Positions 1 to 43,247 of a DNA stretch of 43,247 nucleotides are shown here, in pieces. This DNA comes from Parcubacteria bacterium OLB19 (GTDB lineage: Bacteria; Patescibacteriota; Minisyncoccia; Phycocordibacterales; UBA918), in NCBI GenBank assembly GCA_001567365.1, contig JZEL01000014.1, positions 1 through 43,247 on the forward strand. Direction: 5' to 3'. The notes beneath the pieces are model-generated. The model ran no database searches and was not told the origin of the DNA. It saw only the letters and a list, made by a program, of their open reading frames with translations. Each line of letters begins with the position of its first letter. Position 1 is the stretch's first letter. The translations under genes and the position numbers were made by a program.

Positions 1-9
1 CTGGACAGA

Positions 10-136
10 CTAGGTGGTAGATAAAGAGAGTTTTGTTATGTGGTTTAATTATGTGTTGTGGTTTGCCTGACATTACCTCCTAGCATAACAGAGTTTACCC
101 CGATGCAAGCATGCGGGGTAATTTTTTTGGAATATA
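10..136. repeat. Left copy of 127-bp terminal inverted repeat
   Basis: Positions 10-136 are the exact reverse complement of 43121-43247; identity stops after the AATATA at 131-136. The repeat holds no clear ORF and ends in a terminator hairpin pointing into the window. Nine unmatched bases precede it. The length of 127 equals a common assembler k-mer size, so the contig may simply end on both sides in the same multi-copy repeat. Confidence 0.95.
95..128 (+). terminator. Rho-independent terminator inside left repeat
   Basis: TTACCCCG and ATGC (95-106) pair with GCAT and CGGGGTAA (109-121), with one bulged G, followed by seven T (122-128). It would stop transcription entering the window from the left. 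Confidence 0.8.
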
Positions 137-150
137 ATTTTTATTACAAC

Positions 151-471
151 TTAAACTCCTGGTTTTTTCTCGCGCGTCTTAAATGCTATGTTGTTTAATT
201 TTTTATGAATCGAAAGAGCAGAAAAAATATGAGGAGCTATATCTTGATTGCAGTGGACAGCGACTTTTTGAATACCTTGTCCAGAAATAATTAGTTCCAT
301 TCCGGCATTAGTGAAGCAGGCGGTAACCCGGCGTTTGCCACTTTGGCTTTTGCTTTGAGTTATGATTCCAGGAGAAATCATCTCTACTCCTGGAATTGTT
401 TCTAAGATCCGTACAACCTGTTCGGCTGTTTCGGTGAGGGTAGTATGTGTCCCACCGCGAATATTTTTCAT
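151..471 (-). CDS. Small unknown protein, possibly DUF2103-like
   Basis: A 106-residue soluble protein with no signal peptide or membrane segment. The N-terminus has GGTHTTLTETAEQVVRILE, followed by a short beta-rich part with PGIITQS and RRVTACFTNAGMELIISG, and a basic tail. The HTT-x-AE opening recalls the putative metal-binding DUF2103 family, but this is recollection of style and not a firm match; only H9, H73 and H80 and two Cys are available as ligands. The ATG start is not preceded by an SD site. It stands alone between the left repeat and a + strand gene. Confidence 0.6.
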   Translation of the reverse strand: MKNIRGGTHTTLTETAEQVVRILETIPGVEMISPGIITQSKSQSGKRRVTACFTNAGMELIISGQGIQKVAVHCNQDIAPHIFSALSIHKKLNNIAFKTREKKPGV

Positions 472-596
472 TGTTACTATTATGACATCTTCATAGAGCA
501 GTGTCTATAGTTTATTTGACTTTCTATATTTTTCTGGTATCGTTGTATGTGAAGCGGTACTTTTTATATAATTATTTTATAATCTGAGGAGTAAAG

Positions 597-902
597 ATGA
601 ACGAACATGTCAATATGACTGGGGTACCAGATGGTACGTATATAGGTACTTTTACTAAAATGGAGATGTGTAAGCTTGGAGTAAGTTTTCAGTTTACAAC
701 AGCTGATTTTAATTCAAATTTAATCAATCATGTTTCAAGATTCCAGAAAATGTTTAGGATTTATCCAAATATGATTGAAGAAGTACAGAAATTATATAAT
801 TCTGACAAAAAAGTAGCTGTCAGATTCGAAACAGGAAACATTGTTGAAATCTTTGATTTGGTTTCAATAGTGTCAAAGCAGTCAGAAAGTATTGCGGCTT
901 AG
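597..902 (+). CDS. Unknown 101-residue soluble protein
   Basis: No family recognised. A short mixed alpha/beta protein without signal peptide or membrane helix, beginning MNEHVNMTGVPDGTYIGTF. Translation signals are clear: GAGGAG ends about 6 nt before the ATG. A TATAAT-like box lies at 567-572. It is followed by two terminator hairpins. The strong SD sets it apart from the ribosomal and ATP synthase genes downstream, which lack SD sites. Confidence 0.65.
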   Translation: MNEHVNMTGVPDGTYIGTFTKMEMCKLGVSFQFTTADFNSNLINHVSRFQKMFRIYPNMIEEVQKLYNSDKKVAVRFETGNIVEIFDLVSIVSKQSESIAA

Positions 903-917
903 TCATTAATCCTTACC

Positions 918-944
918 AAAACCCACCAAAATACGGTGGGTTTT
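918..944 (+). terminator. Terminator after the 101-residue gene
   Basis: Perfect 10-bp stem AAAACCCACC (918-927) with GGTGGGTTTT (935-944), loop of 7 nt. It is symmetrical (A-rich 5' arm, T-rich 3' arm), so it can work on both strands. Confidence 0.8.
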
Positions 945-954
945 ATTAAATTTA

Positions 955-987
955 AAAAACCACCGGACCCTAAGTCTGGTGGTTTTT
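955..987. terminator. Bidirectional terminator between convergent genes
   Basis: AAAAACCACCGGAC pairs with GTCTGGTGGTTTTT with one G-T pair. It lies just past the stop of the minus-strand gene at 1009 and of the plus-strand gene at 902, so it can serve the minus-strand gene. Confidence 0.75.
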
Positions 988-1008
988 ACTACTAAAGTTT
1001 GGTATTTG

Positions 1009-1467
1009 TTAATTTATATCATCAGCATAACATGTGTAAAGAACTTTCGTTTGGGTAGATTGTGTACTTATATCAGTAATTACACAATGTTTTTCACCCC
1101 ATTTTGAAAGACCGCCAAAAGTTCTGGTTAAGTTAGTGGTTACACCCATTTTCTGATCGTAAAAAGCCAAACTGCTACCCATCTCACCTGATAAGGCACT
1201 GACTCCACAACCATTAAGTAAGTTTATTGTCGTTTTCTTATCACTACTTTCATTGTATGTGGTTAAAACACTTCCACAAGACATTCTTGGTTCAAAAGAA
1301 TTTGAAACTGGTGTAGCTGCTACGGTTGGCTTTTCGGTTGGCTTTTTTAGACTTGCTGCCGATGTTAATTCTGATGAGCCGTAAAAAAAGAAAGCTGAAG
1401 CAATTAAAATTAGAGCTGAAGTTAGTACAAAGGATAGTGTCTTGTAAAATCTTAATGAATTATTCAT
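1009..1467 (-). CDS. Membrane-anchored or secreted unknown protein
   Basis: No family recognised. Read from the ATG at 1467 it is 152 residues: a short basic N-terminus (MNNSLRFYK), a hydrophobic segment (about residues 10-30) typical of a signal anchor, a Thr/Pro-rich linker, then an exported domain with four Cys that could form disulfides. The reading frame stays open upstream to 1584 (39 more residues), but that part is AT-rich, lysine/phenylalanine-rich and would bury the signal, so the internal start is preferred. No SD site is seen at either start. Confidence 0.6.
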   Translation of the reverse strand: MNNSLRFYKTLSFVLTSALILIASAFFFYGSSELTSAASLKKPTEKPTVAATPVSNSFEPRMSCGSVLTTYNESSDKKTTINLLNGCGVSALSGEMGSSLAFYDQKMGVTTNLTRTFGGLSKWGEKHCVITDISTQSTQTKVLYTCYADDIN

Positions 1468-1569
1468 TTGGTAAATATAATTAGGTTTTATAAATTTAAA
1501 ATTATTATTTTGTAGTATATAAAATAATAAGTATCTAAATTGTATCATAGTAAAAAAGCCGTTTTTTCG

Positions 1570-1598
1570 TTGACTTTTACTCATTTTTACAGTACTCT
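1570..1598 (+). promoter_or_regulatory. Promoter of the rpsS block
   Basis: TTGACT (1570-1575), 17-nt spacer, TACTCT (1593-1598) followed by AGCCAAG. The same architecture (TTGACT, 17 nt, TACTGT, AGC) stands before rpsN at 6329, and the spacers also share a T-rich stretch. The -10 match to TATAAT is poor, but the coincidence between the two ribosomal blocks supports the call. Confidence 0.6.
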
Positions 1599-1604
1599 AG
1601 CCAA

Positions 1605-1786
1605 GTTCCAACCTCAGTGAGGAGTTAAGAATCTATCTAAATTCTTAGTGTCGCCTCACAAAAAGTTAAGGAGAATTTAATTTATAAAGCTTTGAGAACC
1701 TCTGTTAAGGACGGCCGTTACCTTTCTTTACAAGAGGTTCTCAAAAAACGCATCAAAAGTGCGTTATTATTCGTATAGTTAAATGT
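1605..1786 (+). ncRNA. Structured 5' leader of the rpsS operon
   Basis: About 180 untranslated nt with three hairpins in a row. (1) GTGAGG (1617-1622)/CCTCAC (1654-1659), enclosing AAGAAT (1627-1632)/ATTCTT (1641-1646). (2) A perfect 12-bp stem 1691-1702/1734-1745 enclosing AAGG/CCTT. (3) AACGCA (1747-1752)/TGCGTT (1760-1765), ending about 20 nt before the rpsS ATG. Ribosomal operons are often autoregulated through such leaders; which protein would bind here is unknown. An open frame (1641-1761) has no ATG start. Confidence 0.5.
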
Positions 1787-2128
1787 ATGTCACGATCACT
1801 CTATAAAGGACCATACGTAGATGAGAAGTTGCTGAAGAAGATCGCCGGAAAAAAACCCGGAGAGAGTGCTGTCATCAAAACTTGGGCACGCGCTAGCGTA
1901 ATTGCTCCGGAAATGGTTGGCTTCACGTTTGGTGTCCATAACGGTAAAGAACATATTCCAGTTTCAGTATCTGAGGAAATGGTTGGTCATCGTTTGGGCG
2001 AATTTTCACCAACTAAGAAATTCCATCGTCACGGAGGTAAGATGCAAAAAGAACTTGAACAGAAGAAAAAGCAGGCAGAAATTGATGCAGCTAAAGCTGC
2101 TAAATCAGCCGCTTCTAATAAGAAGTAG
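1787..2128 (+). CDS. rpsS: Ribosomal protein uS19
   Basis: Small-subunit head protein. [19 protein letters not shown] and the core [17 protein letters not shown] are diagnostic. At 113 residues it is longer than the usual 90 or so because of a Lys/Ala-rich C-terminal tail (about residues 86-113). It opens the first block here; rplC, rplD, rplW and rplB, which precede rpsS in most bacteria, are not upstream in this window. There is no SD; the ATG follows an AT-rich stretch. Confidence 0.97.
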
Positions 2129-2138
2129 TATTTGAGTT

Positions 2139-2462
2139 ATGAAAGCAATTCTAAAAAATTACCGACAATCACCACGTAAAGTACGTTTGGTGGCTGATGT
2201 GGTACGAGGAAAGAAGGTGAATGATGCCATCACCACGCTTCGCTTTGTTGATAAGCGAGCTGCTGGTCCGTTTACCAAGGTTATCGAATCAGCTGTGGCT
2301 AATGCTGTACAAGCTGGCAAGTCAGCTGATCGTCTCTTTATTAAGAAAGTAGCGGTTGATAAGGGTAGTGTTTTGAAGCGTTTTATGCCACGTGCGCGCG
2401 GTTCTGCGTCACGTATTAATAAGCGTAACAGTCATATCCTAGTCGAACTCGGTGAGAAATAA
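2139..2462 (+). CDS. rplV: Ribosomal protein uL22
   Basis: Large-subunit protein whose loop lines the exit tunnel. Seen: SPRKVRLVADVVRGKKVNDA at the N-terminus and the hairpin/loop region PRARGSASRINKRNSHI. Full length at 107 residues. It follows rpsS by 10 nt in the usual S10-cluster order and has no SD. Confidence 0.97.
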   Translation: MKAILKNYRQSPRKVRLVADVVRGKKVNDAITTLRFVDKRAAGPFTKVIESAVANAVQAGKSADRLFIKKVAVDKGSVLKRFMPRARGSASRINKRNSHILVELGEK

Positions 2463-2467
2463 TACTT

Positions 2468-3184
2468 ATGACACACGTAGCACATCCATATGTTCAACGT
2501 ATCGGTGTCAACCGCGACTGGAAGAGTCGTTGGTTTACCGCCGATCCAAAGAAGTTCCGTGAATATCTACGTTCTGACGCAGAAATCCGTCGTCTTCTAA
2601 CTAAGAAGCTGAAGGGAATGTCAGTTGATACGGTTGAAATTGAACGCAACCAAAAAGATATTCGCATTATTATTAAAACAGCTCGTCCAGGATTGATTAT
2701 TGGTCGAAGTGGTGAGGGAGTAGTGAAGTTGAAGAAAGACATCGATATGTTGCTTCGCACTCAAAAACTTACCAATAAGCCAGAAATCAAACTTGATATC
2801 GAAGAAGTTCGTTCACCAGAATCAAGTGCCAACATTGTTGGACAAATGATCGCTGAAGGACTCGAAAAGCGTCTAACTTTCCGTCGTGTTATGAAACAAT
2901 CGATTGAGAAAGTTATGGCTAATCGAGATGTACAAGGAGTACGTATCATTCTTTCTGGTCGTCTTGGTGGAGCTGATATGGCACGAAAGGAGGAACTTAA
3001 GAAGGGTCGAATTCCTCTCCAGACTTTGCGTGCAGATATTGATTTTGCTCGCGTTACTGCTCGTCTACCTTATGGTGCGATTGGTATTAAGGTTTGGATT
3101 TATCGTGGACAGGTTTTCACTGATCGTAAAAGCGGTCAAGCTGAAGCTCCTTCACGTCCAACTCGTGCCCCTCGTAAAGGCTAA
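2468..3184 (+). CDS. rpsC: Ribosomal protein uS3
   Basis: Small-subunit protein at the mRNA entry site. It has an N-terminal KH domain with the GxxG loop (IIGRSGEGV, about residues 77-85) and a C-terminal domain with SGRLGGADMAR and LPYGAIGIKVWI. At 238 residues it has the normal length and ends in a short Pro/Arg/Lys-rich tail. It starts 5 nt after rplV. Confidence 0.97.
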   Translation: MTHVAHPYVQRIGVNRDWKSRWFTADPKKFREYLRSDAEIRRLLTKKLKGMSVDTVEIERNQKDIRIIIKTARPGLIIGRSGEGVVKLKKDIDMLLRTQKLTNKPEIKLDIEEVRSPESSANIVGQMIAEGLEKRLTFRRVMKQSIEKVMANRDVQGVRIILSGRLGGADMARKEELKKGRIPLQTLRADIDFARVTARLPYGAIGIKVWIYRGQVFTDRKSGQAEAPSRPTRAPRKG

Positions 3185-3195
3185 TAGAAAAACAT

Positions 3196-3630
3196 ATGTT
3201 ATTTCCAAAGAAAGTAAAACACCGAAAGTGGCAAGTTGGTAGACAAAATGAGACTAAGCGCGCTACTCCTGATACTCGTGGTATCACTGTAGCTTTTGGC
3301 TCTTTTGGTCTTAAGGCTACTTCACCATCACGTGTGCGTTCTAATCAAATTGAAGCCGCACGTCGTGTGATTTCAAGAACAATCGGTAAAACCGGAAAAA
3401 TCTGGATTCGTATTTTCCCTGACAAACCAATTACCAAAAAAGCGGCTGAAGTACCGATGGGTAAGGGTAAGGGTGATTTGGATCATTATGTGTTTGAAGT
3501 TCATCCTGGACGCATTCTCTTTGAGGTCGAAGGAGTGTCAGAGGATTTGGCTCGCGAAGCTTTTCGTAAAGCAACAGCCAAGCTTCCATTACAAGGTAAA
3601 CTTGTACGTCGTGAGGAAACGACTGCGTAA
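3196..3630 (+). CDS. rplP: Ribosomal protein uL16
   Basis: Large-subunit protein near the peptidyl-transferase and A-site region. Seen: [15 protein letters not shown] at the start, [24 protein letters not shown], and the loop [24 protein letters not shown]. Full length (144 residues). It sits between rpsC and rpmC in the standard order. Confidence 0.97.
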
Positions 3631-3641
3631 TCTATTTGCCT

Positions 3642-3842
3642 ATGATTAAAATGTCAGACATTAGAAATAAGTCGGAAGCGGAATTGGTTGAGATCGTGAA
3701 TACTGCTCGCGAAACCGTTCGCGCTGAACGCTTTAAGGATAAATTCAGTCGTAAGGCTGGAGTTATCAATGGTGCTAAAACAGAAATTGCTCGAGCACTA
3801 ACCGAATTAACAGCTCGTCGTCGTAACAATGACGCTAAATAA
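3642..3842 (+). CDS. rpmC: Ribosomal protein uL29
   Basis: Small two-helix large-subunit protein at the exit tunnel. The ATG at 3642 (MIKMSDIRNKSEAEL) gives 66 residues; a TTG six bases upstream is also in frame but unlikely. The end RALTELTARR is typical. The stop codon overlaps the start of rpsQ by one base (TAATG). Confidence 0.9.
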   Translation: MIKMSDIRNKSEAELVEIVNTARETVRAERFKDKFSRKAGVINGAKTEIARALTELTARRRNNDAK

Positions 3843-4108
3843 TGAGTATGACTACTGAAAATACAACAACTGTATCAAATCGTCGTACTTTGCGTGGAAC
3901 TGTAGTTTCAACTAAAATGCAAGACACTATAACGGTAGCTGTCGAGCGTTACGTACAACATCCAAAGTACAAAAAGTTCATGCGACGTACGAAGAAGTAT
4001 TTGGTACATGATGCAGGTAATACTGCTAAAGAAGGAGAAGTGGTCGATATTAGGGAAACACGCCCGTTATCAAAACGAAAGCGTTTCGAACTCGTAAAGA
4101 CAAAATAG
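3842..4108 (+). CDS. rpsQ: Ribosomal protein uS17
   Basis: Small-subunit OB-fold protein. RTLRGTVVSTKMQDTITVAVERYVQHPKYKK is unmistakable (given in full as seen, residues about 15-45), followed by ETRPLSKRKRFELV. 88 residues. The start overlaps the rpmC stop by one base, so translation is probably coupled; an in-frame ATG two codons later is an alternative start. Confidence 0.95.
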   Translation: MSMTTENTTTVSNRRTLRGTVVSTKMQDTITVAVERYVQHPKYKKFMRRTKKYLVHDAGNTAKEGEVVDIRETRPLSKRKRFELVKTK

Positions 4109-4109
4109 T

Positions 4110-4481
4110 ATGATTCAACCACAGACAATTGTTAAAATCACTGACAACTCTGGCGCTAAGATCGGTCGAGTATTCAAAGTGCTCGGCGGTTCAAAAAAGC
4201 GTTATGCTGAACTCGGTGAAGTAGTGGTGCTTTCAGTACAAGTTGCTGAACCACGCAAGCAAATTAAGAAGAAGGATGTTGTGTACGGTGTAATCGTACG
4301 TCAACGCAAGCCTTTCCGTCGAAAGGATGGTTCATACGTAAGTTTCGATGATAACGCAGTAGTTATTATCGACAAGGTGAAGAAGGAGCCACGCGCTAAT
4401 CGTGTGTTTGGTCCGATCCCACGTGAACTTGCAGAAGCTGGTTATCAGAAAATAGTTTCATTAGCACCTGAAGTGGTGTAG
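4110..4481 (+). CDS. rplN: Ribosomal protein uL14
   Basis: Large-subunit protein at the subunit interface. MIQPQTIVKITDNSGAKIG and the C-terminal FGPIPRELAEAGYQKIVSLAPEVV match the family; 123 residues is the normal length. Only one base separates it from rpsQ. Confidence 0.97.
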   Translation: MIQPQTIVKITDNSGAKIGRVFKVLGGSKKRYAELGEVVVLSVQVAEPRKQIKKKDVVYGVIVRQRKPFRRKDGSYVSFDDNAVVIIDKVKKEPRANRVFGPIPRELAEAGYQKIVSLAPEVV

Positions 4482-4505
4482 TGAAATGGATTAAATGATA
4501 TAGCT

Positions 4506-4817
4506 ATGAAAATTAGGAAAGGAGATACCGTGCAAATCATTGCCGGAAAAGATAAGGGCAAGACAGGAACAATTCTAACTGCTTTGCCAAGAACTGAACA
4601 GGTGATTATTGAAGGAATGAATGTAGTGAAGAAACACCAAAAGAATCGCCGTGTTCGTTCCCAAGGACAAATTATTGATAAGAGTTTACCGATTCACGTT
4701 TCTAATGTGGCTTTACTTGATGGTAACAAGCCGGTGCGTGTAGGGTACAACATTGAAGGTGAGGGTGAAAAGCGAAAGAAAGTGCGTGTTGCTCGCCCAA
4801 GTGGTAAGAAACTATAA
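4506..4817 (+). CDS. rplX: Ribosomal protein uL24
   Basis: Early assembly protein of the large subunit with an N-terminal KOW motif (KGDTVQIIAGKDKGKTGTI) and MNVVKKHQKN. 103 residues, normal length. It follows rplN after 24 nt and precedes rplE by 8 nt. Confidence 0.96.
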   Translation: MKIRKGDTVQIIAGKDKGKTGTILTALPRTEQVIIEGMNVVKKHQKNRRVRSQGQIIDKSLPIHVSNVALLDGNKPVRVGYNIEGEGEKRKKVRVARPSGKKL

Positions 4818-4825
4818 AAATTATT

Positions 4826-5359
4826 ATGGAAACAACACAAACTCGCATTAAAAATGCATACGGTGCTTTGAAGACAGACTTTGGTTATACCAATGTTATG
4901 CAAGCGCCTAAGATAGAAAAAGTAGTGGTGTCTGTTGGTACTGGACGTGTACAAGACAAGGCGAAAATTGCCTTGATTCAGGATCGTTTGGCACAGATTA
5001 CTGGTCAAAAACCATCACCACGACCAGCTAAACAATCAATTGCTTCTTTCAAACTCCGTCAGGGTGATATTATTGGATATCAAATAACTCTACGTGGTGC
5101 TCGCATGATGCACTTCTTAGATAAGCTTATTCATTTGGCGTTGCCTCAAACTCGCGACTTCCGTGGTCTAAAGGTGACAGCTATTGATGATATGGGTAAC
5201 TACACTATTGGTATTAAAGAGCATACTATTTTCCCAGAGTGTGGTGACGAAGAATTGAGAGACGTTTTTTCTTTAGCCGTAACAATCGTAACCACTGCAA
5301 AGACAAAGAAAGAAGCTGAGGCTCTTTTGCGTCATATTGGTTTACCTTTGCAAAGTTAA
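4826..5359 (+). CDS. rplE: Ribosomal protein uL5
   Basis: 5S rRNA-binding protein of the central protuberance. Seen: KIEKVVVSVGTGRVQDK, TGQKPSPRPAKQSIASFKLR, LRGARMMHFLDKL and the C-terminal GLPLQS. 177 residues, normal length. It is the last gene of the first block: a strong terminator begins at its stop codon, so rpsN is transcribed separately here, unlike the usual continuous spc operon. Confidence 0.97.
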   Translation: METTQTRIKNAYGALKTDFGYTNVMQAPKIEKVVVSVGTGRVQDKAKIALIQDRLAQITGQKPSPRPAKQSIASFKLRQGDIIGYQITLRGARMMHFLDKLIHLALPQTRDFRGLKVTAIDDMGNYTIGIKEHTIFPECGDEELRDVFSLAVTIVTTAKTKKEAEALLRHIGLPLQS

Positions 5360-5408
5360 AAACACACAAAAGCACCGCCCGAAGGGCGGTGCTTTTGTGT
5401 GTTTTAAC
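5355..5408 (+). terminator. Very long terminator after rplE
   Basis: A 25-bp stem (5355-5380 with 5384-5408, one bulged A) around a GAA loop, with GC-rich core GCACCGCCC/GGGCGGTGC and A/T-symmetric outer arms. It includes the rplE stop codon. Confidence 0.95.
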
Positions 5409-5430
5409 AGCTGATTTATTATAGTAAAAA

Positions 5431-5468
5431 TCAACCCTCTAGGCTTGTAACTAACCTAGAGGGTTTGA
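5431..5468 (-). terminator. Terminator of the antisense small-ORF pair
   Basis: TCAACCCTCTAGG (5431-5443) pairs with CCTAGAGGGTTTGA (5455-5468) with one bulge. On the minus strand it directly follows the stop at 5471 and is trailed by TTTTT. Confidence 0.75.
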
Positions 5469-5470
5469 TC

Positions 5471-5647
5471 TCATTTTTTTAAACGATAGGGTAAGGTAAT
5501 TATTCCGAGACAAACAAAAATAATTAAAAAACCCTTCGTTAAATTATCTTCACCAATAACATTTCTCAATAACGTCCAAAAAATCACGAGAACAAACATT
5601 ATTAGAAAAAGCCAAAATTTATCATATTTCGCAATTTTTTCATTCAT
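5471..5647 (-). CDS. Small two-helix membrane protein (58 aa)
   Basis: Unknown family. From the ATG at 5647 it reads MNEKIAKYDKFWLFLIMFVL and ends PYRLKK before TGA. Two hydrophobic segments (about residues 11-27 and 39-52) are separated by a short polar loop (RNVIGEDNLTKG). Its ATG overlaps the TGA of the preceding small ORF (ATGA), which implies coupled translation. It lies antisense inside the ribosomal-protein cluster. Confidence 0.6.
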   Translation of the reverse strand: MNEKIAKYDKFWLFLIMFVLVIFWTLLRNVIGEDNLTKGFLIIFVCLGIITLPYRLKK

Positions 5648-5772
5648 GCCGAACCCCCGTAATTATTTTTTGGCTTATGAAAAATACCGAGAAATTGAAT
5701 GACATACATTAAAAAAACAAACAAAATTAGAGCTGGAATTGGTGCTAAAATATTTACGAAACATTCTTTCAT
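5644..5772 (-). CDS. Small single-helix membrane protein (42 aa)
   Basis: Unknown family. It starts MKECFVNILAPIPALILFVF, has one hydrophobic span (about residues 6-32) and ends KPKNNYGGSA. A GGAGA site lies 6-7 nt before the ATG. It overlaps the next small ORF by four bases (ATGA). SD plus coupling makes a real two-gene unit likely despite the size. Confidence 0.6.
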   Translation of the reverse strand: MKECFVNILAPIPALILFVFLMYVIQFLGIFHKPKNNYGGSA

Positions 5773-5819
5773 GTTGTTCTCCAGTTGGTGAAAAATGTAA
5801 ATGATACTACCCAAATGTA

Positions 5820-5848
5820 ATTTTCTATTTTTTATTTTTGTTTGTCAA
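5820..5848 (-). promoter_or_regulatory. Candidate promoter of the small-ORF pair
   Basis: On the minus strand: TTGACA (5848-5843), 17-nt spacer, GAAAAT (5825-5820), followed by a leader of about 45 nt to the ATG at 5772. The -35 is consensus, the -10 is 4 of 6. Confidence 0.5.
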
Positions 5849-5863
5849 CATTAGGTAAGAAGA

Positions 5864-5897
5864 AACCCCTACACACATTTGAGATGAGGTAGGGGTT
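5864..5897 (-). terminator. Terminator after the 115-residue antisense gene
   Basis: Perfect 9-bp stem AACCCCTAC/GTAGGGGTT with a 16-nt loop; on the minus strand it is followed by TCTTCTT. A small extra hairpin (ATCTG/CAGAT) lies between it and the stop at 5946. Confidence 0.65.
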
Positions 5898-5945
5898 GTG
5901 GTCAATTATCTGAGGAGAGCAGATAGTTTATGGTTTAACTAATGG

Positions 5946-6293
5946 TCACTCCAGCTGTCTGTATGCTGTCGTGGCCGGTGTGAAAAGATAAAGAGCGTAT
6001 TTGACTGTTACGATTAAGTGTTCAGCCAGATTTCTAAATGCTTGTTGAGTAACGATAAACAAGGATGACCGTCTCAGTGTCCAGGTAATCGAAACAGCGA
6101 GAGCCAGTATTACCATCATGATTGTGCTTGATGATGATAAAACCCCACTTCCCATAAATTCACTTTGTTGGAAAGCGGTAGGTAACATTGCCGTCAAGGT
6201 TGTAGACTCAGCAAACGCCATAGGTGCAAACAACGTAAAGAACAAGATTGAAGCCAAAGTGATGCAAGTTACAAGAGAATGTTTAATTCTCAT
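5946..6293 (-). CDS. Secreted/membrane small protein with signal peptide
   Basis: No family recognised. 115 residues: a signal peptide (about 1-28, MRIKH then a hydrophobic core, ending AFA before ESTT), a short polar part, a transmembrane helix (about 56-75, TIMMVILALAVSITWTL) followed by RRS, and a C-terminal amphipathic stretch. This plan is that of small pilin-like, phage coat-like or holin-like proteins, but nothing in the sequence decides between them. AAAGGAG lies 8 nt before the ATG, a stronger SD than any ribosomal gene here has. It is antisense to the leader region of rpsN. Confidence 0.6.
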   Translation of the reverse strand: MRIKHSLVTCITLASILFFTLFAPMAFAESTTLTAMLPTAFQQSEFMGSGVLSSSSTIMMVILALAVSITWTLRRSSLFIVTQQAFRNLAEHLIVTVKYALYLFTPATTAYRQLE

Positions 6294-6328
6294 GGTTTTT
6301 ACTCCTTTGAAGTTTCAAGAAAAAACTG

Positions 6329-6357
6329 TTGACTTTATCCTTATTTTTCGGTACTGT
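6329..6357 (+). promoter_or_regulatory. Promoter of the rpsN block
   Basis: TTGACT (6329-6334), 17-nt spacer, TACTGT (6352-6357), then AGCGGG. Same layout and shared bases as the rpsS promoter at 1570. The GC-rich discriminator is what growth-controlled ribosomal promoters often show. Confidence 0.65.
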
Positions 6358-6363
6358 AGCGGG

Positions 6364-6486
6364 TAAGGCGATTTTATAGGACTCAAAAAAACCTATATTT
6401 CGCTACCTAGCCCTACGGTTAGGTGATTATTAGGGGGTAAGTCACGGCAAACTACGTGATACTATCCCATAAAGTAAAACATAAAA
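6364..6486 (+). ncRNA. Structured 5' leader of the rpsN operon
   Basis: Three hairpins in about 120 nt: GCGA..TATAGG (6368-6380) with CCTATA..TCGC (6392-6403); CCTAGCC (6406-6412) with GGTTAGG (6417-6423, one G-T); TCACG (6441-6445) with CGTGA (6454-6458). The leader ends without an SD before the GTG start of rpsN. Likely autoregulatory, ligand unknown. Confidence 0.45.
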
Positions 6487-6672
6487 GTGGCACGAAAATC
6501 AGTAAAGCTTCGCGCTGTGCGCGAACCGAAGTTTGCTTGCCGAGTCGTAAGACGTTGCAAGCTGTGTGGCCGTAAGCGAGGATACATGCGAGATTTTGAT
6601 ACTTGCCGTATCTGTTTCCGCGAACTTGCCCACGAAGGACATATACCAGGTATAAAGAAGTCATCATGGTAG
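6487..6672 (+). CDS. rpsN: Ribosomal protein uS14, zinc-binding type
   Basis: 61-residue small-subunit protein of the short, zinc-ribbon form: CKLC and CRIC are 14 residues apart, and the end [13 protein letters not shown] is typical. It starts with GTG ([16 protein letters not shown]) and has no SD. It opens the second ribosomal block. The last codons overlap the rpsH start. Confidence 0.95.
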
Positions 6673-7058
6673 GAGATATTATTGGCGACATGATCATTCG
6701 GTTGAAAAATGCCGGAGCAGTAGGTAAAACCCAAGTGGAAATGCCTTATTCAAAGCTTCGTCATGCAATCGCAGATAAGTTAGTCGCAGCCGGATATATA
6801 GAAAAGGCCGAGCAACAAGGAAAAAAAGTACAGAAAACATTAGTGATAACTCTGAAGTATGAAAACGGACGACATCGTATTGATGGCGTGAAGCGTATTT
6901 CAAAACCAGGTCGTCGCTTATACACAAAGGTCGCAGATATTCATCGAGTTAAGTTTGGTAAAGGGCATATGCTACTTTCTACACCAGCTGGTATCCTCAC
7001 AAATGAGGAAGCAAAGGCTAAGAATGTAGGTGGCGAACAGCTCTTCATCATTTGGTAA
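6666..7058 (+). CDS. rpsH: Ribosomal protein uS8
   Basis: Central-domain 16S rRNA-binding protein, 130 residues from the ATG at 6666 ([17 protein letters not shown]). An upstream open frame to 6603 is only the shadow of rpsN. The C-terminal [21 protein letters not shown] is diagnostic. It overlaps the end of rpsN by 7 nt, suggesting coupling. Confidence 0.96.
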
Positions 7059-7062
7059 AAGT

Positions 7063-7593
7063 ATGAGTCGATTAGGAAAACAACCAGTAACCATTCCAGC
7101 CGGTGTCACAATTACATGTGATGGTGGATTACTAAAGGTAACCGGACCAAAGGGTACTCTAGAAAAACCAGTGCGAGCTGACGTAAATATTGTTATTGAA
7201 GGCAATAGCGTTGTTCTAACACCAAACGAAACTGTAAATGCTCCAGCTTTATGGGGTACTTACGCCGCTCATGTTCGTAACATGATTAAAGGTGTAACTG
7301 AAGGTTTTACCAAAATTCTTGAAATTGAAGGAGTTGGTTACCGTGCTGAGGTGAAAGGTAATCAGATTGTTCTCAGTATGGGATATTCACATCCAGTACC
7401 ACTAGAAATTCCAGCTGGTATTAATGTGTTGGTAGAGAAGAGTGTAGTTACTCTAAGTGGTATTGATAAAGAACTTTTGGGTCAGTTTGCAGCTAATGTA
7501 CGAAAAGTACGTAAGCCAGAACCATACAAAGGTAAAGGTATTCGTTATCGAGGAGAGTTTATTATTCGTAAACAAGGTAAGAAGGCTGCGTAA
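7063..7593 (+). CDS. rplF: Ribosomal protein uL6
   Basis: 176 residues from the ATG at 7063 (MSRLGKQPVTIPAGV); the frame is open upstream but those residues lie over rpsH. Two repeated domains are visible, with VTGPKGTL in the first and the end KPEPYKGKGIRYRGEFIIRK in the second. It follows rpsH by 4 nt. Confidence 0.96.
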   Translation: MSRLGKQPVTIPAGVTITCDGGLLKVTGPKGTLEKPVRADVNIVIEGNSVVLTPNETVNAPALWGTYAAHVRNMIKGVTEGFTKILEIEGVGYRAEVKGNQIVLSMGYSHPVPLEIPAGINVLVEKSVVTLSGIDKELLGQFAANVRKVRKPEPYKGKGIRYRGEFIIRKQGKKAA

Positions 7594-7614
7594 GCCCGTA
7601 ATGCGATTTGAGCT

Positions 7615-7965
7615 ATGGAAAAAACACAGTACAAAACAAGCAAGCGAGTATCTCGCCATAATCGGATTAGGGCTAAGGTGTCGGGTACAGCAGAACGTCC
7701 ACGCCTAGCCATCTTCCGAAGTAACCGTTTCATCTATGCCCAGTTAATAGATGATGTTGCGGGTAAAACACTAGCCGCTTCTGATTCACGAAAAGTAGAA
7801 GGTAAAACTTTAACTGAACGTGCTGGAGCTGTTGGTGCAGATATTGCCAGTAAGGCAAAAGCTATCGGTGTGAATACAGTAGTATTTGACCGTGGTGGTT
7901 TTCGTTATCAAGGTGCAGTAGCGTCACTAGCTGATAGTGCACGTACTCAAGGCTTGGTATTCTAA
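7615..7965 (+). CDS. rplR: Ribosomal protein uL18
   Basis: 5S rRNA-binding protein, 116 residues, full length. Seen: [34 protein letters not shown], and [23 protein letters not shown] small hairpin lies between it and rpsE. Confidence 0.96.
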
Positions 7966-7982
7966 GAGGAATTAATAAACAA

Positions 7983-8002
7983 AAATCAGTAAACGCTGAT
8001 TT
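7983..8002 (+). promoter_or_regulatory. Small hairpin between rplR and rpsE
   Basis: AAATCAG (7983-7989) pairs with CTGATTT (7996-8002), loop TAAACG. No T-run follows, so it is not a standard terminator; it may be a processing or translational control element. Confidence 0.35.
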
Positions 8003-8018
8003 ATAAAAGAAAAACATA

Positions 8019-8629
8019 ATGTCAGAAACAAAACAGCAGGAAGCTACAACTGGCGTAGAGCCAGAGCTTGAGGTGACAGAAACCTCTACCGATGCACCAG
8101 CTGTCGATAGTTCAGATAAAACTGAACGCGGTCGACGAGGTGATAAACGTAATCAACGTCGTCCACGCCGTGGAGCCGGTCGTCCAGAACGTGTTCGTCC
8201 AGAATTTGAACAAAAATTATTAGCATCCGTCGTGTAACTCGTGTTATGGCTGGTGGTCGTCGTTTCAGTTTTTCTGTAGCGATGGTGATTGGTGATAAGA
8301 AGGGTAAGGTTGGTGTTGGTATTGGAAAAGCTGGAGATACACAGATGGCAATTGATAAAGCCATCCGCGACGCTAAGAAGAATATGATTACTGTACCAAT
8401 GAACAAGGATAGTCATATCCCTCATGATGTACACACTAAGTATTCTTCTAGTGAAGTAATGATTATGCCTGCACCTGGACGTGGTTTGGTAGCAGGATCT
8501 TCAGTTCGTACTGTGTTGGAACATGCCGGTGTGAAAGATGTAACTGCCAAGATCTTCTCCCGCAGTAAGAACAAACTTAATAACGCACGCGCTGCTGTCG
8601 AAGCGCTTAAACTTCTAAGGAAAAATTAG
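8019..8629 (+). CDS. rpsE: Ribosomal protein uS5, frameshifted as read
   Basis: The gene is split into two frames. The first (8019-8237) gives an acidic then Arg-rich N-terminal extension ending RPEFEQKLLASVV; the second supplies IRRVTRVMAGGRRFSFSVAMVIGDKKG and the normal C-terminal part to 8629. The two meet inside the invariant motif around EFEQK..IRRVTRV. Adding one A to the five-A run at 8212-8216 restores EFEQKIISIRRVTRV, which fits the family. In an essential gene this most likely is a sequencing or assembly error in a homopolymer; slippage or a real mutation cannot be excluded. uS5 acts in decoding and mRNA helicase activity at the entry site. No rpmD follows. Confidence 0.93.
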
Positions 8630-8630
8630 T

Positions 8631-9083
8631 ATGCAGTTACATGAACTAAAACCAACCAATCCAAGAAAGACCGCTAAAAGAATCGGTCTTGGTGGTAAGC
8701 GTGGTAAAACTTCTGGTCGTGGAGGTAAGGGTCAAACCGCTCGTACTGGTAACAGTATGCGTCCAGAAATGCGTGACCAAATTAAGAAGTTACCAAAACT
8801 TCGCGGACATGGTAAGAATCGCGCTCGCACTGTAAACAGTGAAAGAGAAGAAGTGGTAGTGGTAAACCTAGCTCGCTTAGAAACTGTCTTTAAGGCTGGC
8901 GACACGGTGTCACCAAAGACATTGGTAGCTAATGGTGTAATTAACACTGTAAGCAAGCGCGCACCTAAAGTTAAGGTTTTGGCTACGGGTGAAATCACAA
9001 AGAAATTAACTATTGAAAACTGTCAAGTTTCAATGACAGCTAAGGAGAAGATCGAAAAAGCTGGTGGAAATGTTACAAAATAG
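8631..9083 (+). CDS. rplO: Ribosomal protein uL15
   Basis: 150 residues. The N-terminus has the Gly/Lys-rich stretch RIGLGGKRGKTSGRGGKGQ and the C-terminal domain VLATGEITKKLTIENCQVS. It begins one base after rpsE. In most bacteria rpmD (uL30) lies between the two; its absence is a hallmark of CPR bacteria. Confidence 0.96.
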   Translation: MQLHELKPTNPRKTAKRIGLGGKRGKTSGRGGKGQTARTGNSMRPEMRDQIKKLPKLRGHGKNRARTVNSEREEVVVVNLARLETVFKAGDTVSPKTLVANGVINTVSKRAPKVKVLATGEITKKLTIENCQVSMTAKEKIEKAGGNVTK

Positions 9084-9098
9084 GTACTATAGTAATGT

Positions 9099-10370
9099 AT
9101 GCAAAAATTTTTCCGCAAACTTACTTTAGTTTTCACCGAACCAGCAATTAGAAATAGAGTTCTATTCATTCTTGGTGCTTTAGTCGTTTTTAGAATGTTA
9201 GCTTCTATTCCAATTCCAGGAGTAGATCAGGCGGTGTTACAACAATTCTTCGCTAATAACCAATTCTTAGGATTGTTGAATATCTTTTCTGGTGGTGGTT
9301 TAGCTAATCTGTCTATAGTAATGCTTGGTGTAGGGCCGTTTATTACGGCAGCCATCATCATGCAACTTATGACAGTGATGTCAGCACGAGTGAAGAGTCT
9401 ATACAATGAAGAGGGTGAGGCCGGCCGAGCTAAATTTACACAATACAGTCGTCTTTTGACACTGCCATTGGCTGTTTTGCAAGGATTCGGTTTCCTAACT
9501 TTGCTTCAAAGTCAGGGTGTTATCACTGGATTATCAACTTTTGATTTTATCGTAAACGTAATCTTGGTGGTAGCAGGTTCTATGCTACTAATGTGGATCG
9601 GTGAATTAATTACTGAATATGGTATTGGTAATGGTGTGTCTATTATTATCTTCGCCGGTATTGTGGCGACATTACCATCAACTGTCAGTCAACTAGCTTT
9701 CACTTTCGATCCTTCTCAGTTACCGTTGTATATTGGTTTTGGTTTTGTGGCTCTCTTTATCATTTACGCGGTAGTGTTTATGACCGAGGCTGAGCGTCCA
9801 GTTCCAATTACTTATGCAAAACAGAGTCGGGGAGGGGTGACTTATGGTGGTAGTGATTCGTATTTACCACTTCGCCTTAATCAGGCTGGTGTGATTCCAA
9901 TTATCTTCGCTCTTTCTATCTTGCTTTTCCCACAGATGGTGTTAAATATTCTTTCCGCCTTCAATCTATCTTGGGTGGCAGGGGCTAATGATACTGTGAC
10001 GGCAATTCTAAATAATCAATTTATTTACGGTGCCATCTACTTTATCTTGGTGTTCTTGTTTACATTCTTCTATACAGCTGTGACTTTTGATCCGGAAAAT
10101 GTGGCAAAGAATCTACAAAGAAACGGAGCTTTTATCCCAGGTATTCGTCCAGGAAACCACACTTCAGAATATCTTGGTAACTTAATCACTAGACTAACTT
10201 TGGTTGGTGCTATCTTCCTTGGTTTTGTAGCTGTGTTACCGATTGGTATGCAAATGGCTACTGGTATTGCTGCTTTGGCGATTGGTGGTACCGCCGTGTT
10301 GATTGTGGTGCAAGTGGTCTTAGATTTGATACGTAGACTTGATGCACAAGTGTCGATGCGAGAGTATTAA
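9099..10370 (+). CDS. secY: Protein translocase subunit SecY
   Basis: Membrane channel of the Sec pathway, 423 residues with about ten transmembrane helices. Seen: FRMLASIPIPGVD near TM1, the plug region GGGLANLSIVMLGVGPFITA, VYMTEAERPVPI-type loop (here VFMTEAERPVPITYAKQ), SYLPLRLNQAGVIPIIFA and the C-terminal QVVLDLIRRLDAQVSMREY. It closes the second ribosomal block as in the spc operon. adk and map, which often follow secY, are found at 18045-19418 instead. Exported proteins of this window depend on it. Confidence 0.97.
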   Translation: MQKFFRKLTLVFTEPAIRNRVLFILGALVVFRMLASIPIPGVDQAVLQQFFANNQFLGLLNIFSGGGLANLSIVMLGVGPFITAAIIMQLMTVMSARVKSLYNEEGEAGRAKFTQYSRLLTLPLAVLQGFGFLTLLQSQGVITGLSTFDFIVNVILVVAGSMLLMWIGELITEYGIGNGVSIIIFAGIVATLPSTVSQLAFTFDPSQLPLYIGFGFVALFIIYAVVFMTEAERPVPITYAKQSRGGVTYGGSDSYLPLRLNQAGVIPIIFALSILLFPQMVLNILSAFNLSWVAGANDTVTAILNNQFIYGAIYFILVFLFTFFYTAVTFDPENVAKNLQRNGAFIPGIRPGNHTSEYLGNLITRLTLVGAIFLGFVAVLPIGMQMATGIAALAIGGTAVLIVVQVVLDLIRRLDAQVSMREY

Positions 10371-10373
10371 AAT

Positions 10374-10434
10374 CGTTAAAAAATGCAAAATAAAAACCGG
10401 TTATTAACCGGTTTTTATTTTGCATTTTTTAACG
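10374..10434 (+). terminator. Perfect 29-bp terminator hairpin after secY
   Basis: 10374-10402 and 10406-10434 are exact reverse complements around a 3-nt loop (ATT). The core is ACCGGTT/AACCGGT with long A/T arms. It can terminate on both strands. Confidence 0.95.
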
Positions 10435-10447
10435 TTTATGATAGTAT
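10420..10447 (+). promoter_or_regulatory. Possible promoter of the atp operon
   Basis: TTGCAT (10420-10425), 16-nt spacer, TAGTAT (10442-10447). The -35 would lie in the 3' arm of the secY terminator. The match is moderate. Confidence 0.35.
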
Positions 10448-10507
10448 CCGGCTGGCACTGAAATTTTACTATTAAATCAGTAGAATCTTTAGTGGATTGT
10501 AATTTTT

Positions 10508-11281
10508 ATGGATTTTATAAATATCGCTCATGCGACCGAAGAGGTTTCTAGTCTCTCTTTGCAGTTAAACCCTTACATACTGGGTTATTTGGGTGAGCTT
10601 CCAATTACATCCACTCTCCTTACAGCTTGGCTGTCCATCATCATTCTAATTATATTAGCCCTAATTATTAGATATAAAATATCATTAATACCAAACAAAT
10701 TACAAAGCGTTGCAGAAATGCTTATTGGTGGCGCCTATGACTACACTAAAGAAATTCTTGGTACAAAAGAGCATGCTGATCGTTACTTCCCAATATTAAT
10801 CACCATTTTTATATTTGTGTTGGCTGTAAATTGGATTGGGGTACTTCCAGGGGTTGGCGCCTTTGGTTTTTATGACAGTAATGATCATCTAACCCCGTTA
10901 TTTTATCCTTCGGCAACTGATTTGAATATAACTATCGGCTTAACTATCGTGGCTTTTTTAACTATTGAAGTAGCTGGTATTGTAAGTTTGGGGTTATGGA
11001 AATATGGTAGTAAATTTATTAATTTTAAATCGCCACTAAGTTTTGCAATTGGTATTATGGAACTTATTAGTGTTTTGGCTAGATTAGTATCTTTCTCTTT
11101 CCGTCTGTTCGGTAATATTTTTGCTGGTAAAACTTTAATTTTAATAGCTATATTTTTTGTACCTTACATAGTGCCGATACCGATTTATGCTTATGAGATA
11201 TTTGTAGGTATTATCCAAGCGGGCATCTTTGCGGTTTTAACTCTTTTCTTCATCAAATTGGCTCATGAAGCACCACATTAA
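10508..11281 (+). CDS. atpB: ATP synthase Fo subunit a
   Basis: Proton-channel subunit, 257 residues, with five to six membrane helices. The key helix contains ARLVSFSFRLFGNIFAGKTL with the essential Arg and the typical RLFGN, and the last helices GIIQAGIFAVLTLFFIKLAHE. It is the first gene of an eight-gene operon in classic order; no atpI precedes it. The ATG has no SD. Confidence 0.95.
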   Translation: MDFINIAHATEEVSSLSLQLNPYILGYLGELPITSTLLTAWLSIIILIILALIIRYKISLIPNKLQSVAEMLIGGAYDYTKEILGTKEHADRYFPILITIFIFVLAVNWIGVLPGVGAFGFYDSNDHLTPLFYPSATDLNITIGLTIVAFLTIEVAGIVSLGLWKYGSKFINFKSPLSFAIGIMELISVLARLVSFSFRLFGNIFAGKTLILIAIFFVPYIVPIPIYAYEIFVGIIQAGIFAVLTLFFIKLAHEAPH

Positions 11282-11288
11282 AATTTAG

Positions 11289-11331
11289 TAGATAAGAACG
11301 AGCCTGCAGAATGTTGGTTCGCGTTTGTCTA
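11289..11331 (+). promoter_or_regulatory. Intercistronic hairpin between atpB and atpE
   Basis: 11289-11304 pairs with 11316-11331 (16-bp stem, two mismatches and three G-T pairs). A direct repeat TAAGAACG occurs at 11293 and 11333. The atpB-atpE gap is 131 nt, by far the largest in the operon, and the c subunit is needed in many copies, so a stabilising or translation-enhancing role is plausible. Confidence 0.4.
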
Positions 11332-11406
11332 TTAAGAACGAAATGTAAATTAGTCGAAATGACTGAAAATTCTACAATTTTTATTCAATTTAAAATAATC
11401 AAATAA

Positions 11407-11679
<273 letters not shown>

Positions 11680-11716
11680 TTATTCAATTTAATCGCCTTT
11701 AATTAATCTAATTTCT

Positions 11717-12163
11717 ATGGAGCAAATGATCGAAGCTTTTGGTATCGACACCCGTCTGATTTTTGTACAAATCTTGAATTTTGGTTTGTTGGTTTTAGTG
11801 CTTACTTATCTACTCTACAAACCAATTTTGAATATCCTAAACGAAAGACAAGAAAAAATCTTGAAGGGTATAAATGATGCTAAAGAGGCGGAAATGATAA
11901 GGCGACAAGTAGAAGAGGACAGAAATAGAATTATTGGTGAAGCGAATAAAGAAGCAGGAATAATAGTGTTGCGAGCCAAAGACCATGCTAAGGAGAAAGC
12001 CGAACGTATTATTGATGAGGCTGGGATTCAGGTCGAGAAGATGCTTAGTGAGGCACTTATTCATGGGGATGAATTAAAGGCTAAAGCTCTACGCGAAGCG
12101 GAAGCAGAAATTAGTAAATTGGCTATTTTAATGGCAGAAAAAATTCTAAAAGAAAGAGGCTAA
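11717..12163 (+). CDS. atpF: ATP synthase Fo subunit b
   Basis: Peripheral stalk subunit, 148 residues: one N-terminal membrane helix (about 13-33, LIFVQILNFGLLVLVLTYLL), then a long charged helix forming a coiled coil. KPILNILNERQEKI right after the membrane helix is typical. It precedes atpH by 4 nt. Confidence 0.93.
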   Translation: MEQMIEAFGIDTRLIFVQILNFGLLVLVLTYLLYKPILNILNERQEKILKGINDAKEAEMIRRQVEEDRNRIIGEANKEAGIIVLRAKDHAKEKAERIIDEAGIQVEKMLSEALIHGDELKAKALREAEAEISKLAILMAEKILKERG

Positions 12164-12167
12164 TAAT

Positions 12168-12557
12168 ATGAAAAGAGATTATGTGTTAGCCTTTTTGGCA
12201 TTGATAGAGGATGAAATACCGATAGAGACAGCCTTGTTGGGTTTGAAGATTGTTTTAAAGAAAAGACGACACCAAAAATTATTATTACCAATATTACGTC
12301 AAGTTTTGCTTATTTTGGGTACAAAAAAGGGGGCTGATGAAGCACAGGTAATAATGGTAGATAAAAACACCAGCGATAATCTAGCTAAAGAAATAAAATC
12401 AGCTCTGTTGAAGCTAGGAGTTCATGAAGATACTACAATTAAAGAGAAGTTTGATCAGACTCTGATCGGTGGCTTTGTGGCAACATATAATTATCGAGAG
12501 TATGACTACAGTTATAAGCGAATCTTAAAATCATTACACGAGTCCATTACCGTCTAA
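12168..12557 (+). CDS. atpH: ATP synthase F1 subunit delta, short
   Basis: Identified mostly by position between atpF and atpA and by the C-terminal pattern [29 protein letters not shown], which matches the delta end (IGG-x-x-x). At 129 residues it is shorter than the usual 175-180: the N-terminal helical domain that binds the alpha subunits is reduced. The sequence is otherwise divergent. A weak GAGG lies before the ATG. Confidence 0.8.
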
Positions 12558-12573
12558 ATTTAAAAGCAAGTAT

Positions 12574-14139
12574 ATGAGAAAAGCAATTATCGAAAAAATT
12601 AAGAATGAAATTGAATCCCTGAATGGGGAAGTGAATATCACTGAACTTGGCGTTGTGTCATCTGTTGGTGATGGGGTGGCGGTGGTTGATGGTTTGAATA
12701 CTGCTCAGATGATGGAAATGGTTATTTTTTCTCCTGATGCTGGAGTGTTGCTACAAGATCTTTTAAATTCAGACAAAGCGCTTTATGGATTGGTGTTGAA
12801 TCTAGAGGAAGATTCGGTAAAAATTATGATTTTAGGTAACACTGTTAGTGTCTACGAAGGTATGAGAGTCTATCGTACTAATAAGTTACTTTCTGTATCA
12901 GTTAGTGAGGAAATGTTGGGAAGGGTTGTAGACCCATTAGGAGTAGTAATCGATGGTAAGGGTAAGGTGACCGGAAAAAAAGACATGCTAATTGAGCGTG
13001 TCGCTTACGGTGTGATGGATCGTTCTAGTGTTAATGAACCAATCCATACTGGCATAAAAGCGATTGATTCAATGATTCCAATCGGTCGTGGTCAACGAGA
13101 ATTGATTATTGGTGATAGACAAACAGGAAAAACCACAGTTGCAATTGATACTATAATAAATCAAAAATACGAACCTAAAGAGAAAAGACCTCTATGTATC
13201 TATGTGGCAATCGGACAAAAACGTTCAAAAACAGCTAGTCTAGTGGCTAAGCTAAAAGAAGCAGGAGCTATGGAATACACTATTGTGGTTGCTACTTCAG
13301 CTTCAGATCCATCACCACTTTTGTTTCTAGCTCCTTTTACAGGGGTGGCAATTGGTGAATATTTTATGGAACAAGGTAAGGATGTTTTGGTGGTGTTTGA
13401 TGACTTGTCAAAACACGCCAATGCTTATCGTCAAATGTCTTTACTTCTTCGTCGTCCACCAGGACGAGAAGCTTATCCTGGAGATATTTTTTATCTACAT
13501 TCTCGTTTGTTGGAGCGTTCAGCTAAATTATCTAAAGAATTAGGTGGAGGATCAATCACTGCTTTACCAATTATTGAAACTCAAGAAGGTGATGTGTCAG
13601 CTTATATTCCAACCAATGTAATATCTATTACTGATGGACAGATATTTCTTGAAACTGATCTCTTCAATAAAGGTATTAGGCCAGCGCTTAATGTGGGTAT
13701 TTCTGTCTCTCGAGTGGGATCAGCAGCACAAACCAAAGCTATGAAAAAAGTAGCGGGTAAGATACGTCTTGAACTAGCTCAGTTTCGTGAACTCGAAGCT
13801 TTTATGCAATTTGCTTCAGACTTGGATGAAGATACTAGGATTCGCTTGGAGTCTGGCAGACGTTATGTGGAGTTATTAAAACAACCACAAAATAATCCTA
13901 TGCCATTTTATAAGCAAGTGGTTTCTATTTATGCAGCCAATAATGGTATGTATAAAAATGTTCCTGTTGCTTCAGTTAGGCAGATTGAAGATGAATTTTT
14001 GGCTTTTATTGAAAGAGACAGAAATGATATTTATGAAGATATCGAAAGCGGTCGTGAATTATTTGATGAGGTATTGGAAAAGTTAAATCAAGCTATTGAA
14101 GATTTTAAAAATACTTTAAATGTAGATAATAAATTTTAA
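12574..14139 (+). CDS. atpA: ATP synthase F1 subunit alpha
   Basis: Non-catalytic nucleotide-binding subunit, 521 residues. Walker [10 protein letters not shown] (about 174-182), Walker B region [32 protein letters not shown], and the arginine-finger region [10 protein letters not shown]. Full length. It stands in the usual place between atpH and atpG. Confidence 0.97.
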
Positions 14140-14149
14140 GTGTTAACTT

Positions 14150-16461
<2,312 letters not shown>

Positions 16462-16464
16462 TTT

Positions 16465-16713
16465 ATGGAAAAAAAGTTATTTAAACTCACAGTCGCAAGG
16501 GTAGATCAGTCTATTTTTGTTGGCGAAGTAGTCTCTGCTTTATTGCCTGCAGTTGATGGACCAATGCAACTTTTGGCTAATCATCAAGCCTTAATTTCAC
16601 CTCTTAAAAAGGGGGTAATAAAAATAGAAAAAGAAGGAGGGGTAATAGAAAATATAGAAATAAACAATGGTACTTTAGAGTTTAGTCACAATAACGCCAT
16701 TGTCCTAATTTAA
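16465..16713 (+). CDS. atpC: ATP synthase F1 subunit epsilon, truncated form
   Basis: 82 residues matching only the N-terminal beta-sandwich (LFKLTVARVDQSIFVGEV, GPMQLLANHQALISPL). The C-terminal two-helix domain of the usual 130-140-residue protein, which inhibits ATP hydrolysis and senses ATP, is absent. A terminator follows at once, so this is not a frameshift product. It starts 3 nt after atpD. Confidence 0.93.
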   Translation: MEKKLFKLTVARVDQSIFVGEVVSALLPAVDGPMQLLANHQALISPLKKGVIKIEKEGGVIENIEINNGTLEFSHNNAIVLI

Positions 16714-16737
16714 AAAACTGCCAAATGGCAGTTTTTT
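16712..16737. terminator. Bidirectional terminator after atpC
   Basis: AAAAAACTGCCA (16712-16723) and TGGCAGTTTTTT (16726-16737), perfect 12-bp stem with a 2-nt loop. It separates the convergent atpC and kinase genes and touches the stop of the latter. Confidence 0.9.
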
Positions 16738-17369
16738 TAATACTGATTTTTAAAGGAATACCCAAGAGGGATAGAGCTCCTTACTTGTTTCCAAGTATCA
16801 GTTTTAAGCCATTGACGATAATGGTCGTAGACGGTTAAAGCAACGGTTTGAGGGGTGTGTCTTGAAGTATCGATGACTAAGTCAAAATGTTCAATATTGT
16901 AAGGGTCGACATTGTACATCTCTTTAAAGCGCCGTCTTTCGTTCTCCATACGTTCACGTACTTGCTTGCTGACAGCATCAAGTGAGCTAGCAACTTCACC
17001 ACTTTTCGTGCGCATATTATTACCAACCGCATCCTTGAAAATACGTACCGTAGCCACTTGCATGTCGAGATCCAAATAAACTTTAAATGATTCCGGTAGC
17101 CAATAAAAGCCAAGTCTAGAGTCAATAATGATATCCTTTTTGTTGCGTAAGCTCCGCAAATACTCATCAACTTTAGTATCGAGGGCATGATCGTCGTTGG
17201 CTTTCTCATTATATTCCGCTAAGGTCATACCTTCACGGGCAAGAATATTTCTTACCATATCGCCTGATGAGTATCTGGTGTAACCTAACAATTCCGCTAC
17301 CTTATCCGCCGTTGATGATTTTCCGCTACCGGGCTTACCAGAAATGGTGATGATATGTTTTCTTTCCAT
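16737..17369 (-). CDS. Cytidylate kinase-like P-loop kinase
   Basis: 210 residues. Walker A GKPGSGKSS (about 11-19), YSSGDMVRNILAREGMTLAEYNE and DSRLGFYW fit the archaeal-type (d)CMP kinase group, which is shorter than the E. coli type. The likely reaction is ATP + CMP/dCMP to ADP + CDP/dCDP. The substrate is inferred from family style. TATGCT with an upstream TG lies 6 nt before the ATG, so the mRNA is probably leaderless. It is divergent from gmk. Confidence 0.8.
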   Translation of the reverse strand: MERKHIITISGKPGSGKSSTADKVAELLGYTRYSSGDMVRNILAREGMTLAEYNEKANDDHALDTKVDEYLRSLRNKKDIIIDSRLGFYWLPESFKVYLDLDMQVATVRIFKDAVGNNMRTKSGEVASSLDAVSKQVRERMENERRRFKEMYNVDPYNIEHFDLVIDTSRHTPQTVALTVYDHYRQWLKTDTWKQVRSSIPLGYSFKNQY

Positions 17370-17432
17370 GACAGTAGCATATCATAAAATCAGTTGCGAA
17401 TGAGGCTAAAAAACTGGTACTCTCGGTGGGTC

Positions 17433-18029
17433 ATGCTAGACAATATCAAAGGCCATGTTCTCATTGTTATGGCGCCAATGGGAAGCGGAAAAGGAACTCT
17501 AATCAGAGAGGCTTTAACAGTTTTTCCTGATTTGTATGAGACAGTTTCCTGTACTACTAGGGAGCCACGTCCGGGTGAGATAAATGGTAAAGATTACTAC
17601 TTTATCAATGAAGAAGAATTCACTAAAAAAGTAGAAGGTGGTGAGTTCTTGGAGTGGGCAATTTTTGGTAAAAACCGCTACGGTACTCTAAAGAGTGAAA
17701 TTATCGCTCGTCTTGAGGAGGGTAAAATTGTTATTGCTGAAATTGATGTGCAGGGGGTGGAACAGTTACATAGACTGATTCCTAAAGAGCATATTACAAC
17801 AGTATTTATTGATGCTGGTGGTTGGGAGGTTCTTAGGGCGCGCGCCCTTCTGCGCGCGCCAATGAGCGAAGAGGAGTTGTCTGCTCGTTATGAACGATAT
17901 CTGGTAGAGGTTGCTTCAAAAGATATTGCTGATATTATAATCGATAATTCGGCCAATGATTTCACTCCTGCCAAAAACGAATTTTGTCGTTTGATTGAGT
18001 CTTTAAAGAACCGAGTTTACACAGAGTAA
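17433..18029 (+). CDS. gmk: Guanylate kinase
   Basis: Phosphorylates GMP with ATP. 198 residues from ATG 17433 (MLDNIKGHVLIVMAPMGSGK); open frame upstream to 17394 adds a Trp/Arg-rich stretch that lacks family support. Walker A MGSGKGT, then SCTTREPRPGEINGKDYYF, the GMP-binding region, and FLEWAIFGKNRYGT. A GC-only 9-bp inverted repeat (17837-17845/17852-17860) falls in the codons for LRARALLRAP, odd in such AT-rich DNA. First of a gmk-adk-map run. Confidence 0.93.
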   Translation: MLDNIKGHVLIVMAPMGSGKGTLIREALTVFPDLYETVSCTTREPRPGEINGKDYYFINEEEFTKKVEGGEFLEWAIFGKNRYGTLKSEIIARLEEGKIVIAEIDVQGVEQLHRLIPKEHITTVFIDAGGWEVLRARALLRAPMSEEELSARYERYLVEVASKDIADIIIDNSANDFTPAKNEFCRLIESLKNRVYTE

Positions 18030-18044
18030 TTTTAATATTTTTTT

Positions 18045-18641
18045 ATGGAAGCATTAACCGTTATTTTTATTGGTCCGCAAGGTAGTGGCAAGGGGACGCA
18101 AATTGATAAAGTAAGATCTATCATTTCACAGCTTGATAATGAAAGAAAATTACTAGAAATCCAAACTGGTCGCTTGTTTCGCGCCATGACGGCTAGAGCT
18201 GACACTTTCGCTAAAAGCAAAGTCACAAATACTTTGTCTCAGGGTATTTTGCAACCGGATTTTCTAACTTTTGTTTTGTGGGGTCAAGAAATGTTAAATG
18301 AACTTGATCCGAGTAGTCATTTATTGATTGACGGATTTCCACGTACTGTATCGCAAGCTCAGGTTCTCGATGGCGCTTTTACTTTCTTTGAACGTTCACT
18401 TATTCAGGTGATAAATCTCGATACACCAGAAGAGATTGTGCGAGAGAGAATGTTGGGAAGAGCCCGGGCTGATGATACTCCAGAATCAATTGAGAATCGC
18501 TTACGTTGGTATCGCGAAGATACTTTGCCCGTCCTAGAATATTATCGACAAAAGGATAATGTATTAGTTCACGATATTGATGGTAGTAGTTCTATAGAGT
18601 CTGTCCATGAGCAGATTTTGACTGCCCTCAAGCTAAAATAA
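18045..18641 (+). CDS. adk: Adenylate kinase
   Basis: Interconverts ATP + AMP and 2 ADP. 198 residues with GPQGSGKGT (about 10-18), QTGRLFRAM, DGFPRTVSQAQVLD and the lid-side Arg motifs RMLGRARADDTPESIENRLRWY. The lid is short and has no zinc Cys. It lies 15 nt after gmk and 6 nt before map; in many bacteria adk-map follow secY, here they have moved. Confidence 0.93.
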   Translation: MEALTVIFIGPQGSGKGTQIDKVRSIISQLDNERKLLEIQTGRLFRAMTARADTFAKSKVTNTLSQGILQPDFLTFVLWGQEMLNELDPSSHLLIDGFPRTVSQAQVLDGAFTFFERSLIQVINLDTPEEIVRERMLGRARADDTPESIENRLRWYREDTLPVLEYYRQKDNVLVHDIDGSSSIESVHEQILTALKLK

Positions 18642-18647
18642 AAATAT

Positions 18648-19418
18648 ATGATCACCAAAAAAACACCAGAAGAAATTGAGATTCTGAAAGAAGCTGGAGC
18701 TATTCTGGCTAAGTGTCTTAAAGAATTAGCAAAAGAAGCGGTGGCTGGTAATACTACTCTCGATATTGATGATCGAGCCATGGAATTGGTAGAGGAGTAT
18801 GATGTTGAGCCAGTCTTACTTGGTTACCATCCGAGTTTTGCTGATTATCCTTACCCAGCCGCGGTTTGTGTGTCGGTAAATAATTGTGTTCAGCACGGTA
18901 TTCCTAGTGAAAAGGTAATCTTAAAGGAGGGAGATGTGGTTAATATCGACATGTCTATAGGTTATAAAGGTATGATCGTGGATTCTGGGATTACGGTTGG
19001 CGTAGGGGAGATATCAGCTGATGCTAAAAAATTATTAAACGTTACACAAGAAGCTTTGGCTCACGGTATTAAAATGGCTAAGGCCGGCAATAGGATTGGC
19101 GACATAAGTCACGCTATTCAGGAATTTGTGGAAGCACGAGGTTTGTCGGTGGTGGAGGTGCTTTGTGGTCATGGGGTAGGTTATAAAGTACATGAAGAGC
19201 CAACCATTCCAAACTTTGGTAAAGCTGGTACTGGTCCCAAGATTGAAGTGGGTCATGTTTACGCCATCGAGCCAATTGTAAATTTTGGTAAGAAAGATGT
19301 GTATTTTGATGATGATGGTGATGGCTATAGTGTTTATACTACCGACGGCTCAATTTCAGCTCATTTTGAGCATACGGTAGCTATTACTGAAAACGGCCCA
19401 GTGATTTTGACGAGGTAA
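18648..19418 (+). CDS. map: Methionine aminopeptidase, type I
   Basis: Removes the initiator Met from new proteins. 256 residues. All five metal ligands are present: D in VNIDMS, D in IVDSG, H in CGHGVGYKVHEEP, E in AIEPIVN and E in HFEHTVAI. The substrate His is in CVQHGIPS. Full length without the eukaryotic zinc-finger extension. Confidence 0.96.
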   Translation: MITKKTPEEIEILKEAGAILAKCLKELAKEAVAGNTTLDIDDRAMELVEEYDVEPVLLGYHPSFADYPYPAAVCVSVNNCVQHGIPSEKVILKEGDVVNIDMSIGYKGMIVDSGITVGVGEISADAKKLLNVTQEALAHGIKMAKAGNRIGDISHAIQEFVEARGLSVVEVLCGHGVGYKVHEEPTIPNFGKAGTGPKIEVGHVYAIEPIVNFGKKDVYFDDDGDGYSVYTTDGSISAHFEHTVAITENGPVILTR

Positions 19419-19460
19419 TTAATTTTCCTTTATCAATTTTAAGCGTATTGAATAATCACT

Positions 19461-19820
19461 ATGAGTGAAGATATTAAACCTATTGTTTCAAAAGAAGATA
19501 CCTTTGATAAGTTAGAAATAAGAGTGGGACGAATAATTTCTGTAACACCTGCACCAGATGCTCCAAAACCAGCTTATGTTATTAAAGCAGATTTTGGTAA
19601 GTTTGGTATAAAAACTTCGGTAGGGCGTTTCACTCAACATTCAGAAGAAGATCTTAAGGGTAAGTTTGTTCTTGGGGTTTTAAATTTTGATTCAAAACAG
19701 ATCGGTTCTGTAATTTCAGAATTTCTTTGTTTAGGTGTCCAGTATCCTAAAGCTGATAGTGGCGAAGCTACAATTATCACACCATTAGTTGAGGTTAAAA
19801 TTGGTGGAAAATTATTTTAA
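19461..19820 (+). CDS. csaA: CsaA-like tRNA-binding-domain protein
   Basis: 119 residues forming a single EMAPII/OB tRNA-binding domain: FDKLEIRVGRIISVTPAPDA, KPAYVIKADFGKFGIKTS, LNFDSKQIGSVISEFLCLGV. CsaA proteins are dimers with chaperone-like and tRNA-binding activity. It ends near an AT-only palindrome (TTAAAAAAGCTTTTTTAA, around 19850-19867) facing the convergent methyltransferase. Confidence 0.88.
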   Translation: MSEDIKPIVSKEDTFDKLEIRVGRIISVTPAPDAPKPAYVIKADFGKFGIKTSVGRFTQHSEEDLKGKFVLGVLNFDSKQIGSVISEFLCLGVQYPKADSGEATIITPLVEVKIGGKLF

Positions 19821-19863
19821 GTAACAACAATTGTTTATTGTTTAGTTTATTAAAAAAGCTTTT

Positions 19864-20565
19864 TTAAAATAATTGGTCTCTTAATTCTGATATTGAAACT
19901 TCACCTTTTTGCAAAGTTTGATCAGATTTTAATTTAGATTTTACCGCTACTCTATAACCGTATTTGGGCCCTTGAATTATAGGATTATTAGTTTCACCTG
20001 CTAAATGAAAGTAAGGCATAATAATTTTGCCTTTAGGTGATAAATACTTTCTTGCCTCAATTAAGAATCTTTTAAGTAGAAGTCCCTCATCTAACATTGC
20101 TGATGAGATTGGATTTGATTCTAATGGTTTACTAGGGAAAAATGGATGGTTGAAAATAATAACATCCGCTTTAATGCCTATATTTTGAAATAAATCGCTT
20201 TTTAACACTACCGTTTTATTTTGAAGATTAAATTTATAGATGTTTTCTTTGGTGTTTGCTAGTGCATACTCTGATGTGTCAGATAAAATTATTTTCTTTG
20301 CTCCCGATAATCCAGCAACAATACCTTGTATACCGCTCCCGCAACCAATATCAATAACTATTTTATTTGCAAGACCATTATTAATAAATATAAATTTAGC
20401 CAGATTTAAGGCTACCATTTTTTCTGGTCGGAGAACATTTTTGTAAACAACAAAATTATTTAGAGTCAGATTATCACTCAGATTAATATTAACTTCATAT
20501 CTGTCGTGTTTATGCTCAGCTAATTGTTTCTCAAGCTGTATTTGTTGGACTTTGTTTAGTGCCAT
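19864..20565 (-). CDS. Class I SAM-dependent methyltransferase
   Basis: 233 residues. SAM-binding motif I VIDIGCGSGIQGIV (about 68-81), motif II with acidic Asp in ILSDTSEYAL, and NHPFF in the place of the NPPY motif of N-methyltransferases (PrmC/RsmC-like). An N-terminal part of about 60 residues may hold the target. The substrate cannot be told; ribosomal protein or rRNA guanine N-methylation are candidates. Start MALNKVQQ at 20565; no SD seen. Confidence 0.8.
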   Translation of the reverse strand: MALNKVQQIQLEKQLAEHKHDRYEVNINLSDNLTLNNFVVYKNVLRPEKMVALNLAKFIFINNGLANKIVIDIGCGSGIQGIVAGLSGAKKIILSDTSEYALANTKENIYKFNLQNKTVVLKSDLFQNIGIKADVIIFNHPFFPSKPLESNPISSAMLDEGLLLKRFLIEARKYLSPKGKIIMPYFHLAGETNNPIIQGPKYGYRVAVKSKLKSDQTLQKGEVSISELRDQLF

Positions 20566-20573
20566 ATTTTTAA

Positions 20574-20607
20574 AAAAGACCGAAAGCTTATCAGATTCCG
20601 GTCTTTT
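20574..20607 (-). terminator. Terminator after the 228-residue unknown gene
   Basis: AAAAGACCG (20574-20582) pairs with CGGTCTTTT (20599-20607), loop 16 nt; the minus strand continues in T. It ends the gene at 20620 before the methyltransferase start. Confidence 0.75.
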
Positions 20608-20619
20608 ATTTTTGTAATT

Positions 20620-21306
20620 TTAAATATAAGTGATAGAGTCGACCACTTCCGGTAATTCATTTTCAGACATATTAAAGAGCTCATGTTTTAAAGCAACTTC
20701 CTCTTTGATAGTACATCTTTTTACACCGCCGATATTATTTAGATATTTTACGATTTCACTAAATAAAGGTTTAATTAACCGACGTCTACCTTGGCAAGTT
20801 AGAATTATTGCCCTGTGATCTGATTTTTGTAACAGTGCCCCATAAAGTCCAGCTTCTAGTAGGGCAGTTATTACTTTATGTTCAGAATTATCAAAATCCA
20901 TTACCAAATGAAATTCTGTCTCACGAAATCCCTCACCCTTTTCTGGATCAATTTTTCTTCTTTTGATGGTAAAGGGCGGTGGAAAAAACCTACTCATCTC
21001 CTTAAAGGGGATAGGTTGGTCTGTCGGAATATATTCTCCCTCTAGATAACCCACTACACCATTTTCTTGTCTAATTAGTTTTATTACTCTTTCCCATACT
21101 TCTTCAAATTCAAGTTTTGATTCAAGTTTAATTGTGCTGTGTGAGGTTGGCTCAAAGTGAGGATAACCCTCTGGATGGCCAGAAAAATTATGTGAAAAGA
21201 AACCTAATTCCTCATGTATTTTCTGATGTAATTCGGCAGAAGTGGTCTGCGTATCGAGATGTACGTGATAAATTCCCGTTTTTGTAGATTCTGTTTCAGT
21301 GTTCAT
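20620..21306 (-). CDS. Unknown 228-residue protein, TrmB-controlled candidate
   Basis: No family recognised. Soluble, rich in Glu/His/Phe, with HVHLDTQTTSAELHQKIHEELGF near the start, FFPPPFTIKRRKID in the middle and GVKRCTIKEEVALKHELF near the end. The ATG at 21306 has AAAGGAG 5 nt upstream and is preferred to the open frame reaching 21351. A TATACT (21342-21337) box lies upstream, and one of the two palindromic operators covers its -35 position. Divergent from the TrmB-type regulator, its likely controller. Confidence 0.7.
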   Translation of the reverse strand: MNTETESTKTGIYHVHLDTQTTSAELHQKIHEELGFFSHNFSGHPEGYPHFEPTSHSTIKLESKLEFEEVWERVIKLIRQENGVVGYLEGEYIPTDQPIPFKEMSRFFPPPFTIKRRKIDPEKGEGFRETEFHLVMDFDNSEHKVITALLEAGLYGALLQKSDHRAIILTCQGRRRLIKPLFSEIVKYLNNIGGVKRCTIKEEVALKHELFNMSENELPEVVDSITYI

Positions 21307-21359
21307 TTTTTCTCCTTTATTGTGTACAGTTTCCAGAGTATAGTTAATCATTTTTTAAA

Positions 21360-21372
21360 AAAATGTCATTTT
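21360..21372. promoter_or_regulatory. Palindromic operator 1
   Basis: AAAATGTCATTTT, a 13-bp near-perfect palindrome. Its reverse complement is the operator at 21438. It overlaps the -35 position of the minus-strand promoter; half-sites (TGTCA, GTCAA) lie between the two. Confidence 0.65.
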
Positions 21373-21437
21373 TGTCATAATTTAGTAAAATAATTTACTT
21401 TTTATCCTTATTTATGTTACCATTTATGGTGTCAATT

Positions 21438-21450
21438 AAAATGACATTTT
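21438..21450. promoter_or_regulatory. Palindromic operator 2 at the regulator start
   Basis: AAAATGACATTTT immediately before the ATG at 21451, overlapping the probable -10 (TAAAAT). Position suggests autorepression of the regulator gene. Confidence 0.65.
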
Positions 21451-22200
21451 ATGAAGACAAATGAAGAATCGTTACAAAAAAGTCTTATTGAATTTGGATT
21501 ATCTGAAAAAGAAGCCAGAGTCTATTTAGTGGCTCTGGGTCTGGGTGCAACCACTATTCTCAAATTAACTAGACTTTCTGGTTTAAAAAGACCAACTGTT
21601 TATACGATTGTCGAATCCTTAACAAAAAAGGGGCTTTTTGGCATTGAAATTTTTGGTTTAAAAAAGACTTATCGTGCAGAAAACCCTAATCGTTTAGAGG
21701 CTATATTCGATCAAAAGAAACAAGAATTAGCTAGAAATCTACCAATCTTGCAAGATCTTTATTTAAAAGATAAAAGTGATTCTTTTATTCGTTACTATGA
21801 AGGGTTAGAAGCTGTAAAATTGGTGTATGAAGAAATATTGGAGACAGTGAATTCGGGAGATGATTATATGGTTATCGGTAATCAGGAAGAATGGCTATCT
21901 TTAGATAAAAAGTTCTTTATAAAATTTATTGAAAAAAGAGCTAGGCTTAATTTAAATATCAGGTTATTGTTTCAAGATTCGAATATAGCCCGTGAACATC
22001 AGAAATTTGAGAAGAATTATAATGAAAAAATAAAAGTTTTACCACCAGAAACAACCTTAACAACAAACCTAGTTATAACCAGTGATAGAGTGATTATTCA
22101 CCAACTAACTAACCCTGTTTCTGCAATCGTGATTCAGAATAAAAATGTAGCTAGAATGAATAAGGAGATGTTTGAAATTATGTGGAAAGCCACTGTTTAA
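21451..22200 (+). CDS. TrmB-family transcriptional regulator
   Basis: 249 residues. The N-terminal winged helix (about 8-75: LIEFGLSEKEARVYLVALGLG, LSGLKRPTVYTIVESLTKKGL) is typical of TrmB-like proteins, followed by a coiled stretch (FDQKKQELARNLPILQDLY) and a C-terminal effector domain resembling a phospholipase-D-like fold (about 105-249). TrmB proteins are mainly archaeal sugar-responsive repressors, but occur in CPR bacteria. The effector is unknown. The ATG touches operator 2. Confidence 0.85.
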   Translation: MKTNEESLQKSLIEFGLSEKEARVYLVALGLGATTILKLTRLSGLKRPTVYTIVESLTKKGLFGIEIFGLKKTYRAENPNRLEAIFDQKKQELARNLPILQDLYLKDKSDSFIRYYEGLEAVKLVYEEILETVNSGDDYMVIGNQEEWLSLDKKFFIKFIEKRARLNLNIRLLFQDSNIAREHQKFEKNYNEKIKVLPPETTLTTNLVITSDRVIIHQLTNPVSAIVIQNKNVARMNKEMFEIMWKATV

Positions 22201-22330
22201 AATCGAATTTTTTTAGATACTTATTTCTTACTATCTACGTACATTTTTAATCTGTCAAATAGAAGGTTTTGTGTGTGACGAGTCAGCTATTTTGGAGAGT
22301 TTAATCAATATATTCAATTTCCTAAAATAA

Positions 22331-22576
22331 TTACCTCGGATGTATAATTATAGAAATGATTATGTAATCTGGGTCGATAATATAAAAATAAAATCTATAA
22401 CCTTTATCGATTCTGCCTTGCCAAAGGTCTTCAAAACCTTGGTATTTTTTTATATTTAGGGAAGGATGCTGATGGTTTTCTAGTAAATAGGCAAATTGTT
22501 TATCTGCCTTCCTTTGAATAGACTTTGGTAGAATAAGATATTGCCTAATAGCTTTTTCGCTAAGCCTTATTTTCAT
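22331..22576 (-). CDS. RelE/ParE-type toxin
   Basis: 81 residues with the RelE-like fold pattern: MKIRLSEKAIRQYLILPKSIQRKADKQF (helical start) then YQGFEDLWQGRIDKGYRFYFYI and a final beta strand. The paired LWQGRI..YRFYF motif is typical. Toxins of this group cut mRNA on the ribosome or act on gyrase; the type is not decided. It overlaps the antitoxin by four bases (ATGA). Confidence 0.85.
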   Translation of the reverse strand: MKIRLSEKAIRQYLILPKSIQRKADKQFAYLLENHQHPSLNIKKYQGFEDLWQGRIDKGYRFYFYIIDPDYIIISIIIHPR

Positions 22577-22827
22577 AATGGTTTTAGTTTCTTATGAAAT
22601 TCATCAATTGAACCAAATTCAATAAATTTACCTTTTTTTATATCATTCAAACTTTCTTTTATATCCTTAGCTAATTCAGTGTCTTGTGAAGAAAATTGTG
22701 GTTCTAAAATAATTCTATTTCCCGATAATTCGATATGTAACACTTGTCCTTCTTCAATCGCTAGGAGGTCGCGTAATTTTTTGGGTAAGGTGATGAGTCC
22801 ACGTTGTTGAAGCTTAATCGTATTCAC
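22573..22827 (-). CDS. AbrB/MazE-type antitoxin
   Basis: 84 residues. N-terminal SpoVT-AbrB DNA-binding domain (about 1-45: QQRGLITLPKKLRDLLAIEEGQVLHIEL) and a C-terminal acidic/basic tail that would wrap the toxin. It starts with GTG. An AbrB-type antitoxin joined with a RelE-type toxin is a mixed pairing. The pair probably self-represses through the N-terminal domain. Confidence 0.85.
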   Translation of the reverse strand: MNTIKLQQRGLITLPKKLRDLLAIEEGQVLHIELSGNRIILEPQFSSQDTELAKDIKESLNDIKKGKFIEFGSIDEFHKKLKPL

Positions 22828-22932
22828 ATTTTCAGTATTTTGTAAACGAATACATTTTAGATTGTTACCATCCTAATACCTTGAAAATTAAGCCTATAAA
22901 GGCTATACTGCGGGGATATTTAAGTATTTAGT

Positions 22933-23538
22933 ATGAAAAAATTACCACATCAAGAGCGAACTTTTATTATTTTAAAGCCTGATACTGTCCAGCGTGGTCT
23001 GGTGGGTGAGGTGATAAAGCGAATTGAACGGACTGGTCTTAAGTGTACCGCTATGAAAATGTTTGTGCCGGATGAAGAACGTTTGGTAAAGCACTATAAC
23101 AAGACTGATGAGTGGTTCCTAAAGAAAGGCACAAATGTAGTAAATGATTTAATGTCTCAAGGTTTACCGATAACCAAAGAACCAATTGAGTATGGTCGCG
23201 ATATTATTCGTACCATTGTGAAATATATGACAGCCGGACCGGTTGTGGCTATGGTTTGGGAAGGAAATCAGTCGGTACAAGTGGTAATGAAGGTGGTGGG
23301 AACTACCGAACCATCTACTTCTGATGTTGGTACTATTCGTGGTGATTATACTATTGATTCTTATGGACATGCTTCATACGAGAATCGTGCAGTACGAAAT
23401 TTAGTGCATTGCTCTGATGCTCCAGCTGAAGCTGAGCGTGAAATCGCTATTTGGTTTAAGGAAGATGAAATAATGAAGTACACAACTGCTCAAGAAAGAA
23501 TTCTCTACGATGTAAACTTAGACGGAGAAGGGGAATAG
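22933..23538 (+). CDS. ndk: Nucleoside diphosphate kinase with insertions
   Basis: Transfers gamma phosphate from ATP to NDPs. 201 residues against the usual 135-150. Core motifs: RTFIILKPDTVQRGLVGE, MTAGPVVAMVWEG, GTIRGDYTID, and the active-site His in NLVHCSDAPAEAEREI. Extra sequence lies around residues 57-95 (between KHYN and TIVKYMTAGP), with a smaller one before the catalytic His. TATACT about 25 nt upstream is a likely -10. Confidence 0.94.
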   Translation: MKKLPHQERTFIILKPDTVQRGLVGEVIKRIERTGLKCTAMKMFVPDEERLVKHYNKTDEWFLKKGTNVVNDLMSQGLPITKEPIEYGRDIIRTIVKYMTAGPVVAMVWEGNQSVQVVMKVVGTTEPSTSDVGTIRGDYTIDSYGHASYENRAVRNLVHCSDAPAEAEREIAIWFKEDEIMKYTTAQERILYDVNLDGEGE

Positions 23539-23550
23539 TTTTAAAAATAC

Positions 23551-23583
23551 CAAAGAGGCGCGGGCGAAGCCCGCGCCTCTTTG
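23551..23583 (+). terminator. Terminator after ndk
   Basis: Perfect 15-bp stem CAAAGAGGCGCGGGC/GCCCGCGCCTCTTTG, loop GAA. Confidence 0.93.
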
Positions 23584-23591
23584 ATTATCAA

Positions 23592-23620
23592 TTGCCAAAA
23601 TAAAAACTTGGTAGTACCAT
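23592..23620 (+). promoter_or_regulatory. Promoter of the 179-nt RNA
   Basis: TTGCCA (23592-23597), 17-nt spacer, TACCAT (23615-23620). The predicted start 6-7 nt later is the G that begins the closing stem of the RNA. Confidence 0.6.
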
Positions 23621-23626
23621 ATTAAA

Positions 23627-23805
23627 GGAACCACAAATAACGTATGTTCCGATTAAACATTTATGCAGGGTTGCCAGCAGTCGCAAGAGGCCATGAGAAC
23701 TCGCAAGAGATTTCAGACACCGCTTGGAAATGGTACCCACCTGGGATTCCTAGGAGCATACGTGGTGGTTCCCTTGAAAGTACGCCTCTTTATGAGGTGT
23801 TTTTT
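23627..23805 (+). ncRNA. Structured RNA, possibly 6S-like
   Basis: No ORF. The ends pair: GGAACCAC (23627-23634) and ACGTATGTTCC (23640-23650) with GGAGCATACGTGGTGGTTCC (23753-23772). Inside are an asymmetric open region, an inner stem (CAGGGT..CCA with TGG..ACCC..CTG), and an apical hairpin TGAGAACTC-GCAA-GAGATTTCA with a GNRA loop. The 9-mer TCGCAAGAG occurs twice. A promoter precedes and an intrinsic terminator follows. Length of about 179 nt and a rod with an internal bubble resemble 6S RNA, the RNA polymerase inhibitor; sequence alone does not prove it. It does not show SRP, RNase P or tmRNA signatures. Confidence 0.6.
23782..23805 (+). terminator. Terminator of the 179-nt RNA
   Basis: ACGCCTC pairs with GAGGTGT (23794-23800, one G-T), loop TTTAT, then a run of T to 23805. 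Confidence 0.75.
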
Positions 23806-23831
23806 CATGCTTTTTAGGGTAATATAGACGT

Positions 23832-24213
23832 ATGAAGACTCATTTTGGACTAATTTTGTTTAGTTTATGGTTTGTTTTGGCTGTATTCCATGGTTTTTTC
23901 ACTATTTCATGGTTGTATTGGTATTACACTTGGCTTGATATACCAATGCATTTGTTTGGGGCTTTTTTGGTAATGGCCACTTTGGTTCTATCTCAGTCAG
24001 AAAGCGTGGTTGTCTGAATTATTTAAAAAACCCATTCTAAATCCAATTTTTATACTAATAGTTATAATGGTGCTTTGGGAAATTTATCAAATATTATCCG
24101 GTAAACCAATTTCCAGTAATTATGTAACTGATACTAGAATGGATCTGGTGGTCGGTTTTATTGGTGGAATATTAGGTTATTTTTTGTTTTCTTCACGTAC
24201 AATAGGAAAATAG
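23832..24213 (+). pseudogene. Small integral membrane protein, frameshifted as read
   Basis: Two overlapping frames look like one gene of about 125 residues. Frame A (23832-24017) gives two membrane helices with WYYTWLDIPMHLFGAFLV, then stops. Frame B continues as PLWFYLSQKAWLSELFKKP, then helices with LWEIYQILSGK, DTRMDLVVGFIGGILGY. The DIPMH...LWE.....D...D pattern is that of small VanZ/DUF2238-like membrane proteins. The frames switch between about 23970 and 24010. Either an indel error, a recent mutation, or two proteins with a TTG start at 24010. A -10-like TAATAT lies just before the ATG. Confidence 0.6.
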
Positions 24214-24216
24214 AAT

Positions 24217-25578
24217 ATGAAATCAACTCTAGGTTTTTATGGTGGTGTTGGATCGGTAACGGGAGCAAATTTTATGCTCGACACCGGTGATCTGGCAATT
24301 TTGGTGGATTGCGGTTTGGTGCAAGGTGACAAATTTGCTATGGAGAAAAATGCAGAAGTTTTTGTTTACGATCCAAAAGCTGTAGATATTCTTTTGGTTA
24401 CTCATGCTCATGCAGATCATATTGGGAGAATTCCCAAACTCGTCCGTGATGGTTTTTCTGGAAAAATTTATAGTACCCATCCCACCAAAGAACTGGCTGG
24501 AGTAATGATGCGCGATGCGTTGAAGGTAATGCAATATGAAGCCAATAAGTTCGGACAAGAAGTTTTATATGAGGAAAAAGATATCGATACATGCCTTAAT
24601 CTTTGGCAAACTGTAGGTTACGAGGAAAAATTTACTTTAGGAACCGATATTAAGGCGTGGTATACAGATGCTGGTCATATATTAGGTTCAGGTATGATTC
24701 ATTTGGTGCGTGGAGATAAAAAAATTGTCTTTACGGGTGATGTGGGTAATGTACCACAACCTCTTTTGCGTGCCCCTATCATTCCCAAAGATTACGATTA
24801 TTTAGTGATGGAAAGTGTTTATGGTGATCGCTTGCATGAGGAAGTGGCAGAGAGAACAGCTCTACTTCGGCATTATATTGAAGAAGCTAGGTCTAAGAAC
24901 GGTACTTTGATAATACCAGCTTTTTCGTTAGAGCGTACACAAGCGATGTTGTTTGAAATCAACAATATGGTAGAAGCGGGAGATATTGAACCTCTACCAG
25001 TGTTTTTAGATTCACCACTAGCTATTACTGTAACGGGAATTTATCGCAAATATACATCATATTTGCGACCGGAAATTCAAAATCAAATCAAGAATGGTGA
25101 TGATATTTTTGATTTTTCTGGTTTAAAAATGACTGATTCAATTAAGGAATCTGAAGCAATTAATAGGCATAAAGGAGCGAAGATAATTATTGCTGGTTCG
25201 GGTATGAGTCATGGTGGTCGGATTCTTCGTCATGAGAAGGAGTATTTAGATGACGCTAACACTATTTTACTTTTGGTGGGTTATCAGTCAGTTGGTAGTG
25301 TTGGACGCTTACTTCAGGATGGCTCTAAAAACTTAGTAATTGATGGAGAAAAGGTTAAGGTGAAAGCTAAAATCGCACAAATTCGCGGTTACTCCGGACA
25401 TGCCGATCGAGATCAGCTTTTAGAATTAGTGGCACATGGTGGTGAAAAAGCCAAGAAGGTATTCGTAGCTATGGGGGAGGAGCGTTCGGCTTTATTTTTA
25501 ACACAAAGAATTCATGATTATTTGGGTATTGATGTAATTGCTCCTGATCTTAACTACGAAGAGGTGATAGAGTTTTAA
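24217..25578 (+). CDS. Beta-CASP metallo-beta-lactamase-fold RNA nuclease
   Basis: 453 residues. Metallo-beta-lactamase domain with THAHADHIGRIP (about 67-78), DAGHILGSGMI and FTGDVGN, followed by the beta-CASP domain (TLIIPAFSLERTQAML, GSGMSHGGRILRHEKEYL) and the C-terminal RGYSGHADRDQL, which carries the last metal-binding His. These are the CPSF-like/archaeal-type exonuclease-endonuclease group, called mRNA 3'-end processing factor-like, probably acting in RNA decay. Begins 3 nt after the frameshifted membrane gene. Confidence 0.92.
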   Translation: MKSTLGFYGGVGSVTGANFMLDTGDLAILVDCGLVQGDKFAMEKNAEVFVYDPKAVDILLVTHAHADHIGRIPKLVRDGFSGKIYSTHPTKELAGVMMRDALKVMQYEANKFGQEVLYEEKDIDTCLNLWQTVGYEEKFTLGTDIKAWYTDAGHILGSGMIHLVRGDKKIVFTGDVGNVPQPLLRAPIIPKDYDYLVMESVYGDRLHEEVAERTALLRHYIEEARSKNGTLIIPAFSLERTQAMLFEINNMVEAGDIEPLPVFLDSPLAITVTGIYRKYTSYLRPEIQNQIKNGDDIFDFSGLKMTDSIKESEAINRHKGAKIIIAGSGMSHGGRILRHEKEYLDDANTILLLVGYQSVGSVGRLLQDGSKNLVIDGEKVKVKAKIAQIRGYSGHADRDQLLELVAHGGEKAKKVFVAMGEERSALFLTQRIHDYLGIDVIAPDLNYEEVIEF

Positions 25579-25580
25579 GG

Positions 25581-25619
25581 TTTATAAAACCACCCGCTGT
25601 AGGCGGGTGGTTTTATAAA
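25581..25619. terminator. Bidirectional 17-bp terminator
   Basis: TTTATAAAACCACCCGC and its exact complement around TGTAG. It serves the nuclease gene on the plus strand and rplT on the minus strand. Confidence 0.92.
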
Positions 25620-25632
25620 TGATGTGTGATGA

Positions 25633-25977
25633 TTATTTCACGCTTTCAACTAAGCGAGAGAAAGCTTCTGGTCGATCCTTAGCCATAGTAGCTAGAACCT
25701 TTCGATCAATCTCAATATTCTTAGTCTTAAGTTGATTAATGAAACGACTGTACTTTAAACCAAGTGCCATCAAAGCAGCGTTGATGCGTACTGTCCAAAG
25801 ACGACGGAAGTCATTCTTTTTGTCCTTGCGGTGAGCAAAGGCATGTAGTTGTGCGTGATAAATAGCTTCACGAGCCACACGCTTTTTCTTTGAACGTTGT
25901 AGACGGTATCCTTTTACTTCATCAAGAATATTTCTTCGTCTTTTTTGGGCCATTAGACCACCTTTTACTCTTGCCAT
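25633..25977 (-). CDS. rplT: Ribosomal protein bL20
   Basis: 23S rRNA assembly protein, 114 residues. MARVKGGLMAQKRRRNIL, GYRLQRSKKKRVAREAIYHA, and DFRRLWTVRINAAL are typical. Last of infC-rpmI-rplT. In many bacteria bL20 represses this operon. Confidence 0.96.
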   Translation of the reverse strand: MARVKGGLMAQKRRRNILDEVKGYRLQRSKKKRVAREAIYHAQLHAFAHRKDKKNDFRRLWTVRINAALMALGLKYSRFINQLKTKNIEIDRKVLATMAKDRPEAFSRLVESVK

Positions 25978-26005
25978 ACTTTTTTAAATTATTGATAAAT
26001 TAGGA

Positions 26006-26197
26006 CTACGCACCAGTGTTTGGTAGGAAGCGACGGGTAATGCGCTTGCCAAGTGTAAGTAGCTGAGTACGCTTGCGTCGTAGGCGTTGTTGGCCTGTTT
26101 GACGGGCGTTGAAGTGGTTTTGTCCAGGCTTCCTAGCTACCAACTTACCGTTCTTTGTTACCTTTATGCGCTTTGTGTATGATTTATTTGTCTTCAT
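26006..26197 (-). CDS. rpmI: Ribosomal protein bL35
   Basis: 63 residues from the ATG at 26197 (MKTNKSYTKRIKVTKNGKLV). The longer open frame to 26257 runs through the promoter and is rejected. HFNARQTGQQRLRRKR and the end RRFLPNTGA fit the family. Confidence 0.93.
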   Translation of the reverse strand: MKTNKSYTKRIKVTKNGKLVARKPGQNHFNARQTGQQRLRRKRTQLLTLGKRITRRFLPNTGA

Positions 26198-26228
26198 AAT
26201 TAATTGCTTTCTAGAGCGAAGTGTCGCA

Positions 26229-26257
26229 ACTATAGCGTATCCCAACCACTCTGTCAA
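26229..26257 (-). promoter_or_regulatory. Strong promoter of rpmI-rplT
   Basis: On the minus strand TTGACA (26257-26252), 17-nt spacer, TATAGT (26234-26229), with about 30 nt to the rpmI ATG. It lets rpmI-rplT be made apart from infC. Confidence 0.8.
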
Positions 26258-26333
26258 AGCCTTAAATGGCTTTTAAGTGAGACTAAATCATACCTGCTTC
26301 CAGCAAGTCGTCAAGGCTCTTTTTTTGGATTTA

Positions 26334-26951
26334 TTAGTAGCGGTTTCCTCTGTGTTTTGGACTTTTTTTAGCTTCACTTTTAATGGTTTTTGGTGCAGAT
26401 TGAGTTTTGCTTTGTCCGGTCACTCGTTCAAGGGTAATAGTAAATCCTTTAGGGCTTCTCTTGATTTCATCAGCTACTTTATATTCAGTTGGAATAATTT
26501 TTAGAAAACGATCCAATCTTTCCTTAAGAAAAGCTTCTTCCATGAATTTATAACGTCCCCACAAGAAAAGGTCGATTTTTACACGATGACCTTCCTCTAG
26601 CCATTCGGCTGTTCTTTTAGCTTTAAGTTGTTGGTCGTGTTCACCGGTGCCAATTTTTACTTGCACACTTTTAGTTTCGGTGACATGTGATTTGGCCTTA
26701 ACTTCACGCGCCTTTCGGCTGGTTTGGTAGCGATATTTACCAAAATCCATAATCTTAGCTACTGGAGGATTAGCGTTTGGTGAAATTTCAATTAAATCCA
26801 GACCATGTGATTCGGCTATTTTAAGTGCTTCCGACACGCTCAAAAGACCTAGGTTCTCACTTTCTGGTCCGATGACACGTAGTTGATCAGCTTTAATGGC
26901 GTGATTAATGCGAGTCTTGATTTGCTTTGGAATAATATTTTGTTTTGACAA
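26334..26951 (-). CDS. infC: Translation initiation factor IF-3, non-ATG start
   Basis: 205 residues. N-terminal domain with LRVIGPESENLGLLSVSEALK and PPVAKIMDFGKYRYQ, linker, then C-terminal domain VQVKIGTGEHDQQLKAKRTAEWL; a basic Ser/Lys tail follows. IF-3 checks the start codon and keeps subunits apart. The first in-frame ATG encodes residue 67, so the gene must start at a rare codon: TTG at 26951 or one of two adjacent ATT codons just downstream. E. coli infC also starts at a rare codon (AUU), the basis of its autoregulation. No SD is seen. Confidence 0.93.
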   Translation of the reverse strand: MSKQNIIPKQIKTRINHAIKADQLRVIGPESENLGLLSVSEALKIAESHGLDLIEISPNANPPVAKIMDFGKYRYQTSRKAREVKAKSHVTETKSVQVKIGTGEHDQQLKAKRTAEWLEEGHRVKIDLFLWGRYKFMEEAFLKERLDRFLKIIPTEYKVADEIKRSPKGFTITLERVTGQSKTQSAPKTIKSEAKKSPKHRGNRY

Positions 26952-27141
26952 GAAAATTTGGCTTATTGAATAAAATAATTTTTGAGATGTGCCTAGATTT
27001 ATTATGTGAAACCCCCAACATTAGGCAACTATTGGTAACAAAAATCTACCATAAAAACGTAATAAAGCAAATACTTTTTAACAGATTAAAAGCTTTTTTC
27101 TGGATAACTGTCAATTATTGATGGTTAACTGTACTTTTAAT

Positions 27142-27149
27142 GTTATAAT
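27142..27149 (+). promoter_or_regulatory. Extended -10 for the 221-residue gene
   Basis: TG-T-TATAAT (TATAAT at 27144-27149), 11 nt before the ATG at 27161, so the mRNA has almost no leader. No clear -35. The 210 nt between infC and this gene contains no other gene. Confidence 0.6.
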
Positions 27150-27160
27150 TCCAAGCAACG

Positions 27161-27826
27161 ATGCCTAGAATAAGTACAAAGGATACCGAAGACACACCAA
27201 AGCGTGCTCCACGCCGGCAAGTTGTGCGTAAAACTTCCACCAGAACCAGAAAGGCGGGAGTTGTTGCTAGTTCTAATACTGTGACGGAAGAGAGAGTTGA
27301 TGATGTGCCGACAAGAAAGGCGCCAGCTATTTCCTTGGAGCGTCGGGCTGGTTTTCGTCCGTCACGTAAGATGGTAGCTTTTGGTGGTGTGTTTGTGACT
27401 GTTTTAGCAACAGCAATTTGGATTGGTACTTCAGATAATGGTCAGATCAATGTGGCGTCAAAGATAGAAGAAAGAAATGCACAGATTGCTAATGGTGAAT
27501 TTACTAGTGACAATTCTTCTGGAACTAATGGAAATCAAATCATTCCAGTGCAAAGTGGCACACCGACCGTACCAAATGGTGGACTTAAAGGTAGAGGAGT
27601 TGGTTCTGCTAACGCTACTCAACAAGCCTCTGTAGTGACTGCTAGTACAACAGAAGCAACAGCTAGTAGCACCGAAGCCACTTCCACCGAGGCGGTAGGG
27701 GAAACTGAAACTCAAAATGAAACATCAACTGGTGATGTTAATACGGAGAATGAATCAAATAATCAAGAGGCTAATACCGAAAATAGTGGTGGTGAGGGGG
27801 TAAATTCTGATGCACCACAGAGTTGA
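27161..27826 (+). CDS. Single-pass membrane protein with Thr/Ser/Asn-rich tail
   Basis: No family recognised. 221 residues: a strongly basic cytoplasmic N-terminus (about 1-70, RAPRRQVVRKTSTRTRK), one membrane helix (about 71-87, MVAFGGVFVTVLATAIWI), then a low-complexity exported tail of Thr, Ser, Asn and Glu (TTEATASSTEATSTEA). Basic residues inside and acidic/polar outside fit the usual topology. The last 13 codons belong to the 53-bp direct repeat that recurs at the end of the next gene. Confidence 0.75.
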   Translation: MPRISTKDTEDTPKRAPRRQVVRKTSTRTRKAGVVASSNTVTEERVDDVPTRKAPAISLERRAGFRPSRKMVAFGGVFVTVLATAIWIGTSDNGQINVASKIEERNAQIANGEFTSDNSSGTNGNQIIPVQSGTPTVPNGGLKGRGVGSANATQQASVVTASTTEATASSTEATSTEAVGETETQNETSTGDVNTENESNNQEANTENSGGEGVNSDAPQS

Positions 27827-27840
27827 GTTAAAAGCCCCGA
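27788..27840 (+). repeat. 53-bp direct repeat, copy 1
   Basis: Identical to 29365-29417. In this copy it encodes GGEGVNSDAPQS and the stop, then enters the terminator. Confidence 0.95.
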
Positions 27841-27862
27841 AGGCGTAGCCTTCGGGGCTTTT
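27830..27862 (+). terminator. Terminator after the 221-residue gene
   Basis: AAAAGCCCCGAAGGC/GCCTTCGGGGCTTTT, perfect 15-bp stem with loop GTA. Confidence 0.92.
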
Positions 27863-27895
27863 GTTTAAAATCACCCTTTATTACACTGAACCACC

Positions 27896-29380
27896 ATGTT
27901 AAAATCCCCACATATGAACCACATAACCAATATCTTCACCATCTTCTTCTTCATCCTCACTCTCTTCACCCTCACCCCTAACACCACCAACGCTCAATCC
28001 TTCACCACCAACGACTTCATTACTACTTGGGACACTGAAAACACTGGTACCTCAGCTAATAACCAAATCACCATCCCTGGTACTGGAGCTGGGTACAGCT
28101 ACTCTATCTATTGGGAATCACTCTCTAGCTCTACTGCTACTGGTACTATTGCTACTTCTACTTCCGCTTCTCAGACCATTACTTTCCCTGAACCCGGAGA
28201 ATACAAGGTAGCTATTAAAGGTACCTATCCTCGTTTATTCTTCTTTAATAATGGAGATAAGCTCAAGATTCTTACGGTAGAACAATGGGGGAGTAATTTA
28301 TGGACTAGTATGGCGGGAGCGTTCTATGGTTGTGCTAACTTGACAGTGCCAGCGACGGATGCACCAGATTTGAGTGGAGTGACTGGTACTACACCATCTA
28401 TTTCTAGTATGTTTAGGGGAGCTACTTCCTTTAATCAATCTATTAACCACTGGGTGATAACGAGTAATATACGCGATTTGGGTTCAATGTTTCGTGATGC
28501 AACTTCCTTTAATCAACCATTGGATAATTGGAATATATCACATATAACTAATTTTAGTTATATGTTTGATGGTGCAACGTCCTTTAATCAAGACATAACC
28601 GGCTGGGATACTTCTAATGTTACAACAATGAGAAGTATGTTTAGCAACGCTACCGCCTTCGATCAAGATCTCTCTACTTGGGATGTCTCTAGTGCTACTC
28701 CAAGTTCTACCCCTGTATTTATGAACGGCCTCGAAAACATGTTCTTCAACGCCGGCCTCTCCCAATCCAACCTCGACTCCACCCTCACCGCCTGGTCTGG
28801 TCAATCCCTAAACCAGAACGTACCCTTCCACCTCGGCCTTAAAACATACAGTCAAACCGGTCAATCCGCTCTCAACGTTCTCCGTAATACATACAACTGG
28901 ACTATCACTGAACAATACCAAGCCACCTATGAAGAAGGTAATGGCTACACCTTAAGTGGTACCACCACCCAAACCCACGTTAGTCACGGTAGCACCACCA
29001 CCCCAGTCGAAGTCATCCCCGATGACAACTGTGTCTTTGAAGGTTGGAGTGATGATATCACCACTAACCCTAGAACCGACACCCTAACCGACAACCTCAC
29101 TGTCACCCCCATTGTCACCTGTCACACCAATTCCAGTGGTAGCAGTGCTAAAACCAGACACCAGAAACTATTAGAATACGGCAATACCGCTGAGGCGGAA
29201 GCTGTTAAAGATAAATGCCTCAATCCCACCAATTCTAATACCTCATCTTTAGAAACCGCTATTACTACCATTACCACCCTTGCTACCAATCCTGTTATTA
29301 CCAATAACCCACAAACTAGACAACAACTAATCTCTATATTGCAACAGTTAGTACAGATATTGGAGGTGGTGAGGGGGTAA
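27896..29380 (+). CDS. Secreted BspA/DUF285-repeat surface protein
   Basis: 494 residues. Signal peptide (about 1-34; hydrophobic IFTIFFFILTLFTL, cut near NAQS), then several DUF285-type repeats (about 160-290) with the pattern SMF..ATSFNQ.L..W, a B-repeat-like domain (about 345-410, FEGWSDDITTNPRTD) and a C-terminal helical tail LISILQQLVQILEVVRG. Such repeats occur in secreted adhesin-like proteins of many bacteria. Codon use is odd: the first 300 nt and about 28690-29160 are rich in C and poor in G, unlike neighbours. The stop lies in the second copy of the 53-bp repeat, read in another frame. An ATG at 27914 is an alternative start. Confidence 0.82.
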   Translation: MLKSPHMNHITNIFTIFFFILTLFTLTPNTTNAQSFTTNDFITTWDTENTGTSANNQITIPGTGAGYSYSIYWESLSSSTATGTIATSTSASQTITFPEPGEYKVAIKGTYPRLFFFNNGDKLKILTVEQWGSNLWTSMAGAFYGCANLTVPATDAPDLSGVTGTTPSISSMFRGATSFNQSINHWVITSNIRDLGSMFRDATSFNQPLDNWNISHITNFSYMFDGATSFNQDITGWDTSNVTTMRSMFSNATAFDQDLSTWDVSSATPSSTPVFMNGLENMFFNAGLSQSNLDSTLTAWSGQSLNQNVPFHLGLKTYSQTGQSALNVLRNTYNWTITEQYQATYEEGNGYTLSGTTTQTHVSHGSTTTPVEVIPDDNCVFEGWSDDITTNPRTDTLTDNLTVTPIVTCHTNSSGSSAKTRHQKLLEYGNTAEAEAVKDKCLNPTNSNTSSLETAITTITTLATNPVITNNPQTRQQLISILQQLVQILEVVRG

Positions 29381-29417
29381 ATTCTGATGCACCACAGAGT
29401 TGAGTTAAAAGCCCCGA
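29365..29417 (+). repeat. 53-bp direct repeat, copy 2
   Basis: Exact copy of 27788-27840, offset 1577 bp. Here it is read as EVVRG-stop in a shifted frame. Similarity continues through the terminator with one base lost in each arm. Confidence 0.95.
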
Positions 29418-29437
29418 GGCGTAGCTTCGGGGCTTTT
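29407..29437 (+). terminator. Terminator after the DUF285 gene
   Basis: AAAAGCCCCGAGGC pairs with GCTTCGGGGCTTTT (one G-T), loop GTA. A diverged copy of the terminator at 27830; the missing bases are paired ones, so the stem is kept. Confidence 0.88.
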
Positions 29438-29461
29438 AACTTCTTTACGCGGATTTTTAGC

Positions 29462-29490
29462 TTTAGTAAACTACATTTATCTGTTATAAT
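29462..29490 (+). promoter_or_regulatory. Promoter of gyrB
   Basis: TTTAGT (29462-29467), 17-nt spacer, TATAAT (29485-29490) with an extended TG one base before it. Confidence 0.6.
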
Positions 29491-29520
29491 CGGCGGATAT
29501 TTATTTAATGATAATTCGGC

Positions 29521-31629
29521 ATGACTGACAAAAAAGACAACAAAAAAAGTACCTATGACGCCTCATCTATTTCAGTTTTGGAAGGTTTGGAGCCGGTAAG
29601 AAAACGACCGGGAATGTATATTGGTACTACTGGTCCTGAAGGTCTTCATCATTTAATTTGGGAAGTATTCGATAACTCACGTGACGAAGCGATGGGTGGT
29701 TTTGCAAATCGTATTGAAGTGGCACTACTGCCGGGCGGATATGTTCGTGTGGTAGATAATGGTCGTGGTATTCCAGTTGATATTCATAAACAAACCGGTG
29801 TGTCAGCTCTTGAAACTATTCTTACTGTTCTTCATGCTGGAGGTAAGTTTGGTGGAGAAGGATCTGGATATAAAGTGTCTGGTGGTCTTCATGGTGTGGG
29901 TGTGTCGGTAATGAATGCCTTATCTTCTCATGTGATAGTAGAAGTACACCGTGATGGTGGGTATCATATGCAAGAGTATGCTATCGGTGTGCCTAAATAT
30001 AAAGTTAAAAAAATTGGTCCTTCTAAATTTAAAGGTACCATTGTAACTTTCCAAGCCGACGCTACTATTTTCCCTGAAACGGCTTATGATTTTAAGAAGA
30101 TTGTGAACCACTTGCGTCAACAAGCATATCTGGTAAAGGCGATGCAATTATCTGTAATTGACGCCAGATTAGTAGCAGGAGAGGAAGCTTCTGTTCATGC
30201 TTCTGAAGATAAGGGTGTGAAGAAATTTTTAGATGGCATTAAAGGCAAACAATATCTTTCCGATGAACATTTAGAAGTTCCTCATCAACATTTTTATTTC
30301 GAAGGTGGTTTGCGTTCATTGGTGGCCTTTAACAACCACTACCAAACTCCAGTCCATAAAAATATTTTCTACATTGAAAAGAATGATGTCGATAGTGCGG
30401 TTTTGTCGGTAGAAGTTGCTCTACAATACGTTGATGATATTTCTGCTCGTATCTCTGCTTTTGCTAACAATATTTACAACCCAGAACACGGAACTCATGT
30501 AACAGGTTTTAAGACTGCGCTAACTCGTACATTAAATAACTACGCTAAGAAAAACAATTTTTTCTCAGCTAAAGAAAAAGACCCTAGTTTTACTGGTGAT
30601 GATGTACTTGAAGGTATTACTGCGGTGGTTTCAGTAAAGATGCCGGAAATTCAGTTTGAAGGACAAACTAAAGCTAAGCTAGGATCAGTTGAAGCTCGTG
30701 GTGCGGTAGAATCAGTTTTTGGTGAGGCTTTTGCGACTTTCTTAGAGGAAAATCCCGATGATGCCAAGGCGATTATCAATAAAGTGATTATCGCAGTGAA
30801 GGCCCGTAAAGCTGCAAAAGCAGCGAAGGATAGTGTGCTTAGAAAAGGTGCTTTGGAAGGCATGTCGCTACCAGGTAAGTTGGCTGATTGTCAAAGCAAA
30901 AAAGCCGAAGATTCAGAGCTTTTCATTGTAGAGGGAGACTCGGCGGGAGGTTCAGCTAAGATGGGACGAGATAGAAAGACTCAAGCTATTTTAGCTCTCC
31001 GAGGCAAGATTCTTAATGTTGAAAGAGCTCGTATCGACAAAATGTTGGCTTCCGAACAGATTAAAAATGTGGTGATTGCACTTGGTACGGCTATCGGTGA
31101 TGTGTTTGATATTACACGTCTTCGTTATCACAAGATCATCATCGCTACTGACGCTGATGTTGACGGGGCACATATTCGAACGTTGCTTTTGACTTTGTTC
31201 TATCGCTATTTCCGGCCTTTAGTGGATGGTGGATTTATCTATATCGCTCAACCACCGCTCTATAAAATTCAACGAGGTAAAGAGACACATTATGCATTTG
31301 ATGATGCGGAAAAGTTCAGGATTTTAAATGATATGGGCGTGAGCACAGCTGAAGAGGAGACGGTAGAAGAAGAAAATAACGAGGAGGAAACAGAAACCGC
31401 TAAGAAATCAACTAAGGTAAGAATTCAGCGCTATAAAGGTTTGGGTGAAATGAATGCGGAAGAATTATGGGAAACCACTATGAATCCAGAAAATCGTATC
31501 TTAAAACAGGTAACGGTTGAAGATGGATTGATGGCAGATAAGGTGTTTGATATTTTGATGGGTACCGATGTACCAAGTCGAAAGTCCTTCATTCAGTCCA
31601 ATGCTAAGATGGCTAATCTCGATATTTAG
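29521..31629 (+). CDS. gyrB: DNA gyrase subunit B
   Basis: ATPase subunit of type II topoisomerase, 702 residues. GHKL motifs: EVFDNSRDEAMGG, VVDNGRGIPV, GLHGVGVSVMNALS; Toprim region with VEGDSAGGSAKMGRDRKTQAIL and ATDADVDGAHIRTLL; C-terminal QRYKGLGEMNAEELWETTMNP. An acidic insert (about 615-640, many Glu) lies before QRYKGLGEM. ParE is the alternative, but the motifs fit GyrB; gyrA is not in the window. Confidence 0.93.
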   Translation: MTDKKDNKKSTYDASSISVLEGLEPVRKRPGMYIGTTGPEGLHHLIWEVFDNSRDEAMGGFANRIEVALLPGGYVRVVDNGRGIPVDIHKQTGVSALETILTVLHAGGKFGGEGSGYKVSGGLHGVGVSVMNALSSHVIVEVHRDGGYHMQEYAIGVPKYKVKKIGPSKFKGTIVTFQADATIFPETAYDFKKIVNHLRQQAYLVKAMQLSVIDARLVAGEEASVHASEDKGVKKFLDGIKGKQYLSDEHLEVPHQHFYFEGGLRSLVAFNNHYQTPVHKNIFYIEKNDVDSAVLSVEVALQYVDDISARISAFANNIYNPEHGTHVTGFKTALTRTLNNYAKKNNFFSAKEKDPSFTGDDVLEGITAVVSVKMPEIQFEGQTKAKLGSVEARGAVESVFGEAFATFLEENPDDAKAIINKVIIAVKARKAAKAAKDSVLRKGALEGMSLPGKLADCQSKKAEDSELFIVEGDSAGGSAKMGRDRKTQAILALRGKILNVERARIDKMLASEQIKNVVIALGTAIGDVFDITRLRYHKIIIATDADVDGAHIRTLLLTLFYRYFRPLVDGGFIYIAQPPLYKIQRGKETHYAFDDAEKFRILNDMGVSTAEEETVEEENNEEETETAKKSTKVRIQRYKGLGEMNAEELWETTMNPENRILKQVTVEDGLMADKVFDILMGTDVPSRKSFIQSNAKMANLDI

Positions 31630-31634
31630 TTTTT

Positions 31635-31698
31635 GTGGTGCAATAAATATAAAAAGCCGGCGCTTTGGCGCCGGGCTTTTTTATATTTATTGCACCAC
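31635..31698. terminator. Long (about 30-bp) hairpin after gyrB
   Basis: GTGGTGCAATAAATAT..GCCGGCGC pairs with GGCGCCGGGC..ATATTTATTGCACCAC, two single-base bulges only. It separates gyrB from the convergent gene at 31760. Confidence 0.92.
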
Positions 31699-31759
31699 CA
31701 CTGTCTGTTCTAAAATATTATTGCCTTTATTTTTATCTCTGTCCGTTTTGATTTCCACT

Positions 31760-32695
31760 TTAATTTTTTTGTAAATCAGTGTCTTTGATAGCAGGGAACG
31801 AAAGAGTGATTGTCGCTCTTTCATTTGGTTTTAGTGGGGATTGTGTATTTGAGGTAAAGTCTACATCACCAGGTAGTTTGGCAGAAAAAGTCCAAGTCTC
31901 GGAGGTTCTGGTACCAATGTTGTGTACGACAAACTGCACTGCTCCTTCCTTATTTTTGGTTATAGAATTTGTTTTTACAAACACGCCAGCGTTGTTTTTG
32001 GTACCAATCAGCAAGTTACTCAAGAGTAGGTCAGTGAAGCCGTTTGGGTTAGAAACTGGTATTTCATAGGTGTAAATGATTTCCGGAGTAGATGGTTTTG
32101 GTATGGTTGGTTTTGTACTGGTGGCAATGGGTTTCTTGATTTCTTCAGGTATATTCTCCTTTTCTTCATCAATCTTTACGATGTTACTGTTAGTAATAGA
32201 GACGGTTTTGCTTACATTGGTGTCTGGGGTTGTTTCATTTTTTCTAATATAGGCAATATTGAATTCTGCTTCAACAAAAGGAGATTTAGTAGAATCTATT
32301 TTCAACTCTATGTGATCAATTAGACCCAGATCGTGCGGTTGATTACAAGCTAGACTGGTAAAGTCTTTGTCTTTGGTTTTGAGATCAATAGCTACTCCGT
32401 CAGCACAAGTATAGCTAAAGGTAAAAGAACCAGTTTTTACCTCTTTGTTCCACCAGACCACCAACGTTTCACCGCTTTTTATAGTAGAGCTGTCGGTCAT
32501 AATCTTTAAGTCCTTATTAGCGTTATAGTTATAAACAGTATCAGCTAGAGAAGCTAATGAACTGATGGCGCTAGGGAAGAGTTTTACCACCTGCGTTGCT
32601 GACCAAACTAAAATCAATAATACAACGATCAAACTAATAAAACCGAATATCTTGTTTTGTTTAGGGTTGCTGTTTTGTCCATTTTCCGTATTCAT
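31760..32695 (-). CDS. Exported membrane-anchored protein, CARDB-like end
   Basis: 311 residues; function unknown. Polar N-terminus, one membrane helix (about 16-37, IFGFISLIVVLLILVWSA), an exported domain with two Cys, a Pro/Thr/Lys linker (KKPIATSTKPTIPKPSTPE), and a C-terminal beta domain with VVHNIGTRTSETWTFSAKLPG and SPLKPNERATITLSF, the pattern of CARDB-type Ig-like adhesion domains. Divergent from the sortase gene, with which it shares a promoter region of two inverted TTGACA boxes. Confidence 0.75.
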   Translation of the reverse strand: MNTENGQNSNPKQNKIFGFISLIVVLLILVWSATQVVKLFPSAISSLASLADTVYNYNANKDLKIMTDSSTIKSGETLVVWWNKEVKTGSFTFSYTCADGVAIDLKTKDKDFTSLACNQPHDLGLIDHIELKIDSTKSPFVEAEFNIAYIRKNETTPDTNVSKTVSITNSNIVKIDEEKENIPEEIKKPIATSTKPTIPKPSTPEIIYTYEIPVSNPNGFTDLLLSNLLIGTKNNAGVFVKTNSITKNKEGAVQFVVHNIGTRTSETWTFSAKLPGDVDFTSNTQSPLKPNERATITLSFPAIKDTDLQKN

Positions 32696-32748
32696 AATAA
32701 CGAAACGCTACTACTATTAAAAACCTTTGTCAATAGAACATTTTTAAA

Positions 32749-32777
32749 TTGACAATGACTATATATTATGTTATTAT
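32749..32777 (+). promoter_or_regulatory. Promoter of the sortase gene
   Basis: TTGACA (32749-32754), 17-nt spacer, TATTAT (32772-32777). It covers the ATG at 32768 and so rules that start out. Confidence 0.8.
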
Positions 32778-32791
32778 GTAAAGGTGATTAT

Positions 32792-33454
32792 ATGAATAAT
32801 TTCGAGTCGACAAAAATCTCAAGAGAAGTGAGGCTAAAGTTTGCTTTGGTCTCAGTTTTTGTGTTTTTGGTTAGTTATTCGCTTTTGGCTTATTTTGATT
32901 TTTTACCTGAACCAGTCGAAAATGAGGTTGAAAATACTGTTTCTGAAATTAAAGAAGCTATGGAAATAGTTTCTACAGAGCCTGTTGTGGCTACTTCAAC
33001 AGAAGAGGAAGTTGGTCAATTGCCAGAAAAAATCACCTTCAATTCTCTCAATCGTTCAGTTGCAATCCTTAATCCAACTTCAAAATCTATTCAAGATCTC
33101 GATAATGCCTTGCTTAGTGGGGTAGTTAGACATCCTGATTCTGCTATTTTGGGTCAATCTGGCACTGTTTTTATTTTGGGTCATTCTAGTTATCTACCAA
33201 AGGTAATAAATCCAAATTTCCAAGCCTTTAATGGTATTCAAAATCTAAAATGGGGAGATACAATCCGTCTCGAGTCTGAATCAAAAGTTTATGTATATAG
33301 AGTAGATAAGGTTTATAAAGCGCGTGCTACCGATACTACTGTGCCAATTGCTGGGGAAGAAAAACGACTGGTTTTAGCGACATGTAACAGCTTTGGTTCG
33401 GTTGATGATCGGTATATTGTCGAAGCGGATTTAATTGAGGTCAGAGCTTTGTAA
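32792..33454 (+). CDS. Sortase family transpeptidase
   Basis: 220 residues from ATG 32792, which has AAGGTG 5-6 nt upstream and lies downstream of the promoter. N-terminal membrane anchor (about 18-36), a Glu/Thr-rich stalk, then the sortase beta-barrel. Catalytic triad: His in FILGHSSYL (about H131), Cys in LATCNSFG (about C198), Arg in DDRYIVEA (about R207). Sortases cut LPxTG-like motifs and join the Thr to a cell-surface amine. The next gene has a VPYTG motif and is the evident substrate. The class cannot be fixed; short, class D/E-like. Confidence 0.93.
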   Translation: MNNFESTKISREVRLKFALVSVFVFLVSYSLLAYFDFLPEPVENEVENTVSEIKEAMEIVSTEPVVATSTEEEVGQLPEKITFNSLNRSVAILNPTSKSIQDLDNALLSGVVRHPDSAILGQSGTVFILGHSSYLPKVINPNFQAFNGIQNLKWGDTIRLESESKVYVYRVDKVYKARATDTTVPIAGEEKRLVLATCNSFGSVDDRYIVEADLIEVRAL

Positions 33455-33461
33455 GACTAGG

Positions 33462-33490
33462 TTGACAAAACCATAAAAATCAATTATAGT
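33462..33490 (+). promoter_or_regulatory. Promoter of the 759-residue surface protein
   Basis: TTGACA (33462-33467), 17-nt spacer, TATAGT (33485-33490). One of the best promoters in the window. The leader to the ATG is about 190 nt, T-rich, with one hairpin (ACTCTT/AAGAGT near 33618-33635); an RNA control element is possible but not shown. Confidence 0.82.
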
Positions 33491-33684
33491 AGGAGTAATT
33501 CGCTTGTTCTAACTTTTTTTTTTATTTTTCTAACTTTTTCCGTTAATTATAACTAATTTTTGGATATTTAGAATGTGATTATTGTTGTTCTTTTTTGGTG
33601 CGGTTTGTGATTTTGATTACTCTTGCGTGCAAAGAGTGTAGGTAAGAGTATAGAATTTATAAATCTCTTTATTATTTTTAAAAT

Positions 33685-35964
33685 ATGAAATTATTTTCAT
33701 CTCTAAAGCAGGTTCTACCGTTTCTATTGGTAGCCGTACTTACTTTTGGAGTTTTAAACTTCGGATCTTATGATCCTCATAACGAATTAGGAGCGCTTAC
33801 ACCAAGTAGTGCTATAGGTTTTACTATTCCTACTTTTGATGGACCAACTTCAGGTTCATCTAGTTCTGGTTCGTCATCTAGTAGCTCTGGTTCATCTTCA
33901 GGATCAAGTTCCTCAAGTAGCTCGTCATCTAGTAGCAGTTCAGGATCAAGTAGTTCGGCTATGGGTAGTTGTAAGGTAACAGCTAGCTTGACTGAAGTGT
34001 CATATGGTTCGGATATAACTATCTCTTGGACCACTTCTGGTTTTTCTACTATTACTTTGAACGGTGAGGCTGTTAGTGGTTCTTCTGGTTCAAAAACTTT
34101 CCATAACATTAAGGAAAATACTGATTATACATTGGTAGCAAAAAGCGCTGATGGTAATTCTAGTTGTACTTCAACTGTTAGGGTTAAGTGTTTACCACCA
34201 CCTCCACCGATTCCATCAACTTGTACTCTAACACCAACTACTAAGACTATTCTTTCTGGTGAATCTGTAGATCTAACTTGGACTACTTCTAACGCTGCTA
34301 GCGCTACTTTGACTGATTTTGGTACTGTAGCTCTCAGTGGAACAAAGAATACTGGGGCGTTGACTACCAATAAAACCTACACTCTTAATGTTGTCGGTAC
34401 CAACGGTCAAACCGTATCTTGTAAATCAGATATCACCGTGACTGTTACTCCACCTCCTCCAGTTATTACTTGTCAAAATAATGTAAACTTTACTATTAGT
34501 CCTAATAGTATTAAGGAAGGTGATTCAGCTACTCTAACTTGGAGTACAACTGGTATTACTGGTGTTAGTTTTGATAATGGTATAACTGCAACTGGACTTA
34601 GTGGTTCAGTGTCTGTTTCACCAAATGTATCAACTACATATACTCTAACCGCTACTAGTGGTACTTCGACTATTTCTTGTCCAGCATCATTGACGGTAGA
34701 ACGTAATAACGGTGGTGGTGGCGGTGGTGGATCATCTACTCCAACTTGTGAACTAACTGTTTCTAAGAACAAGATTACTAAAGGTACAGAGGTAAAACTA
34801 AAGTGGGAAAGTAGTCGTGCTACCAGTGTGAAATTGATTGATAGTAAGGGCAAGACTTTGGTTACTACTGAAAATCTACTAGGTGATGCCAAGACCGACT
34901 TGTACGATGGTTCAATTACTGTAAAACCAACTAGTGACACAACTTATACATTGATTGTAGAAAGAGGTTCACGTGATCGTGAATGTAAGGTAAAGGTTGA
35001 CGTTGAAGATAATGTGGTAGTGTCACAAATTCGTGATCAACAACCGTTAGTTTCTGGTATTGCCTTAACTGACGTTCCTTATACTGGTTTTGAAGCTGGT
35101 CCAATTCTAACTTTCTTGTTCTACTTTATTCTAATGTTGTGGGCTATGTATGTGGCTTACCTAATAGTGATTAGACGAAACTTGTTAGGTGGTGGATATC
35201 AACTAGCTACACCAACTGAGATAAAAGCGATTCCAGAAACTACTGGTACACAAAATGTTGTTGAAGCAACAATAGTAACTCCAGAGGTAAATAATGTTAA
35301 AGCTTCTGCTCCAGTAAATCTGCCAACTGGCATACCAGTTATTGGTTATGCAAACTATGGTACGATCGCTGGTGATCATATTGATGATGAGATGATTACA
35401 CAAATCGAAAATTATGCTCATACCCAACACGTTCTATTGTCTTCTGATGCTATTCGTCACTTCATAAATAGTACTAATAGTGGTGAAGAAAGGACTGAGG
35501 CACTTGGTCAGGTTATTAAAACTGCAAAATCTAAGTTTCCAACTGAGGACGGATGGGTGGTAGTAAATGAAACTAGGATGAAAGATTTGTGTGCAGATTT
35601 GACACCTAAGCAGTCTGAAGTAATTGTGGCCGAAAACAAAATCCCAACTGTATTACCATCAGGTTCTGGGTCATTGGCGGAAGCGATTGTTACCGGTAAC
35701 GTGGTGGCGGCTTATGAAATGATTGGTAATCGTCCAATGTTTGCTCTAGCTGATGCTGCTTCTGATCTTGATTCAGTAGTGCGTAAGCGTAAGGGTGGTA
35801 ATGAGATTATATCTGAAATGTTGCTACAAGAGACTGCAAAATTGTCTGATGAGCAATTATTGAAAATGGTAGAAGCTTTGACTGGTGCACTCGATGGTAC
35901 TTATACCGATGAGGCGTCAGCTGTAAAGATGGCTATTATGAAAGCAGTAAAAATAGTAGCGTAA
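33685..35964 (+). CDS. Ig-repeat surface protein with internal VPYTG and cytoplasmic domain
   Basis: 759 residues. Signal peptide (about 1-25); Ser/Gly linker (about 56-92, coded by mixed Ser codons); four Ig-like domains (about 95-168, 178-255, 262-340, 353-442), each with paired Cys and the S-TTYTL pattern, split by Pro or Gly runs; VPYTG at 464-468 (DNA 35074-35088); a membrane helix (about 471-495) ending in RR; then about 263 residues inside the cell, of unknown fold, with helical stretches such as LLQETAKLSDEQLLKMVEAL. VPYTG-helix-RR is a sortase sorting signal, but normally it ends the protein. It follows the sortase gene. Confidence 0.88.
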   Translation: MKLFSSLKQVLPFLLVAVLTFGVLNFGSYDPHNELGALTPSSAIGFTIPTFDGPTSGSSSSGSSSSSSGSSSGSSSSSSSSSSSSSGSSSSAMGSCKVTASLTEVSYGSDITISWTTSGFSTITLNGEAVSGSSGSKTFHNIKENTDYTLVAKSADGNSSCTSTVRVKCLPPPPPIPSTCTLTPTTKTILSGESVDLTWTTSNAASATLTDFGTVALSGTKNTGALTTNKTYTLNVVGTNGQTVSCKSDITVTVTPPPPVITCQNNVNFTISPNSIKEGDSATLTWSTTGITGVSFDNGITATGLSGSVSVSPNVSTTYTLTATSGTSTISCPASLTVERNNGGGGGGGSSTPTCELTVSKNKITKGTEVKLKWESSRATSVKLIDSKGKTLVTTENLLGDAKTDLYDGSITVKPTSDTTYTLIVERGSRDRECKVKVDVEDNVVVSQIRDQQPLVSGIALTDVPYTGFEAGPILTFLFYFILMLWAMYVAYLIVIRRNLLGGGYQLATPTEIKAIPETTGTQNVVEATIVTPEVNNVKASAPVNLPTGIPVIGYANYGTIAGDHIDDEMITQIENYAHTQHVLLSSDAIRHFINSTNSGEERTEALGQVIKTAKSKFPTEDGWVVVNETRMKDLCADLTPKQSEVIVAENKIPTVLPSGSGSLAEAIVTGNVVAAYEMIGNRPMFALADAASDLDSVVRKRKGGNEIISEMLLQETAKLSDEQLLKMVEALTGALDGTYTDEASAVKMAIMKAVKIVA

Positions 35965-35977
35965 TCACTACTAAAAG

Positions 35978-36015
35978 TTAAAAAAGCGCCGGCACGAAGT
36001 GCCGGCGCTTTTTAA
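35978..36015 (+). terminator. Terminator of the surface protein gene
   Basis: TTAAAAAAGCGCCGGCAC/GTGCCGGCGCTTTTTAA around GAA, one bulged A, T-run in the 3' arm. Confidence 0.93.
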
Positions 36016-36052
36016 TACCAAGCACCGCGCCTACGGCGCGGGGCTTGGTATT
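36014..36052. repeat. 18-bp inverted repeat without T-run
   Basis: 36014-36031 pairs with 36035-36052 (one mismatch), loop TAC. It reaches the stop of the SET gene. Neither strand has a T-run after it, so it may protect mRNA 3' ends rather than stop transcription. Confidence 0.75.
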
Positions 36053-36473
36053 ACTGCCTCTCAATTTTCTCAGTTTTGGTTTTTTTCTCCAGACACCCAA
36101 TACATTTGCAATTATCTTTACCGATGATTTCGTTGAAATAAAATTTTCCGTAGTTGTAAGTTAATTCTTCGCCAGTTTTGATGTTTCTTTTGGTATAAAT
36201 ATACACATGCTCTTCTTTATCATCTAGTTCTGGATAACAATTTGGTTTACAAGAATGATTGATATAGCGAGCCAGATTTTCTCTGCCTTTGCCATCGATT
36301 GTCCACTTATCATTCAGTTCAAATAAATATTTACCACCTCGTTTGTTGGCCTCCTCTTCAGTAATTTTCTCACCAGTGTATTCAATAATCATTTCTCCTT
36401 TTTTAAAATCACGAAGGGCAAACAATCCCAAACCACTCTGACTTTTTTTAGTTTGTACATTTTCATTTTTCAT
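36051..36473 (-). CDS. SET-domain protein (putative lysine methyltransferase)
   Basis: 140 residues, essentially a bare SET domain: GLGLFALRDFKKGEMIIEYTGE, the SAM/knot motif INHSCKPNCYPE (about 71-82), GEELTYNYG (about 102-110), and a post-SET-like CKCIGC (122-127). The family transfers methyl groups from SAM to lysines, typically histones in eukaryotes; bacterial members are mostly found in host-associated or CPR lineages. The substrate here is unknown; ribosomal or DNA-binding proteins are possible. Divergent from xfp. Confidence 0.9.
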   Translation of the reverse strand: MKNENVQTKKSQSGLGLFALRDFKKGEMIIEYTGEKITEEEANKRGGKYLFELNDKWTIDGKGRENLARYINHSCKPNCYPELDDKEEHVYIYTKRNIKTGEELTYNYGKFYFNEIIGKDNCKCIGCLEKKTKTEKIERQ

Positions 36474-36540
36474 AAGTGATAAATATTATAATGTCTTCAG
36501 TGGTTTTGAACAGTGTATAAAAAATAATTTAAGGGGAATT

Positions 36541-36549
36541 TGTTATCAT
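36541..36549 (+). promoter_or_regulatory. Extended -10 for xfp, leaderless
   Basis: TG-T-TATCAT ends 6 nt before the ATG at 36556, so the transcript should start at or next to the start codon. Confidence 0.55.
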
Positions 36550-36555
36550 ATTGAT

Positions 36556-38913
36556 ATGAATCAAGTTCTTGAAAAATATATCAGAGCCACTAATTATCTC
36601 TCTGCTACACAAATTTATTTGCGTGATAATTTCTTATTAAGAGAACCCTTACAACGTAAACATATAAAACCCAGACTCCTTGGTCATTGGGGTACTTGTC
36701 CGGGTGTAAATTTCACTTACGCACATTTGAATAGAGCAATCATTGCTCACGATCTAGATATGCTTTTTGTGCTTGGTCCCGGACATGGTTTTCCGGCTAT
36801 TCAGGCAAACTTATTTTTAGAGGGTACTTTATCAAAGTATTATAAAGATATCGGTCGCAATAGTGAAGGTATTGCCAAAATGGTAAAACAATTTAGTTGG
36901 CCATATGGTTTCCCTAGTCATAGTAATCCGGAGGCACCAGGAGTAATTTTAGAGGGTGGGGAATTAGGTTATTCACTTTCCACTTCTTACGGAGCGGTTT
37001 TAGACAATCCTAATTTGATTGTTGCTTGTTTGATTGGTGACGGTGAAGCGGAAACTGGCCCAATTGCGACAGCTTGGCATTTAAATAAATTACTTGATCC
37101 TGCTCATAATGGTGCTGTGCTCCCGATACTACATTTGAACGGTTACAAAATATCTGGACCAACTTTCTTTGGTCGAATGAGTGATGATGAACTCTCGGCT
37201 CTGTTTACTGGTTATGGTTATAAACCATATTTTGTGGATTCTTATACTGAGGACGATGTGCATGCAAGAATGCAGACTGTTCTTGATCAGGCTATTAACG
37301 ATATTCATTTTACGCAACACTGTGCTAAAGAAGGAAGTTTGCGTGACAATCCACGTTGGCCAATGCTTATTCTTCGTACTCCAAAAGGTTGGCATAGTAT
37401 TGCCCAAATTGGTGATAAAAAGATTGAGGATAATCATTATTCACATCAAGTTATCGCTGATGGTGCGTTGCAGAATGATGAGGAATTTAGATTGTTGGAA
37501 GAATGGCTACGATCCTATCGTTTCGATGAGCTTTTTGACGGTGAAAGATTTGATGCCGATATTGAATCATTAATACCAAGAGAGGGTAGGTGTATGGGAG
37601 ATAATAAGCACGCTTTCGGCGGACAAGCTGTTTGCCAACCGCTTAATTTGCCTAATATTTATGAATACGATAGAGAAAATACTTGTAATTTAGATGATCC
37701 AATTTGTGGTGAGGTAAGTAGTATGGAAAAGATCGGTGCTTATCTTCGTGATACAATGCAACTAAACGAAGGTGAGAGGAATTTACGTTTATTTTCACCA
37801 GATGAAACTTACTCCAATAAGTTACAAGCAGTTTTTGATTATACTAATCGCACTTTTGTATGGCCACATAAGGAGTGGGATAAGGATCTGGCGCATGATG
37901 GCCGAGTAATGGAAATGTTATCTGAACATAGTCTTCAGGGTCTTTTACAAGGTTATGTTTTAACTGGTCGACATGGAGTGTTTGCTTCCTACGAAGCATT
38001 TATTCAGATTGTAGCCAGTATGGTCGATCAGTATGCTAAATTCTTAAAAATCGCTCGCAATGTGTCATGGCGTGGAGTAATCCCATCGTTAAATTACATC
38101 TTAACATCAACCGGTTGGCGACAAGAACACAATGGCTTTTCTCACCAAAATCCAGGTTTTATTGATGATGTATTGCAACGCCAAGGTTGTTTTACCAATG
38201 TCTATTTCCCAGCTGACGCCAACATTGCTTTAGTAACATTTAAGAGAATGCTCGAATCTACGCGTGAGATTAACGTTATGGTTTGTGAAAAAAGACCACT
38301 ACCAGTTTGGCGAACAATAGCTGAAGCCGAAAATGATGTTAGGGATGGCATCTCAATTTGGGATTTTGCTAGTGATAAAGATCCTCATGTAGTCTTAGCT
38401 GCGGCTGGGGACTATCCTACCCAAGAGGTTTTGGCAGCTATCAGTATTGTGCGTCAAAACCTACCAAAATTGCGAATGCGCTTTGTGAGCATTACTTCGC
38501 TGTCGGCTCTTGGTATCGGTAATTCCACTTGTCGAGTCCTGCCATATAGTTTTGAAGACTATTTTACTGAAGACAAACCTATTATTGTGAATTTTCATGG
38601 CTATCCGCAAACTATGAAGCAAGTTTTGTTCGACTATGGTTGTGATGCGGAGAGGGTTCGTGTACATGGATATGAGGAAACCGGATCAACTACCACTCCT
38701 TTTGATATGATGGTAAGAAATCGAGTCGACCGTTTTCGTTTAGCGATGGAGGTCTATAACGTAGCCTTTAAAGCTGGAGTTGCCAGTGAAAAGAAAATAA
38801 GAAGTTTGATAGATGAAATACAAACTAAATTGTCAGATCATCGTGCTTATGTAATCGAAAATGGTGATGATCCTATAGATATAACAAATTGGATATGGGA
38901 GTCACGCTCATAG
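36556..38913 (+). CDS. xfp: Phosphoketolase (xylulose-5-P/fructose-6-P)
   Basis: 785 residues, full length. Splits xylulose 5-phosphate (or fructose 6-phosphate) with phosphate into acetyl phosphate and glyceraldehyde 3-phosphate (or erythrose 4-phosphate), using thiamine diphosphate. Seen: LLGHWGTCPGVNFTYAHLNR, GPGHGFPAIQANLFLEG, the ThDP motif GDGEAETGPIATAWHLNK, NGYKISGPTFFGR, GFSHQNPGFIDD. Its last codons overlap the start of ackA, giving a two-gene acetate/ATP module. Confidence 0.96.
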   Translation: MNQVLEKYIRATNYLSATQIYLRDNFLLREPLQRKHIKPRLLGHWGTCPGVNFTYAHLNRAIIAHDLDMLFVLGPGHGFPAIQANLFLEGTLSKYYKDIGRNSEGIAKMVKQFSWPYGFPSHSNPEAPGVILEGGELGYSLSTSYGAVLDNPNLIVACLIGDGEAETGPIATAWHLNKLLDPAHNGAVLPILHLNGYKISGPTFFGRMSDDELSALFTGYGYKPYFVDSYTEDDVHARMQTVLDQAINDIHFTQHCAKEGSLRDNPRWPMLILRTPKGWHSIAQIGDKKIEDNHYSHQVIADGALQNDEEFRLLEEWLRSYRFDELFDGERFDADIESLIPREGRCMGDNKHAFGGQAVCQPLNLPNIYEYDRENTCNLDDPICGEVSSMEKIGAYLRDTMQLNEGERNLRLFSPDETYSNKLQAVFDYTNRTFVWPHKEWDKDLAHDGRVMEMLSEHSLQGLLQGYVLTGRHGVFASYEAFIQIVASMVDQYAKFLKIARNVSWRGVIPSLNYILTSTGWRQEHNGFSHQNPGFIDDVLQRQGCFTNVYFPADANIALVTFKRMLESTREINVMVCEKRPLPVWRTIAEAENDVRDGISIWDFASDKDPHVVLAAAGDYPTQEVLAAISIVRQNLPKLRMRFVSITSLSALGIGNSTCRVLPYSFEDYFTEDKPIIVNFHGYPQTMKQVLFDYGCDAERVRVHGYEETGSTTTPFDMMVRNRVDRFRLAMEVYNVAFKAGVASEKKIRSLIDEIQTKLSDHRAYVIENGDDPIDITNWIWESRS

Positions 38914-40064
38914 TTAATCCTGGTAGTTCATCGAAAAAATTTGCCTTGTACAAAGATGATGTGCGAGTGCTTGATGCTTATGTTGAAAGTGGTGGTGATG
39001 GCTATAATGTTTGCACTTTACTAAAAGGTGTACAACAAGGGTGTACAACAATCAACCGAAGACGTTTTCATGAGAGTCTTAATGATTTTTTGCAAAAGGC
39101 TAAAGAATTAAATTTAATTAACGATTTATTTGATATTGAAAAAGTGGCGGTGAGAGTAGTAGCTCCGGGAACTTTTTTTCAAGAACACAAAGTGCTCGAT
39201 GTTGGATACATGCAGAAATTAAAATCCGTGGAAGCAATTGTTCCTCTGCATATACCACATCTTCTAAAAGAAATTGAGATAATTAACAAGGAATTGCCAC
39301 ATATTAAATTGTTGGCTGTATCTGATAGCGCTTTTCATAGCACTATACCTGATTTTATTAGGGAATATTCCTTATCCGAAAGCGAGACTAAATCTCATGA
39401 TTTGTATCGTTTTGGTTACCACGGTCTATCAGTGGCGTCGGTGATAAGAAGAATTCATGCGGTGGTGGGAATGGACGCGGAAAGGGTGGTGGTTTGTCAT
39501 ATTGGTAGTGGCGTAAGTGTAACTGCTATCAAAAATGGTAAAAGTTTAGATAATTCTATGGGGTATGCGCCCGGTAATGGTCTTATTATGGGTAGTAGAG
39601 CTGGGGATCTTGATACAGGGGCACTTTTAACTTTGATGCAAATTAAAAATATGAAAGCTATTGATGCTCAAAATTTTGTTCAAACCAGTGGTGGTCTTAA
39701 AGGTATGACCGGTGATAATGACTTGCGCATTTTACTGGAGAGAAAGGTTAAAGGTGAAGTTTTAGCTACTAAGGCGATTGCAAGTTTTGTTTATCAGATT
39801 CAAAAAACTATCGGTGCCTATACCGCGGTTTTGGGTGGTTTGGATTTACTGGTTTTTACCGCCACAGCTGGCGAGCGTAGTTCAATTCTGCGTGACCTGA
39901 TAACCAAAAATTTGTCTGGTATCGGAATTGTTATTGATCAAGATAAAAACGAAGCCTGTATTAGTAAGAATGGCGTTATTAGTCAAATGGGAATTAATAC
40001 AAAAGTAGCAGTGATAAAAACTGACGAAACTGACGAAATTTTCCGAATAACAAAAACGTTATAA
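38895..40064 (+). CDS. ackA: Acetate kinase
   Basis: Makes ATP and acetate from acetyl phosphate and ADP. 389 residues from the ATG at 38895, which overlaps the end of xfp by 19 nt. Seen: LIVNPGSSSKKFALYKDD, DSAFHSTIPDF with the catalytic Asp, RFGYHGLSVASV, CHIGSGVSVTAIKNGKSLDNSMG, GSRAGDLDTGALL. The phosphate-binding signatures differ slightly from E. coli AckA (NPGSSS for NAGSSS; TAGERSSILRD in place of GIGENSPEVR), but the Glu is kept. Works with xfp. Confidence 0.93.
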   Translation: MGVTLIVNPGSSSKKFALYKDDVRVLDAYVESGGDGYNVCTLLKGVQQGCTTINRRRFHESLNDFLQKAKELNLINDLFDIEKVAVRVVAPGTFFQEHKVLDVGYMQKLKSVEAIVPLHIPHLLKEIEIINKELPHIKLLAVSDSAFHSTIPDFIREYSLSESETKSHDLYRFGYHGLSVASVIRRIHAVVGMDAERVVVCHIGSGVSVTAIKNGKSLDNSMGYAPGNGLIMGSRAGDLDTGALLTLMQIKNMKAIDAQNFVQTSGGLKGMTGDNDLRILLERKVKGEVLATKAIASFVYQIQKTIGAYTAVLGGLDLLVFTATAGERSSILRDLITKNLSGIGIVIDQDKNEACISKNGVISQMGINTKVAVIKTDETDEIFRITKTL

Positions 40065-40073
40065 TTTTTCTGA

Positions 40074-40079
40074 TATAGT
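40074..40079 (+). promoter_or_regulatory. -10 box of the histidine kinase gene
   Basis: TG-A-TATAGT (TATAGT at 40074-40079) ends 5 nt before the ATG at 40085: leaderless layout. Confidence 0.5.
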
Positions 40080-40084
40080 TAACT

Positions 40085-41389
40085 ATGATGAATAAAACTG
40101 AAGAAAAAAGAAGCGCTTCATTTGCCATAATTCAGGCAGCTTTTGTCTTCATGTTCCTTTTTTCATTGCTGTTAGGATCGGTGATTTTTTATGATTTCTC
40201 TAATGTCAATTTGGGAGCATTGGCTTTTATTATTGCGACCATTTGCTCACTTCTTTTAGCTAAAAATATTTACGAAATAGCCAATAATGAAGAGAAGCAG
40301 AAGGAAATAGGTAAAAAAATTTCAGATGATTACATAAATCATCCGCCTAAAAAACTTTTTACCGAAGTTTATGATAATAGTCCAATTGCTTATTTGATTT
40401 TGGATAAAAATGGAAAAATAGTTTCCACTAACAAATCAGCAGTTCGATTACTTGGTCGTTCACCGGTAATTTTAAAAGATACAGCTTTTTTCTCTTGTGT
40501 TGATACTAGTAAAACTGAGCATTTGGTTTTAATTAAAGAAAAATTCCGTAACGGAGTGGTAGTAGTTGATGAGGAGATAGAAATCAGTCGTGATGAAGGT
40601 CCTGCCTGGGCAACTATGTCTATATTGCCCTTCACCGATTCTTTGGGTAATAGAGCGAGTTTGGTAACGCTTTTAGATATTACTAAACAAAAAGAAGTAG
40701 ATACTGCCAAATCAGAATTTGTGTCTTTGGCTTCACACCAACTACGGACACCTATTGCTGGAATGCGTTGGAGTGCAGAGTTGTTATTGATGGATGAGGT
40801 GGGTACTCTCACTAAGCAACAACGTCGTTATGTCAACCGTCTATTAACTAATATCCAGAGAATGGCTAATTTGATTGATGATTTTCTGCAGGTTTCTAGG
40901 TTTGATCTTGGTACAAGAGAATTAGAAACTGAAGTGGTAGATATACAAAAAATGATTGACGAAGTTGTTGGTGAACAAACAGTTTTGTTTAGTAGCAAAA
41001 ATCTAAAATTAGAAAAACATTTTGATAACAGTATTAAAGAATTTGTAACTGATGCTAAGTTGCTTAGAATGATAATTACCAATCTGTACAACAATGCTAT
41101 TAAATATTCGAAAAATGATGGTGAGGTAGAGATTTCCTACTTACGAGAAGGGAACGATTTGATTTTTAGCGTACGTGATTCGGGTATAGGTATTCCTAAA
41201 AGCGATCAACCAAGAATCTTCTCTAAGGTTTTTAGAGCCAGTAACGCAATGAAAGAAGTTCCAGATGGTACCGGACTCGGACTTTATATAGTGAAGAAAG
41301 CTGTACAGGTATTGCGTGGGCGTGTCACATTTAAATCAACCGAAAATGTTGGTACAACTTTTACCGTGGTCATTCCAGTTACACTTTAG
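40085..41389 (+). CDS. Sensor histidine kinase
   Basis: 434 residues. Two N-terminal membrane helices (about 13-35 and 43-60) with almost no outside loop, a PAS domain (about 91-200, SPIAYLILDKNGKIVSTNKSA), HisKA with the phospho-acceptor H218 in SLASHQLRTP, and HATPase with NLYNNAIKYS, DSGIGIPKSDQPRIF and DGTGLGLYIVKK. With so little outside the membrane it probably senses membrane or cytoplasmic signals. Its stop codon overlaps that of the convergent receiver gene. Confidence 0.93.
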   Translation: MMNKTEEKRSASFAIIQAAFVFMFLFSLLLGSVIFYDFSNVNLGALAFIIATICSLLLAKNIYEIANNEEKQKEIGKKISDDYINHPPKKLFTEVYDNSPIAYLILDKNGKIVSTNKSAVRLLGRSPVILKDTAFFSCVDTSKTEHLVLIKEKFRNGVVVVDEEIEISRDEGPAWATMSILPFTDSLGNRASLVTLLDITKQKEVDTAKSEFVSLASHQLRTPIAGMRWSAELLLMDEVGTLTKQQRRYVNRLLTNIQRMANLIDDFLQVSRFDLGTRELETEVVDIQKMIDEVVGEQTVLFSSKNLKLEKHFDNSIKEFVTDAKLLRMIITNLYNNAIKYSKNDGEVEISYLREGNDLIFSVRDSGIGIPKSDQPRIFSKVFRASNAMKEVPDGTGLGLYIVKKAVQVLRGRVTFKSTENVGTTFTVVIPVTL

Positions 41390-41757
41390 TTTAGTTCCTT
41401 TTCAATCCTTTTTATTAAGTCGCTAATACCACTATTGGCTTTATGAATTATATCGTCAGCGTTAACTCCTAGGTCAGTAATAGTTTTTTCGTTCACATCT
41501 GAGGCGGTAATGATAAGTACTTTTGCTTTTTTGCCCCACGTATCCTTTTTTAGTTCGGACATTACTTGTACGCCACTTATATCTGGCAAACGTAGATCGA
41601 GTAGTATTAAGTCCGGATGTTCTCTTAGTGCTATATCTAAACCATTTTTACCTTCGGTAGCAGTAAGGGTCTTGTACTCCTTAATAGTGAGCATGTCCAC
41701 TAAAGAGGCGGCTAAATCGGCAGAATCTTCAATAATAAGGATAGTTTTTTGCAACAT
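41386..41757 (-). CDS. Stand-alone response-regulator receiver
   Basis: 123 residues, one REC domain and no output domain. Acidic pair E10-D11 (IIEDSAD), phospho-acceptor D54 in LILLDLRLPD, Thr in IITASD, Lys in IIHKANS. CheY/Spo0F-like: it may bind a partner or pass phosphate on. Tail-to-tail with the histidine kinase with 4 nt of overlap, so their mRNAs are partly antisense. Confidence 0.93.
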   Translation of the reverse strand: MLQKTILIIEDSADLAASLVDMLTIKEYKTLTATEGKNGLDIALREHPDLILLDLRLPDISGVQVMSELKKDTWGKKAKVLIITASDVNEKTITDLGVNADDIIHKANSGISDLIKRIEKELN

Positions 41758-41849
41758 ATTGATAATTGTAGCGTATTTATAGGACGATGGGTAGTTATGT
41801 TTGTAAGTTACGCCTTAATTATTCGTCATATTAAGGTAAAATAAAAAAT

Positions 41850-42488
41850 ATGGAAAATCAAAAAAATATTAAATGGATAATAGTCTTATTAGTGGCTGTA
41901 GCTTTAGGTTTCGGTTTTTATCTCTTTGGTCCTCAGGCTGATGATAGGACTGTGGCTGTAAACGTAATTGAAAAAATTGAAAATAAGGATCTAAATTTTT
42001 CATTTTCTTATGAGAGTGGTGAAACAGCTCTGAGTTCTATGGAAACATTGCAGAATCAACCAAATGACACATCCTTATTAAAAATGTATGTTTTGATGGA
42101 ATCAAAATCTTTAGATGAGTTTAATAAAGCCAAGGAGGAAGGTCAGGGTCGTGAAGCGCCTCCATCTATTAGTGTTTTGGTCTTCGATAAGGCTTCATCG
42201 AGTGAAGCACAAAATGCTACTTCCAGTTCTTCTTTTGATAAGATAAAGCAATGGGCATCAGACAATAGTCAATTCACAAGTCTAAATCTAGCACAGGGAA
42301 CAATTGAGGAAGTTAAAATTGATGGTGCTTCGGCCATTCATTACAAGGCTGATGGTTTGTATCCTCAAGATGTCTATGTAGTGAGATATGGGAAGAAAAT
42401 GTATTTGTTTGTTGGACAATATTTAGAGGAAGGAGATTATATGCAAACCTCTTATAAGAAACTAATTGAGACAGTTGTATTTGATTAA
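41850..42488 (+). CDS. Membrane-anchored unknown protein
   Basis: 212 residues; N-terminal membrane helix (about 9-27, WIIVLLVAVALGFGFYLFG), then an exported alpha/beta domain with FSFSYESGETALSS and a C-terminal VVRYGKKMYLFVGQYLEEGDYMQTSYKKLIETVVFD, similar in style to PsbP-like lipocalin-type domains, though not certain. No Cys. Followed at 10 nt by a 30-residue ORF. Confidence 0.7.
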   Translation: MENQKNIKWIIVLLVAVALGFGFYLFGPQADDRTVAVNVIEKIENKDLNFSFSYESGETALSSMETLQNQPNDTSLLKMYVLMESKSLDEFNKAKEEGQGREAPPSISVLVFDKASSSEAQNATSSSSFDKIKQWASDNSQFTSLNLAQGTIEEVKIDGASAIHYKADGLYPQDVYVVRYGKKMYLFVGQYLEEGDYMQTSYKKLIETVVFD

Positions 42489-42498
42489 TGAACAAAGA

Positions 42499-42591
42499 AT
42501 GAAAATTATCGAAAGATTACGCGCTATTTTTGAGCAGGTAACTTTGATGCAGAATAAATTGAAAGAACAGGGTGGTACAAGTTCCAATTAA
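42499..42591 (+). CDS. Putative 30-residue helical peptide
   Basis: ATG at 42499 reads MKIIERLRAIFEQVTLMQNK and ends EQGGTSSN. Leu/Ile/Gln spacing suggests a single amphipathic helix. Lies 10 nt after the 212-residue gene and before a terminator; no clear SD. Real but small coding is a reasonable guess. Confidence 0.4.
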   Translation: MKIIERLRAIFEQVTLMQNKLKEQGGTSSN

Positions 42592-42614
42592 AGTTTATAA
42601 CTAATTACAATTTT

Positions 42615-42650
42615 AAAGCCGGTATTTGCTCAAAGGCAAATACCGGCTTT
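42615..42650. terminator. Bidirectional terminator near the right end
   Basis: AAAGCCGGTATTTGC (42615-42629) and GCAAATACCGGCTTT (42636-42650), perfect 15-bp stem between convergent genes. Confidence 0.92.
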
Positions 42651-42980
42651 TTAAAAGTTTCTTAAAACCATACCATATCTTTTTTCAACTACTAGGCTGA
42701 GCCGGAAATGATTCAATACTATACAATCATACATGTCTGATGCTATGGTGGCTATTTCGACATTAACATCACCATATATTTCAACTACCACATCTACATT
42801 CATGTGTGTATGTTCACCAGCAATTTGTGTTTCCATAGACAAGATTCTTAAATCTTTTTCCTCAATTTTCATTGATTCAAGAAATTTTTTGATCTTCTCA
42901 GCTAAATCATTAAAAACTGAATCGTTTTGGTGATATATATAGACTTGAACAAATGGTTTGGTTCCTTTCGGGTTTGTCAT
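42651..42980 (-). CDS. Unknown 109-residue protein
   Basis: No sure family. Compact alpha/beta protein with KPFVQVYIYHQNDSVFNDLAEKIK, MKIEEKDLRILSMETQ, HTHMNVDVVVEIYGDV and a Val/Leu-rich end. The size and layout resemble tautomerase-fold or translation-linked small proteins, but no decisive motif is seen. Strong SD GAGGAG 6 nt before the ATG. Confidence 0.65.
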   Translation of the reverse strand: MTNPKGTKPFVQVYIYHQNDSVFNDLAEKIKKFLESMKIEEKDLRILSMETQIAGEHTHMNVDVVVEIYGDVNVEIATIASDMYDCIVLNHFRLSLVVEKRYGMVLRNF

Positions 42981-43120
42981 TTTCTCTCCTCATGGGTTTT
43001 AATACGGTTTATGATTGTTCAATCTGGGTCTATAATATAGATTTGAGTCTTGGTTGTAAACTCTTCAAATTTTAAATCAGGTTGCTTATTGTTACGATTC
43101 ACAAATTAATATCGGCATGG

Positions 43121-43247
43121 TATATTCCAAAAAAATTACCCCGCATGCTTGCATCGGGGTAAACTCTGTTATGCTAGGAGGTAATGTCAGGCAAACCACA
43201 ACACATAATTAAACCACATAACAAAACTCTCTTTATCTACCACCTAG
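43121..43247. repeat. Right copy of 127-bp terminal inverted repeat
   Basis: Exact reverse complement of 10-136, ending at the last base of the window. Confidence 0.95.
43129..43162 (-). terminator. Rho-independent terminator inside right repeat
   Basis: Mirror image of the hairpin at 95-128; acts on the minus strand, on transcripts entering from the right. Confidence 0.8.

Follow-up and report, generated by a model that had tools for sequence, protein, structure and literature searches.

A probable internal sortase sorting motif followed by a predicted clamp-loader-type cytoplasmic module in a surface protein of Parcubacteria bacterium OLB19 and its relatives

The only sortase gene in the 905-kb genome of Parcubacteria bacterium OLB19 is followed by a gene for a composite protein that carries a sorting motif, VPYTG, in its middle, and whose cytoplasmic tail, on the evidence of profile comparison and structure prediction, is an ATPase-less clamp-loader module homologous to domains II (lid) and III (collar) of DnaX, in that order. 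Although it is not C-terminal, the motif is very probably a target of the sortase, with cleavage predicted from sequence conservation. The new element is a sortase-substrate pair with a clamp-loader-type cytoplasmic module; sortases in CPR bacteria were already known. All evidence is computational, and the genomes are draft metagenome assemblies. The window, that is, the whole stretch of 43,247 nucleotides that was analyzed (contig JZEL01000014.1), contained the following features at the locus.

29521 to 31629, forward strand: gyrB, an open reading frame and the conserved left neighbor
31760 to 32695, reverse strand: divergent CARDB-like protein, a single membrane helix at its N-terminus (PF07705, E = 0.022, below the cut-off)
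32749 to 32777, forward strand: promoter-like site TTGACA-17-TATTAT, matching 11/12, before the sortase
32768 to 33454, forward strand: sortase (PF04203, E = 5e-18)
33462 to 33490, forward strand: promoter-like site TTGACA-17-TATAGT, matching 11/12, before the substrate
33685 to 35964, forward strand: composite sortase substrate of 759 residues, one uninterrupted open reading frame
33967 to 34998, forward strand: four Cys-initiated Ig-like repeats, approximately residues 95 to 438, extracellular, as read from the sequence
35074 to 35088, forward strand: VPYTG sorting motif, residues 464 to 468, from alignments of homologues
35104 to 35178, forward strand: membrane helix and Arg-Arg, residues 474 to 498 (helix approximately 474 to 496, RR 497 and 498)
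35197 to 35376, forward strand: cytoplasmic linker, residues 505 to 564, probably disordered (pLDDT below 50 over most of it)
35377 to 35607, forward strand: lid-like domain, residues 565 to 641, predicted homologue of DnaX domain II (AlphaFold, Foldseek, VIA-align, HHalign)
35665 to 35961, forward strand: collar-like domain, residues 661 to 759, predicted homologue of DnaX domain III (Z 11.9 and rmsd 2.2 Å over 98 residues to 1jr3_B; HHalign)
35981 to 36013, reverse strand: strong GC-rich, terminator-like hairpin after the substrate gene

The substrate began with a hydrophobic stretch, recognized by hydropathy and reading only, and a Ser-rich stretch. The Ig-like repeats, placed by eye, started near residues 95, 179, 262, and 354, and a Pfam search of the protein returned no Ig hit above the cut-off. 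The sequence around the predicted cleavage site was ALTDVPYTGFEAGP. A preliminary description of this DNA had proposed that VPYTG, a membrane helix, and RR lie in the middle of the protein, and this was borne out in the uninterrupted frame. The helix is followed by positively charged residues, as in a sorting signal, whereas its position is not C-terminal, with 261 residues running from RR to the stop on the cytoplasmic side.

The order of the neighborhood was gyrB, CARDB-like gene, sortase, substrate, and thrS. The sortase was confidently recognized, and its best NCBIfam model was that of class D (E = 2e-12), yet its score of 47 bits falls short of the required 140, and it does not qualify as class D. 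The near-consensus promoters previously assigned to sortase and substrate proved to be the best two such sites of the stretch, while the total number of promoter-like sites was at chance. The first of them overlaps the listed ATG of the sortase, so translation may begin at the in-frame ATG at 32792. The divergent protein described before as CARDB-like was likewise found as an open reading frame, and its homologues adjoined the sortase in most related loci as a conserved third member of the module, but its family assignment stayed below the cut-off. Just downstream, at 36051 to 36473 on the reverse strand, the window encodes a SET-domain protein (PF00856, E = 2.5e-29), a family uncommon for such a small bacterial genome. 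Just upstream of gyrB (27896 to 29380, forward strand) lies an exported DUF285/PARCEL-repeat surface protein that resembles surface proteins of Mycoplasma and Listeria.

The arrangement recurred in Kaiserbacteria and relatives, a group of tiny uncultured bacteria. Homologues of the tail were detected by the tail search in 28 of 59 relatives and sortase matches by the sortase search in 44 of the 59; in the shared module, a CARDB-like gene diverges from the sortase, which is followed by a gene whose product combines a signal, a variable Ig-like region, [VI]PYTG, a helix, and the tail. A profile of sorting signal plus tail matched 102 of 297 genomes of the order, and in the source genome the substrate was the sole match to the sorting-signal profile. 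The collar part, and with it the recurrence of the arrangement beside sortases in other genomes, was found in approximately 15 families of the order among the matches listed; the class-wide spread of the tail rests on a sample. At class level, tail matches in G234 and G152 were dismissed as chance similarities, and by reading these proteins look like RmuC. Among 89 fetched stretches of related loci, gyrB and thrS were each present in 53, so the genomic place is probably ancestral.

Strong conservation was observed for the motif. In an alignment of 441 columns and 23 homologues, some of them only 20 to 25% identical, the P, T, and G of the motif made up 3 of only 10 invariant columns, which argues that VPYTG is not a chance occurrence. 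PxTG was intact in all 55 substrates found with a sortase (54 loci), and the His, Cys, and Arg previously reported as intact in the adjacent sortase (H139, C206, and R215) were invariant in 54/54 orthologues. Four genomes, G429, G404, G435, and G473, kept the tail without a sortase: no sortase match was obtained in them even at an E value of 0.01, an absence judged at 91 to 93% completeness, and the fetched stretches around their tail genes also held none. In these genomes the motif was absent (G429) or read PYIG (G404), LPEVG (G435), or LPETS (G473). Fisher's exact test of motif against sortase presence gave 2.4e-6, a value that overstates the evidence since G435 and G473 belong to the same genus and approximately three independent losses are represented. 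Proteins with helix and tail but no VPYTG, named beforehand as the case that would speak against a sorting signal, therefore do exist, but exactly where the sortase is gone, which strengthens the sorting claim and weakens the claim that cleavage acts as a signal. The simplest reading of a motif intact beside the sortase and lost or decayed without it is that it is kept for use by the sortase. Within the genus, 31 of 38 genomes yielded the substrate signal. Among the remaining seven, G006 and G022 had no orthologous sortase, and in G008, G011, G012, G026, and G030 the sortase lay close to the edge of its contig, so the assembly may lack the gene that follows.

For the cytoplasmic part, structure prediction had been proposed in the preliminary description, and the AlphaFold model of residues 445 to 759 contained two confident domains behind a disordered linker. 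When this model was searched with Foldseek, the best 21 PDB matches were all clamp-loader chains, the first with an E value of 3.8e-4. Superposition of both domains on residues 178 to 360 of E. coli DnaX with VIA-align gave a Z of 12.2 with an overall rmsd of 13.6 Å, which is read as a difference at the hinge because the domains fit well singly: the collar alone matched DnaX at 2.2 Å over 98 residues (Z 11.9), and the lid alone fitted RuvB at 2.1 Å over 71 residues. A second model, for the tail of the G429 protein, which is 20% identical to the window tail, had E. coli DnaX chains in all 28 of its top Foldseek matches and superposed on E. coli DnaX with a Z of 15.5 (collar alone, 1.9 Å over 109 residues, Z 15.2). 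The two models were built from input alignments with some members in common and are therefore not wholly independent.

Profile comparison pointed to the same relationship. HHalign of 55 tails against 34 DnaX sequences, with the DnaX of the same genome as the reference, gave 95% probability and a P value of 2.9e-8 over 151 co-linear columns. The best of 40 column-shuffled controls reached a P value of 0.003 and a score of 29 versus 63, and reversed and sortase controls gave no match. These controls matter because an earlier comparison with a narrow DnaX alignment had been weak (P = 0.014) and reached 2.9e-8 only with deeper alignments. The matched region begins at DnaX residue 158 (HHalign) or 176 to 178 (structure), past the ATPase domain, and the Pfam search of the window proteins returned no AAA hit for an AAA+ ATPase domain I; the tail thus appears to be a lid and collar without the motor. 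Its similarity to known families is remote: the window tail hit no family in Pfam or NCBIfam, other tails gave weak hits only, with replication factor C as the best (E values of 0.009 and 0.022) and gamma/tau next to it (0.095), and a sequence search of PDB chains with the tail found nothing significant.

A fold common to tail and clamp loader is no proof of a common function. One explanation takes the homology literally and supposes that the tail joins or recruits the clamp loader and so ties the replisome or chromosome to a surface structure. The match is specifically to clamp-loader domains II and III, with DnaX the best, and the locus adjoins gyrB. That neighbor may however be plain synteny, the tail is only 13% identical to the DnaX of its own genome, so its interfaces may not match, and the stub-only genome G001 still has DnaX; we regard this explanation as rather unlikely. 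A bolder proposal, which we consider doubtful, is that a physical link joins surface anchoring to the replication machinery or to another AAA+ ring, with the tethered collar entering or mimicking a clamp-loader-type ring and sortase cleavage switching the coupling. If true, the display of surface proteins would be coordinated with DNA replication or another ring-driven process.

The clamp loader of the genus itself looks reduced, with a DnaX of approximately 345 residues that lacks the tau tail (L226, G000:C27:11000-15000, and relatives), delta-prime-like frames of only approximately 200 to 258 residues, and a delta not recognized by PF06144. Substitution of the tail for a missing clamp-loader subunit was considered and is not supported, because the state of delta and delta-prime was the same in stub-only (G001, G018) and tail-less (G022) genomes.

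The fusion of substrate and tail was itself conserved. In 34 proteins with motif, lid, and collar, from many families, the fused frame was open, and 242 to 387 residues, including the folded domain pair, followed the motif. This settles in favor of a real cytoplasmic domain the question of whether a frameshift, an overlooked stop codon, or an assembly fault had joined two genes. Such an artefact could be suspected from G013 and G025, where the tail is a separate frame after an A9 run, but it is refuted by the conserved fusion and is almost certainly wrong for the window protein. In these two genomes (G025, L075:1335-1400; G013, L081, reverse strand, 1130-1070) the run stands at the same place, one extra A would restore the fused frame, and the tail frames are 57% identical. 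The common A9 run may be a slippage site that yields two products. In G016 (L079:4380-4760) the substrate frame is broken just past the helix and the tail continues in another frame; no long homopolymer is present there, and the break is perhaps decay or an assembly error.

Natural variants indicated that substrate and tail can be separated. In several relatives only one module or a stub of 30 to 110 residues remained while the motif was intact, so anchoring itself seems not to need the full tail. This bears on the proposal that the folded tail serves only to keep the C-terminal end in the cytoplasm and to retain the precursor until it is processed by the sortase. The tail does follow the helix and RR directly, and sorting signals are known to halt translocation (PMC4617865). 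A helix with a short tail nevertheless suffices elsewhere in the genus (37 residues after the motif in L218, L219, and L222), and a passive stop would need neither the approximately 69% identity of the collar within the genus nor survival without the sortase. We therefore judge it distinctly improbable.

In three genomes of the genus, G004, G274, and G345, the gene following the sortase encoded a two-helix membrane hairpin with lid and collar and with neither Ig part nor motif, and the Ig-VPYTG protein was a separate gene elsewhere, ending canonically 37 residues after the motif. Such tails, encoded apart, behave as an independent module and not merely as a fragment released by cleavage. A similar hairpin tail protein lay beside the CARDB-like gene in G429, which has no sortase. 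In G404 (L286:6802-8001), which has no sortase, one protein joined a CARDB-like ectodomain to a degenerate motif (APYIG), a helix, and the lid; in the manner of a Rosetta stone, this fusion connects two components of the module at the level of sequence. At the other extreme, a G364 protein (L299:5377-6219) had only approximately 18 extracellular residues after a likely signal peptide, followed by VPYTG, helix, and collar domain. These gene arrangements show the tail to be a separate module that stays with the locus and is mostly fused to the substrate.

The preliminary description had derived the role of the tail from its being freed by cleavage, so that a helix-tail piece parted from the Ig part would report successful anchoring to the cytoplasm. 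The sensing of C-peptides after SrtA cleavage in Streptococcus gordonii, as summarized in PMC11502775 and PMC7763024, provides a precedent; in the G364 substrate, nearly devoid of an extracellular part, the tail seems to be what matters, and the separate tail protein of G004, G274, and G345 resembles the piece after the Thr-Gly bond on an anchor of its own. The same three genomes uncouple the tail from the motif, however, its retention in four genomes without sortase and intact motif is left unexplained, and no output domain or regulator was recognized. As stated, this role is unsupported, and we consider it unlikely.

The explanation we tentatively prefer, at slightly less than even confidence, is that the substrate is built on a membrane-bound, ATPase-less clamp-loader module, the tail being a collar-type scaffold that organizes the assembly of surface proteins. 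Its footing is the observed anatomy, predicted fold, homology, conservation, linkage, and joint loss of sortase and motif. The Ig part would be exported by Sec, the helix with RR would halt in the membrane, and the tail would fold in the cytoplasm as a DnaX-type lid and collar. The neighboring sortase would then cleave between Thr and Gly of VPYTG, linking the Ig part to the wall and leaving helix, lid, and collar in the membrane. There, like the DnaX collar, the tail may keep multiple copies or partner proteins in contact beneath the membrane, and it may show the sortase and the CARDB-like partner where assembly is to take place. The persistence of the tail without sortase or motif, and as a separate gene in some lineages, suggests that it most likely serves a permanent function.

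The natural series of full tail, half tail, stub, separate gene, and lost sortase allows direct tests of what a cytoplasmic domain does behind a sortase signal, in ultra-small bacteria about whose surface biology little is known. To our knowledge, no membrane protein had previously been found to carry a clamp-loader lid and collar that lack the ATPase. In a literature search whose scope excluded most subscription journals, no CPR sortase substrate with such a layout, no internal sorting signal ahead of a large cytoplasmic domain, and no Kaiserbacteria sortases were found reported. Sortases occur in more than half of CPR bacteria, with fam000526 as a CPR sortase family (PMC6744442).

The substrate resembles LPXTG-type substrates of Gram-positive bacteria in its predicted export, Ig-like ectodomain, P-x-T-G, helix, positive residues, and adjacent sortase gene. 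The textbook sorting signal, however, is C-terminal, with only a positively charged tail after it (PMC12445088), whereas here it is internal and followed by a folded domain pair across the 34 homologues. Genome searches that demand a C-terminal signal therefore miss a whole class of substrates. With DnaX (gamma/tau) the tail shares lid and collar, in equal order and fold and with remote sequence similarity, but it lacks the ATPase domain, is membrane-tethered, is joined to a surface protein, and has diverged far from the DnaX of its own genome. For Streptococcus gordonii, Hall et al. (2019), as cited in PMC11502775 and PMC7763024, described an intramembrane two-component system that senses the C-peptides remaining once SrtA has cut. 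The likeness is that what stays behind in the membrane after sortase cleavage could act in its own right; there it is a short hydrophobic peptide, whereas here it would be a large folded domain pair that is also present without a sortase.
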